64,000 nt of DNA. It comes from Armillaria gallica. Lineage: Eukaryota > Basidiomycota > Agaricomycetes > Agaricales > Physalacriaceae. The stretch covers positions 3,658,001 to 3,722,000 of the forward strand of contig JBANDB010000009.1 in NCBI GenBank assembly GCA_037576215.1, written 5' to 3'. Made by a program: the position numbers and the translations under genes. Of this stretch, positions 1 through 64,000 are shown piece by piece (within the stretch, counting starts at the first letter, position 1; each line of letters opens with the position of its first letter). The notes beneath the pieces are model-generated. The model was not told where the DNA came from, did not search any database, and saw only the letters and a program-made list of their open reading frames with translations.

Positions 1-1
1 C

Positions 2-3000
2 ACCATTTTGTCTGAAGACGGTCTTGCTGAACCTCCGGAGCGCCCTTCGATTGGCGGTAAAACATGGATACCTTCCGCGCCTCCCGCAGGTCCTGAAAAG
101 GAAGATATAAAAGCAGATGATGCCGACTCAGAGCGCCCTACTTCGGGTGGAAAGACGCGGATGCCTTCGATGCCGCCACCGACCTCTGAGACTTCGGAAA
201 GATCGTCTCTTGGAAGTAAAACTTTGCCCTCAATACAAACTGTACTCTCAGGGGAAGAAGCTACTTCACCCGGACCGTACATAGTACCTGAAAAGACGCG
301 CAGCGGCTCTGAGAATGCAGACATCACCATGGAGAACACGACTGAACAGGAAGATGAACACGATGACGACGAAGAATCTGTATTATCTGATGGAGGGGAA
401 TTTAGGGTACGTTTTTCCGATTTGATAAAAAGTAGACTTCACTAATGGTAACGCCAGGAAGAATTTGAGGCAGCCATGGGTGGCGACTTCGCCTTCAAAG
501 GTTCATACGCATACAGTGGTATACTTCCGCAGGCGCCCAATCCGTGTCTCTCCATAGAGGGTATTGGCCCTGTAGGCCTTCCCCTGAGCCCTCGCGATGC
601 TCGGCTCATCATTGAACGCGCATCCCAAGCACCTTACGGCCACAACGAGCAGACCATCGTCAATACCGAGGTGCGCGACACTTGGGAAATCGACCAGGGA
701 TCTATCAAATTCGAAAATCCAATGTGGGATACCTTCTTAAAGCAGACTGTTGTGCCGACAATTTCCCAGAGCCTTGGAACGCCCTCTACGAATGTTCGTT
801 GTGATTTGTACAAGCTCCTACTTTATCAGGAAGGGTCGCAGTCAGTGAAGACTCTCTATATAATTTCATGTGTCTTACGTTGTCAATCAGTTTTCATAAA
901 CATCAAGAGTAGGACATATTGTTTTATCGTTGATATCAACTGAAAATCCCTGTAGCACTGCCAAAGTCCCAGGAATGTTCGGCACCATCATTATAATCCT
1001 GCCTTCCCGTACAAGGGTGGCGAAGTTCATGTATCTCACTCGGGATCGTCCCAGGTGTTCGACTTCTCTGAACAATCCCTTGTTTCCACATCCGTTTTGC
1101 TTGGTATACAGACGTCTTCCATGAAGTCAGGCCTGTCAAATCAGGCTATCGCTTGGCGCTCTCGTACAACCTTGTCCAAACTGTGCCCACGGTGGCTCTT
1201 CCATCCCTACCCAATATGCATTCAGCCGTACAGCTACTACGAAGAGTCCTCCGGAAATGGAGAAAGGACTCCTTCCAGTCAGATCCCATAGATCTCGTCG
1301 CATATGTTCTAAGCCATGAATATAGTGCAGCCGAGTTACAAGCTGGGGCTACGGCCTTGAAAGGACAGGATGCTCATAAAATGGCTCACTTACAAAGCGT
1401 GGCCAAGGATTTGGGCTACATGGTGTGCCTTGGCAACCTGTCGTATAGACAAAGCGGCCAGGCCGAGGATATGGGATTCCATTCAGGTTACGGTTGGAAG
1501 CGCCGGCGGTACGGTTATTATGATGAAGACGAAGACGAAAGTTCTCACCGTATGGGCGAAGATTATGAGACGTTCCTTACAGTGGATAACATCGTCGATA
1601 TGAAGGGTAAATACTTGCTTGCGTCTGGACAGGCCACTCTGGACTTGGACGACGATAGTCTGGTCCCTCAAGATCCTTTCGATGGTGAAGATCCTGACGA
1701 CGAAGAATATGAAGGTTATATGGGAAATGTATGCCGCTGTATACATTGCTCTACTATTCATCAGTGTTGACGCATTTTATAGTACGGCGGAACCTGGATC
1801 ACTGTAAGCTTTTGTTCTCATATCTTGATCACGATTAACCGCTTTCTCCTAGTCTACCGAAGGACGGTGTTGATGCTCATGCATGAAGATGATGCCCCAC
1901 AAGTATTCTTCTCTGCGGCCGGCGGCATAAATTATGGTCTTCAGCGTCTCAAAGATTCCACATCCGAAACACCCACTCCTGACGACTTGAAGATTGCAAA
2001 TCTGGTTATTGACCGGCTGAATGTCCAGAACAAACAGTCTGCGATGACAATGTCTGAATTTGCTATCAAGTGGAAGAACCTTGAAATGTGGAAGCGTATT
2101 GTGAAAGCGACCGCATTTGATCTATCAGCGTACGGGCTTGACAGACTAGTCAATGCTTGGCGAACATTTACGTTCGAGGATGTACGTCCTGTGTGAGCTG
2201 CTCTTTCACCTTCTTATATGATAGGCTCATTGCTTACGGTGCACGCAACAGCCTCGAAGAAATGGTCGCTAAAACATCTAAATTGAAGGCAACTCACGAT
2301 TTCCTCAAGGGCATTAGTGAGGCAGCCACCGACGACGAGCCAAATGTCAGAGAGTGGAGTCGAGCGCAGTTGTCCCAAGCGCTATTGAATCTGACAACTC
2401 CGGAATCAGAAGATGTACCCATTTTGGTATCAGTGATCAAGGACAAGGTTCAGTTTGGTTTTCTGAAACGTGAGTCACAATTAATGCTTTGTCGCCATTG
2501 ATAATGAATTATAAAAATGCCAACTAGGATCATGCCTCGTCTCGCCAAGAGCCCCTCTCTCTATTCCTTTTGGATCGCTTTATTCAGTCGCTCCATGCGA
2601 ATAGAGACGCAATACAAGAAACTGGATCTGATTCTTCAACACCCAAGTCCGACCTTCTAGTCCAATGCCTGGACAACGTCCTGAACCTATGGGAATCTGT
2701 TGTCGCTGTGCCTGCTCCTCGCCCTCATTACTACTCAGGACCTCCTGCTGCAGTGTCTCAGCAACCGACCATCACCCGAGTCATACAACTGGTCGATTTG
2801 TGCATTTCCACCGACCACACAGAAATGTGCGAGACTCTATTCGTAACCATTCTTAAACGCAAGCCTCTGAACCGCGCCAACTTCCAAACCTTATATACAC
2901 CTGTCATCCCCGAGCTTCGGCAATTATTGCAGAAGAAAAAGATCGACGTTTGCACTCCCCCTTTTGCCAACATCATGCAGGTCTTTATTGGCTCTTATCT

Positions 3001-3562
3001 CCGCGACGTGTTGGGAGCCAGACCACGCGCCGTCAGCATGCGACGACTGGGCTGTGGTTGCGCAGAATGTGGCATGCTCAACACATTCCTCAAAAACACC
3101 TCCGCTGAGACTACTCTGCGATTCCTTCAAGCGAAGAGAAATCATATCGAGGGATTTCTTCGGGAAGCTAGTGACCTAGTGATGTATGAGATTGTACGCA
3201 CGGGTCGGCCGCAAGGACTTTTGGTGAGGAAACGACCGGAGGTGCTTGCTTCGCTGCAATGGTCTACACGACAAGCGGAGGCGAAAACTTTTTTGAACAT
3301 GATTGGAGATGAAGATGTCATCTCGAAGCTGGTTGGACGGCGGTACGCGGATGTGTTGAGGGCTCTTGAGGGCACGAAACAGTTTACTTTGCCTATGCAT
3401 CCTGCCACAGGTCCGCCATCAATAGATGTAGATGCTCCACCGCAGAATGCGTCGACTTATCTGTCTTCGTCTTCGTCGTCAATCGTCGCAGGTACCAAGA
3501 GGAAGCAGCCTCGAAAACCGGTGGTCATTACTGGGCCTGTCATCGACTTGACGGAGGACTGA
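2..3562 (+). CDS. 2OG-Fe(II) oxygenase (prolyl 4-hydroxylase-like) domain protein, 5' partial
   Basis: The frame is open from the window edge with no ATG before the first intron, so the gene probably starts upstream. The N-terminus has about three degenerate repeats around ERPSIGGKT and ERPTSGGKT. Exons I infer: 2-406, 458-840, 891-908, 956-1728, 1783-1803, 1853-2192, 2225-2469, 2528-3562. The iron-binding HxD is in FHKHQDTAKVPGMFG, encoded partly by an 18-nt exon, followed by GTIIIILPS and a distal GEVHVSHSG. This order fits the Fe(II)/2-oxoglutarate dioxygenase fold seen in many large agaricomycete proteins of unknown substrate. The C-terminus ends in a Lys/Arg-rich stretch and acidic tail. 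The frame has to shift by single-base losses near 1005, 1095, 1803, 2469 and 2607, each compatible with a shortened homopolymer, with no nonsense codons. Family call is good; substrate unknown. Confidence 0.75.
891..908 (+). other. 18-nt micro-exon carrying the HxD iron ligands
   Basis: This short exon lies between introns 841-890 and 909-955. Joining GGGTCGCA to it and then to CACTGCC downstream gives EGSHFHKHQDTAKVPG, the expected metal-binding stretch. Both flanking introns begin GT and end AG. Without it the protein would lose the catalytic histidine and aspartate. Confidence 0.75.
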
Positions 3563-4456
3563 ATGGCGTGTACGCTTGGGGCTGCGATACAAGGGCCTGC
3601 GGCGGCGCCGGCCACAGAGACTTTGCTAGAAGGAAAGATGTTTATAGCTATGTGCTTCCTTCAGTGCTTCAATTATTTCAGAGCTTAGTAAATTTCTTTT
3701 CTGGCGACACTAAAGTGGCTGCATAAATGACCTGGTAATATTTGGAAGAGCGAGTGGGTGGGAAATATACATGAGACAAGTATCTCTCAGTTGGAGCTAA
3801 AATCCAACGTGTAGCAGACCAGAAGGTAATAGGGTCGCAACCGCCACACTACAAAGTTGGTCGAAGGAAACAGTAAGGGATTTTTAACGAGCACGGTAGC
3901 TCAAAGTCGTAAGGTAACTTGCATATGGAACGTCGTCGATGGTGTGGTCGCCGAAGGGTGCTGATTACGCTTCCTAGTACACTCGAAAGCTTCCATGGAA
4001 ATGCTGCTGATGGTTCAACGTCGTCCATTTATCTGACATCTAATTCCAGTTCTCCGGTGACATCGGCCGCTACTCCTAAGAAGGATACGACATGGGTGCT
4101 AGCATTCGATGTGTCGCCAGTGAAGTACGATGACGGTCAATGCCGACAAAGAAAGTGCGAAGAGTGTCTCCATTTCCTCGCCTAAATGTCTAGAGTATTT
4201 TATACAGTCATTCCTCTATTTACGTGCTACATTGGGTGTTGATCCTTGTGCAGACAGACCAATGAGTACAGCTTGCGCTGGTTAGAAATTCTTCATAATA
4301 TTCCAACACTCTCTAACCACACATCTAATGTCGACAGAATACCATCAACGAACGTTGACAAGTTTCATTATCCTGATATCTAAAGTCTAACTACAACACA
4401 ACACAACGCACAAACACGAATTACCTACTCCCGTGAAGAGAATGCCGCCAACACAT
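3563..4456. other. Intergenic, nothing recognised
   Basis: About 0.9 kb between the 3' ends of the convergent oxygenase and metacaspase copy 1. A short open frame at 3919-4185 lacks family resemblance and codon evidence. I see no RNA gene, repeat or transposon here. Confidence 0.5.
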
Positions 4457-6483
4457 TTATTCCTGATACCAGATACGTGCATCCTTGTTGTTCCCGTCAA
4501 TAACCGGCGTCTGATGAAGTGACTGGTGCAGATAAGAAGCAGCGTTCACATATCTTGTCTCTGCTGTGTATGTCCCGGACCGGAGAAAACACAAAAGCGA
4601 TTCGGTGAAAATCCCAGCGTACCCTAGCGTCTCGCCGTTCTCCTCTTTCACTATCCTCGCCTTTGCATACTGATAGTTTTGACAGGCTGCCAGTATGACA
4701 TGGGAGGTCATGTCAGGGCGCCAGTTCCTCGACACAATGGAGGGGTGACCGCCCAATCTCTTCTCCCCAGCGTCGAGCATACCCCGAAGCGTGGCGACTT
4801 TGTTCCACGAGTCACGCGTGCTCCCGTCTCAGGTGAACCTCGGCTCACACCGCCAGAGTGACAACAATCGAAAATGGCCGTGATATGGTTGCCCTTCTCT
4901 CTGGCGATAAGGGAAAGGATGGAGTTAAGTTCGCAGTTGCTAATGTCTGGAATGGGGACTTTATTGTCATCACGCTTGTCGCGATCAATGGGGCAAATTG
5001 CCTCGATGGCTCCCGGGCCGATCAAATCCAGGAGAGCTTTGTCGTCATCCTCCGAAGGGAAGTAATACGAGCCATGTCCGGAGAAGTAGATGATGATGTT
5101 GTCCCCGTACACGGTCTGGCTATTGGCGATGTTACTGAATAGGGCGCCGATGATGTTGTCACGGGAGGGATATATTACGTCGTGAGAGGATGCGGGCTCC
5201 TTGGGCCCAAGAAGGAGCTGAATATGCTTCTTGGGAACATGGAGGTCATCCAACAGGTACTTCTCCACCGCCTTCGCGTCTTCTACACAACCGTTCAGTG
5301 GATTCGATTTATAATAATCGATACCAATGAGTATAGCCCGGAATCGAGAACCATCGACGCTATGAGGGACCTACAACGTTTCTGATTAGTATCAATGCTA
5401 GTCGCTAACAATATGCACATACACCTGGGGGAGGACGACGCGCTTCCATTTTGACTTTAAAAGAATTCAGAGCGCGACTATATTGAAGGCGGAGGTGATG
5501 GAGCAGTGTGACGAGGTTGTTTAACTTTCCCCACCCCGAATTATCCTTGCCGCGCAGCGCTATATCCTCAACCTTGCTGAACACCTTTAATGAGTCGAGC
5601 TTCTCAGTAGGAATGCCCAGGTCCTTGGCTAACTACATCTCGCATTCTGCATAAAAATGTATGTTCTGTTCCAGTTGTTCCAAATTTACTACTGATGAGG
5701 TACGCCGGTCCTCAGCCTGGCCAGCGTTAAAACAAAGAGCTGAGAGAATGAACAACGTTTAAGATGCACCTTGGGATTTTCAAGTCTATATATTCGCCTG
5801 ACGACAACTGTCTCTGGTCGGTATCACAGTGACGAGTGGGCCTGATGATTTTTTGATGTCCATAAGAATTCCCCGCAGGTCGGAAAGGGGGCGGGTATGG
5901 CCTAGGGTATGATGTATCTGAAGTCATGCACCCCCAACATCCACCAGAGATCTGGGGCACAGTTTGGTATACCGGAAGATTCACCTAAGGCAACAGACAA
6001 AAATACAAGTGAGTACTTGACAACGATTGTCTGGAGGGACTCACAGGACAGCCATTCATCGTAGACGGATACAATGGATCAATGTCGGCCGGTGACCCCA
6101 CTTGACTGTCATGGTACATGCCCGGGAACACTGAAGAATGGCTGAGATCGGAGGAAGCATGAAAGCAATGTACGTACCATTTGGTGCTGCCTGTGGGATC
6201 ATGGGATAACTACGAGATGGACGCACAGGATACATAGACTGAGCGCCGTATGAGTGGTCTTGAGTTTCTTAATGGACATGAAATGTTGAATGGTCATTGC
6301 ATTCATGCCAAAGAAGAGAGCGTTGGACTCACCTGCAAATATTACTTGCTGAGGCGAATAATCTTGGGACATGGGGTTGTCTCCTCCTGGAGGAAGATGC
6401 TGTTAAGAACACTGGTTGGAACACGAGATGGGAACGTCACGTACGTGGGGTTTCCCTGTACCAAGGCAGCGAGTGAAGCCCAT
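4457..6483 (-). pseudogene. Metacaspase copy 1, broken (left arm of inverted duplication)
   Basis: Near-paralogue of the copy at 9460-11499, in opposite orientation. It keeps a P/Q/Y-rich prodomain, the p20 domain with FSGHGSYY (catalytic His) and DCCHSG (catalytic Cys), and a p10 segment with HVILAACQNYQYAKAR. Two lesions are visible against the other copy. One is an in-frame TAG at 5633-5635 in the linker region where the sister has CAA. The other is a run of three T (plus strand, 4799-4801) where the sister's complement has four, shifting frame just after the DCCHSG region. Metacaspases are Arg/Lys-specific cysteine peptidases linked to proteostasis and cell death. I placed the start at the ATG opening MGFTRCLGTG; an earlier ATG in the leader (MWFSLNKH) is not in frame through the next exon. 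The second lesion could be a sequencing error; the TAG is harder to dismiss. Confidence 0.75.
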
Positions 6484-6830
6484 AATCACAGGGTCGGGAG
6501 GACGGGTTCATAGCCGTGATATGTTGGGTGTCGAAGCTATGAGTGCCATTGGACGCATGTGATGGAACAGTGTGTTGGTGGCATAGATGTGCACTTCCAC
6601 AGCAATGAATGCAGTCACTGTGTTTGGCCTATAAGTGGGTGAACGTTAGATGAAGGTGATACAATGAAGAAGACATGAATACATACCCGTCGACGTTCTG
6701 TGATGACTCGGTTCAGGAAATTGTGTTTATTTAATGAGAACCACATTGTTTAGGCTTGGGTGTTCGCAGGGTGTTCGAAATGGCTGGTAGGGGAGAGACG
6801 ACTTGGGCTGATCAGAATTGGATCAGGTAA

Positions 6831-6838
6831 CTTATATA
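6831..6838 (-). promoter_or_regulatory. TATA-like box of metacaspase copy 1
   Basis: The plus strand reads cttatata, i.e. TATATAAG on the coding strand. The identical box sits at the mirrored place before copy 2, within conserved flanks (GGTCAGG box GTTACC). Confidence 0.45.
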
Positions 6839-6880
6839 CCTGACCGGCGAGGGCACATGACGTACATTTTCTTCGTCCTC

Positions 6881-7310
6881 ATCTTAAGCGCCCAAGTGGT
6901 TGATACGGCGCCTATCACAAGTTATGCCTCGTACCGTTGATGGTGAATATTTTTGTGGCCATCTGGCCACATCTAGTAGATTTTCATCTTAAACGCCCAA
7001 GTGGTTGATACGGCGTCTATTACAAGTTACGCCTCGTACCGTTGATGGTGAATATTTGTCGCCATCTGACCACATCTAGTAGATTTCCATCTTAAACGCC
7101 CAAGTGGTTGAGACGGCGTCTATTACAAGGTACGCCTCGTACCGTTGATGGTGGATATTTTTGTCGCTATCTGATTGCTATCTGGCCACATCTCGTAGGT
7201 TTTCTTCATCCTCATCTTAAGCGTCCAAGTGGTTGAGACGGCGTCTGTTACAGGATACGCCTCGTAGCGTTGATGGTGTATATTCAAGTTATCGCCATCT
7301 GGCCACATCT
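6881..7310 (-). repeat. Left array of ~105-bp repeat (about 4 units)
   Basis: Units begin near 6881, 6986, 7089 and 7214. Each has the core cgcccaagtggttgagacgg, then a variant of tacgcctcgtaccgttgatggt, then gccatctggccacatct. Unit length varies (about 103-125 bp). The reverse complement of the same unit forms the array at 8549-9050, so both metacaspase copies carry this repeat upstream at the same distance and orientation relative to the gene. Confidence 0.8.
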
Positions 7311-7314
7311 CGTA

Positions 7315-7827
7315 TAGGGTACGGTTAATAAGTGCGATGTTATTAACAAATGTTAATGTTAGTTATTAACATAGGTTAATAGCACATGTTAATAAATGGT
7401 CGCTAAAAAGCAGTGTTAATAAGTCTCCAGGTGTTAATAAGTTTCGGAAGACAGCAGAGGGTGGGGCCGGTCAGAGAAAGTTCAAACTCGATAATACATG
7501 GGTTGTGTGGTCCAGACCGGTCTTAGTCATGTGAAATCGCGAAGGTGAATTGTAGTAGGCCCACCGCAAGTCCGCCTCTGACGCAGCATCATCTTGCCGT
7601 TATCTGCCTCGCAGTCTGTCGCACTCAATGGGCTCGCCAATTGGGTTGGTGGGTGATCATTGTCATTGATCGGGGTGTTATTAACATCGGTAATCTCGTT
7701 AACATCGTTAGTAACGTTTTTTAACATGTTATTGCTACTTTTTAACATTTGTTATTAACATGGCCCCAGCCTCCGATGTTAATAACTAACAGTTAATAAG
7801 TCCGGCGGACTTATTGACCGTACCCTA
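7315..7827. mobile_element. Non-autonomous DNA element (MITE-like) with terminal inverted repeats
   Basis: The left end reads TAGGGTACGGTTAATAAGT. The reverse complement of the right end reads TAGGGTACGGTCAATAAGT, one mismatch in 19, with TA at both outer edges as in Tc1/mariner-type TA targeting. Inside are many GTTAATAAGT and GTTATTAAC subterminal repeats and no transposase-like frame, so the element of about 0.5 kb is probably non-autonomous. It lies inside the inverted duplication, next to the left repeat array, and marks the break of the VPS28-like fragment. Confidence 0.6.
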
Positions 7828-7930
7828 GTGATCACCGCGGTTTTCTGTTACTTGGAAGTATCTCTATTGTATCTCTGCCTAAACCCTCTTCACGAAAACT
7901 ATTCATATCCTCAACAGCCAAATCACTCAC

Positions 7931-8072
7931 TCTTATCGAGTCAGGCACATAGGCTCTCTCGAGATAGTCCAGAGCCACGATTATCCCAAAAAGCGTCACC
8001 AGCAGGCTGTATCTCGCGGTCGGCGTTGTTTGTGTAGAGACGGACCTCCTCGTCCAGGGAGAACGTCGACAT
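7931..8072 (-). pseudogene. VPS28-like (ESCRT-I) first-exon fragment
   Basis: Starting at ATG 8072, the frame gives MSTFSLDEEVRLYTNNADRE, then after a small frame slip SLLVTLFGIIVALDYLERAY followed by VPDSIR. That pattern (LDEEV.LYTN.AERE, then IIV.LDYLERAYV.DSI) is the conserved N-terminus of Vps28, the ESCRT-I subunit that links to ESCRT-II in endosomal sorting. A GTGAGT donor follows the last Arg codon (7930), but no further VPS28 exon is found before the TIR element at 7827. The frame slip looks like a 2-nt loss in a GAGA run. I read this as a captured or broken gene fragment. Confidence 0.65.
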
Positions 8073-8548
8073 GATGGTGGTAGCTGATTCAGATTCGGCC
8101 TGAGATCCGATCCTACCATGCTCACTAAGACTGGTGACGATTACCTTCGTCGATGTCAGGAGGCGAGTAAAGTGATAGAATTCCCGTACCATGGGATTTA
8201 AAATTTCGGAATGACCCCTTGCGCTGACCGACAGCCAACTGGAGGCATTGCATTTGCAGGCATCCACCTATGCACAGGCTCACTCATCGTCTGGAGCCGC
8301 TGGAAGGAGCCGCATCTGCTCTATTCTTCCGGCATCATCGTTGTGTGTCCACGACAAAGCATAGGACCGCTTTAACGCGGCTAATCTTATCCGATCATTG
8401 CTTAGCGGTTGTCGACACGTCTCGTTCTTCCTGCCTAGCATCCCGAGAGAGGACCGATTGTGCCGCTTTTGCCTTGCCACCGCGGAACACCAGTACATGC
8501 GCTGATCCTGTGTGTGAGTAGTGATGTCAGCGAGATCAAAAATATACA
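8073..8548. other. Unassigned DNA upstream of the VPS28-like fragment
   Basis: Roughly 480 bp of single-copy sequence between the fragment and the right repeat array. Short open frames exist on both strands (for example 8280-8555 minus) but none resembles a known family. It may be the original promoter of the captured gene. Confidence 0.4.
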
Positions 8549-9050
8549 CCATCAACGCTACGAGGCGTAACTTGTAATAGACGCCATCTCAACCACTTGG
8601 GCGCTTAAGATGAGGACGAAGAAAATCTACGAGATGTGGCCAGATGGCGATAACTTGAATATACACTATCAACGCTACGAGGCGTAACTTGTAATAGACG
8701 CCGTCTCAACCACTTGGGCGCTTGAGATGAGGACGAAGAAAATCTACGAGATGTGCCCAGGTGGCGACAAAAATATACACCATCAACGCTACGAGGCGTA
8801 ACTTGTAATAGACGCCGTCTCAACCACTTGGGCGCTTGAGATGAGGACGAAGAAAATCTACGAGATGTGCCCAGGTGGCGACAAAAATATACACCATCAA
8901 CGCTACGAGGCGTAACTTGTAATAGACGCCGTCTCAACCACTTGGGCGCCTGAGATGAGGACGACATCAACGGTACGAGGCATAACTTGTGATAGGCGCC
9001 GTATCAACCACTTGGGCGCTTAAGATGAGGACGAAGAAAATGTACGTCAT
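8549..9050 (+). repeat. Right array of ~105-bp repeat (about 5 units)
   Basis: Units start near 8549, 8669, 8780, 8893 and 8966 with catcaacgctacgaggcgta, continuing to cgtctcaaccacttgggcgc and gatgaggacgaagaaaatct. This is the reverse complement of the array at 6881-7310. A long open frame read through it on the minus strand (8605-8970) only reflects the repeat and is not a gene. Confidence 0.85.
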
Positions 9051-9068
9051 GTGCCCTCGCCGGTCAGG

Positions 9069-9076
9069 TATATAAG
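9069..9076 (+). promoter_or_regulatory. TATA-like box of metacaspase copy 2
   Basis: TATATAAG directly after the repeat array, about 90 bp before the first ATG of the leader (9161). The leader has a probable intron at 9221-9278 (gtatgt to acag). Translation in the metacaspase frame can begin only at 9460, so much of 9100-9459 is probably spliced 5' UTR, unless a lost base hides a longer N-terminus. Confidence 0.45.
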
Positions 9077-9459
9077 TTACCTGATCCAATTCTGATCAGC
9101 CCAAGTCGTCTCTCCCCTACCAGCCATTGCGAACACCCTACGAACACCCAAGCCTAAACAATGTGCTTCTCATTAAATAAACACATTTCCCTCAACCGAA
9201 TCATCACAGAACGTCGACGGGTATGTATTCATGTCTTCTTCCTTGTATCGCCTTCATCTAACGTTCACCCACTTACAGGCCGAATACAGTGACTGCATTC
9301 ATCGCTGTGGAAGTGCACATCTACACCACCAACACAGCTGTTCCATCGTATGTGTCCACACGTAGTATGGCACTTTGGCACTGGGATTTGATTCGCTTCG
9401 ACTGAGTCAACATATAGCTTCACGGCTATGAACCGCGACGTCCTCCCGACCTTGTGATC

Positions 9460-11499
9460 ATGGGCTTCACTTGCTGCCCTGGTACAGGGAAAGCCCACGT
9501 CAGTGAAGTTCCCATTACGGGTTCCAATCAGTGTTCTTAACAGCGTCTTACTCCAGGAGAATACAACCCTACGTCCCAAGATCATCCGCCTCAGCAAGTA
9601 ATATTTGCAGGTGAGTTCAACGTTTCTTTCTTTGGCATGAAGTAATGGCCATCTAATATTTCGTGTCCATTAAGATACTCAAGACCATCCATACGGCGCT
9701 GGGTGTATGTATCCTGTGCGTCCATCTCGTAGTTATCCCATGATCCCACAGGCAGCACCAAATGGTACGTACATTGCTCTCATGCTTCCTCCGATCTCAG
9801 CCATTCTTCAGCGTTTCCGAGCATGTACCCTGACAGTCGAGCGGGGTCACCAACCAACTTTGATCCCTTGTATCCGACTGCGATGAATGGCTATCCTGTG
9901 AGTCCCGCACACAATTGTTGTCAAGTACTCACTCACGTTTTTATCTGTTGCCTTAGCCGAATATTCCGGTATACCAAACCGCATCCCGGATCCCGGGCGG
10001 ATTTTGGGTTCGCATGACCCCAGAGACATCATACCATTGGCCATGCGCGCCCCCTTTCCCACCCACGGGGAATTCCCGTAGACGTCCGACCACTCATCGC
10101 TATGTTCAGAGTGAACGTGCCGCATCTACCGACCAGAGACAGTCGTCACCAGGAGAACGGTTGTCACTAGGGGACTTGAGTAATCCCAGGGTGCGTTTTA
10201 AACATTTCTCATTCTCTCAGCTCTTTGTTTTAACGTTGACCAGGTTGAGGATTGGCGTGCCGCATTGAAAGCAGATTTGGAACAACTAGAAAAGAAAATA
10301 CGACCACATGCGGAACGCGAGATGCAATTAGCCACGCGCCTGGGCACTCCTACGGAGAAGCTCGACTCATTAAAGGTGCTTCGCAAGGTTGACGATATAG
10401 CGCTGTGCAGCGAGGATAATTCGCCGTGGCGGACAGAGTCAAACAACCTCGTCACGCTCCATCGCCTCCGCCTTCAGTATAGTCGCGCTCTGAATTCTTT
10501 CAAAGTCAAAATGGAAACGCGTCGTCCTCCCCCAGGTGTATGTGCATATTGTTAGCGATTAGCATTGATACTAATCAGAAACGTTGTAGGTCCCTCATAG
10601 CGTCGATGGTTCTCGATTCTGGGCTATAGTCATTGGTGTCGATGATTATGAATCGAATCCACTGAACGGTTGTGTAGAAGACGCGAAGGCGATGGAGAAG
10701 TACCTGTTGGATGACCTCCATGTTCCCAAGGAGCATATTCAGCTCCTTCTTGGGCCCAAGGAGGGCATCCTCTCACGACGCAATATATCCCTCCCGCGAC
10801 AACATCATTGGCGCCCTTTTCAGTATCATCACCAACAGCCAGATCGGCCTGGTGACAACATCATCATCTACTTCGCCGGACATGGCTCGTATTACTTCCC
10901 TTCGGATTGTGACGACAAAGCTCTTCTGGATTTGATCGGCCCGAGAGCCATCGAGGCAATTTGCCCCATTGATCGCGACAAGCGTGATGACAATAAAGTC
11001 CCCATTCCAGACATTAGCAACCGCGAACTCAATTCCATCTTTTCCCTTATCGCCAGAAAGAAGGGCGACCATGTCACGGCCATTTTCGATTGTTGTCACT
11101 CTGGCAGTGTGAGCCGAGGTTTTCCTGAGACGGGAGCACGCATGACCCGTGGAACAAAAGTCGCCACGCTTCGCGGTATGCTCGACGCTGGGGAGAAGAG
11201 GTTGGGCGGACATCCTTCCATTGTGTCGAGGAACTGGCGCCCTGACATGACCTCCATGTCATTCTGGCAGCCTGTCAAAACTATCAGTTTGCAAAGGCGA
11301 GGAAAGTGAAGGGAAGAATGGCGAGACGCTAGGGTACGCTGGGATTTTCACCGAATCGCTTTTGTGTTTTCTCCGGTCCGGGGCATACACAGCAGAGACA
11401 AGATATGTGGATGTTGCTTCTTATCTGCCCCAGTCACTTCATCAGACGCCGGTCATTGATGGGAACAACAAGGATGCACGTATCTGGTATCAGGAATAA
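9460..11499 (+). CDS. Metacaspase copy 2 (right arm of inverted duplication)
   Basis: Exons inferred: 9460-9498, 9544-9610, 9675-9774, 9812-9897, 9957-10190, 10244-10537, 10590-11499. The protein has a P/Q/Y-rich prodomain, a helical linker (about VEDWRAALKADLEQLEKK), and a caspase-like p20 with AIVIGVDDYESNPLNG, FAGHGSYY (His) and DCCHSG (Cys). A p10 part follows. It differs from copy 1 by losing 2 nt near 10763 and 1 nt near 10850; together these replace about 30 residues between LLLGPKEG and the DNIIIYF strand but restore frame. A further loss (CC at 11254-11255, where copy 1 has three) shifts the p10 frame, so the p10 end appears only if that base is restored. Expected role: Ca-dependent Arg/Lys-directed cysteine peptidase in the cytosol. 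Confidence 0.8.
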
Positions 11500-12289
11500 A
11501 TGTATTAACGGTAATTCTTTCACGGGAGTATGTAATCAGTGTTTGTGCATTGTATTGTAATTAGAGCACTTACCTGGGTTGTATATTGTATGCGTATCCT
11601 GTATTGATTGAGCGCAGGGCAAATCGGTCGTAGGTCCCCGTAGATGTCAGGATAATGGAACTGGTCAACAACGTTCGCTGCTAATATTCTGCCGACATTA
11701 GATGTGTGTTTAGCGCGCTAGAACACTATCAAGAACATCTGACCGGCGCCAGCTGTACCCATTGGTCTGTCTGTACACGAACCAATACCCAATAATGTAG
11801 CGCCCAAAAACGGGCCCGAAAAAACGTACCGTACCAAATTAACTCTTCAGGGTCACGGCTTGTGCTCATCGCCACCCAAAGCCATCATTGTGGAAAGAAT
11901 AATGTAAAAATGACTAGAAGGGACCACTGTCTGAAAGCAGGATTTGTACGTTGCGCTGCGTCGGACTTGCTCGATTGTCTCCACTTCGTCCAATGATAGT
12001 ATGTCCAGAATCCTCGGGATCAGGTGGAACCGCATTTTGTAGCGTACTTTCAGACGATTGATTGATTGTGCTTATACCTCATGTAAATTGTAACGTAGCC
12101 ACTGGAATCATCCTGTGCATGAAGAATGCTATAATAATGATAAACTAGGACAGGTAAACAACATACACGCCGATCCACTGGAACAGCATCCGTTACAGCG
12201 ATATGATACATGCGCCGCTCTGTGAGTCTGAATTTTCTCGACGCTGGAAAAATTCCGCAAGCGCGTCGTTACATAAATAACGGCATAGG
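11500..12289. other. Intergenic, nothing recognised
   Basis: About 0.8 kb between convergent metacaspase copy 2 and the SAP-domain gene. It contains only short unconvincing frames. Confidence 0.5.
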
Positions 12290-13021
12290 TCAAGCGGTGG
12301 AACATATACACGACAATTGAACATATTTATCATCACTGTGTTTGGGGTGAGCTATGCACAGGCACGTTGGTGGTAGAATACCCACAGTGGACTTGGGACC
12401 GAACCGCTCTGCTCGTTTCTGCCGCCGCGCCAACTCTTCAGCATCAACATCCTCTGTCAGAGTAGCCGGCGCCTTTCGCTTCGAAGGGGGAGAGGTCGTA
12501 GGCTTTGCAGTGATGCCAAACCTCGCTGCCCTGGATTTTATCTTTTCGGGATCCTGTGCCGAGATGAGATGAGAACAACAAAAGCAGCGACAACTCACAT
12601 CCGACTGTTTTCTCCGTGACGCGTTTTTGCGGTCTGGCTTGGACTCTACAAGAGGTATGCCGAATCGAGCAGCACGTAGCTTTCGCTTCTCCAGTTCAGG
12701 ATCTACGGCAGCAGGTGCTGGCTCGACCGCTGCTGGCTCAGGCGCCGCTGTTGGCTCCGCCACTGGCTCCTCCTTTGGCAGCACCTCAGCTGGCTTTGCT
12801 TTCACAGGAGCTGGAGGCTCTGCCTTCTTTTCTGGGGCCTTGTGATGGTCGACCTGGACGGGAACGTCGTGGAGGGTGTTGTAGGCGTCAAGGGCAGGCT
12901 GGGATGCAAGGATGGTGTTAATGAGGTCCTGTTTGTTTGCTTTTGCAGGAAGAGAGACGCTGGCGGTGGCCAAGATGGCTTTTAGGTCAACTACTTTCAA
13001 TGCTTTGAGTTTGGACTCCAT
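12290..13021 (-). CDS. SAP-domain RNP protein (SARNP/Tho1-like)
   Basis: The N-terminus (about residues 1-40, opening MESKLKALKVVDLKAIL) is a SAP helix-turn-helix that binds DNA or RNA. A Pro/Ala/Glu-rich linker follows, then repeated R-A-A-R-F-G-type motifs (KLRAARFGIP, SRAARFGI, KRAERFG). That layout matches the Tho1/Hcc1/CIP29 family, which works with TREX in mRNA export in the nucleus. One likely intron lies at 12554-12598 (gtgagt...gcacag, 45 nt). It has a multiple of three bases and no stop, so retaining it would add 15 residues in frame. The C-terminal 30 residues after KRAERFG are not family-like and may hide a final intron. Confidence 0.75.
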   Translation of the reverse strand: MESKLKALKVVDLKAILATASVSLPAKANKQDLINTILASQPALDAYNTLHDVPVQVDHHKAPEKKAEPPAPVKAKPAEVLPKEEPVAEPTAAPEPAAVEPAPAAVDPELEKRKLRAARFGIPLVESKPDRKNASRRKQSDVSCRCFCCSHLISAQDPEKIKSRAARFGITAKPTTSPPSKRKAPATLTEDVDAEELARRQKRAERFGPKSTVGILPPTCLCIAHPKHSDDKYVQLSCICSTA

Positions 13022-13335
13022 GCTAGAAACGCGTCGTGGGGTTGTTGAAAGGGTTCAGGTGATCACGCTGTCACAGATTGTCACGGCATTGATGCGGCGG
13101 CATTCCCGGCATTCTCTTGTTCAACCCCAGTTCAGCAAGCGTCGGTAACGTCCCCAACTAAGTTCGGCTTCGTCATGGTTAGCTCAAGTTCAAAGAGTCT
13201 CTCGCAAATTGTAATAAGTCAGAATCTAGTCAACTAGGCTACACATCTCTACGCTTCGATCTTACAAACTAAGTCGGCGTGGGAACTTGAGAACACTGTT
13301 TCGGTCGGTTAACTGTGTCTTTCAATCAATCTATC
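13022..13335. other. Divergent intergenic region
   Basis: About 310 bp between the divergently transcribed SAP gene and the unknown gene at 13336. No recognisable element beyond being a shared promoter region. Confidence 0.4.
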
Positions 13336-14994
13336 ATGGCACAAAAAAGAGGGCTCGATGATGATTCAACTGCAAGTCCGCTTCCCAAACGAATGAGACT
13401 TGCTCTTCGGATATGCGAGGCTCTGTTCCAGGACAACAGTAGCCCACCGCGAACGTATGGCCCTCTAGGAATTCTTGGTCCCCTATTGGATGGAGAACTA
13501 CAAGACGAAGATGAACTACCGCAGGACGAGGATGAATCTTGCCGCAAAGTAAATCGAAGAATGTTTCTTCTTATCGTTGCCGAAGCTGAAAGTCGTCCAG
13601 GCCTACAAGTTTTCGGAAGTATCAAAGACGATCCTTCAAGACCGTTTAGGCTTTCGCTTTTTCTCGTACGACGACTGGACTCCCCAGCATCTCTTTTGTG
13701 ATGTGTCCTCTTCCAAACATTATGCTGATGATCTCGAGCCCCTATATAACGAGCTGGAAACAATTTACTCTACTGCCGAACCCGATGTCAGTACCCATCC
13801 TTTTATGTATCCTTACTGGCAAGAACCTTTCCCCGTACAGAACCCGAACGCAGTTAATCGTCAAGTCACCAATGCTTATCTCTCCTTTGCGTTCGCGACC
13901 ATAAGGAAAAACCGCGAGACCGACATAAAGAATGCTATCAAGACCAGACTTGAAGCTAATCCCAATCTCGATGTCCTGTCACTCATGCCGACCTCTATTG
14001 ATGCAAAGTCGCATGAGAAGTTATTTTCAGCGTATTTAAAATTGGCGGAGGGCGCGGGCTTACCCTCGACATTCTCAGAGCTCAGCGTCGAAGACAAGGC
14101 GAATTATATCGGTTGGTGCAACCGGAACGTAATGCGACGGGGGGTATTAGACATCGAAGGCGTCAAGGACACGTCCCATATCCGCGTTTTCCCAGAGCTA
14201 ACCATCGACTCTGGTGATCAAGATGCATCTTATCGCGATCGCAATGACCAGGAAATCACACTGTCTGGAGTTGTGGAAAATGCAATGTTGGTGTTTAAAA
14301 CGCAGGATGAGGGTTCGTAGTGTTATTTACTTTCAAGCTCTCTTCTGTTAATCGTTTTCGCATTCAGAGAAAGTTCGAAATGCTTGCTCCAAATCCTGGC
14401 ACAAGCATCTCCAAGACGTCAAGTCCCTGGAGGCTCGGCTCCTCTTTCTTGGAGAACAGAACCTGCCCGGCCCCGAGCCACTGATCGAAGCTTCGGTTCG
14501 AGCCCTTGCTCTAAGCACACAGTTCAAGTGAGCGTCTATATGCTTGAACGGTCGCTTTGAACTTGATTCGAATATTCACGCAGAAGGCCCAACGTCCGGT
14601 TCATCGTGACAAATTCTAAAGATCAGTGGACCATCGTCCATCTGTACAATCCTCTCGATGGAAGCTCACCAGAGGTCACATCATGTCCACTGCAGCATGG
14701 CTTGTTCCCTTCAATCCCTTTTTATGGGGATCATGGGACAAAGCAGGGTCAGGCGGAAGCAGAGCAGACGTGGAGATATTATGTACGGGCGTTTTACGTG
14801 ACTTTGCTAGAATGGGTGCGTTGTAACGGTTTATTGGTACACATCCATCCTCATTTCTTTCAGCTCTTGCCAGAGAGTACTTCGGCAATCCCGAATCCGC
14901 CACGGCACGAGAAGCCTGGTTCCAACATTTGATTCAAGTCATTTGGAGTTTTAGTATAGCTGTCCGATCTTCCTTCACCGACGTCACTATTTAA
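13336..14994 (+). CDS. Uncharacterised protein, five exons
   Basis: I do not recognise a family. Exons inferred: 13336-13548, 13601-14312, 14368-14527, 14584-14815, 14864-14994. The start is the ATG of MAQKRGLDDD. The N-terminal part is basic then acidic (DEDELPQDEDES). The body contains GFRFFSYDDWTPQHLF, SVEDKANYIGWCNRN, and a final part with LVPFNPFLWGSWDK and YFGNPESATAREAWFQH. No signal peptide or membrane span is visible, so it is probably soluble. One base seems missing near 14662 (AA where AAA gives a continuous frame). Intron placement is supported by frame continuity at all four junctions. Confidence 0.65.
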
Positions 14995-15383
14995 GTATCT
15001 TTATATCTTCAATCATATGCTCTCTCCTGTAACTTGGCAACCATGAAGCAAATCCCATAGTTGTAAGTCTTGATGTGATGCTGTTATCCCAAGAAGAGTG
15101 GCTGAGTACGGTCCATCGACTCGAAATGAGGCACAAATTTGGCAATCTGTGTTATCTTCTTATACAGCGATCAAGCCCGAATTTCTGTTACAAGTTACAA
15201 AGTAGTCCATCCTTTCATTTTTCATTCCGAGATCCTCAGTCGTCAAAATGGGATTGCCCAATAGGCGTTATCGTGGCGTTCATTGATGGCAATTGTGGGT
15301 CCATGTAGGTCTCAGGGGCAGTCATTCAAGTCGCAACCAAATTCAAGCTCCGCAAATTTGCTTTTCCCATCTTACATCGAGGC
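14995..15383. other. Intergenic
   Basis: About 390 bp before the MYND gene. The frame upstream of ATG 15384 is open for a short way, so the MYND protein could start slightly earlier; nothing else is seen. Confidence 0.4.
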
Positions 15384-17572
15384 ATGAGCGTCGCTCGTAC
15401 CAGTAAAACGAAGGAGCCGAGAGCCCATCTTGAAGGCTTCGATTTGCCTGCTGACTTCAAGCTTCCTGAGCTTGCTCTGGTTCGTAAGGAAGCTGAGGAT
15501 GGTATGTTCGACACGATCAACGCTGATTTCTCGCGTCTTATCCCGAGATAATGCAGTGACAGAACTGATGCGAAAGCCGGAACCCGAGGCAATACACGGG
15601 CGAAACTCCAAAGGCCAGGATATTGGTATTCTCCCTACGGCCTTAGTCTACAATACGATGCTTCCCAATCTGTTTCGGTTCAGTTATTTCTGTGAAGAAG
15701 AGGACGGTAGGTGTTACTTTCGGTTTATGAGACGCTACACTGTATTTGTTTCTCCTCAGTTCCATCCGATATTCTGCTCCAGTGCGTTTGGGCACTGGAG
15801 TGGTTCATTCGTGCGCTGAAAGAATGCTCAGAGGATCAATTGAGGAGCGTCGGACATATCCTTCCTCATCAGCATGGTGAAATGGCCAAGTACGCAAGAT
15901 ACTTCGCGGTGAGCTCACTTGTGGTTGTCCGTTCTTCAATATTACGCGTCTCAACTTTTCCGCAGCTTACCAACGCCAGAAACAAGGTGGCTCACCATAT
16001 CCTGTCAGTACCTTGACATTGGATACACGTTTTCTTCTCAACGGTAGCTCAGGAAACCGCAAGTTGACCGTCCTATCGAAGCTCTGCGCCATCTACGAGA
16101 AGCAGTTCAGACTGACGAAGAGCGCGGTGCGGAGCGCACGGGTAATTCTGACGTTATGAAATTGAACCCGTAAGTACAGGAAATTTTTCACGCTCAGCCC
16201 GTCGACGAACAAGAACAGGGTACTATACGGTGACTACGCAGTTTGCCTTGCGCGCGCCAGGACAGATGACAAGGAGGCAAAGAAGGCGCTGTCCCGTATT
16301 GTGGACGAGTTAAGCCTCAACGCATCGTCGACCACTACCTATAACGTGATCAGAGGGAAGGTTTATCTTGCTCGCGTACTCAGGAGATTAGGAGAAACGA
16401 AGCAAGCTGATGAGCTGTATGGATTCTCTCTCGTTCCCATATGACTGCTCAATTTGTTTCAGAGAAACCTGGTTGATCAAATGGCTCAAGAAGAATCCTC
16501 ACAAAATGAGTGACAAAATCATCGTCGAGATGTTTACTACCGACATCGATCAGGACACAGACCCGGTCTTGAAAGGCCTCGGTGGTATAAAATGGATTGA
16601 AGGCAGGAAACACACACAGAAGACCGACGAACGCCTCTCCAGAACATGTCGAAACTGCCATGCACGCGAGCCTCAAGTGAAGCTTGCCCAATGTGCTCGA
16701 TGCAAGCACATCTACTATTGGTGAGTGTTGTCAAGTCTCCAACTTACAGCGACATTAATGCACGGGGTTTACAAGTTCCAAGCAATGCCAACAAGTCAAC
16801 TGGCCCTACCACAAGTACGTTTATAAGTCCTTGCAAGTCATGCTGCAGCCTTTCTGACGATGTATGTGGATGACATAGAGAGGCATGCAAGTACATCACG
16901 ATCTTTGATAATTCACTAAGAGCCCTCATAAATTGAATTGCAGGGAGCTGTCTGCGCACCTCAAGAAGATAGCAGAGCTCTCTCGCACTGCTCCTCTGGA
17001 AGCGCAACGCGCAAGCGACTGGCACGTTTGGCGAGACGCCCCTCGTCAAGCGCACACGCTGTGCTTTGCCAGCGGTCTTGGACTAGCACGAGATGATTCT
17101 CGTGGCCGCACCCACATCGTTTTTCAACAGGTCGAGCATGTTCCCAGCGCTAAAAATATGCTCGAAAGGTTCAAGACCACTGGCGTTGGCATTTTCAAGT
17201 TGGCGGACGTATGGACAGACTTTGAGATTATCATGGGACTCAAGCCAGGTGAAGGAAAGAGCTTCATTGACGAGGTGCTAGAAGAATTCGACCACGGGCC
17301 AGGAAATGGCTTAGACGGGTCCGTAATGATTCCAATTATCTGTCTGATGTTTTCGCCGGCTGGTGAGGTCCAGACATACCTGAGTTATCGTGTGTATCAT
17401 ACTGCTTTTTCTCTTTCAACGTTGACGTTCTTTTCTAGACGGTGTTACAAAGGATCAACTGAGGTCGGCTCGATACAACCCTGATTGGAGGAAGGATTTG
17501 TATCCCAGTGCTCCTCCCGGTCAAATTAAGCTGCGAAGACCTGGAATCAAGGATGCTGAAGACATATTTTGA
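15384..17572 (+). CDS. MYND zinc-finger protein with TPR-like N-terminal half
   Basis: Many-exon gene whose junctions all keep frame. The N-terminal half has helical segments resembling tetratricopeptide-type pairing (RPIEALRHLREAVQTDEE, VLYGDYAVCLARARTDDK). In the middle is a MYND-type zinc finger: CRNCHAREPQVKLAQCARC, then YYCSKQCQQVNWPYHKEAC, giving the C2-C2-C2-HC ligand set. MYND domains usually bind proline-rich partner peptides; there is no SET domain. The C-terminal part (from ELSAHLKKIAELSRT) ends in LRRPGIKDAEDIF. The last intron (tatc|gtgtgt...ttctag|ac) restores a frame ending in TGA at 17570-17572. Function in this fungus is unknown. Confidence 0.75.
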
Positions 17573-17653
17573 TTATCAATAGATGGAACGGGAAAAAAAT
17601 GATCATAGGACCTATTCTTGTACTGACAATGTCGAGCCTCCAACGCGAATATT

Positions 17654-19065
17654 TCATGGCTCCGCCACCGCTATGCCGTCCCCTACTGCAGCTGGGAAGA
17701 CCGGATTTGTTCCGTTTATGCTGAAAGGTTGAACCCTAGTCGTACGCAAATCACCGCAACCGAGTCCAGGCTTGCTCTTTCCGTGGTATGCGAACAGATG
17801 TTCACCGTCTTTCTCGAACATAAAGCTGTCAAGCTATCAGCGTTAAGCCAAGAAACTTTAAAACAAGCGATTCACTGATGGCCAGGACCGTAAACCCCAG
17901 CGGCGACGTTCTTGGTGAAGACGGGAGAGGTGGCCTGCCAAACGGGCTTTAATATGAGGTCCACGTTCAGGAAGATGCCTGTCAGTCTACTTGCCTTGGT
18001 CCAACTGGATGCCAGAAGGGGATTGGCGCCGGTAGTCAGGGTGAGTAAACCCAAGGCCTGTTGATGATTAGCCTTCCACTCGTATAGACGACGATGATGG
18101 AAAAGACTCGCATAGTCATCTGTAGAGCAGTGCGAAGCGGAGTAGACAATCTATCGGAACAATAAGTAAACCCTTGAGGCCTGAGGACATACAGGGAGAT
18201 ATCGTACGTGTGTTACGCCCCCAATAGTAATGGCCTCTGACATTCGTGGTATAAGCTACTACTCTGAGGCTGTGATGGAAAAGCATTGTCACCTGGTCCT
18301 TCTTGAACGGGAGTAGCGGCGGTTTTCTGCATATCATTATCCCATCAATGGCGCGCACAAATCAGGTATAAAACAGCACATACCCAAGAAAGAGTAGGGC
18401 AGCTGATTTGTACAGCATTGCCGGACAACGTCGTGGGGTTGCTCATACGAACGATATATGTACATTGTGTCCATACAGCATCCGTCGTCTTGCCCGAGAA
18501 TATAAAGTAACGCGCGCCATTCAACTCCAAAATAGATCCATCGACAGCCCAAAAGTCGAAGTTTGATGGAATGAGAGAGGCCGTGTGGGAATACGCCCCA
18601 TTCATCGGATTAGACGCGTCTGTAGCCCGGAAAGAACGTGAAGGCGATGAGTGTTGTCATCTCCGTTCCTCGCCACAGCGTAGTATCTATACATATGCAT
18701 CAGATACAAGAAACGGAGAAATGAGAACAGACTTGCATGTACCATCGTCCATCAAGGTACCAAAACTCAGGTGCCCAGAAGTCGAAATTTCGGCCCGTCG
18801 TAGTATCCGTAAAGAGAATCGTAGGGGTAGCGGTCTTGATTCCCTCGACCGTTGTGGCTGCCCACATTGCAATGTCTGTGTTCTGCGTGGAAGTCATGTA
18901 GTAAACGCCGTCGATGTATCGCATGCACGGATCCGCGCCCTTTTGTTTGTTCAGCGGATTGCTGAACGTCCCAGCCCTCGACAGAACGGAGGAGGAATTC
19001 CCCAAGGATGCAAGGGAGAGTGTCGCAAGACTGAGGAAGAGAGCTATTGAGGTGAGAAACGCCAT
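17654..19065 (-). CDS. Secreted glycoside hydrolase family 43 enzyme
   Basis: Opens with a signal peptide (MAFLTSIALFLSLATLSLAS). Family hallmarks: GADPCMRYIDGVYYMTST with the catalytic-base Asp in ADP, then NFDFWAPEFWYLDGRWYM, then DGSILELNGARYFIFSGK, and near the end GVYGPGHHFMF. GH43 enzymes are five-bladed propellers cutting arabinan, arabinoxylan or beta-1,3-galactan side chains; the exact specificity cannot be read here. At least five introns are needed. A base appears lost in the GGG of the SGATDASNP region (near 18625), and the junction after WYMQ does not close cleanly, so the first intron edge is uncertain. Ends convergently with the MYND gene, 81 bp apart. Confidence 0.75.
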
Positions 19066-19750
19066 TTCTCGTTGAATTTGAAACGCGCCAATGCTTTATA
19101 TACACTGCAGTGCTGAGATATTGGGATGATCAGCATGAACCATGAGGGTGTTCTTGATGATGTTAAGCTGAAAATCATCACACATGACATACACAAGCTA
19201 CATTGTACTCTTACCTGACCTATCAATGAAGGGAGCACAAACGGGTGCCATCTTCTCCAGGGCCAAGACCTCTAGCACAGGTTATCATGAACACCGTGAC
19301 ATGGGTGCATGGAGAAGCCGTCATACGCACATGCTGCACAGGCGAAAGTCTTCCCGCCGGCCCGTCGGAGAAAAAGCAACACTCATGGACGAGCGCTGAG
19401 AGTCCTCGCAGTGACTTGGACGCTTTTCTGACTTGCAGGTCGAGATAGAGAATCCTGGTGTCTGCCTGTCAGAGGCATTCGAGACTGCTTGAGGGATAGT
19501 AGTAGTGTCCACTGTACGGCCCCGTAACAGTACGGGGTGCCAAAGCTCGAGTACACTTTTGAAACTTTAGAGTAAAGCTTAGTTGGAAACACAACTCACG
19601 TATTTTCGCTGTCTTCACGTTCTCCGTTTATACCCACCAAAATGCGATAGACAATCATTTCTCCGGGTGAAGGTCTGAGTCACAGCTAACCGGACTAGAC
19701 AGAACACAAATTTTCTCGGCCCGAGATCCGACCTTTCCACCAACTCGTCC
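19066..19750. other. Divergent intergenic region between GH43 and pseudouridine synthase
   Basis: About 0.7 kb with only short open frames. It presumably holds the GH43 promoter; no element is distinctive enough to name. Confidence 0.4.
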
Positions 19751-20879
19751 ATGACGAGGCCTGGCTTTGCCACTCTGGTGAGGAAAACAAGGCAGAGCAC
19801 AGGTCTACTACCGCGAAACGATGTTCTGTACATAGACAAGAGGGTCGTTGTCATCAACAAGCCGCCAGGCCTAGTGAGCCAAGCTTCTTCAAAGGAAGAT
19901 GACCAGCTCAAGAAGTTTTTGTGCGGTATGCGTTGTTCAAAACTATACTGTCACATATATACTAAAAAGTCCACTTGTCAAGAAATACAAGAACAAACAT
20001 AAACTTGACGGACCTCTGTTTCCTGTTCACCGATTGGATAAAGTGAGTGCTCTTGCACATTGGAAGTTCTGTCGTCTGATCATGACACTGGCAGCCAACT
20101 AGCGGATGTCTTCTTCTCGCCCGCTCTACAGACATGGCTCGGGACCTGTCCCGACAATTTCAGCAGCGCAAGATAGAGAAGCAATATTTCGCCTTGGTTC
20201 ATTCTACTCCTCAGGCGTTGCCAGGGACGAGCGGTGTCATATCGCAGGCCCCTGCAGCTCCGAGATGGGTATGTATCGAAGGGCCAGGTTTCGGATCCGG
20301 CATGTATCACAGAATGGGAACTCGTCGCTTCGGTGCGTACAATGAGTTTGGAGTAAATACCTACAAGTTGATTGTATGTCGGAATGTAGGCTAACAAGCT
20401 GTCGCTGTTGCGTTTGAATCTCATGACAGGGCATAAACACCAGATACGTTTCCATCTCGCGAAGGTTCTGAACGGTGTGTTGCCTAAACAAACCATAGGG
20501 ACAAACCTACTGACGACGATGTTCAGCTCCCATTCTCGGGGAGAGACTGTATTCTCAGATGTCACCCATTCGCTGTGCCCCAAAGGACAGGTTATTCCTG
20601 CACTCGTCTTATGTCGCGATGGAAGCAAGTGTCTCATTACGTTCATCTTTATTCAATGGTCTAACGGAGTGTTCAATGCAGAGATTCAAGTCCTCTGGAC
20701 CCAACAAACGTTACAAATTGGGAATACGTTCTCCGATGCCGCCAGAGTTCTTCAAAGTCTGTTCTCATATCGGTATCGACATCTCACCTGAGAACAGAAG
20801 GGGAGGCGTATTCATTGACGATCTATCCGCCGAAGATATGGAGAATATGGATGGGGTTTGGATGCCTCGTGATATGTAA
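19751..20879 (+). CDS. RluA-type RNA pseudouridine synthase
   Basis: Begins MTRPGFATLV and reaches VLYIDKRVVVINKPPGLVSQ, the usual start of the catalytic domain. The catalytic loop is HRLDK followed, across an intron, by PTSGCLLLARS; the Asp of HRLD is the nucleophile. Downstream are RQFQQRKIEKQYFALV and LMTGHKHQIRFHLAK, both conserved in the RluA family. These enzymes convert uridine to pseudouridine in rRNA or tRNA; the short length and Arg-rich start suggest, but do not prove, a mitochondrial enzyme. The intron at 20625-20681 starts GCAAGT and ends AG, a textbook GC-AG intron that joins VAME to RFKSSGPNKRYK. Ends CGTGATATGTAA. Confidence 0.82.
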
Positions 20880-21278
20880 AGGCGGTAGGGAAACTTGCTT
20901 CCTGGTTACTGACTCGTTCTGGTGCGTGTCATTGCTTTCAAAGTCGCTTTAGCTACTGACGAGATTTCACTAGTCGTTGCACGTAATTGCATACGGCATA
21001 GTCAATAGTCACCCTCAAGAAATATTCTCCCGAGACTCGGACGTTCTGTCATCTTACCTCCTGGAATACCATGGTCCTCGCGGTGGCGATGCGTCGTATT
21101 TCTCGTACTTGGGTATTTGTCACTTGTCGTAATCAGCGACCACGAGGATGACCAGTTCAATCACAGAACCTGTGCTGATGAGTAAACCGAGACGACCCAT
21201 GTCAAGAGCAGTATCACGCTCGCTTCAACGTAGCAACCACCATTATATCATTACACAGAAATACACCATTAAAACCCT
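20880..21278. other. Short convergent intergenic region
   Basis: About 400 bp between the 3' ends of the pseudouridine synthase and MsrB genes; nothing recognised. Confidence 0.4.
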
Positions 21279-21948
21279 CTATTTGGAGAAATTCAGAGAT
21301 ATTGAGTTTACGCAGTGTCGTTCGTCAGCTAGAATTGGCGTTGAACAGCAGTCTCAAAGTGTGATCAAGCGACGTACTGGGAGTACTGAATCCTTCTCCT
21401 TTGAATACATGCCCAAGGTGACCTCCGCAGGCAGTGCATGTTATCTCAATACGAGTCATACCAAGAGAACTGTCTTCATGACGGGTCACGGCACCTGGGA
21501 TGGCTGAACGAAACGTTAGTACATCGTAAATGAGCACGCATTGATTTCTCCACCATCGTAGAACGCCGGCCAGCCACAGCCACTCTGCACAACTGTGAGC
21601 TTAATGTCGATGATAATATACGAAACATAGGCGTACGTTGAACTTTGTCCCACTCTTGTACAACGGAGTCCCGCAAGCAGCACAGCCGTAGACTCCTCTT
21701 CGTTGTGGTGGTTGTACTCGCCCGTTCCGGGGCGTTCAGTGCCTTTCTGACGGAGCACACGGAACTGAGGGACCATCAGCACCGGCCATGATAGAAGCAA
21801 AACAATGGACCTGTTCACGGGAGAGGATCGCCCTCCATTCGTTGTCGGTCTTGTTTACTGTAGTCATCGTTCGAGAAAGTGGAAGTGAGGTGCGGATTTT
21901 ATACGGAATACGGGATGCTGTGCGAATTATCAAAGGCGTTAGGGTCAT
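21279..21948 (-). CDS. Peptide-methionine (R)-S-oxide reductase, MsrB
   Basis: Start [19 protein letters not shown] is basic and hydroxylated, like a mitochondrial presequence; an internal ATG ([19 protein letters not shown]) could give a cytosolic form. Conserved blocks: [35 protein letters not shown] (zinc CxxC), [28 protein letters not shown] (second CxxC), and [13 protein letters not shown] with the catalytic Cys in the RxCxN motif. It reduces methionine-R-sulfoxide in oxidised proteins using thioredoxin. Four introns; the last one (gtacgt...attctag) supplies the catalytic exon. One G is missing before VYGC near 21690 (GG where GGG keeps frame). Confidence 0.88.
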
Positions 21949-22058
21949 GAGCTTTACTGACTTATCATGGTTGATAACGAGATCTGAAGAATCGGGATTT
22001 GAAAGACATGCGTCATAATCTCACGTGACATTACAATACTAAATTTATTCAATGTACA

Positions 22059-23097
22059 TCACGACAAAGGTGTCCTATCGATTGCAGAATTTCGGAAGCT
22101 CGACTTGTCTTGCATGGAGTCTGGAAGAAAACGTGAGGATATTCGACCCAGCGGAGAGAAAGATTCGTACCGTTATTCGACTTGTATTCCATTACAGTCG
22201 TAGGAGGCAGATGCAGTACTCTCCGTATCGTGTCCCTAGACAGGGTGTCAGTCTTTCAGAAGGCATAATATATAACGGCATACCTTATTTTTTCGCGAAG
22301 CTTGATATCGCCGTCAATACGGTTCCACAAGCTGACTATATCCTCGCTCTGCCTTACACTGATCGTACAACCACAGATCTCGGGCCAGTCGGTCTCATCG
22401 GACGCCCCGGCATTCTTCATCGCATCCTCCGATGGACGACACACATCGAACTGGTCTCCGATAATTGCCAGGACGAGATCCTCCCAGATCCGGTCCGCCA
22501 CGCCCTTCTTTAGTCGTATTATCCATTTGCCTCCGGTTAGATTTAACGGATCTTCCCAAACAGGCCGTCGTATGCCGTTGTGGAACAGCAGGTAGTCTGT
22601 CGTGGGTTGCAGGGATGACGGTGAAGACAAGTGTGTCCATAGAGACCAGAAGGACTCTACCTGTGCGTCGGTCGGTGGCGAGGGATTTGACACTGTGGGA
22701 AGGACGCACCGAACTGAAAGCAGAGATCTTTTTAATACCCTCCTCGTAACTTGCAATCTTGTTCCCAGGAGCTCTTTGCTGCCGGAACCAAAAGACCCAC
22801 CTGCACAAATGTAAGGACCCGAAATCGCATTCGAGGCGGTAGATTACGAACATACGTGTTTCTCAGAGGGTGTACACTCGCAGAGCCGTTCACTGACGAC
22901 CCATTACTACTGGTTACTTTTTCCTTTGAAACAGAACGCTCAGAAACAGAATTCGTCGTGACGGAGGTTGAAAAGTGTTTTGACGTTGGCAGGCGGGAAC
23001 GTGGTGGTGGCGGTTGTTGGGCCTGCTGGGTGGTCGTTGGTGATGAAGAATTCGCGAGGAAACGAGATTGTGAGTGGTTCGAAAAGTAGTTGGCCAT
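22059..23097 (-). CDS. eIF4E-family cap-binding protein, class II (4EHP-like)
   Basis: A Ser/Pro/Gln-rich tail of about 80 residues leads to HPLRNT, then across an intron WVFWFRQQRAPGNKIASYEE, VESFWSLWTHL, PVWEDPLNLTGGKWIIRLKK and WEDLVLAIIGDQF. The cap-stacking Trp of eIF4E1 (KTWQ) is replaced here by SYEE, as in 4EHP/class II proteins, while the second cap Trp (PVWED) is kept. Such proteins bind the mRNA cap and often repress or specialise translation. The C-terminal exon ends NSAIDRTPLS. Confidence 0.82.
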
Positions 23098-23204
23098 GAA
23101 ATACGGTATAAAAAAAGGTTTGAGAAAAAATAGTCTTGTTGGCGCAGTTGAAGGGGAGGTGCGTTATGTAATGCCCCTTCCTTTTCCTTCAACACCCACC
23201 TGTC

Positions 23205-24301
23205 ATGAAACTTACCCTCCGTCCTGAATGGCGGCTATGGCCCTTCAGTTCCTTCCTCGGCCTCCTTGACATAAAAGACTGGCGTCGTCGTCGCCCTTAT
23301 GTTCGTTGTGCGTCGTCTCAGCCAGCGCCCAGCGCCTAATCTAACCCTTCACAGCTCTTGAACAAGGTTGCTGGGGTATACGGTCTCATCGCCGTCGTCA
23401 CTGGCGCCGGTGGTTCCTTTGCCCAACTCAGTTTGTACATATACTCCGTCGTCGCCTTGCTAGCATTTGGCTGGGGCCTCAACGCTGTCAAAGAGGTGAG
23501 AATCGCGCTCTATTACCCCGTGTCGGACCTGAATGGTGGCGCTACCACAGGAAGACCCAAAGCATACCCTCTACTTCGCACATCTGTACTTCGCCGACCA
23601 CGTCTTCTCAACATCATGGACAATATTTTTCGCCGTTACCTGGTGGTTCCAGACGCCCCATGATGGTAGTCGCCAGGCGAACTCACCCGCTCAGACTGAA
23701 ATCATCAATGGCGCGATCATGGCGGGTCAGCCTCTCAGTGAAGAAGAGCGCATAGAGGCCGCTATGAAGATATGGAATCACGAGAAGGGAATGGCGGCTA
23801 CAGTCATTGCGCTGGGGTGGCTGTCAAAGGTACTGTCTCGATCTCTTTCCTGTGGCCGGGCCTAACCCAGACTTGAAGATTTATTTCATCCTCCTTGTCT
23901 ATTCCTACGCAGCACACCTACGGAAGGGATCCTATCGTCTGCTTTCACGGTCGAGGCATGCCGGCGCGCCGTCGTTCTCAGCCAACCATGCTTACGAGAC
24001 GCTGGGATTCGGCGACGAAGAAGAGGGAGAGATAGAAGATTTCTACCGCACGCCAGCTCGTACTCCCAACACTGGCAATTCCGTCTCTAGCTTTGCTGAC
24101 TTTGTCAACGCTCCTCCAAGCAGACCCCGGCGTATGCCGCCTTCATCCTTGAGCCGAGGCGGTGTTGTTAGTGGGGAGGAAGACGACGCTGTTTTGTTCG
24201 ATGATGACGAAATGACCTATACCTCAAGCTCGCGCGGTCACTCAAAACTGGGAACAGACGAGAGCAGTAGTAACACGGATGAGGAGCGCACACGAGTATG
24301 A
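23205..24301 (+). CDS. KEI1: Inositol phosphorylceramide synthase regulatory subunit Kei1
   Basis: Begins MKLTLRPEWRLWPFSSFLGL and continues to LNKVAGVYGLIAVVTGAGGS, YIYSVVALLAFGWGLNAVKE and YFADHVFSTSWTIFFAVTWW, i.e. four hydrophobic spans, then a cytosolic tail with HLRKGSYRLL and a Ser/Asp-rich end. This is the fungal Kei1 family, the Golgi subunit required for IPC synthase (Aur1) activity in sphingolipid synthesis. Introns at about 23301-23354, 23496-23550 and 23830-23878. Near 23267 the sequence has AAAA where AAA gives the expected DIKTGVVVALMF; this is one of the few extra-base cases. The tail is longer than in yeast. Confidence 0.85.
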
Positions 24302-24375
24302 TGAGGGAGGATCTATTATTGTTGTCGTCTCTATTTATTAAGCTTACATTGTAGACATTATACAATCTAATCATG

Positions 24376-25395
24376 TTATACAGGTACCTTTTCCGAAGGG
24401 CCAGGATCAGCATCATGCTTTTCCAGAGTCGAAGTTGCTGTTGGAGTTTCTAACGCCTCCTCTTCAGAGGCAGCCCGTCGTCGTCGTCTGCGAGCGAGAG
24501 GGTTCAGGATCATCGCTAGTATTATAACTAATCCATCGAGAACCTGGGCAACATGAGTTGGAAAGAAATAAGCATCGTGGGGACTGCTTACTACGACCAA
24601 GCTGTATGCAACCCCGGCAAGAACATCAAATATATCTCTGAAAACCAAGGACAGCAGAGAGAAAACGCCTAGAACAGTGTCAATCTTGGGTATACGTGAG
24701 TTTGAAGGTGTCGTACCTCCCAACAGATCAACCAACATGAAGAGTTTCGAAATCCCGATGACCTCCTTGTATTTATAAATCTCGTAAAATTGGGGTAACA
24801 GGCCAGCAGTAAGCATGACTGAGGCGAAGACACCGAAGAAATCGACGCCGCGGTGATTTCCATGTTCGTACGAGGGTCGCACGGCGAATACCATGCCTGC
24901 TTGGAGACCGCCTATTAGGCTGACGATGGATACCACCGCAAGGACTGAATGCTTGATAGACCAATGATTGTCATAATATTGACACTAAACTGGACATTGA
25001 GTGGGATTGGGGGAAACCAAAAGGAAAAGGTGCACCTGCCCCCACGATATCAAGGATAATGTTCCAAAAAGCTGCGGCTGTACTATGAGCGCGATACTGA
25101 GCTTTTGCACGATGGCATACACCCCTAGGAATATGGAGGTCAGGCCCCAAATAAGGCTGGAGATAAGATCTGTCAGAGTCTGACCATGATAAATGATAAG
25201 ATGAAGAAAACGCACACGAGCCAGGGTGAGAGCCCTTCTGTGGATTTCTCACGCCAGGTCTTCCAGATCTGTGGGAGCAGCTGTACGGTCCAACAAACAG
25301 TTCCTTGGGGGTTGCTGTTAATCGCATTCCTGGGTGCGGAAGAGGGTCATACCTAGAGTGCCCAGTGCATTCTCAGCAGCAGAATTTACAAGCAT
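24376..25395 (-). CDS. PQ-loop repeat membrane protein
   Basis: Start MLVNSAAENALGTLG runs into the first PQ motif, VCWTVQLLPQIWKTWREKS followed by TEGLSPWL. Several hydrophobic spans follow (SSLIWGLTSIFLGVYAIV, LFGTLSLISWGQ, VVSIVSLIGGLQAGMVFAV). The second PQ motif is GLLPQFYEIYKYKEVIGIS. About seven membrane segments and a basic tail (ARRRRRR) fit the PQ-loop family, whose members export amino acids or related solutes from vacuoles or act as Golgi and lysosomal transporters. Substrate unknown. Introns are short and keep frame, including one that must use ggtcag|ACTCTG as acceptor. Confidence 0.8.
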
Positions 25396-25838
25396 TTCCT
25401 GGGGGGAGAGAGCCACGACTTTGGGGGTATTAAGGAAGGCCGGGCATGCGCGATGACTCGGATTTGATCACCAAGCTTAGTTTTCGAAGAATCGAAAATT
25501 GCGCGATCTTTTGCCGCCGAGAAAAGTCGGCCGAAATCTTCACTGATGCTCCCAGTTTCTTGGGGTGTTGTGTTCACATGCTACGGACGTAGATTGCCTA
25601 GGGTCTACTGGGGAATGCTGACCATGACAAGGCTTAGTGGGCGCCGGGCGGGGCCTGCCGTCACGTGGAAAAGGACTGGGTAATCTTTCAGGCAAAGCGT
25701 CGGCCGAGCCTGGGCGACACGATCGATCGTATTCAGGAGGAAAAAGTTCATGGCAAACGCATTCGATACTGTTAATACAACTGGTGCCAGCCTAATCATA
25801 GCTGTCAAAAGGCCAGGTAGTTTCAGCTGATAAACTGA
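25396..25838. other. Intergenic between PQ-loop and TMEM14-family genes
   Basis: About 440 bp, same-strand neighbours. The short minus-strand frames here (25386-25577, 25605-25808) show no family traits. Confidence 0.4.
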
Positions 25839-26359
25839 CTACTGCCTCAGATTGTACACGACTCTTCCATAGTCTAGGACAAGAATTCAGAATTGAAGTT
25901 GTCGAGAGTGTAGTTGATTGAAACTTACAAGTTCCGGCCAAGGCAGAGGTAACGGTCAGGATGGCAGGTACAGGTCCTTTGGCAACTCGTGGCAGAGAAG
26001 ACAGAAAGAGAAGTGCAGATGCACCTGAGAAGGTGATCAGTGAATTGCTTACATGGGCAACGTACAGAGTTCTAACCTAATGCACCTTCCAAGCCGTTGG
26101 GTGTCCCTTTGCGGATACTGTCTGACGACCACAAGTATAACGCGCCCACACTTTCCAAAATTCAACAATTTCAGCTTAGCAATGGGGCATAAGATGTTAC
26201 TTACCTGACGCCGGCGACTATTGAGGGTACTGAACGAGTTCGAGCAAACCCGGTTATGCCTCCAAAGAGACAGAGGGATCCCATAACAAGTGCGGGGTAG
26301 GCAGACTGGAGAACTTTTTCTCAAACCTAAGTGACAGTGAAGCCCGTAGAGCGTACCAT
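25839..26359 (-). CDS. TMEM14-family small membrane protein
   Basis: Short five-exon gene. Read through introns it gives SAYPALVMGSLCLFGGITGF, ARTRSVPSIVAGV, SVGALYLWSSDSIRKGTPNG, GASALLFLSSLPRVAKGPVP and a last exon YYGRVVYNLRQ. The small-residue-rich three- to four-span pattern with a conserved Gly-rich first helix is that of TMEM14/UPF0136 proteins, inner-mitochondrial or endomembrane carriers (TMEM14C is tied to porphyrin import in animals). The start ATG at 26357-26359 abuts a GTACGC donor; one G seems missing there for a clean frame, so the first codon is provisional. Confidence 0.75.
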
Positions 26360-26599
26360 GTTTTCAGAAATAGAGATACGGTCTGGTGAGACGAATTGGT
26401 GACGGTAGCAAGGGAATAAGGCTTACTTACGTTTCCACGCCTTACCTCCGTGGGCATGCCGGTCGGAGTATATGTACCCCACATTTGGCCACCGCGATCA
26501 AAGTTACCCCACTCGGAAAAAAGTTCTAACAAACACATATTCATCCCTTGCCATTGGTCAAAGTGAGGCATATACAAGATAAATTACAATTCCCATTAT

Positions 26600-28272
26600 T
26601 CAAAACAAAAACTTGACATTTTTGTAGAAATCCAGCATGGGATTCTCCCATTGCGTAATTGCGTCTGTGAAAGGTCTGCGTATGTCTCCAAAAACTCGGT
26701 ATGCGTGAATACGCTTGATTTTCGTTCTCCCACCGGCAGACCACTTGCAGACGTCACTCCATCGAGTGGCGTTCGGCGGCCAGTCCGACGACGGGATGAA
26801 AAGTAATCGGCACCCAATGACAAGGACAAGGAATGCGCTGTCAACGGCGTTGAACGTGACGGTAGGAGTTGTCGGAAGATGGGCGTGGTAGCGTAGGTGG
26901 TTGGGATAGAGTGTACTCGTACATGTCCCTGAGCCTATCGAAATCGGTAGGGAAGAATATGTCGAAAGCCCCCGGCCGGACTAGGAGTGTATCAGTGGCA
27001 ATCGTCGTGTTCTTAAACCGCGTTTGAACAACAGGAGAGTTCACACCCGGAATAGTTTCGGGAAGATGCGAGAAGTCTGATAGAAGGAGACGATGGCGGG
27101 GGAAATGATTTCGCAGGGTTCGTAGAAGGCTCAAGAGGCGTGTTGGGATGTATTCCTCTACAGACAGGTTTGCTGCAAATGGGAGCCGGCGGTATATCTT
27201 TCGTAGCAGCTTGAGGACTGGAACACCTTGGAGATAGGTGGAGGATGCGCAAGACTCTTGCGCAGTTCCAAGAAAGCTGATATCAACGGGTCGCTGACGG
27301 GTGTATACACCATGTCAAAGTCACCATCATCATCGACAACAACAAGTCCTTGGTATGGTTCCAGAGTCTCCATATCGTATCGAACAACATCATGTGCAAA
27401 GTTATCCTGGGCGACATCAGCCGAGTGTCTGCTTTGAAGTGGTGCCCACTTACGATGACTTCCATGGCCATGAAGAAACACGGAGCAGGTTCGCGCTTAT
27501 CCCAATGAAACACGCTTTTATGCACCACGTTCACGCAGGGATGTACATCGTGCAATTTTGCTTTTTGAAGCTCAACTAGGTTTGCACTAATTTCAACAAT
27601 GGTGTAACGGGTGCGCTCGTATACGTCTGGATGTTCATCGCGTAGATAGTCCAAAATGTTGAGGGCCAGGGTTCCATTTCCGGCGCCAATCTCGTATATG
27701 ATGAAGTCCTCGTAGGGGAAGTACTTTAGCAGGTACTCCGAGACGAGGCACTGGGCAATTGCCTGACCATACCAAGGCTACGGAGCAATGTCAGAGAAGA
27801 GAGATATTATGCAAAGGAGCAGCATACTGACCTTGAACAACTCAGTTGGCGTGTGCCACAACTGCTGGTCCGCCTCGTACACAGCATATTTCTTGGCAAC
27901 CTCCGCTTCAAATTCCGTCGAATCTCGGAGCTTTGAGAAGATGAAAGGTGTTTGCTGGGAGTCGAAAATAGTAGCCTGTTTGGAGAAGTAGCCATAGTTT
28001 GGATTGTACAGGGAGTCTTCAATGAAGTCTCGTGCAAGCATCTTCACGCTGCGTGGTGCCGTCGTACCCGCCTGGAGGGCAGTGCCGGTGATGATGGGGT
28101 ACTGGCTAGTGTCCTTGACAATAGGGCTGAAGAACGAACTGGTATTATAGTTCCATTTATCTTTGGGCAGGTCTGTGGGTGGTTGCTTCCGGGATGTCGA
28201 GTAGCGGAGGGACAGCCATGGGGTACGATGTTTTTTGATACATCGAACGGCCTGTGCACCCAGAGATAGCAT
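26600..28272 (-). CDS. NDUFAF7-like SAM-dependent methyltransferase (complex I assembly)
   Basis: The N-terminus MLSLGAQAVRCIKKHRTP is basic and amphipathic, like a mitochondrial presequence. The body has ARDFIEDSLYNPNYGYFSKQ, then EDFIIYEIGAGNGTLALN (the SAM-binding glycine motif), YTIVEISANLVELQKAKLHD, MAMEVIDNFAHDVVRYD and HTEFLETYADLSQTQLRNG near the end. This is the DUF185/MidA family; the mitochondrial member NDUFAF7 dimethylates an arginine of a complex I core subunit. Near 26645 GGG should be GGGG to reach the family-like end NPMLDFYKNVKFLF. Divergent from MMS19 with 129 bp between start codons. Confidence 0.82.
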
Positions 28273-28401
28273 GAGACGCGTCCTCGGCGCCTTCTCTGAG
28301 AGTTGCAGACGCGACTGGGGGCCTGCTCGTCGTGGTGGTCGATGACAAAAATGTAAGTTGCACGTGGCTTCCTTTCCTCTGACCTCATCACATCCTGCTC
28401 G

Positions 28402-31400
28402 ATGGAATCGACAGAGCGGCTTGTACATACATGGATGGCGTCTGGCAGGGACGAGGAGGTTGCAGCGATAGTGTCTGGTGCGTTCGGTATTCCTTGCTAC
28501 CGGCTCGTCCATTTCTGATGTTTCACCAAGAGGTCTCCGATGGTCGAACGTCCCTTTTGAATGTCGTGAAGGCTTTGGGAGAATACTTAACTTCTGAAGA
28601 AGATAATCTTCGTACCAAGGGTAATGCTACATTGTTAGATGTGGATTCTGAGTGTTCATGCTCGCCATATAGGCGTCGAATTTCTGTCTTTGGTACTAGA
28701 TCGATGTCCCCCAGAAAAATTAACTCGCCAATCTGGTTCGAATACCGTCCTTGAACCACCCCGCAGTCGCTCATTTTTCTTCAGTACGAGTCCTTGCAGC
28801 CTTCTACTGCAGCAAACTCGAGGACACGGAGACAATAATACCTGCTCTGAAAGGACTGCTTTCACTTTCTCGTCTTATCAACTGCACACATGAAGATGTG
28901 CCTGTCATTGTTAGAGCGTGAGTCCAAGAGGTCCAACCAAAGGAATGAGCCTGACAATTGTGACTGCAGTTTATTTACGCACGTCAAAATGAAAGTACTC
29001 GTTCAGTCGGTACGGCTGGTCGTGTATTCTATCATTGACAATTTCATGGCACGCCACAGAGATGGTGAGCTGCCCATTTGAAACAGGTCTGGTTGTCTTT
29101 AACAATATTTAAGCTTTAAAGCAGATGAACAAGGAGTTCTTGGCTGGTTATATCACGCTTGCAGATGGGAAAAGATCCGAGAAATCTTTTAGTCGCTTTT
29201 GCAATCGCACGCGTGATTCTCGTCGAGTTTGATATATCTGATTTTGTGGAAGGCTTTTTCAACATAACTTTCTGTTACTTTCCTATCACATTCCGACCAC
29301 CTCCAAATGACCCTTACGGTATCAGTGCCGATGATCTCAAACACAATCTTCTGTAAGTTTGCTGGTTTCCGCTTGAACCACACTCATTTACTAGACCCAA
29401 AGCCGCTGCTTGAGTGCGACACCTGCGTTCGGCCCAATGGCTATACCTGTCTTCTTGGAAAAGCTTACAGCCGGATCGCCCATAACCAAGGTAGCTTTCA
29501 ACGACTTCTTTTGCTGCAAGAATACGTTTGAAGCAAATTTGCACAGAGGGATACATTGCAGAGCATGTCAGAATGTTTTCCCGTGTACGGTGCTGGTCTG
29601 GCTAGGAGTTCTGCGCGCGATATTTGGAATACACTCAAGTTGGAGGTGGGGTTTGAGCTTTTTTCGCTGTGGATTGATACCAACCCTGCCACAAATAGAT
29701 ATTCCAACCGACCGATACCATCACTTCGGACATGGCTTTAACCTGCACGCAATCTCTAGTAAAGACCATATATTCGGCGGACTCGAGGACAGAAGACGAG
29801 GCGGAGACAGATATCGAAGGTCTAGCTCAAGACGCATGCGAGGAATGTATCAAGATCCTTCGTGAGCCTGAAAAAAGTCAGGCGAGGTCTGCGATCAAGG
29901 TTCTTTGTGCTTTCATGTCGACTACCCGTTAGTCTCTTCATTCCAGCGTCTTCGTCCTATCAGCTAAATTCTTCTCAGCTTCTGTTGCCCGTTACACCAT
30001 TTCGGAAACGGCACCACATCTAGTCACACTATTCGTTACCCTTGAGGATACAACCAGTCGATTATCCGATCTATTGCTGCTGTCGGACCTCATCGCAGCA
30101 GCAAGGGATTCTGTGTCCAACCTCCAACAGTCGGAAGTCACGGAGCCTCCGTTGTTACCCTATAAAGATGAGGTCCTTGGTATTGTCACTACAGGTCTCC
30201 AAACCAGCTCTCTTAGGCGACCAGCTTTGGCCTGTCTTTTGGGAATGGTATCTACCAAAAATTTACTTACAGATGAAGAACTCGGTTTCGTCGTCCATAA
30301 GGCAAATGAAGTTTGCAGGGGGACACTAATGAAAACGATGATGAAAGGTATGCAAGAGCCATTTCCATTTGCTCTCAATCTGATTTTGAATCCGCAGCGA
30401 TACTCTTAAATTGTTAACAACTATAACTACCATAGCTCCCCACCATGTGGTTGACCAAACCCTGCCTCTTCTATTCAACGACCTCCCTGACCGAGCTCCC
30501 CCAAGAGACGCAGTCGCAGATCGCATCAAATACCGGCGCGTTCTAACAGCATTGAGCACTCTCTGTCAGCAACCAGAGCTTTTCGAAGTCTTCATGATAC
30601 GGCTGACTACGAGAGTCGAGCTCCTTTGTTCTGCCACGGATATTGAGGCCGATTTGGAGCCCCGCGCAGCATACGCCCATGCCATCCTCAAGTCTATCGC
30701 CCAGACGATGTCTTCGAAAGTCGACGAGAAGCACGCCGATGTTCCTAAATACATCGACCGACTTGTACCCAGACTATTCAACCTATTCATCTATTCAGCT
30801 CTGACCTCTGATGGCGGGTATGTGATAGCCACGGATCCTAGGTTGATTCTTGTTGCTGGGGATATCATTAGCCTAGTGACCCAATGCCTGACGGTGGAGT
30901 AAGACTCAAATAATTTGTCCTATGCTCTGCGTTGATAGCCTTTGAAGGAGATATCAAACGTTTATGGCGGCCTTGTTTTCTGCGTTTCTTTCCGGAAATG
31001 TCGCGGGTATTTGTGAAGGACAGCCAAAACTCCCTGCCGATGTAACGTTGCATCCATTCCAGGTGGGCATCCTTTCACCGTCTGGGTCTAGGTTCTGATT
31101 ATATATAGGATTCCGCCTCTACGCCGCTAAAGAATCTGATACTTTTGTTTGCCGCTGCAATTATCACAGCACCCAAAGAAGTATAGAAATTTCCCAGTTT
31201 TAGTCTACGCAATGAATTTATAGTTTTTTAGGTTTCCGTACCGGTCCCTTCCTTGGACGGCTTTCTAGACGACATTCTGAAGTGGAGTCTTACGACAGCG
31301 GACAACGACATACAGAGAGAAGCTGCCTGGAAGATTCTAACTTCTGTTCTTAATAAACATACTGCAGGAAAGTCCATGCCTCGGTATATCAAGTGCATGA

Positions 31401-32582
31401 TGTTAATATCCCAGCAGATGCCTCTGGATTCCTCAGTCAGCAGCTCGAGGCTTTCGCATCAAACAGACTGTCTAATACAGCCTTGACTGTACCTCAGCGC
31501 CAGCAAGGTGTTGCGGCCTGGGTCCATGTAATACGCATGTCCTGCTTTTCTATCCTGTACTCACAGTGTACTAGATATGTAGAGCGCTCCTGGTTCAAAG
31601 TCATCCGTTGACTCTTGACTTTGCTGACCGCTTGTTTGGCGTGTTCGGTGACGAGAATATTGGCTGGGATGCAGCCAAGGCAATCGGACAAGTTGTTGAA
31701 CCTGGTGATGTGTTGTCGAAGAGCAACCACGCAGTTATCAAGGTAATTGGACAATCGTTGAGTATCCGCTCTCACTAACTAGATTGTTCCAGATATTACA
31801 TGTGCAAAGATTCGTTAGCAAGATTCTGCCCCGTATCATTGCAGGGGCAAACGACGCGACCAGTATGCAGACAACCTCCATTATCGACCATGACTACTGA
31901 CAATCTCTTCAGAACCTAACGAACAGATATCCAATCTTGTAGCCCTAGCATCTCTCATTAAATCTATATCAAAACCATTGTATTCACAGCAGATGCCCAC
32001 AGTGAGCTGCTTCCTTTGTCCTACTTTCGGTCGTTTTAACGACATCTTCAGTTAATACCTCTTCTATTACGCGGCCTCGACCTCCCCGATGAAAGTATAC
32101 ATGCGAATGTCATTGACACATTCATTGCTGCTGCAGAAGGAGATACGCCTGAACAAAGCTTGGTCGCCGAACACGTTCCGTCGCTGATATCCAAGATGCT
32201 CAAGAACAGTAGCATTCGGGATATGCCTTCGATGGTATGTGGTTCTTTTCTAATGGCTCGAGCTTCATGGACATTATTATCAGAGAGTAAGAATTGCAGC
32301 GACCCGATATCTAGCCATCCTGCCGCAAATCGTCCGCTATGATATTCTGCATCCCTACAAGTCGCAAGTTGTCAAAGAGCTGGCAAAGGTTCTAGACGAT
32401 CCCAAGCGTGCTGTGAGAAAGGAAGCCGTCGATGCGCGGTAAGTATTCAGTAAAATTTCGGCACCGAGACTGAAGTACTTCTCCGCCTTTCAGAACCAAT
32501 TGGTCAGTATTAAATCGCCGTACAGTTGCCGCAAATTCTAATCAAGCCAACAGGATTAAATGTGGCGGTTAACGCGACGGGT
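28402..32582 (+). CDS. MMS19: MMS19 (cytosolic iron-sulfur cluster targeting / DNA repair HEAT protein)
   Basis: Begins MESTERLVHTWMASGRDEEV. Diagnostic blocks are GVEFLSLVLDRCPPEKL, FLAGYITLADG then DPRNLLVAF, DFVEGFFNITFCYFPITFRP, CLSATPAFGPMAIPVFLEKL and a HEAT-repeat C-terminus (ISNLVALASLIKSISKPL, DPKRAVRKEAVDAR, NWIKCGG). MMS19 works in the CIA targeting complex, delivering Fe-S clusters to DNA polymerases, helicases and XPD. At least 15 introns. Frame-restoring changes are needed near 29170 (a G and an A lost in GGGAAAAG) and 30970 (TTT for TTTT), while the rest stays open. Confidence 0.88.
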
Positions 32583-32781
32583 ATCGATTCCATCTACCAG
32601 ATAAGTATGAAACTACAGAACATGGATGCGAACCCAGTCAGTAGTTACGGTTCTAAAGAGTAACGTGTGCTATATGTAATGAGATCGTACAGTAAAGCAG
32701 AATAGTATAAAAATGTAGGAAGATGTGCCATGAAATATGCAGAGCAATAAGACGAAAATTGACACAAGCGTTAAAAGCCCA

Positions 32782-34149
32782 TTATGATGCCATGATAGCT
32801 TGAGTCTTCAGACCCGCGTCTGTTAAAGCGAGTTGAAAGGCGTCTAAGTGCTCGCGAACGACTTGGCGACCATCTGTTCTCTTCGTCCCATTAATACGCG
32901 TTGGCGACGCGACGGGCGTGCTTTCCCCGCTGGAATCCGGACCGTCTACGATTCCTGCCTCCCATCGTTCAATCTTCTGTCGGCTTCTTTCAGCGCTGTC
33001 CCATTCCGTCCGCCAGCCCCCTAGCCTGTTCTTCAGCGCTCGTATCTTCCGACCTGCTTCTGTTGTAGCTGCGCCATTGACCTGTGCCTGTTCAGAGATA
33101 GTAGAAAGGGAGCTGACAAGGGACGTCGTGAAGGAGCGTAGGTGTACTAGTTGTGGTAATGTCACAGCAGGTGTAGCTGGACCGTTTACTGTAGGCGGTG
33201 GCGGGAAGGAGTCTTTCAAGGGCGAAAATGGAATATCAGGTTCGTCGTCGGAATAATCTCCTAGTCGGCGGTGATCAGGATCCATATCCCATTCGCTAGA
33301 ATTTGAAAGGTTCGCGAAATGCTCTTCCTCCACGGTATCCAAATGCCGCGTTGAGGGAGGCAATTCTGCAGGCGGCTTCCCGTCAACAAGGTCGTCCGGT
33401 GGCGTAAACTCTTCCAGCTGCCCGAGCACATCGTTCCCGCCGACCTCCCCAGCAATCTTCCGTAGCTCTCTTTCGTACTCCAACAGCTCCCGCACCTGGC
33501 CTTCTCGATCCCTAACGGTATCGTTAATTCTACGTATAACATCTGTAGCAATCTTCTCCAAGGCTGGCTGCTGTAACGCCGAAGACCCCATATCAACGTC
33601 GATGCGCCGCAAATGCGAGAGGAATTTATCGGTAGATTCTAGGTTTTCAGACAGGATCTCCATGGCATCCTTCTTTTCCGGCCGTCGATGTTTATTAGCT
33701 GATGGACTGTCGAGAATAGGGTCGTACACGGAATGGGAGTCGTCGCGGAGTGGGGAATCGACCGGTGAATCTGACTCGGATGGGAGTGACAGTGGCTCAC
33801 TGCCAGCAGTGAGATGCGGGTCTTCTTCGTCGTCGTGGGGTGTTTGGTCTATGCCCTCGGCGCCTTCATCGTACTCGATTCCAAATTCTTCAGCAAGGAG
33901 CATGGAGCCCGTGCTTGGCTCTGGCATCAGCGCTACTGCGAGTTCATGGGCCAACGAGAAGCGACCGTTGGCTGCATCGTCATCCATGGCATGCGCGAGG
34001 CTCGACGTACTCCGCAAGGAGGCCGTCGAACGGCGCGGATTCAGGCTTTGTCGTGAGGGCGATTTGCGACGTAAAGCCTTGGGCTTTGGCGGTGAAAGAA
34101 ACTGGGAACTTGAGCCGAAGACGTCGTCACCGTTGCTGTACTGCGACAT
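32782..34149 (-). CDS. Uncharacterised coiled-coil protein, 455 aa, single exon
   Basis: An uninterrupted frame of 455 codons, unusual among its intron-rich neighbours. The N-terminus is Ser/Arg/Pro-rich (MSQYSNGDDVFGSSSQFLS), then an acidic low-complexity stretch. A likely coiled coil around residues 165-235 includes LEKIATDVIRRINDTVRDRE and VRELLEYERELRKIAGEV. A second helical part near 365-400 has GRKIRALKNRLGGWRTEWDS. No signal peptide or membrane span. I cannot name a family; a structural or cytoskeletal scaffold would fit, but that is a guess. Confidence 0.7.
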   Translation of the reverse strand: MSQYSNGDDVFGSSSQFLSPPKPKALRRKSPSRQSLNPRRSTASLRSTSSLAHAMDDDAANGRFSLAHELAVALMPEPSTGSMLLAEEFGIEYDEGAEGIDQTPHDDEEDPHLTAGSEPLSLPSESDSPVDSPLRDDSHSVYDPILDSPSANKHRRPEKKDAMEILSENLESTDKFLSHLRRIDVDMGSSALQQPALEKIATDVIRRINDTVRDREGQVRELLEYERELRKIAGEVGGNDVLGQLEEFTPPDDLVDGKPPAELPPSTRHLDTVEEEHFANLSNSSEWDMDPDHRRLGDYSDDEPDIPFSPLKDSFPPPPTVNGPATPAVTLPQLVHLRSFTTSLVSSLSTISEQAQVNGAATTEAGRKIRALKNRLGGWRTEWDSAERSRQKIERWEAGIVDGPDSSGESTPVASPTRINGTKRTDGRQVVREHLDAFQLALTDAGLKTQAIMAS

Positions 34150-34434
34150 GGTAGATAATGGAACGGGTCGTCGAAAGAGAGAAAAAGGAGGGCGAGCAGG
34201 AGCACAAGGAGGTCCGGAGACGCGTTCTGAGATGGTAGGGTTCGTGGTAACCTTTCGGAAGTTGCCGGTCTCCCCTATCGTGGCACAAGGAGCTCTCGGC
34301 AGCTAGACTCTTGTAGTAAATTAGAAACCATTATGTATATCGGTAGCATAGATATGCATGAAGACAAGCATTGACGCGTCGTTGATGATGTACAATCAGA
34401 TTCTGTCTATTATATAGATTATATAAACGACATG

Positions 34435-37400
34435 TCACAACGTTGGGGGATTATGAGGAGAAAGCGCTCCAGTGTGAGGAAACTCTGCCGTCAACAAGGC
34501 AGCAACGTCTGTCTTTGTCACTATACCCTCTAGCTTGCCTCCTTGAGTGAACAATATATGTCGAAGGTTCTTCATAGTTGTTTGTGTTAGCTTCGGCTAT
34601 GGGTCTTTTTTGGTGGAAACCTACCAATTTCTGGAACATCTTCACGACTATTTCCTCGGGGACTTCCTTCCGAATCTGCATGATGGACTGTTCAAGAACG
34701 CCGGATAGGTTGATACTTTCCTCTGGTGTATGAGTAAATCGAGGAGAAAACACGCATTTTCTAGATCGCTGTTCCTCGGGGAGGTGATCTGTTACCAAAA
34801 TCATAAATATGAGATAGAAATTAGTCCGATAGGACTCACCTATGACTGATTTCAATTGATCGCGTGTTACATAGCCCATCAATTCTCCTTGCGATACTAC
34901 GGGATAACCGTGAAAGGCCGATGTACTAAGAAGGTTGCCTAGTTCATAGGATTGAACAATACCGTCCCAGCATAGCGACGAAAAATAACGTACCGAGTGT
35001 CATAGGAGTGCACTGGCCGTCTTCAATAACAGCGAGTTTCTCCACCGGCCTCATAATACGGGCCCCAGTCTCTCCATCGTCATTATAATCACCAGGCGCC
35101 AACCACGGATATTTTCGCATTGCGATCCACACGGCATAGATCCCATCCTTCCCAAAAGCGTCCCCGACCCATTTGGCTGTCATGACAGAGATCATGATGG
35201 GCAGGACATGCGAAAGTGCACCCGTCAACTACACAAGAATGAGTGCATGTGCAAAAAAAAAAACATGTCATTGATTACCTCGAATAGAATGACAACCAAA
35301 GAGACTGGAGGGGATTTTAGTTTGGATACAGGGAAACGAGGAGGCGGCTAACTTGTCATACGAGTGACGCCAGCCAGCATGCCAGCAGCGCCAATCACTG
35401 CGTAAAAACCAGGAGAAATACAGCGGACAGTTGGGTCAGGAGGGCAAGACAAGAACATCCAAGCCGTAGGATATGCCTTCTGCAAGGCTTGCCTACCGCC
35501 AGCTGAGCATGGTCACTTGTAGTGAGAAATGGAGTCTACGTACGTCAGAAGACCAACTGCTCTTCCTAGACAGGCGCCAATCGCAATCGTAGGAAGAAAT
35601 ATTCCCGCTGGGATCTGCGAAGTCCAACAGTCATCGGTTCCGAGTCAATAAATGAGCAGTACCATCATTCCAAAGGTCCAGGCAGTGAGCCCAAATTTGA
35701 TGATCGCTGTCAGAATCAGAAGGAAAACATTCTCCCATATTGCTGTTGGACTGAGAAACCATTAATACATATTGCAGATAAGAAAGGCCCCACCGCTCAC
35801 TTGCAAAGACCATGGTAGTCTCCTTTCGTCGGGTCACATTCTTGGAAAAGATTGGATACTAGTTCGGAAGTCTGGGCTCTGTGAAACGTCGCGATGAGGA
35901 GCAATAACTATGTTGACGTATGTCTGGCATACCTCGCGAAGACAACCTAGAAAGATGCTATGGTCTGCAATCATTGCATGCAAGCAGTGGAACAACCTAC
36001 CAGGTAACTAATAGCGGCAGTAATCGCGCTTGCACCTACGACTTCAACGACAGGCCACTCATTCAGTATAGAATTTCTACGAAGTAAAGCAAACTCGACA
36101 TTGAGCTTGATTAGCAGGGATCCTGCAACTCCCTAGAGAGTATGAAAACATGGAACTCATAAGAAGTAGTAACACTTACTCCAATGATACCCAATCCAAG
36201 CCAGGGAATCTTAAAAGGAGTTAATCACATACACGAATCTGGATTGGTATTGGACTTACAAGCTCGAACCCTCTCCATGTATCGCCTGTTACACTCGTAA
36301 CCTACATGTAATTAAGTTAGTAAAATAAAAAGAGTCAAAAACAAGGCATTGACCTGGAAAAGCACGAGCTTCCCAGTTCCAAAAGGATCTGCGTATTGCA
36401 ATGCCACGGCAGCTATAGCTGATGCTACGAAGCCTCTCCACAGCACATCACTTTCGCTTGCGAAGGTATCCAATTCTGCACAAGCAGATGGGCCTTCAAA
36501 GTTGCGCTATATTACGAATAAAATTACCTTCAAGTCCGAATAAAACACCGCCGAGAGGGCTACCGAAGGCCACTGATACACCCGCGGCAGCGGCAGCAGC
36601 GAGTATTTTTCGTTTTTGCACCTCACTCTTTCTGAATTGCTCGAAGAACCTCGACAGAAGGAAGGCCATGCAGCACGCTACATGGACTAATGGACCCTAC
36701 AATCATAATTTAAAAAGGTGCAAAGAAATAGGGATGATGTGCACCTCTTTGCCGAGCGAAAGACCAGAGGCCACGGCTAATGCTAGACCGAGGGCCTTGA
36801 TGAGAAGTGTCCACGGTGTAAAGAAGGCATCTAGAATATAACCGCCTAAAATCTATGGGCTGTTGGAATGTATTCGTATGAGAGTGTATAGTGAAGTCCG
36901 TACAGCTTTAATCTCAGGGATACCGGTGTGAAAGGCACTGCAAGAAGTTATTGACGCCGTCCGAGGAATGCAGACGTGATGCTTACTATGGAGCGTAGAT
37001 CTTCACCAAGACTGCTGCGCTTCCAGCGAATACGACCTACAAGAATCGATTTTAGATAGTTACAGCCGTTAGCGTCAAGGTTTACTTACAGCAAGAGATA
37101 CATAAATGAAGGAGTGTAGCAAGGACTGCACGAAGATGAAGCGAATATTGAATACTTCGCTCCATGCGCGCCATTCTCTACAGAGTTCTCCCGCTAAGGC
37201 AAGCTTTAGACCTAGTAGTAAGGAACAAACATATGGCGCGTACGATCTAGTCCACTGCAGCAAGTATTCTGATTGTAGAAGAAACCGTACGTGCAACGGC
37301 CCTCCCGGCAGGTCACCCAACCTTCAAAGTTTCATTGCTTGAAGGCACTCAGAAATCAGAAAGGCAACGTACCATTTGACGAGAACATCCAGCCACGCTC

Positions 37401-37659
37401 CAGCAAGACCTATTCCAATGCCAGTCAATATTACTACCAGCCACATTCGTGCCGAGTCGATCCATGGAAGGAGGAGGCCGCGTACACCGTGCTGTGAGCG
37501 CTGCGCCTGTGTCCGTTCTCGTTCCAGGGCTTCTTCATACAGCCAGTCGATGGAGCTGCCGTCCTGGTATCGTGCAGCGTGGTACTTGTTCGTATCGTGG
37601 AGCTGGCCAGTCTCCGTTAGCGCGTAGGATTCCTCGGGGTAGTGGTTCAAATGTGACAT
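34435..37659 (-). CDS. CLC-type voltage-gated chloride channel/exchanger with C-terminal CBS domains
   Basis: About 15 introns. From [18 protein letters not shown] the cytosolic N-terminus reaches [15 protein letters not shown], then the first membrane helix [18 protein letters not shown]. Selectivity-filter and gating blocks: [11 protein letters not shown] (in place of GSGIPE) and [16 protein letters not shown] with the gating Glu, then [20 protein letters not shown]. The C-terminus has CBS parts ([36 protein letters not shown]). Such proteins move chloride across plasma or endomembranes. The stop is at 34435-34437. The start ATG lies only 46 bp from the MED4 start on the other strand. Confidence 0.82.
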
Positions 37660-37705
37660 GACATCGCAGTGGCAAACAGCCGGCGCGATACTACTTTTGA
37701 CCACC

Positions 37706-38502
37706 ATGGCTGATGCCTCGTCCATGTCCTCTATTCTTCTTGCCCCCTTGACCGACCTCCAAATACTATCCCAGGCCCTGTTCGTTTCGCTTTCACCTGT
37801 CACGAAGCCACCGCCCCCACCACCACCACCCGTTTCTGCTTTTCTTTCCTGCGACCAGGCCTTGGCATCTGCTGTCAACACCGCACATTCGCATCAAATC
37901 AGACAACGAAAGATCGAGGCACTGAAGAATGAGATCCTTGAGCTTGATGCTCGATGGCGGGAAATATGCATGGAACTCGAACGGGAGAAACGCGAGCTGG
38001 AGGCCATGATTGAGGAAGGCGAGGAACGGGTGCAGGCCATTGAAAATGCAAAGAAAGGCGTGTTATTGTCTTTCTGCTACGGCATCAGAGGTGTTGACTC
38101 AGTTATCTAGGGTCTATTCCGTATCCTGAGCTGCTGGCGTACGCACAGAGCCTTAGCGCCTTTACGTCTGCCCCTCCCAACATGCCAGACTTGCAGGCAG
38201 GCCAGCCTCCTCCACCATTATTCTTCCCGCCTTTTCCAAACGAAGAAAAGATGCGTCGGGGTCGTCTCAATGCGGAGGCTCCTCTTGGACTGCCCGGAGA
38301 AACACATTCTATTGGAGGTATATTATTCCGACTTTGTAGACTATTCTGCATCTCAAAATGCTTTGATCCAGCACCAACCGTATCACCCAAAGGCCCTGAC
38401 GCTAACCAGATGGGTCCTGGGGCAAACCCGTACAGACAAGATCTCCGTGCTCCTCAACCACAGTTCTTCGACCTGGACCTCGATTTAAATCCTGATTTGT
38501 GA
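37706..38502 (+). CDS. MED4: Mediator complex subunit 4
   Basis: I start at ATG 37706 (gaccaccatgg, good Kozak context) rather than the upstream ATG 37658, which lies across the CLC start codon. The sequence MADASSMSSILLAPLTDLQI leads into a long coiled coil (RQRKIEALKNEILELDARWR, EKRELEAMIEEGEERVQAIE), then IPYPELLAYAQSLSAFTSAP and a Pro-rich part. It ends FFDLDLDLNPDL. These are hallmarks of Med4, a middle-module Mediator subunit linking regulators to RNA polymerase II. Two introns; at the first junction (about 38110) one G is missing, or the donor is a weak GC site. Confidence 0.85.
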
Positions 38503-38615
38503 ACAAAATTATGACTACAGCTCGTGAGCATCATGTAGTGACCATGGTGTGAGCTGCCACTTACCGAATATAACAATAGGATGCCAGTAATATCCACGGT
38601 CAAAACGTGGAAACG

Positions 38616-39320
38616 TCACTTGTCCTCCTCCTGTACTTCGACAGGCTCTGCCCCCTTGGCTTTGAGCCGCCGTATCCTTCCGGAAACCCCATTACCGATT
38701 TTCAGCTTCCTGATGTTTCTCGTAAACGTGTTTTCCCGGCGAGGCTGCGATGCTTTCGCATAGCGTTTCGCATAAATCTCGAGCTGCCGTGTGAAGCCTG
38801 TGTTGGGTTGCACAATACCACGCTTCGATTTGACGAATTTCACTGCTTCCTTCGCCGTCATGCCGGTCGAAGTCAGATACGCGCACACGACAGTTGCGCT
38901 GCGGCTGACCCCCTGAAAGCAGTGGACCTACAACCAATGAGGAGATGTAATGTATAGTCGGAAAATATCCATACCAAGACTTTATTGGTTGGTTCCTCTA
39001 GGGCCAAACGAAGGAACTCGGTCGTTCGCTCGAGGTGAACCAGGATATCAACGTCTGGCCTATCCGTTATTTGGATCCTTAGCTTGTTCGTCTCTGGGAT
39101 GCATCTGGGGATATGGGGATCGTTCTCTAGGACTGACACGACATGGGTGATGCCCAGTTTGACGAGTTCTTTCTCGTCACGAGCTGTATAATAATCTGAG
39201 AGAAATATGTTCGGTGTAATGAGGCTAGCTTTGGCTAGTTTCAAGCCAGGGGCGTTGTTCGCAGCCAGAGTGGTCGCGCCAATAGCCGTCCTCCATCTTG
39301 GGGAAGGGAATGTTCAGCAT
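38616..39320 (-). CDS. Dual-specificity protein phosphatase
   Basis: The core reads ITPNIFLSDYYTARDEKELV, LGITHVVSVLENDPHIP, then across an intron VHCFQGVSRSATVVCAYL. The signature HCxxGxSRS gives the catalytic Cys and the phosphate-binding Arg. The general-acid Asp is probably in ITDRPDVDIL. The C-terminal part is basic (RRENTFTRNIRKLK). It should dephosphorylate Ser/Thr and Tyr, for example on MAP kinases, but the target is unknown. The N-terminus is uncertain: the conserved frame lacks an ATG, while ATG 39318-39320 (MLNIPFPKMEDG) is one base out of frame, so a base may be missing between. Confidence 0.78.
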
Positions 39321-39593
39321 GGCGGTACGAAATAAGCTGGAGATCAGCGCTAACGATGCTGTACATGTACTAACTGGGCATTTGACTAAATCTGGAGGGC
39401 TTCTTGCTCGTTCTGAACAGTGCCTTGAAAACTTTTCAAAGTCTCACGATGAAACTGATTGAGCATCACAAAATGAATCAAGAGTTGTTGTATGTATCAA
39501 CGGTACTAAGAGGGTACTAGTCTCCAGGGCTATGCGAATGCCGCTAACACACCTCCTGTACATGTAATCACCGCTGATATAGGTGTACTCAGC

Positions 39594-40536
39594 TTAGCTA
39601 GGGGCAGTACCTTCAAAGGATATGTACATCAAATGCTGCAAGAATTGATGAAGAATAGATCGCAACATACCTACGTTACCACATCCAACCGCCGGCCAGA
39701 AATCGGCTGTTTCGCCGTCTAGGCAACCGGTATCCCACAGCTTGCTGCCGTCGCTTCCACTCCACTCATCGCAGGAGACTTCGGTAAAGTTCCCAGAAAG
39801 AGCAGTGTGGCCCGAGGGGAAGAATACATCGGAGGCACCGTCGTCGGCGCAGATGTCGAAACTGAAGACGAATATTTCATTGAGTAAAAGGCGAGTACGG
39901 GGGCCCGTGGAAATGATGCTTACTGGTACGGCAATCCGTGCGAGTTGTTTGGGTTACTGGTGGTTTGGCCACACCATTCCTGGGTTTACGCCGTCAGTAG
40001 TGCTGTAGGATAGCAAGGGGGCACATACCGTGTCAGTGTATGGACAAAGGTTGGTGACCTACAGGGTAATCGCGTCGGTTAGAATTACAGGTCACGTCAA
40101 GAAATTCAAAGCTCTCAGACCTTCACAACGATGGTGGAGAAGGGGCCGGTGTAACCAGAGTTGGAGGTATCGGCGGTTGCTGTAAAAAGTCAAGAAAGGT
40201 ATCATAATAAATGACGGGTAGGCTTCCTTACCCGTCACGGCGAAACAGCGCCCGCATGCATCACCTGCACCGTCACCGCTTGCGGCACCATACGCAAGTT
40301 GATTCATGGCTGCGGTGTACCCAGTCACAGTTTGGCCACAGGCTGCTGGATGTTTATATACAAGTCACAAATGAACATAAACGAAGCAAACCTGGGGAGC
40401 TGCACCCAGAGTAGGTGGTGAAAGAGGCGAGGCCCGACGCCTCTTGGATATAACCACCGTCAGCCCGACGATCGAGCACTGATGCCGCGGCGCTAACAGC
40501 GAGAGCAGGAATTACTAGAGACAAGAATCGAGCCAT
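39594..40536 (-). CDS. GH45 endoglucanase, subfamily C type
   Basis: Signal peptide MARFLSLVIPALAVSAAASV, then ADGGYIQEASGLASFTTYSG, ACGQTVTGYTAAMNQLAYGA and GDACGRCFAVTG, TVTNLCPY-type and EWCGQTTSN blocks, HGLPYHFDICADDGASDVFF, SGHTALSGNFTEVSCDEWSG and the end ADFWPAVGCGN. This order matches the basidiomycete subfamily C GH45 enzymes (the Phanerochaete Cel45A type), small barwin-fold endoglucanases; the catalytic acid is the Asp in HFDIC. No cellulose-binding module. About six introns; the last splits off a short tail before TAA at 39594-39596. A partial copy of its 5' part and promoter lies just upstream. Confidence 0.85.
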
Positions 40537-40560
40537 GGAGAGTTACGACTAATTTTCCAG

Positions 40561-40790
40561 GTAGTAGGCCGTTTTTAAAGCATTTCGTTGCTGCTGCGCC
40601 ATGCCCCCGTTACAGGTGCCCGACAATGAACCGTTCTTTACTGCAACATTTTTCGAAGTTACTCCGATTTGAATTCCAGATGCGCATAAGCGAGTCGGGA
40701 GGCGCCACTACGACTGTTCTATGCTATCATTGGAGCCGTTCCGTCGCTTCAGAGGAAATTAGTAAGGTGACTGAGAGACCCATGTTGCTT
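40561..40790 (-). repeat. GH45 promoter segment, copy 1
   Basis: The DNA immediately upstream of the GH45 start has a second copy at 42130-42350. Shared stretches include tccgatttgaattccagatg, gcgcataagcgagtcg and ggcgccactac.actgttcta. Confidence 0.75.
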
Positions 40791-40818
40791 GCTTTACTTG
40801 GAGATTGTCACGCCACGA

Positions 40819-41065
40819 TCCAAGTTGATTCATGGCTGGGGTATATCCAGTCACAGATTGGCCACAAGCTGCTGGATATTTATAGGCAAGTAAACGAACA
40901 TGAACGAAGCAAACCTGGGTAAACTAGAGTAGGTGGTGAAAGAGGCGAGGCCCGACACCTCTTGAATATAACCACCTCCAGCTCGACGATCGAGCGCTGA
41001 TCCGCCGACAGCGAGAGCAGGAATTATTCAAGAGAGGAGTCGAAAAGCAAATCACCATTGGAGGG
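40819..41065 (-). pseudogene. Partial duplicate of GH45 5' region
   Basis: Aligns with 40295-40545 of the intact GH45 gene in the same orientation: caagttgattcatggctg, cagtcacag.ttggccaca, gtaggtggtgaaagaggcga and cgacgatcgagc are shared with scattered changes and small gaps. The region that should hold the ATG has diverged (caaatcaccattggag for cgagccatggag), and the downstream exons are absent, so it is a dead fragment. Confidence 0.75.
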
Positions 41066-41284
41066 TTACCAGGTGTACACCCACGTCTGGTGGTACCGAG
41101 TCTCTTATTATCATCACTGTTTGTGGAAGAAACCGATGTAAATCATTAGGCCATCACAAAGTTACGGACGACTGAAAGCAGTGACAATAATAGATCCCAA
41201 ACTCAACACATAATTTCTCTCGCCTGAGAAATACTACAAGTGAGTAAATATTCTAACCAGAAGTATGAATTTGACATACTGCAG

Positions 41285-41832
41285 TCAAACAGGAAGGACA
41301 TATCCTGCAATGCCCTCGGTCACATACCCCAAAGTCTGGGTTGCGGTGTTTTTCTCGCTCTTATTTGCGGTATAAAAATGGTCGAGCGACTTTGGGTTGT
41401 ACATGCGGTAGAGCGGGACGCTGCAGCACACCGCTGAAGGGTAGATGTACCCAACAACACCCTCGTCATTGTATCCCAAATTCTTGATTGCATTGTTGCG
41501 TTCGGGTTCACTGGTGGTATAGAAATGATCCGCGCTACGGGGCTGGAATGTGCGAGATAATGGCACCGTTCCGGGAGCTTGGAAACCAAAAACGAGGGCT
41601 GCGTCACCCTCGGAATTGTACTTGAACTGCATGATAGCGTTCTCCATTTCCGCAGCGCTGGTGGTGTAAAAATGGTTATGAGCCCCTTCGTTGTATCCTC
41701 GAAGGAGAGGTATTGCCTGTTCTTGGAGACAGGTATGATTCTGCGCAGACGGATAATTAGCAATAGCTAAAGAACGAATGAACTTACCTGCGTCGTAGAG
41801 ACGACATCCATGCCGATGAAATAAGGAGGCAT
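41285..41832 (-). CDS. Protein of three DUF5648-like repeats
   Basis: Two exons joined by a clean intron (gtaagt...gcgcag). After MPPYFIGMDVVSTTQ come three repeats of about 43 residues: IPLLRGYNEGAHNHFYTTSA, VPLSRTFQPRSADHFYTTSE and VPLYRMYNPKSLDHFYTANK, each followed by E..NA, a GY or KY and EG..G. The pattern (L-R-x-Y-N-P....HFYT...E....A...GY..EG..GYV) is that of DUF5648 repeats in bacterial and fungal proteins, often secreted and of unknown role. No signal peptide is visible from this start. The gene sits between the GH45 fragment and a second copy of the GH45 promoter. Confidence 0.72.
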
Positions 41833-42129
41833 CGCGAGCAAGTCCGAGTGCTCAAGTAGTTGTAGTGAGCCGGTAGATGAACAACTAGGAAGCAGTTATC
41901 AAAACCCTGTGAACCACGACGGAATACACGAGTTACATCGAAAGATTTGAATTGATGTATAAGAAAATCTAGAAAGAAGATGCGGGAATGTAGCAAATTG
42001 GAGACGTTTCACGACAAGTAAGGATGCCTGCTATCGATAGCACTTGACCAGTTTCCAGAGTTTCAACTCAGTTTGGAAACTGCTATACTAGGTAACTCAG
42101 GTAACCTTTGCCGTGCACGACTCGCGAAT

Positions 42130-42350
42130 AGTAGGTCGGTTTTTCAAGGATTCGTCGTTGCCGCGCCAAGCCCCCGCTGTCGTACAGGTGCCCGACCATG
42201 AACCGTTCTTACTTCCACACCTTTCGAAGTTATTCCGATTTGAATTCCAGATGCGCATAAGCGAGTCGAGAGGCGCCACTACAACTGTTCTATGCTACCA
42301 TTAGAACTATTCCATCGCTTCAGAGGATGTGAGTAAGGTGACTGAAAGAC
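42130..42350 (-). repeat. GH45 promoter segment, copy 2
   Basis: Direct repeat of 40561-40790, located just beyond the 3' end of the complex I gene. Together with 40819-41065 it shows that a unit (GH45 5' end plus promoter) was duplicated and then split by about 1.06 kb containing the DUF5648-like gene. Confidence 0.75.
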
Positions 42351-42377
42351 GAGACAAAGCCACATACTGCTTGTTAT

Positions 42378-43099
42378 TTACTTTGACGTAGTGTCTTCTG
42401 TCGTCACACCATACTTTGCGGGATCGGTGCCATGGTAAGGGTGATTGACCAAGTTAAACCTGTTTGTTGTGAGTATACCCAGCGTACCGTAGCAACGTCA
42501 ACTTACATCGGGATAGCAGCTAAAACAGGGCTTTAATAAGGTGCAATGGTAGGATCAAAATCCAAAACTTACAGAATTTGAACTGCGACCATACGGAGTT
42601 CTGATGGGCAGCATTTTGGACCCATTGAGGCTGAGGAGATTCCCCGTACAATGACTTTCCTTCCTTCGCACGCTGCGTCAGCTCCTGTAAATCTAGCTCT
42701 TCCTCCCGTTTATTTTCGGACATTCCGAAGAAGCGAACTGAATAACTATTGAGTATTGCAGGTAACTTTGAATGGTACATGCTACTCACGGCTGGACCGC
42801 TGGTATGCAAACAAGAATCCACCGAACAGACCAAGAATACCAGCTCCTCGCATGCCTAGTCTCAGCTGTTTCTGCGTCATTGAGGAAGGGTCCGCCATCT
42901 CTGCAAGATCATGAACACCTTTGAAGCCGCTGAAAGAAAGTGAATAGCCCGTACCCCAAGCGAAAAAGGCGGCCGGAAAAGCAGCAGTAACGGCGGCCCA
43001 GGCGCCAAAGTCGGAAGGGCGCATATATCTCACTACTCGGTATGCATGAGGGTCAGAGTCAATGACGGGATATGCTGTCTCTACGACCTTCTCCGGCAT
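42378..43099 (-). CDS. NADH:ubiquinone oxidoreductase 21 kDa subunit
   Basis: Start MPEKVVETAYPVIDSDPHAY, then RVVRYMRPSDFGAWAAVTAA, FFAWGTGYSLSF, LGMRGAGILGLFGGFLFAYQ, and a second part SVRFFGMSENKREEELDLQE, ending FNLVNHPYHGTDPAKYG and TTSK. N- and C-terminal halves match the fungal 21 kDa complex I subunit family (two linked domains with two membrane spans), an accessory subunit of the mitochondrial inner membrane. The frame is open upstream to 43342, but the family start is ATG 43099. Three introns; the third exon is very short (14 nt). Confidence 0.85.
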
Positions 43100-43296
43100 C
43101 GTAGCGTTTACGGAGGAGAGCGTGACAGTTACATGTGTGACGATTTCGTTTGTGAGCACGTGACACCCGGCCCTCAAGTGTCTTGTGTTTGTGGCATCCG
43201 CCACCTCGCAGCCTTGTTTTTTTGGGTGTTGTACTTCTTTACCTTGAACCATCTCTACCACCCCGGTTAGAGTCATTACACGCCCCGGATACCGAC

Positions 43297-45895
43297 ATGA
43301 GCGCCATTCGCAACACACCGACTCGAACTCATCGGGGATCACCTTATGTTCGGCATGATCCCACAGCCCAGCCTGTAAGGACTCTAAAGCCCAAAAAATC
43401 GGTCTGTCACATTTTTCCTGCTTATTGAAAACTTTCGTTTATCTGAAATTTCCCAGATGTGGTCGTTGTCGGGGATTCTCAACTATCTCAATCCTTTGCG
43501 GTCTAAGGATGACATGGAAATTGACCTAGTCACGCCGGCGCCACCACCAGTGGGTGGCTCTAGTGTTCCGCCTTCTCCACCACAACCAATTGCAGGAGCG
43601 GTACGTTCTCGCTACTATATGCCTTCGTGCTACTTCAACTTTTCTCTTCTGTAGACGACGCAGCCATCGAACACGAATAGTGAAGATACCCCGGGCGCGT
43701 CGGCACCTCCACCTCCACCCCCGGCCCATCCTCCAACTCTCCCTCAAACTATCCCTGCCGCGCCCTTAAATGTTTCCTACACGTTGCCGTCGCCAGCAGA
43801 GTCCCCCGAGGCCACTCTGGAGAGTGTCTTTGCTTACCTCCATGATCGACGAAATCAAACTCTCCTACCGGCGGACGCTGACAATTTAATTGAGACAATC
43901 AAGCAAGCTACTGCTTGTAGGTCACATCTTACGCTCAAATATTTCTATCCAACACTAATGTTATTGCAGCTCAGGGACGGGAACGATTCCGTTTTACGAC
44001 CAGTCCGTCGCCACTTCGTGGCAACTCGCCAGCCTTAGTTGCAAATTCTGTGGCTAGCCCCCCTGCCTCTCCGACTAAGATGCTTACCAAGAATCCCAAC
44101 GGAGCTTACAGGTGGGAAGGAGGCGGCAGCGCCAAGGTTCGCTCTCGAGATCGATATCGATCCCCAGCGTTTGGACCGTCGCGTGCTACCCCGGACCGCT
44201 TGATTTTGGACCACTCTACGTCGGCCTCCATCACAGACAATACGAAAGCAGATACCAAGAGGCGGCGCGTGATTAATGGCACTGGGAGTTCCTTTGCCGA
44301 GGCAAGCGGCGCGCCAGCCACTCCCCAAACGCCAACGCCGACTTTCCGTAGACCCAATGCTGAAATCTCCACGAAATTGTCTTTTAACCCCCCAGCGATG
44401 AACGGAAGTCCGTCTAAACCCAATGGACTACCGGCTTCCACCTCGACCCCTCGAATTCGCGCTACCTTTGTCCCTCCCAAACCTACCACGCCTGCCATTC
44501 CGTCCCCTCTGCGTCAAGCTTGGGGCCAAAGCTCCCCTGGTTCACCCGAGTCGCCACCGCAAACACAGAAACAGTCCAGTGCTGCGAATTTCATGGCAGG
44601 ACTTATCAAAGATAATACGCCTACCAAGAAACCGGACATCAGCAACCCTTATCAAACACCGGGCTCTGCTAGAGCGACAAGGCCGAAACGACCGAGAGCC
44701 ACTGGAAAACCTACCAATCCGAAGAAGCAGCCTGTGGAGGAGAAGAAGGAGAAGGCTTATTCTCCCCAAGCGATCATCGAAGCCACTGTTCCTAAGGTTC
44801 GTCCTCATCACGAAACAGTGTTTTTTCTTTGCTCATTTCTGTCTTCAGGGTAGCAAACGGTCACGTCCGCCGGCCTCTGCCGCGGCTGCTAAGTCTCTCC
44901 CTGCACCCAAATCATTCGAGTCACCGTCGAGGACGTTGAAGACGATGAAGATGATGAAGACCAGCCAGTCGCCAAGAAGATGAAGACCGCTGTCAATGGA
45001 CATACAACACCCGCCGCCTCCAAGGGTGCTGAACCACCAATGCCTGAAATCAAGGTGAATGGAGTCAACGAATTGAACACGCCTGCGCCTTCTCCTTTTG
45101 GTCCTCCGATTTCGTCTGCTCGCGTTGGGAGATCCTCGAACGCCCCCAAAGAACCCTCAAAGCTGAGGTACAGCTACCAGCCCGAAACATTAAACCCCCG
45201 CCCCCTGCTCCAGTGCTCGCTCCTGCAGTCCTTCCTGGCGCAATCCCGACGCCAGTTACCTTCCCCTTCCCAGCGGCGATGCCCCCGCCGACTTCTCCTT
45301 CCCGGCAACCCCTGCTCCTTCCCCATCCTCGCCGACGGTGACCCCGACGTTCGGTATTCCTGACCCAAAGGCAGCCGCCCTGGCACTCCCGTCATCGTCG
45401 TTACCTACTTTTAGCTTTGCATCCTCCTCATCTAAGCCGTCGTCGTCGGAATCATGGGATGCTGAGGCGCGTGGCAAAGCAAAGGCTGCATCTCCCTTTG
45501 AGCTTCCCACATTTCTCTTCCCGTCCTCCCCGGTGGCTGGTCCATCGAAGCCACCGGCTGCGACCCCTGCAGTTGCCGCCCCGATCCCCACAGTCCCACA
45601 GAAACCCTTTGACTGGAGCGCTGCTGGAATAAAACCACCTTCAAAAGTGGCGACCGGTGAATGGACCTGCGGTACTTGTACGCTCACAAACACGGAACCT
45701 ACTGCGGAGAAATGTAGCATTTGCGGCGAGCGTCGGGAAAAAACCAAACCTGCTGCTCCTCCTGCGACGTTCAATTGGGCCGCTGCGGGGATGAAACCAC
45801 CAGCTGCGGCTGCTGATCAATGGCAATGTTCTGCTTGTATGCTGACGCAAGACGGAACCGACAAATGTGCAGTCTGCGAGAGTCCTCGCGCGTGA
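43297..45895 (+). CDS. Nucleoporin with RanBP2-type zinc fingers (Nup153/Nup1-like)
   Basis: MSAIRNTPTRTHRGSPYVR is spliced to MWSLSGILNYLNPLRSKDD. A long disordered Ser/Pro-rich body follows with basic and acidic stretches (for example VEDVEDDEDDEDQPVAKK). Near the end are two RanBP2-type zinc fingers: EWTCGTCTLTNTEPTAEKCS continuing to ICGERR, and QWQCSACMLTQDGTDKCAVC. Such fingers bind Ran-GDP in Nup153. The body has F-S-F and FG-like motifs. Frame shifts by single bases are needed near 44910 (CCC for CCCC) and in the GC-rich stretch 45180-45330. Confident for the zinc fingers; the specific Nup assignment is tentative. Confidence 0.72.
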
Positions 45896-46097
45896 TGATA
45901 AATTATTTTCTTGATCTGCAATCTCCAATTTCATTGTCTACTTTCCCCCCATTTCTTACTCACAAACATCATCCACGTTATCGCATCCAGTTTTCCTTTT
46001 ATCACAGTTGTATATCTTACACGAACGTAGCTACAGTAGTTACAGAAGAATGAACAAGGGGTGTTGGGCAGATAGTTCTTCTCTTCTCCGCATTTGT

Positions 46098-47567
46098 CTA
46101 TGAGCCTGATATTGTAAAATCTAAGCGTCGAGCAATGGACCTGCTCTTGGAGTCATCATAAGGAGAGTTGAGTTTACGTTTTGGCCTTGCTTTGGTATTA
46201 CCCTTGCCACCAGGAACACCAGAGTCCATGTCAACGTTGGCATCAACTTCTTCTAGTGGTCGAGAGGCGGCTAGTTGCGTGGCACACTTTGGTAACTTCG
46301 AAGGATGTGAGGGATGCGGTTGGGCAGAGAAGTACTGGTGGTGTAGAGCCTGTCATGAAGTCAATATTAATGATAATTCACGACAGAAAGAGCTGCAGCT
46401 AACGTCTTTGGCGCTGATACGTCTCCGCGGCTCGTAGATGAGACATTTGCTCAACAAATTCAGGGCGTCGGGACTTGCTGCAGTAAACAAGTCGCGGAGT
46501 GGTGTCTTTGGGAACTGACCAACGGTAATGTAGTCAGGCAACTTTGTATGGCCCTATCAACAATATTAGTCGAGGATACGGGCGGTTCCGACTATCCGGC
46601 ACCTACTGGCCAGTCTTGTTCTGTGGGTGTGCCTAGTGCACGAAATATGGTTTTGAGTTGGTCCATGTCACTCTCGCCTGCGAGATAAGGCGTTCGGAGC
46701 ATCAGTTCGGCGAATATGCAACCGACAGACCAGATGTCGACTGCGGTGCTGTAATACCGACAGCCGAACAGAAGTTCTGGAGGTCGGTACCACCTAGAAG
46801 TATATCAGAACATGTCAGACCGTAACGGTGAGAACACGTACCGCGTGATGACCTGACATGTCATTTTGTATCCAGGATCAGCAAAGTCTCTGGCTAGACC
46901 GAAATCGGCGATTTTCAGTTGACCATCAGATGCAATGAGTAAATTGTTAGGTTTGAGGTCCTAATGAGATGCGTGTAAGTGTGACGTAGAGCGGTAAGGA
47001 TGGCTGAATGATCACACGATGCAAGACAAAATTCCTGTGGCAAAACTCGAGCCCCCGAAAAGTCATGGCCATCCAACTCTTGATATCAGCAGGAAGAAAG
47101 ACGAGGGACCGATCCTTTATTATCATTTCCAGGTCTGAATCGAGGAACTCTAGGACAAGGTTCAAATTCGTCTTGGACGAGAATACGTCTAATAGCTAGA
47201 ACTTATCAGACAGCTAATGATACAAAAAACGAAAAGGACGCACCTCGATGACATTCTGGTGTTTTAGCTCTCGCAGATATTTGACCTCCCGAACGGCAGA
47301 CATGTCAAGACCATCTTTGAATTGGCCGACTTTGATCTTCTTTATGGCAACTTTGCGTCCAGTCGAGGCTTCTCTTCCTAGAAGAATAGTTAGTATATGA
47401 AGGGCATGAAACGGAGAAAGTAAACCTCTGTATACTACGGCATATGTTCCCTCTCCGACCTTCTGGTCCTTCACCCTGCAGAAAAGAATGAACAAAGTGC
47501 TTTCGAAGGGCTTGACTGCTTACCATCGCTTTTGGCGCTCTACATTGGCCCGCTCGACTGCATCCAT
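46098..47567 (-). CDS. CDK7-type cyclin-dependent kinase (TFIIH kinase)
   Basis: [15 protein letters not shown], then [12 protein letters not shown] (P-loop), [58 protein letters not shown] (catalytic loop), [53 protein letters not shown]. The C-terminus carries [10 protein letters not shown], typical of CDK7 orthologues. It phosphorylates the polymerase II C-terminal domain and activates cell-cycle CDKs. Six introns, all frame-keeping. Head-to-head with the small membrane protein, 77 bp between start codons. Confidence 0.88.
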
Positions 47568-47644
47568 GGTAAAAGTGAACGAAGGTTGAAATCAATAACA
47601 ATAACGTCAGCAAGCCCCTATTTTCTTCCTTCCCTGCACCCACC

Positions 47645-48055
47645 ATGGATCCCTCATCGACCGTGCCTTCGGACGCTCCTTTATTAGACGCCCTCAAGCC
47701 TCTGCTGCCTCTCTTTTCTCAGTATCTCTCTTTTCTATCAGGCGCTGCAACGACGAGTATTCGAACAGCACAATGGGCACTCAGCAAAGCCTCGTATCCC
47801 CTTTTCTCACCACTTCCAGTATTCATCTACGCCTTCGCGCCGCTCATCATATTCACGCAAGTGACCCTGGATATCGTGGTCTTCACACCGGCGCGGACCG
47901 TCGTATCCCTGCTTGAATTCGTCTACCCTCTCTATGTCCTCGTGGGCGTTGCCTGCATAACGGGATTACTAGTGGGTGGGGTTGGCAGGCTGTTGACATT
48001 GCGGATACTGGTTTGGAGTGTTGATTTACCTGTAAAGAGAAGAATAGCAGGATGA
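47645..48055 (+). CDS. Small membrane protein, 136 aa, unknown function
   Basis: Single exon from MDPSSTVPSDAPLLDALKPL. Two to three hydrophobic spans are visible: FIYAFAPLIIFTQVTLDIVV, VYPLYVLVGVACITGLLVGG and perhaps LRILVWSVDL. The tail is basic (PVKRRIAG). No family recognised. It shares a short bidirectional region with the CDK7 gene. Confidence 0.6.
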   Translation: MDPSSTVPSDAPLLDALKPLLPLFSQYLSFLSGAATTSIRTAQWALSKASYPLFSPLPVFIYAFAPLIIFTQVTLDIVVFTPARTVVSLLEFVYPLYVLVGVACITGLLVGGVGRLLTLRILVWSVDLPVKRRIAG

Positions 48056-48375
48056 GCACTGGGCAGGCAGTCTGGGTACGTCTGGCGGCTGTTTGGCTCT
48101 CAACGCATATTGATTCTTCTTGACTAGCTCTAGGCACTGCCAAAACCTTTCCTCATACATGGGTGTCATTCGCCTCAATGACAGACTTCGTTGTCGTGTC
48201 TTCGCTATCGACTGGTACAAACATAATCCTACAAATTGATAGTATACACTGTAAACCAAATTTTGTGCCACACCCATTCAAACTGTCCGTGGCTTGGTAC
48301 TATATGAATAAATGCTGACCACACCCATAAACTGTCCGTGGCAATACGCATCTGATTAGCCCTTGACAAAGGATT

Positions 48376-51372
48376 TTAGAAAGTAGGAACGTCGAACACC
48401 CCGGGACGGTCTAAGGCAAGCATCAGCCAGATGATGGAAGTAGAACCTTCGGACTTACCTTGACCATTCGCAAGGATATACTCCTTATCCTTCTGCGCAA
48501 GGTGCTTCAAGTAGCTCTCTGTCTCGTGGGCCGACACTGCAACCTTGGCGTTGTGAAGCGCGCCACCTTGGATAGCAGCGATGGCAACATCGTAGCGGGA
48601 TGTATGGTTGCACAACATCATCTACGAGAGGATTTAGAACCTTCACACAACAAACAATCGAGACATACGTCAAACGGCGATGTAGTCGTCCCTTCCTCAT
48701 TGTAACCTTGAATCGTCACTCTGTCAAGTCCGAGCCGGCCGAATAACAAACCCTTCAACTCCATGGGATATCCATGATAATTGAAGTGGACAGGCTTGTC
48801 TTCGGTAAACAGTGAGTGGAAGGCTTCCTCTGTCAGGGCATGGGGGTGTGATCCTTGCGCAGAAAGAATCATCAAGTCCGTGACGTTGACAACACGGACA
48901 CGGAGGTCGGGTGCATACTGGCGGAGGAGGGCAGCGGCAGCAATAACTTCAAATGTAACTTCCACGCCGATACCAACGAGGACACTAGAGAAAGATATTA
49001 GACACGAGATCAGGAAATGCAGAATTGGGCGTACACGTCGGGGCTGACACCATCATCAACACTGGCGAACTTCCAGACAGAAGCGCCGGCAACACAGTGC
49101 TATAAGACACACACAACGTTAACAAAGCGAACTCGTAGCAGCAAGATGTCCAGACTTACACGATCAGCCTCTTCAGGGGATAACCAAACAGGTGTGGGCT
49201 GCTTGCTACCGACCATCAAGTTGACATAGTTCTTTGCCCTCAGACAATGAGAGACGGTCGACAAGAAACAGTTCGCGTCAGGTGGAAGATACACGCGGGC
49301 GGAGGCGGCCTTGAGGTTGAGGACGGCCCCGATGAACGATGGGTTCTGGTGGGAGAACCCGTTGTGCTCTTGGCGCGTCCATGTAGACGTCTCGAGGTAG
49401 TTGATGGAGCCGACGTCTTGTCTCCATGGCGTCTCGGAGGCCTAGAGATGGATGTAAGTTACAGATATTGACTTTCGATTTGACGTCGGTTGGACGCACC
49501 ATCTTGGTAAACTTGGCATACTGCACCATCATCGTGTGGACGATGCCCAAGAACGCCTCGTAACTCGGGAAGAGGCCCGTTCTTCCGGTTAGCGTGTAGC
49601 CTTGAAGCATACCTTGACAAGTGTGTTCCGAAAGGATCTCGATTACTGGATAACCCATAAGCAAAGACGAATGATAACGTAGAAGATGACCAACCTCGAC
49701 CTCCGTTCGCCCTGGAGGCGATATCCCACTGGAAGTTACGGCCACTGTTATCAAGGACAGCGTCCAACTTATTAGAGACCAGCTCATCAGGAGAGAAAAT
49801 CCTGAACGTCGAGGGGTTCCTGTAAAATAATAGTGAACACAGGAAACAGGGAGAGACCGAAACAGAGCTTACAGATTCACAACTTCCTTCAAGAACCGCC
49901 CGACGGCTTTCATACAGCTCTCCTCCGACCCTTTCTCGACACCAAGATCACTCCACTCGGGCAGATCGAGTGGGACATATGCCTTGTAGCTCTCCTTCTT
50001 CTGGCCCAGCCTCTTCTCAGCATCTATGGGAACAACGCTAAGAATCTCCTCAATCGGAGAGCCCTCCTTGGTGAATAATTCCTCGGGCTTGTAGCTCTTC
50101 AACCAGGTCTGCAAGGCCGCGAGTTCCTCGTCAGAGGTTTTGGCGTTAGGCAGAGGGACTTGGTGGGAATGGAACGATCCTTCAATAAGTTCGCCGTGGA
50201 ACTCCTTCGGTCCTGTCAAACCCTTAGGCGTACGGAGAATGATAACGGGCCAGCGGGGTTTCACAATGGCTTTGCCAGTACGAGCAGCAGTTTGGATCTT
50301 CTTAATTTCAGCCAAGGCCCAGTCCATAGACGCAGCGAGATCATTGTCGATGTTCTCGATATCGGAAACAATTCGCGGCTGGTAGCCATAACCACTATTG
50401 ATGCGACATCAAGCCAAGTCCTTAGAGGGAAGAAAGAGAAACGCGCTTACGTGAAAAGAGCAATCATCTCCTTGTCGTCCATGGTTCCGTAGATGGTACG
50501 CTCTGAAATCTTGAATCCATTGACATGAACAATGGGAAGCACGGCGCCGGATTCAGCAGGGTCAATGTACTTGAACCCGTGCCAAGCCGTGGCGGTGGGA
50601 CCAGTCTCGGCTTCACCGTCACCGACAACGCAGGCAACGACAAGATCAGGCTTGTCCATGACTGCACCGAAAGAGACACTGAGAGCGTAGCCCAATTCAC
50701 CGCCCTCGTGGATGGCACCTGGAGTTGCGGCATTGATGTGGCTACATGTTAAAAGGTGTGAAACGATGAAGGGTAAGTTTACGAGATGGAGCACCTAGGA
50801 AAGCCTCCGGGGGCACTGAAGCCGGCAATGAGCTTCTTGAGTCCACGATAATCACGAGTGATTTCAGGGAAAAAGTTATTCATGGAGTTCTCAAGCCATA
50901 GACAGGACAAGATAGCAGGTGCGCCATGTCCTATGTCATAACATCAATTGGGTCCAAGTCAGCAGACGGAATTCCGGTACCTGGACCGACAACATAGAGA
51001 GCTTCCAGGCCAGTTTTGCGAATGATTCTATTGAGGTGCGCATACACCATGATCAACCCGGGACACGTTCCCCAGTGGCCGAGAAGGCGGGGCTTGATGT
51101 TGTCATGGGTGATGGGCTTCTCAACAAGAACGTCGTCATTGAGGAATATCATAGCTGATTCAAGGTGGTAAGCATCGTTTCGAGGCGCATATATGCAGTT
51201 ACTCACCGGCAGCAATGTAGTCGGCGGCACGCCTAAACTTCTGCAAGGCATGAAGTTCATCACTGGGAAGGTAGTCCTTGGTATTGAGCTTGATGCCAAA
51301 ACTCTCGAAGATATCAGGAAGCTGGGACGGGTCAGGTTGAGGGTTTGCTTGGAAGAGATATTGTCCCGGCAT
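48376..51372 (-). CDS. XFP: Xylulose-5-phosphate/fructose-6-phosphate phosphoketolase
   Basis: [20 protein letters not shown] opens a protein of about 800 residues over roughly ten exons. Landmarks: [60 protein letters not shown] (thiamine diphosphate/Mg site), [32 protein letters not shown] block, [13 protein letters not shown] and a C-terminal [15 protein letters not shown]. It splits xylulose-5-P or fructose-6-P with phosphate into acetyl phosphate plus a triose or tetrose phosphate. The frame is continuous throughout, unlike the adjacent acetate kinase gene. Divergent from acetate kinase. Confidence 0.92.
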
Positions 51373-51589
51373 TGTGTGCGAAGGAAAGATGTGGTCGAAC
51401 CGCTATTGGCATTACGAAGGTCTTTATATGCGATATGGTTTCAATTTCAGTTTTCGAGACGGTTCGGCGGCAGGTATCGGCTATTCGGACCGGCGGCTAT
51501 TCCGTATTTGCTCATGGACGTCATGGCCTGGAAAGTGATGACATCACTGCTATTAGAGGCCGATACTCGAACGCGTCTCTTCCATCGCC
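51373..51589. promoter_or_regulatory. Shared promoter region of phosphoketolase and acetate kinase
   Basis: 217 bp separate the two start codons. Enzymes of one two-step pathway diverge from it, so joint control is likely. No specific factor site can be named from sequence. Confidence 0.5.
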
Positions 51590-53132
51590 ATGTCCTCCAG
51601 AACAGGACTCGTCCTTGCCGTCAATGCGGGCTCGTCGTCGTTGAAGATATCTCTCTACGACCTTCGAGAAAGCATAGCGCCCCGTCTGCTACTCACATCT
51701 ACAATCTCAAATATCACCGCTCCACCGGCCAAATTCTCCTTCAACTTGGTCTCGACGGAACCCAAGAATACTGCGTCCGACGTCCCGTCCGTCACCGACC
51801 ACGCGTCAGCCTTTTCCCATTTTCTGCATGTGCTCCAGGGTGAAGCAGACATCCACAAAGGCGATATTTTGAATGTCTGTCACCGCGTTGTTCACGGCGG
51901 GGATTACAGTGATCCTGTCATCATCAGCGACGAGACACTACATTACATTGAAAGGCTTTCTGATCTCGCACCACTGTAAGCACCAGATCTCTTCCCTGGC
52001 TCTTCCTGATTCTAAGTGTGGCTTCAGACACAATGGGCCGCCCTTGCGGTCATTACTTCCTGCATCTCTGTCCTCCTAAAGCTAACTCTATCGCATTTTT
52101 GATACGGCTTTCCACCGTTCAATACCATCACATATAGCCAGTTATGCTATTGACCAGGCCGTGGCCAAGAAGCGAGGTCTCAAGAAGTATGGTTTCCATG
52201 GACTTAGTTGTATGTCTTCCCCGATTCCCGATATCTGAGTCTGAAATTCCATCAGACTCCTTCATACTTCGTACCGTCGCGGAGTTTCTTGACAAGGTAT
52301 ACACCATATATTTCAACGGAGTTCTGATTCTATTTTTTCTATCAGCCTCCAACGGAATTGAACCTCATTTTACTCCATCTCGGATCAGGCGCGTCGGTTT
52401 GCGCAGTAAAGAACGGTTTATCATACGACACATCCATGGGACTGACGCCACTCAATGGCCTTCCGGGAGCAACGCGTTCGGGCGCCATTGATCCTAGTCT
52501 CATCTTCCATTACACTAACAAAGCCGGAAGAATCAGCCACGACCCTAAACTCGCGACGCAGGTCCATGTCACACAAGTAAGTTTCTCCTTAAGTATTCGC
52601 CCCTGCTTCACTGTTCAAATATCTATCGTTTAACCATTTAGGCAGAATACATCTGAACTCCCAATCAGGATGGAAATCTCTTACTGGGACGACCGACTTT
52701 GGACTTGTTACCCGGCGCGCGAAAGAGGGCTCGGAAGTTGATCAGCTTGCATTCGATCTTTTCAAGGATCGTATCCTCAATTACGTCGGGTCTTATTATC
52801 TGAAGCTCGACGGCCTCGTCGACGCGGTGGTCTTTGCTGGTGGTATCGGAGAGCGCAGCGTGGAGCTCAGGGAAGCTGTCGCGGGTAAATTGAAATGCTT
52901 AGGCTACTCTGGCGTTAGCGGCGACAATGGGAACGTTGACGGCAAGCCTGATCAGGTCGTAATCGATATCAGTGAGGGACCCCAGAAACAAAGCGCATTT
53001 TAGTATGTCGGACAGATGAGCAGGTGGGTCCTTTTGTTATCCACTTACTGTAGCTGTTCCTGATCGGATCGACAGTTTGAGATGGCGAGACAGTGTGTTC
53101 ACAGTGATAAGTTTTGGTCTAGCGAAGAATAG
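51590..53132 (+). CDS. ACK: Acetate kinase
   Basis: [20 protein letters not shown] is the ATPase-fold start. Further hallmarks: [85 protein letters not shown]. It converts acetyl phosphate and ADP to acetate and ATP, completing the phosphoketolase pathway. To stay in frame, single bases must be restored near 52030 (CC), 52078 (CC), 52100 (TTTTT), 52650 (ATCTGAAC) and 53000 (AGCGC), all plausible homopolymer losses. With the last one restored the protein ends [25 protein letters not shown] rather than at the earlier TAG. Four introns. Confidence 0.88.
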
Positions 53133-54149
53133 TGAGTGATATATCACATCAATCTATGTATCAATAGCGATATAGAGCATATATATGTCGGGTCAGAGCG
53201 TGCATTGACCTTTGGGCCAGGGAAGACGACTTTGATCTGACTAATGCCGTCATTCGCTATGACGGCTCCTTATGATGTTTTCAGCTCCGTAGCATCCGCT
53301 TTCCCCTCCAGCGCTCACGATGTGTGCGCGGATAGCCCAATTTTCTCGAACTCAAGTTCGGGTATGGCAATAAATACTTAGAATTGGCACCACACCGCCC
53401 GTGACAAATCATAGATTCAATCAATGGCACCTTTGGACATACAATCAGTCTCGCTAATAACGTACAATAATCTAATCCTACCTATCCAGTCACCCTCTCA
53501 GTGACATGGAATTAAATTCTTTCACCAAAAAGTGTGCATTGATTCTTGAATTGAGGTGGTATGGCTTCCTTCCAATCCAGATGACGAACACCTCCATCTC
53601 TTCCTCTACACTTGTACGAATGGCGCGCTTAAATATCTGTCCCATGACATGATAGATCCGATCTTCATATTGCGTCTGTTCATTTCCTCGGTGCAAGGCC
53701 CAAAGTATTTCGCGGATCCTGTGAGCAACAAATTGGAATGAGCAGCAGAAAAGAAGAGCCAAAACTTGAACTTACTCACCAATCCTCCGGTCGATCATCT
53801 GCCAGTTGAGAACACTGTTCAGCTGCCACAGAAATGCTCGTTCACCGTCGTGGTCTTTCTCGAGAGCCTCAAGTGGGGGAGGACAATCCTTATATTTTTT
53901 TATTTCGTGAGCACATCGTTGACCGATGGCCCATATGTGACCCTTGCGGCAGAGACGGTAATGTCGGACTCTGAGATATAGTCGTAAGTCTCCAAGAAGC
54001 CTTCGGTTTAGCGCTCATTAAACGATCCGATGGATTCGCAGGGGGATTCAAGAGTAAAGGATTCGTCCCACTCATATCTGTCAAGGTATACACGCCCAAG
54101 AGTCAGACAGATTGAGAATGTCGGCCTAAACGTTAGCGATGAGCCAAGG
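53133..54149. other. Unassigned region downstream of acetate kinase
   Basis: A minus-strand coding-like stretch at about 53490-53980 can be spliced to read HIWAIGQRCAHEIKKYKDCP then ERAFLWQLNSVLNWQMIDRR, but I cannot match it to a family. It lies directly after the broken GH7 and may be the foreign DNA joined to it. Confidence 0.35.
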
Positions 54150-54794
54150 TGAGAGACGAGAAAGAGATGGAAGCCTGCCTGTCCGTTGATGAACTTGATG
54201 CCGTGCGGACACTGGCTGTCGCAATAACCAGTTCCATACTTGGCACCAGCCTTGTTGGCAGGGAACCTGGAAACCCCACCATCGGCATCCATATCGACGA
54301 AGTACAGAGCGCCGTTGAGACCGCAAGGGAGGGCCGACATGTCGACGTCGAAGGTGAATTCCTGGTTCTTCAAGTTGAACATTTGGTACTTGCTGCCGAT
54401 TGAGTCGAGCAAGTACACGCGCGAGCCTATATTGGTGGAAGATGGTCCTTGGGTGACGAACTTTGAGGTGAGTGCGTCGCTGCTGGTCGTAATACCGTAC
54501 GTGCCAGCGTAGTCGACGCCGTCCAAAGCACAGTTGCTTGCGCAGGCGATGGGATCGGGGCAGATAGACGTATCCCAGGTATTTCCGGTGTAGCAATTGG
54601 TGGAACTCGAAACCTGATGTATCCAGCGCCAGTTGGAATCGAGTGTAATCGAACTGGACTGAGCCGTACAGCTGCCACTTGATGTACATGTCTGAACTCG
54701 GAGTGTGGGATGGTTCTCCGCTGTTAGAGTCCGGACTTGCTGGCCGTAGACAACAGCGGAGAGAGCGAGAAAGAAGCGCGATCTTGGGAAACAT
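54150..54794 (-). pseudogene. Truncated GH7 cellobiohydrolase (N-terminal ~45%)
   Basis: Begins MFPKIA with a signal-like start, mature [20 protein letters not shown]. It continues [109 protein letters not shown] and [20 protein letters not shown]. In GH7 enzymes the catalytic ExDxxE motif follows within about 25 residues; here homology stops after ADIL and the rest of the catalytic domain is absent. Also one frame slip in the signal peptide. A TATA-like box (TATAAAAA, minus strand) sits near 54840. Processive cellulase activity is therefore not expected. Confidence 0.78.
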
Positions 54795-55961
54795 GGTGAA
54801 TGTTTGCTGGACAACAAAAGAGCATTGGTGCCGTCGTTTTTTATACAAGAAGGATTCTGAAAAAATAGTTGACACAGCGCGTTTATGATATTGGACAGTG
54901 GCACATCAAGTCTTGAGCCTTAAGAGGTATAGCAAGATGATACCGACAGGTGCCCGGTACGACAGACGGTTCCCGAGGTGACTCCGCATTTGTTAGTGAT
55001 AAGCGTTTGGATACTAATTTGGATTTCCTTTGCCGGATCCCAGTAATCGTGGGCCGGATATCGGACCAGTCTCCGAGGTAAGATTACTCCGAGTCATAGC
55101 CTGGTACCTACCTTCAACTACTCGATTGTGAGGTGAGATTCCTGTCCCGGGAAAATCTGTCTGTCACTGAAAGTATTGCTTTGAATGCCCCACGACCAGT
55201 TTGACCGGCATTGAGGGCATAACATGAATGGATTTCTTGGTACGACAACCTATGAATAAGGTACTCATCACGATTCTTGCATCTGTGTCCCGCTGATAAG
55301 ATGAATCGTCGGATAAATGTATCTGGAGGCAAAATCTTAGACATGGACACCACAAACACCAAGACGAGAGGAATCTTACTAAACGGCCCTAGCACTGCGT
55401 CAAATTGTCACTAGGATATCAACTCTATCCCGAACAGAGAGTCCACTTTGTTGCTAAAATTTGACGGACAAGGGCGCGGACTTGTTCTCCCTTGTCATAA
55501 AGAGAGAAAAACAGAGAGCGACCGACAAATTGCAGACATGGATGGCAGAGATTAACACACCGTGGTGGTCAAGTGAATAAAGTATAGTACGTAGCGACGC
55601 GTCAAAACAAGTACCATATAAAGTGATGGTGATCGTAAAAAAGGTCATGAAAGGGAACGGAAGCTGTATAAGTAATTTCGTAACGCGAGATTACCGTGGT
55701 TTCTGGGGAGTATGGGAGCTCGTTATAGAGCATGAGTGACAAGGTCTTATTAACACCCAGACAGAGAGGTAGTGACAGGCGCTCCAGAATTTATAATCAG
55801 ATCTCTGCAACGAGAATTGAATTATAATACGCTGTTGAACAGAAACTTCATTGCTCACCGTGAGAATAGTACACGCATTAGTACAAACTGAGGAGACGTT
55901 AATTGAGGGAATCATTGCTGGTGGCACAAAGGTATAAGACGAATAGATAAGGAAAACAGTA
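54795..55961. other. Intergenic, nothing recognised
   Basis: About 1.2 kb between the GH7 remnant promoter and the 3' end of the zinc-cluster gene. Only short open frames without family traits. Confidence 0.4.
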
Positions 55962-57431
55962 CTACAAATGTTCGGTGAGGCCTGATGGTGATATTACCAA
56001 GCTGGGTCTATCCAAGTTGGGGTCAATGACAGGGTAATAAGTTGGCGTGCTGCTCTCGTAGATCGGGTTCGATCCCATGGGAGGATGCTGGGGCGGAAAG
56101 AAATAAGGTACAGAGAACATAGAGGTTTGTGTTTGTGGCGGTAGCTGCTCCATCACAAGTTGCTCCACTGGTTGTATAGAATCAGACAATGAACGTCTTG
56201 GCTCTGTGAGACCAGCCATCACGTTGACGACGATGTGAAAAGAAACCAGTGCTAAATGCACATACCAATAATGCCAGAGGAATCCTCGGATCGGTGGTTA
56301 CATAGATGAGGATATCCGGCGGAAGAGCATGCTTTACACGCCCGGTCAATGCACTCGTAATTCTTACGGTCGCAATGTGTGCAAGGTCTAAAAAAATAAA
56401 GTGCATGAGATTCACACATTACCGACAGCTGGGGCCGGCCTACCGTTCACCATTACATCGTATCTTGTCCCGCCTATTATCCTCATCAGATCTAAAGCTA
56501 CCTGGCAGGCAATCTCCGACCTACCTGCAATTAAGACAGGCCTGCAATTGAATAAAATAAGCAAAGGTGCGCGGACAAACACAATACACAAACCTGCTTG
56601 ACTCGATGGCCGTGCCCACCCTGCCTCTTGGTATTGACACACTCTTCATTGGCATTTCGACACGGACCGCATGGTCTTAGGTCATCACAGCGTCTATTGG
56701 CCTTCCGACAGCCTTCGCAGCGCAGCTTCGTTGATTTGGGCCCTCGCTCCAACATCACACACTCCTTCTTTCGGATCACGCATCGCCCACAAGGCCGCTG
56801 CTCGTCGCACTTGGGCAGCTGTTTTAGACCCCTAGCCACGGATAGCACGATGAATGACATACCTTCTTGTTGTCCTTACGACACGCTTCGCACGCGAGCT
56901 TGACCCGCTCCCTACCATTGGGTCGGGTACTCCTAGACGGAAGGGAGTTTTGTTGAGTGCCCCGCCGTGCGTCTGCATTAGCATCGACACAAGATACTCC
57001 CATTTCCCGGCAACGTTGGCATGGCGCTCCATCTTCACACCGCACCCTCGCCCTCCGACAAGGTCCGCATCCCGTTACGCACTGATCTGGTGTATATCCC
57101 TTCTTCGTGCATACGCCACAAGGTCTACCGGCCCATATGAGAGGGTATCACGCAGCGTAATCGAGCTAGGATCAAACCTGTTCCCATCGCACCCGACCTT
57201 GTCACGTCTAGAAGAAGAACTTAGTGTAACTTCATCGGTAAGAGAAGGATGCATTACCTGCAAGTTGAGCAAGCCTGCGCTGGAGATCAATCGCGATCTG
57301 ACAGTAGGACAACGAAACATGCATGCCTGGTCCGTGCGTTTGCCGTTCTTTAATGCCTTTCCTAGCGAAAAGCTGAGGAGAGACATGTCCACCGGCTGCT
57401 GGTGCGGGAGAAGGTGGCTAGGCGGATTCAT
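55962..57431 (-). CDS. Protein with five tandem Zn2Cys6-type zinc-cluster modules
   Basis: Spliced, the protein contains five consecutive binuclear-cluster patterns. They start CSTCRRDKVGC, CGPCRRARVRC, CEACRKDNKKC, CEGCRKANRRC and CLNCRRDKIRC; each continues with a x5-C-x2-C-x6-C half such as DEQRPCGRCVIRKKEC (the first has a longer last gap). A sixth half module, CKACSSAGYPHLC, follows. Introns cut modules 1 and 5 at the same place (after CxxCR, phase 2). The N-terminus from MNPPSHLLPHQQPVDMSLL is short; the C-terminal part is Pro/Ser/Tyr-rich (SMFSVPYFFPPQHPPMGSNP) and might be an activation tail. No fungal transcription-factor middle domain is seen. Classic Zn2Cys6 factors have one cluster, so a multi-site DNA- or RNA-binding role is an inference. 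The first intron seems to start GC (gcatgc). Confidence 0.75.
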
Positions 57432-57599
57432 GGTGGTAAAGGTCCAAAAGGGATACCCCGCTTAATTGGGAAGTGACGCCACATCAAGGTCCTCCGATCA
57501 TCCTGGATCATCCCGGTATCTTGCCCGGTATATAAGTAATTTGGTAAAAAAAATACATCTATTCAATATGGGGCATCATAATGCTATTACGCAAAGGTA

Positions 57600-59318
57600 T
57601 TATCGCGGGTCTCCAGTAGCCACGGTAACGCTGCTCATCGTAGCTGTGGGTTCAGCTACGCTCGCAACAAATCGTTGGGTAAGTAGAGCACTAGGTTCGC
57701 TGACAACAGGGGAAGAAACAACTGCCGCAAGAGCTCCAAGGTTTGTTCCAGTTTTCACCTTAGTTCCCGCAGTGCTACTGTTTCCACCTGTAGAACTACC
57801 CCCTGCGCTATACACGGCAATGTAATTGATGTTCCATTTTGCAGCTAAACAGAATGTCATCGAGATGAAGGAGAAGACGCGCGAGTATGCACTAACTCTT
57901 GTAATTTTTTGGATCCTTGACGGCATCAGAGCATGTTCCTGGGCACCCCGCCCCAGAGTAAGTTGGGTTAGCCCAGTCACCACATAGCGTGGTGTCGATA
58001 ACCAAGTTGTGCCCCTTGAAATGTGTCCCCGTATCGCAAGAAGCACTATTTGGCAAGAAAGCTGCAGGTTTGCCCCAATTCGCAAGATTGGGTCTCCCAG
58101 CAGTAATATCATCAGGTATACTCGTCTTCGGAAAGTGCCAGATCTGAATTCCTTTGTCATTCCACAGGTGTGCAAAGATACCACCTCCAATCTCATTGAA
58201 TTGCTTGCCATAGCTATAGTTAGGATTGGCCGTGTCCACCATTCCACAACCAGCATTATCGCTTCCACCGCTAACGGCACATTGTTCATTGTTGAGTTTT
58301 GCAGTCATGCCGTCGCTTGCCTGTATCGTGCATCCGTCGCCGGTGTGGAATGTATACTGGTTGGCGTTAGCGTTGTGAACGTTTTCTAGGACATCAATTT
58401 CGCCTATTAAATATTCAGCTGAGATCGTCCGATAAGAAAGCATGAATACCCTGATTGGGCCAGTTGTCACCAACTGTCCTAGAAAGCAAAATGTAAGCAC
58501 CATGAAAACTAGCTTCATATCATAGGTCCTACCACCAAGCGGGCCAGACAGAGCACCCGTAAGGCATGGCGGAGAAAGACGCAATGAACAGTCCACTATC
58601 ATATTTCTTGACTGAACTGATACGGACACTGGACATCCAAGAAAACGTTAATCTGAGCCGGAAAGGTGGATGTACATCAACATACGAGTCGCGGTTTTCA
58701 CCATCGCCTAACGCCGTCGTATCATCAACAGCGAGCGTTACGGTGCCATCATCACCAACGAACGCCAACTTCTTTACTGCCGCCTCCATAGTCTGATAAT
58801 TGACAGAACCATTAGTCGGATCTGACTCTGACCAGTATTGCCACTTCCTATCACATGTATTTCAGCCAGTGAACATTATTAAAGACTAGAAATACGCACT
58901 CAGAGTTCAGGAAGTCTTTGCCTTTGTACATATCGAGCAACTGATACGTTCCGCCTGTGGTTTGGTCCGCAGTATCCATCGCACCCGCAGTAGTTACTAG
59001 ATTGGCTGGCGCAGCAGCAGTAGGAGCACCAGGATCGGTGGTACCTGGCGTAGCGACGACTTGTTGCCGTTTAAGAGGTGTATATTTCGACCTGTCTACA
59101 TCTGATAAAGTCGTGGGAGAGCCGTTGATAAGAATTGTTGCTCCAGGATCTCTTTTATGAACAGAGCCGGAGATTGAAGAAGACAAGCGCGCTTCGAGAT
59201 GATCCAGAGAGTTCCTGCTCTTGGGTGCAGCTCTATTTTGCGCAGGATGAACGGGTAAGGAAAGCGAGAGTGTCGTAAACAGAATGACCGAGAGTGTCAG
59301 CTGGAATATGGGGAACAT
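57600..59318 (-). CDS. Secreted GH16 beta-glucanase-type hydrolase A
   Basis: Signal peptide MFPIFQLTLSVILFTTLSLS, then a disordered pro-region (KSRNSLDHLEARLSSSISGS) and the catalytic domain: YQLLDMYKGKDFLN, QYWSESDPTNGSVNYQTMEA, GLFIASFSAMPYGCSVWPAW, GEIDVLENVHNANANQYTFH with the ExDxxE catalytic acids, IWHFPKTSIPDDI, LVIDTTLCGDWANPTYSGAG. After NINYIAVYS it has an extra Ser/Thr-rich tail of about 60 residues not present in its neighbour. GH16 enzymes of this type cut beta-1,3(4)-glucans in fungal or plant walls. Five introns; junctions keep frame. Confidence 0.85.
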
Positions 59319-60889
59319 AGCAGGGAAGGATTGGACAAGAAACCAGTTCTTGAAGCTCGGCGTCCGAGTGGGTGTGACCAGCACCTGAGACCCGGAGATG
59401 AATGAGAGTAAGATTGACAATATTGAGTCCGTGCATCCTTTATGTAGACCGCAGGACAGGGAGGGACCTCATCACTCCTGCTTAGAGATGTAACGAGAGT
59501 TGCGATGCCCTTGAGCGCGATTTTGCGGCCAAATTAGCCAGGCCGGTCGACCATGGGGATTGTTGATGGTGACGAAAGGCCCGAGCGGGAATCAGCGGAG
59601 AGCAATCAAGCCTCAAGACCGGTGCACACTAAGTAGCGTCGCTTGATTCTAGTCCTAAGTGTGAGGTACAGGCTGTCCAGGTTGCACCGCCGTCGGTTCT
59701 GACTCCTGAGAATCAAGGACTACTGTAGATCTCCGCCCTAAATGATGCTAAGAGTGGAAAACTTCCAGCAATTCACGCAACGCAAGCACTGTGCGAGATA
59801 GCGCTGCGTCTTTGTGTACAAACGCGTCAAAGGCGATGGCCCAACCTGAAAGTACGCGCAAGCCGCAGGCGGCGGCAGATGCGTTCCGGTTGAGAGTCCG
59901 ATCCACTAATTAGGGTTCACCGACCGTCAAATCTACGTTTGTCTTCATCTTTCTCCATGCATCGTTCAGCAGATTACTTAGCTCTGTGTATCGAGCCTCG
60001 ATTCTGGCATCTGTTCGATGCGCGCATATGCAATTGGGGTCACTGCGGTCCTTGACCAGATGCTGTTGAATCTTCTCGACATCCAGGTTGATTTGACGCG
60101 AACTTCGAGTTCTGCAGCGGGTCTCCTTGTGTATCTTTCTAGGTAGTGGCGTGCACGAGGAAGTGTGGAATTGTGATCTTCGACGAGCCAGGTACCAGGT
60201 ACCATGCTTATTGTCTGCTCGTGCTGCCAACGTGCTGCGCCTTCCTCAAGTCGCAACAAATTTCTTCGCTTCATGAGTTGCCATCAGATCTCCTATAGCA
60301 TTGCAACCGCCTCATCAGATAGTGACTCGAGTACAAAGCGTCTCCTTCGGCGACACGAGGCAAATGCGATGACCATCGCCACATTTGAACAATGGCGACC
60401 ACACACGATATTGTTTGCCGAAAATCTCGTAACTAGGGGACAGACAAGCCCAATGTGCGTACTTACAATAAGCCGACGAAAGAATCAGTTGAGGAATTCT
60501 GCACTGCGCTACTCTCGTAAATGATTCACACGAAAATTGAGAATAGAAAGACGACCTCGTGCTAAAGAAGTTCTTCCTACTCGTTCTTGTTCTGACTTGG
60601 GCAAATTATCACGTCAAGTGTGTTATATTCCATGAGCACCACGGCTCGTTACGAACCGCCATGCATAATATACCTCTATAAACTCGTGTAAAGTATTATA
60701 ACCCTAGTAAAAACCCAATCCTACAGCAAGCAGATACCGAAAAATAACAGAGAATAGACCAGCACGATCAACGTTAGAGGAATAAGAATAGATGCAACCG
60801 GGCATCGCAATGTATGCGTTTATGATACAGTGCGGGAGGAGAAAACGGACGTGAAATGATCGTAATAGGCATGTTTGAATGCGCTCTCC
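59319..60889. other. Intergenic between GH16 paralogues
   Basis: About 1.6 kb. Short frames on both strands at 59910-60524 overlap each other and have no family likeness; I do not call them genes. Confidence 0.4.
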
Positions 60890-62161
60890 TTATGACTGAT
60901 AAACAGCAATGTAGTTGAGGGCCCAATGGGCGGCTAGAATGTCCATCAACATCAATAGGAGAAATCACCGACATGATGAAAAGACATACAATCGAAGTTG
61001 GTGGGATCAGCAACTGCGTCCGCGCATGTTCCAGGACAAGCCCCACCGTAAGCAGCGCCGGCCCAGTCTCCGCAAAGTGTGGTATCAATGGTGAGACTGT
61101 GATCGTAGAAGTGGTCCGAGATACTGCAGGATGTGGATGGAAAGAAGGCGCTCGGCGTCGACCAAGATGATGGATCCGGGGACTGAGACGTGATATCAGC
61201 GGGTATCTCATCGCGAGAAAAGAACCAGATGGAGATGCCATCATCCGCAAGGAGGTGTGCGTAGACGCCTCCCGCAGCAAGATTGAAGGTATGACCGTAA
61301 GAGCGAGCATCGGTTTCTTGAAACGCGCAACCTGAGTTATCCCCGTTACTGGAAGTGCATGTGGTACCCAGTACTCTGCCAGTGGCGACTTGAGCGTTGG
61401 TCAAGGAGCAGCCGCTACCGGTGTGAAGTGTGTATTGGTTGAGATCCTGCTGATTGACGCCCTCAATGACATCGATTTCACCTATGAGCCATCGATAGTC
61501 AGTACGGAGCGATTAACTGATTGTAACCTACTCACCAGCATTGGGCCAATCAGGACCGACGGACCTGGAAATAGAGGTCAAAGAGTGATAGGAATGAATA
61601 AAAGATGAAATTACCAGTAAGCAGGCCATACACTGCAACCGTGCGGCATAGAATAGATGTCCGCAATGAAAAGGCCGCTGCTGTACTGAGTCTTTGAGCT
61701 GATACGAACTCTACAATCGCCTGTCAGCCCCCTAAAATACCGGTGTGCAGTGAGGAAATACTCACGATGCCCGTTTTGACCCGACTGTAACGTGGTAGTA
61801 TTGTCAACCTTAAGGATAGTGGTACCGTCATCCTGGACATAGGCAAGGCCTTTGGAAGTAGCGGCCTGCTTGGTCTGATAATCAACGAGGCCGTTAGTCG
61901 GATCGGACTGAGAGAAAAAGTCCCATTCGCTGAGGAATAACAAAATGAGCGAAGCTGCCGCTGTGATAAAGATAGATTGCCTCACTCTAAAAATGATTGC
62001 CCCTGATACATATCTTTTAACGTATAGGTAGCTTTGCGAACGTGGGGTGCCGATGCAGCGCGATTGGGGTTCCTGCGATGTCTGCGAGAGACACTATCAT
62101 GCCCAAGAGCACTGGTAAAAACAGGTAAAGCAAGAGTGAAGAGCGCGAGGAAGGAATGCAT
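60890..62161 (-). CDS. Secreted GH16 beta-glucanase-type hydrolase B
   Basis: Signal peptide MHSFLALFTLALPVFTSALG, pro-region, then YTLKDMYQGQSFLE, EWDFFSQSDPTNGLVDYQTK, GLFIADIYSMPHGCSVWPAY, GEIDVIEGVNQQDLNQYTLH (ExDxxE), GVYAHLLADDGISIWFFSRD, LTIDTTLCGDWAGAAYGGAC and the short end HWALNYIAVYQS. It is a tandem paralogue of the gene at 57600 without the Ser/Thr tail. A TATA-like box (TATAAAAAG, minus strand) lies near 62300. One junction near 61764 is one base out, as elsewhere in the window. Confidence 0.85.
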
Positions 62162-63454
62162 TGTTGCTGAAGAATAAATGAGAGCAAAAGTGATAATGAA
62201 GGTCAGAGGCCGGCTGAACCGTATAAGTGAAGGACGGGAATGGGTTAAATTGGCGGGGGCAAGGAGAACAAGGAGCACAAGCTGATGAGGGCCCGCGAGC
62301 CTTTTTATACAGAGGAGCCTTTGTCCCCGATCGATTGATCTTTCGGTGGGCTAAACAAATTTGGCTTCCGTAATGGTGGTGCCTGTTTAGGCAAGGAATT
62401 GTCTCGGCATGTCGGCCATGTCGGCCGTGTATTGTCTGCAATAATCACGCTCCGCTCCTCGAGCAAATCTGGGCCAGTCAATGTCAGTTCAGTGCAGATG
62501 CCACCGACGGCAATGCATAAAAATTCGACAATGGGTTTGATTATTCTAGTGGTGTGGCCCAACAGCCGTTCACGGGTCACATAAATTTAGTGGTTTATTT
62601 TTATCCTATTAATGAGCATCAATGCAGCGCGCGTATGGGTATGAAGGCAATCACCAGGTGCAATGAGTTGAGGTCGCCACATGTGCGAATGCCGAATGGA
62701 GTAGCTTCTTCTACATGGTGTCGATAACGACGAGCATTATGTCCTTATGAAAAGTCTCTTGTTCGTCAAATTTTTTGCTAGGAAACCACGCGACTTTGTT
62801 CTCGAACAATGAAGATGGGAGTATTTGAGATATCGACGCTCGGGAGTACTAGAGTGGCCGCGGTTAGTTATCCGATCAATAGATGATGATCTAACCTCCG
62901 AATGTGACAAGCGGAGCCCTGAAGAGCCCGAGGAACTGGCATTGATGATGATAAAAGGCACCAGCAGGTCTAGCCTGGGCTTGGAGATGTCTAATTCACA
63001 ATGAACTTGTGATGCAGGAGCTACTTGGAGAAGTCATAGGCATAGATTGCACCCTACAAGCGACATTCTAAACAGCCAAATTCGATCTCACAGTGGCCGG
63101 CGTGTATCACGGCCAGAACAGCCCAAGTCAATGTCCCGTAACCAGGGTTGACCCAATATATGGCGCCTCTTGAAACTCCGAGTCAGTCCGAGTCCCAGCA
63201 TGGGGCGTGAAAGAACGCGAACACCGCTCCTTGCCTTCCAATTTGCCCCTGGCAATTGCGTTTTGAATAATTTCACCTTCCATTGGCTGACAGATACTGT
63301 CGAGAAGGGTCGAATCACTATCGATGAAGGGTTTACCGTAAACTCCTTAATGAAAAAGACCTCGAGGGGACTTAATGCAGTGAGATCGATCTTTCACCGG
63401 CCGCATGTGAGGGATTGCACTCCGCACGTACTGACATCGTACATGGAAGTACAA
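62162..63454. other. Intergenic, nothing recognised
   Basis: About 1.3 kb holding the GH16 B promoter. The region 62580-63440 has no supported gene, repeat or RNA. Confidence 0.4.
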
Positions 63455-64000
63455 TTACGGCCGCTTTTTATCATGTCGCGTTCGTTTGGAGTCCCATTCC
63501 TTTCTCCATCGGAGCCATTCGTGCTCACGACCCCCATCTGCCCATATATCCCAGCCGTCGCGTATTTGGAGCCAAGTGGACACGGGATTCACCAGGAGGA
63601 ACATTTTCAGTTTCCCGAACATTGACGATGGTTGCCGCCGCGGAAGTATTTGAGAAACAACAAAGAGAACGACAGCAAAGAGGACGCCAATGCCGAAACC
63701 CCATAAAATTTGATGGGCGTTATGGTATCCGAGAGCATACCTACGTAAATTGGCATGAAACACAAGGCCACTGTGACGGTACCAGATACTTACCTGGAAT
63801 ACGCGACAAGGAGAGCCCAACCACCGATAGCAGAGTAGACCAGGACACGCCATGCAAGATCGAGGAAGGTATAACCAGTGGTCCCGAATCGGTGCTGGAA
63901 ATAGAGATGGCAGATCAAGAAGGTCGCAAAGTAGCCCATGTATTGACTGTGGGAGGATGGAAAACCATATCCATTACCTACACGCTGAAATATGTCACGA
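63455..64000 (-). CDS. Dolichyldiphosphatase-like PAP2 enzyme, 5' part outside the window
   Basis: From the window edge inward: GNGYGFPSSHSQYMGYFATF, ICHLYFQHRFGTTGYTFLDL, ALLVAYS then across an intron RYALGYHNAHQILWGFGIGV, LFAVVLFVVSQILP and a cytosolic tail ending TRHDKKRP. PSSHSQ and the SR(x5)H pattern are PAP2-phosphatase motifs 2 and 3; the sequence matches fungal Cwh8/Cax4 dolichyldiphosphatases, which recycle dolichyl diphosphate at the ER lumen for N-glycosylation. Motif 1 and the first membrane spans lie beyond 64000. Confidence 0.82.

What the first reader, a model, noticed from the sequence alone, without database searches (positions are those of the whole stretch)
55962..57431. 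Five tandem Zn2Cys6 binuclear zinc clusters in one protein
Modules 2-5 fit C-x2-C-x6-C-x5-C-x2-C-x6-C exactly, and module 1 differs only in its last gap; a sixth half cluster follows. Known Zn2Cys6 regulators carry a single cluster with a linker and coiled coil, and no middle homology region is seen here. Introns in modules 1 and 5 sit at the same codon position, which suggests growth by exon duplication. It could read extended or repeated DNA sites as a monomer, bind RNA, or store metal. This is my best candidate for something undescribed.
Basis: partly seen in the sequence, partly recalled or inferred. Interest (0 to 1): 0.8.

Follow-up and report, generated by a model that had tools for sequence, protein, structure and literature searches.

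The report
Five-cluster zinc protein of mushroom fungi
This fungal gene encodes one protein carrying five zinc-cluster modules of a kind that fungal gene regulators usually carry singly, and the same five-part layout recurs in many mushroom-forming fungi, which suggests an unstudied regulator that may grip DNA at several points with a single chain.

Summary
On the minus strand, 57431-55962, nine exons encode a 346-aa protein with five Zn2Cys6 clusters (Pfam PF00172) and no other Pfam domain found. The model matches an uninterrupted relative at 332 of 346 positions across all eight junctions; intron 1 is GC-AG. No second copy was found in the genome. Searches gave 113 proteins that I count as family, many partial; the named ones are, as far as I recognise them, Agaricomycetes (nine orders looked up). 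The modules are not interchangeable: each position keeps its own signature, and linkers M1-M2 (3 aa) and M3-M4 (13 aa) have one length in 37 of 37 five-module sequences. M3 plus its linker matches the DNA-binding domain of fission yeast Pho7, including Asn at the Gal4 Lys18 position and two basic phosphate-contact positions. Best reading: a regulator that binds DNA at several sites with one chain, in two blocks (M1-M2, M3-M5). The 'sixth half cluster' looks more like a separate four-ligand zinc site. Literature searches found no description. Function is untested.

The parts
55962..57431 (-). whole coding span, nine exons, 346 aa
   Evidence: 332 of 346 identical to P0001; no second copy found in own genome
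57327..57431 (-). exon 1, N-terminal tail (residues 1-35)
   Evidence: junction agrees with P0001
57275..57326 (-). intron 1, GC-AG, 52 nt, phase 0
   Evidence: gives P0001's sequence, my first GT donor did not
57258..57274 (-). 17-nt microexon of module 1 (ACSTC)
57079..57271 (-). module 1 (residues 37-66), interrupted by two phase-2 introns
56989..57069 (-). module 2 (residues 70-96)
56759..56892 (-). module 3, Pho7-like (residues 129-155), one phase-0 intron after RKDNKK
   Evidence: same intron site in unspliced relatives
56720..56758 (-). M3-M4 linker (residues 156-168), 13 aa, basic residues at the Gal4 R46/R51 and Pho7 R326/R331 positions
56639..56719 (-). module 4 (residues 169-195)
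56351..56538 (-). module 5 (residues 212-238), with 17-nt and 30-nt exons as in module 1
56294..56338 (-).
56010..56039 (-). C-terminal short motif YYPVIDPNLD (residues 322-331) in a tail of low model confidence

Best explanation
A conserved, so far unnamed Agaricomycetes nuclear regulator that binds DNA as a single chain through several zinc clusters at once. Shown by sequence: five Zn2Cys6 modules, each kept distinct across species; two blocks (M1-M2 joined by 3 residues, M3-M4-M5 joined by 13 and by 16 or 17 residues) separated by a variable linker; M3 with its linker matches the DNA-binding domain of Pho7. Inferred: each module inserts its C-x2-C-R-x5-C end into the major groove over a CGG-like triplet, M1/M2/M5 with Lys or Arg at the Gal4 Lys18 position and M3/M4 with Asn as in Pho7; the fixed linkers set the triplet spacing within each block; the variable linker lets the blocks reach two half-sites; and the tail, with a short Tyr-Tyr-Pro-Val-Ile-Asp-Pro motif in some members, recruits a partner protein. 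No dimerisation helix is needed because the further clusters are in the same chain.
For: Five PF00172 stretches. Module-specific conservation in 37 five-module sequences: residue at the Gal4 Lys18 position is K 37/37 (M1), R 37/37 (M2), N 37/37 (M3), N 35/37 (M4), K 37/37 (M5); linkers 3 aa 37/37, 13 aa 37/37, 17 aa 34/37 and 16 aa 3/37. M3 against Pho7 chains 6o19 and 6e33, E 3.2e-8 and 4.1e-8, gapless from residue 124 to 168. Pho7 has Asn299 in place of Gal4 Lys18 and Arg326/Arg331 in place of Gal4 Arg46/Arg51 (PMC5559640, passages); those two positions are Lys or Arg in 43 of 46 and 45 of 46 sequences here. Foldseek's 21 PDB matches are, by title, zinc-cluster DNA-binding proteins or kinetochore complexes that hold one, Pho7 first. 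Only Zn_clus matched in 39 of 39 members; no helix over 9 residues in the model.
Against: No DNA binding, expression or localisation was measured. No Foldseek match passes E 0.001 (best 0.012), and the model's pTM is 0.32, so the placement of the modules relative to each other is unknown. M3/M4 lack the Lys that reads CGG in Gal4, and some modules could be structural only. The paper passages I read left open whether Pho7 binds as a monomer; that later structures show this is recalled. The 37 and 46 sequences are those with exactly five regular-expression matches, so worse-preserved members do not enter the counts.
Confidence: 0.7

Rival explanations
1. Only some modules bind DNA (M3 and perhaps M5); the rest are structural or bind other proteins, so the chain behaves like an ordinary one- or two-cluster factor. 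This overlaps in part with the best explanation.
For: M3 resembles a solved DNA-binding domain at E 3.2e-8, the other modules only weakly. In five-module sequences M3 is the most conserved module between species (0.70 non-Cys identity) and M4 the least (0.49).
Against: In the five-module sequences the loop keeps basic residues in every module and three of four linkers have fixed or nearly fixed length; a module that had lost DNA contact would be expected to drift.
Confidence: 0.35
2. Zinc or other metal store, metallothionein-like.
For: 33 Cys in residues 33-260 of the window protein, capacity about 11 zinc ions if all sites fill (inferred).
Against: Non-Cys residues, basic loops and linker lengths are strongly conserved; the array is basic (52 K/R to 27 D/E); no second copy was found.
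Confidence: 0.04
3. RNA-binding array.
For: Repeated basic zinc modules in one chain; nothing direct.
Against: The best-scoring solved relatives are DNA-binding domains, and M3 keeps the positions that contact DNA phosphates in Gal4.
Confidence: 0.05
4. Gene-model artefact: neighbouring single-cluster genes or exons wrongly joined.
For: Several short exons (17, 17, 30, 30 nt) and one non-canonical GC donor. 83 of 129 retrieved proteins do not show exactly five modules, though these include partial models, unspliced reading frames and non-members.
Against: P0001, reported from a 1486-nt contig, has the same spliced sequence over its whole length; 46 of 129 retrieved proteins show five modules.
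Confidence: 0.02

Closest known systems
Schizosaccharomyces pombe Pho7 DNA-binding domain (PDB 6o19, 6e33)
   Same: M3 and its linker: DNKKC loop, D-x-x-RPC-x-RC, Asn at the Gal4 Lys18 position, basic residues at Pho7 R326 and R331
   Different: Pho7 is 738 aa with one central cluster; here five clusters in 346 aa. Full-length Pho7 was not compared
Gal4-type Zn2Cys6 regulators (Gal4, Put3, Leu3, Hap1, Ppr1)
   Same: Cluster fold and spacing; M5 gives weak hits to Gal4 and Leu3, M3 to Put3 and Hap1, M2 to Ppr1
   Different: Those typically act as homodimers through a downstream coiled coil on paired CGG triplets (PMC5559640, passages); here five clusters, no long helix in the model, no PF04082
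Two-cluster proteins: Pleurotus ostreatus PoZCP55 and the C11 gene of this genome
   Same: More than one Zn2Cys6 in a chain
   Different: PoZCP55 has two clusters with septin domains (PMC7295025, section 11 read); the C11 frame has two clusters about 200 codons apart, not a tight array
Dual-specificity factors (C2H2 plus zinc cluster; PMC5415576)
   Same: Several DNA-binding units in one chain
   Different: Defined by domains of different classes (passages); here all five are of one class

Membership tests
Zn2Cys6 (PF00172) domain family | C-x2-C-x6-C-x5+-C-x2-C-x6+-C and score above Pfam cut-off | tested here: met
   five stretches; 106.7 bits (352-aa draft) and 105.7 bits (P0001) against cut-off 21
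Zn2Cys6 (PF00172) domain family | binds two zinc ions per cluster | not testable with these tools
   would need metal analysis
Gal4-type regulator | one cluster followed by linker and coiled-coil dimerisation helix | tested here: not met
   five clusters; no helix longer than 9 residues in the AlphaFold2 model of P0001 (the tail has low confidence, so a coiled coil there is not strictly excluded)
Gal4-type regulator | middle homology region PF04082 (common, not universal) | tested here: not met
   0 of 39 members match at E 0.01
Pho7 orthologue | Pho7-type DNA-binding domain | tested here: met
   M3 only, E 3.2e-8
Pho7 orthologue | full-length Pho7 layout (738 aa, one central cluster, conserved C-terminal segment 629-722) | tested here: not met
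   346 aa with five clusters; layout from PMC5559640; full-length Pho7 was not aligned
'Transcription activator of gluco...' (name that UniRef gives some members; cut off in the listing, completed from memory as gluconeogenesis) | PAS domain and ERT1/AcuK-like layout (recalled) | tested here: not met
   only PF00172 in 39 of 39 members; name seen

The most novel reading that the evidence does not exclude
A further way of using the fungal zinc cluster: not a dimer of single clusters and not a monomer with one cluster, but a single-chain array in which five distinct clusters, in two blocks with set spacing, read a composite site of up to five triplets, as C2H2 fingers do in animals. It would have existed early in Agaricomycetes and been kept since.
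Probability: 0.3. Interest if true: 0.8.

Novelty: new variant of a known kind. Interest (0 to 1): 0.6.

Why it matters
Zn2Cys6 proteins are the largest class of fungal regulators (recalled) and are described as reading DNA one triplet per chain, mostly as dimers. A conserved single-chain array would show that the fold can be used like C2H2 fingers, would make triplet-recognition rules testable within one protein (Lys, Arg and Asn variants side by side), and would point to a regulator shared by many mushroom-forming fungi that public annotation leaves as a hypothetical protein or gives an automatic name.

Tried and rejected
Rejected: my first model of intron 1 (34-nt GT-AG, 352 aa), which searches used as query and as the window's row; the 346-aa model with a GC donor replaced it after P0001 was seen.

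Corrected while checking: I had noted that 12 of 28 zinc-cluster loci of this genome are split after the first CxxC. One search shows only that in 12 of 28 classified loci (30 fetched of 54 hits; 2 unclassified; one of the 28, L008, is this gene's own M2) no CxxC lies in frame upstream. One search finds the same phase-2 split as in M1/M5 in 2 of those 12 (L006, L013), a phase-1 split nearby in 3 (L011 and L012, which are one gene, and L028) and none at that place in 7. L006 also has an 18-nt microexon around its CxxC (read by eye). So the shared intron is not unique, but it is not common either.

Weak: the tree of single modules (239 rows of 27 positions, longer rows cut to that length, rooted arbitrarily) groups M3 (46 of 46, support 0.89), M2 (44 of 46, 0.996), M1 (46 plus 3 M5, 0.84) and M3+M4 (92 of 92 with one M5 and Pho7, 0.75), but M4 and M5 do not form clades and the M1+M5 group (91 of 92, with 2 M2 and 2 outgroups) has support 0.26.

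Led nowhere: NCBIfam, a library for bacteria and archaea (0 families for three members); Pfam on neighbouring open frames gave only GH7 (1 of 4); a first expression for the Cys3His motif hit the wrong place and was redone; one search was a faulty form. Gene neighbourhood in other species was not examined: no other fungal genome with coordinates was at hand.

Full report
What is there. The minus strand from 57431 to 55962 encodes a 346-aa protein in nine exons. The eight introns are 50-62 nt; intron 1 is GC-AG, the others GT-AG. That P0001 comes from a transcript is inferred; if the source's gene caller splices, it could be genomic.

The clusters. Five Zn2Cys6 clusters lie at residues 37-66, 70-96, 129-155, 169-195 and 212-238. 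Pfam finds Zn_clus only, in five stretches (E 5.9e-31 for the 352-aa draft; E 1.3e-30 for P0001).

Genome and relatives. The window lies in an 86-Mb assembly of 28 contigs. No second copy was found: of six protein matches five are pieces of this gene and one is a weak match to another cluster (E 5.1e-5). The nearest named relatives are Desarmillaria and Guyanagaster, so the host is probably an Armillaria-like fungus (inferred). Three searches gave 54, 64 and 117 proteins at E 0.001, 129 distinct in all. In one search the E-values jump from 1.1e-19 (P0114) to 2.4e-11 (P0115), and I count P0001-P0114 without P0076 as the family: 113. Many are partial, badly modelled or unspliced. By a regular expression 46 of 129 show exactly five modules, 24 four, 14 three, 11 two, 33 one and 1 six (non-members included). 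The named family members are Agaricomycetes as far as I recognise them; I looked up ten species, in nine orders: Agaricales, Boletales, Russulales, Amylocorticiales, Gloeophyllales, Gomphales, Hymenochaetales (two), Jaapiales and Sistotremastrales. I saw no Polyporales name, but the search is not exhaustive.

The modules are individuals. In 37 five-module sequences (36 of 76 proteins then held, plus the window's draft; the other 40 did not give exactly five matches) the linkers M1-M2 and M3-M4 have one length (3 and 13 aa, 37 of 37), M4-M5 is 17 aa in 34 and 16 in 3, the window protein among these, and M2-M3 runs from 22 to 87. So there are two blocks. At the Gal4 Lys18 position the residue is K (M1, 37/37), R (M2, 37/37), N (M3, 37/37), N (M4, 35/37), K (M5, 37/37). 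The same module is more alike between species (0.49-0.70 without Cys) than most modules are within a protein (0.22-0.35); M1 and M5 are the exception at 0.49. Related sequences are counted apart, so these are not independent events.

Link to Pho7. The best solved relatives by sequence are two chains of the DNA-binding domain of fission yeast Pho7 (6o19, E 3.2e-8; 6e33, E 4.1e-8), aligned to M3 and its linker without gaps. By fold they also come first, but at E 0.012 and 0.021, with no match under 0.001. In Pho7, Asn299 stands where Gal4 has Lys18, and Arg326/Arg331 where Gal4 has the phosphate-contacting Arg46/Arg51 (PMC5559640, passages read). Counted along the alignment, these two fall on residues 163 and 168 of P0001; over 46 sequences the first is K or R in 43 and the second R or K in 45. 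The passages left open whether Pho7 binds as a monomer; that the later structures show this is recalled, since that paper is not held.

The tail site. After M5 comes C-x2-C-x8-C-x-H-R. Of 46 sequences 33 have C-x2-C...C-x-H. Some of the others have Cys as last ligand: P0077 (Sistotremastrum) and P0079 C-x2-C...C-x2-C, P0060 (Rickenella) C-x-C...C-x2-C, P0080 (Agrocybe) C-x2-C...C-x-C; P0052, outside the 46, has C-x2-C...C-x2-C. Sistotremastrum and Rickenella lie outside the Agaricales-Boletales group (orders), so Cys may be the older state (inferred). This fits a four-ligand mononuclear zinc site better than half of a binuclear cluster. It is missing in the Russulales members P0018, P0027, P0028, P0029 and P0084 and in the unnamed P0036 and P0085; P0030 (Cyathus) keeps only the C-x-H half, and P0025 is a partial model in which the expression took the tail as a module. 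So the site is not essential to the family. Metal content is untested.

The C-terminal motif. A short motif like YYPVIDPN lies 18-42 residues from the end in 23 of 113 family proteins (81 have 60 aa or more after the last matched cluster); shuffled tails give 0.05 on average, at most 1, in 500 rounds. Shuffling ignores relatedness. None of the Russulales or Mycena members is among the 23. Docking of a partner is a guess.

Introns and origin. M1 and M5 share three introns (phases 0, 2, 2) that bound exons of 17 and 30 nt; M3 has one, M2 and M4 none. Proteins that look like unspliced reading frames of relatives show the same sites: after R(R/K)DNKK in P0069, P0070, P0071, P0073 and P0075; inside M1 before RPC in P0073 and P0075; before M5 in P0069, P0070, P0071 and P0074 (read by eye). 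The introns are thus probably old. As a control I looked at other zinc-cluster loci of this genome: the same split after CxxC can be drawn in 2 of the 12 loci that lack an in-frame CxxC (L006, L013), a split close by in 3, and 15 further loci besides this gene's own M2 are unsplit there (several are near-identical copies). With the M1/M5 likeness this favours duplication; the module tree is too weak to decide.

Structure. AlphaFold2 on P0001 with 39 sequences gives pLDDT of about 80-91 for ten-residue blocks wholly inside clusters, mean 66.8, pTM 0.32: folded modules, no fixed overall shape, no helix over 9 residues.

Known or not. Ten full-text searches (one of them, about Pho7) of open-licence PubMed Central papers turned up no description of a protein with three or more Zn2Cys6 clusters. 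I judged from listings, some cut short, and from passages or sections of seven papers; a look into PMC8893723 failed, and hits such as PMC4192604 were not opened. Nearest statements: a Pleurotus ostreatus census of 66 zinc-cluster proteins whose section 11 names one with two clusters, with septin domains (PMC7295025; its Figure 1 could not be seen and might show more), and a sentence on an Alternaria factor with two (PMC10305253, passage). A survey of fungal factors defines dual-specificity factors by different domain classes, not repeats of one (PMC5415576, passages). Subscription papers were not searched. The proteins are in public databases as hypothetical or under automatic names.

Verdict. 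A real, conserved family with a repeated-cluster layout: a new variant of a known kind. DNA binding is well supported by similarity for M3 and likely for the array; reading one long composite site as a monomer is plausible and untested.

Noticed in passing
L012:1036-2436 (G000:C11, locus range 2519228-2522317): A 466-aa open frame of the same genome with two Zn2Cys6 clusters about 200 codons apart, each split by an intron just after CNFCR: a second multi-cluster gene.
   Followed up: partly
G000 contigs C2 and C5: L017-L023, L030: A set of near-identical zinc-cluster genes (GAC(T/I)(R/Q)CKQVKMKCDF...CQRCKPKGYHC) at several places on two contigs; perhaps a mobile or recently duplicated group.
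   Followed up: no
window 54008-54919 (-): A glycosyl hydrolase family 7 gene (PF00840, E 1.9e-90) lies next to the finding.
   Followed up: no
window 57892-59468 (-): Three open frames of a neighbouring gene or genes without a Pfam match; the stretch GDWANPTYSGAGCPGTC recalls a GH16-type glucanase (recalled, untested).
   Followed up: no
P0053 (Ramaria rubella): A member with six clusters over 554 aa, so the module number can change; could also be a gene-model effect.
   Followed up: no
P0115, P0116 (unnamed metagenome sources): Proteins of 534 and 597 aa with two zinc clusters that I count outside the family.
   Followed up: no
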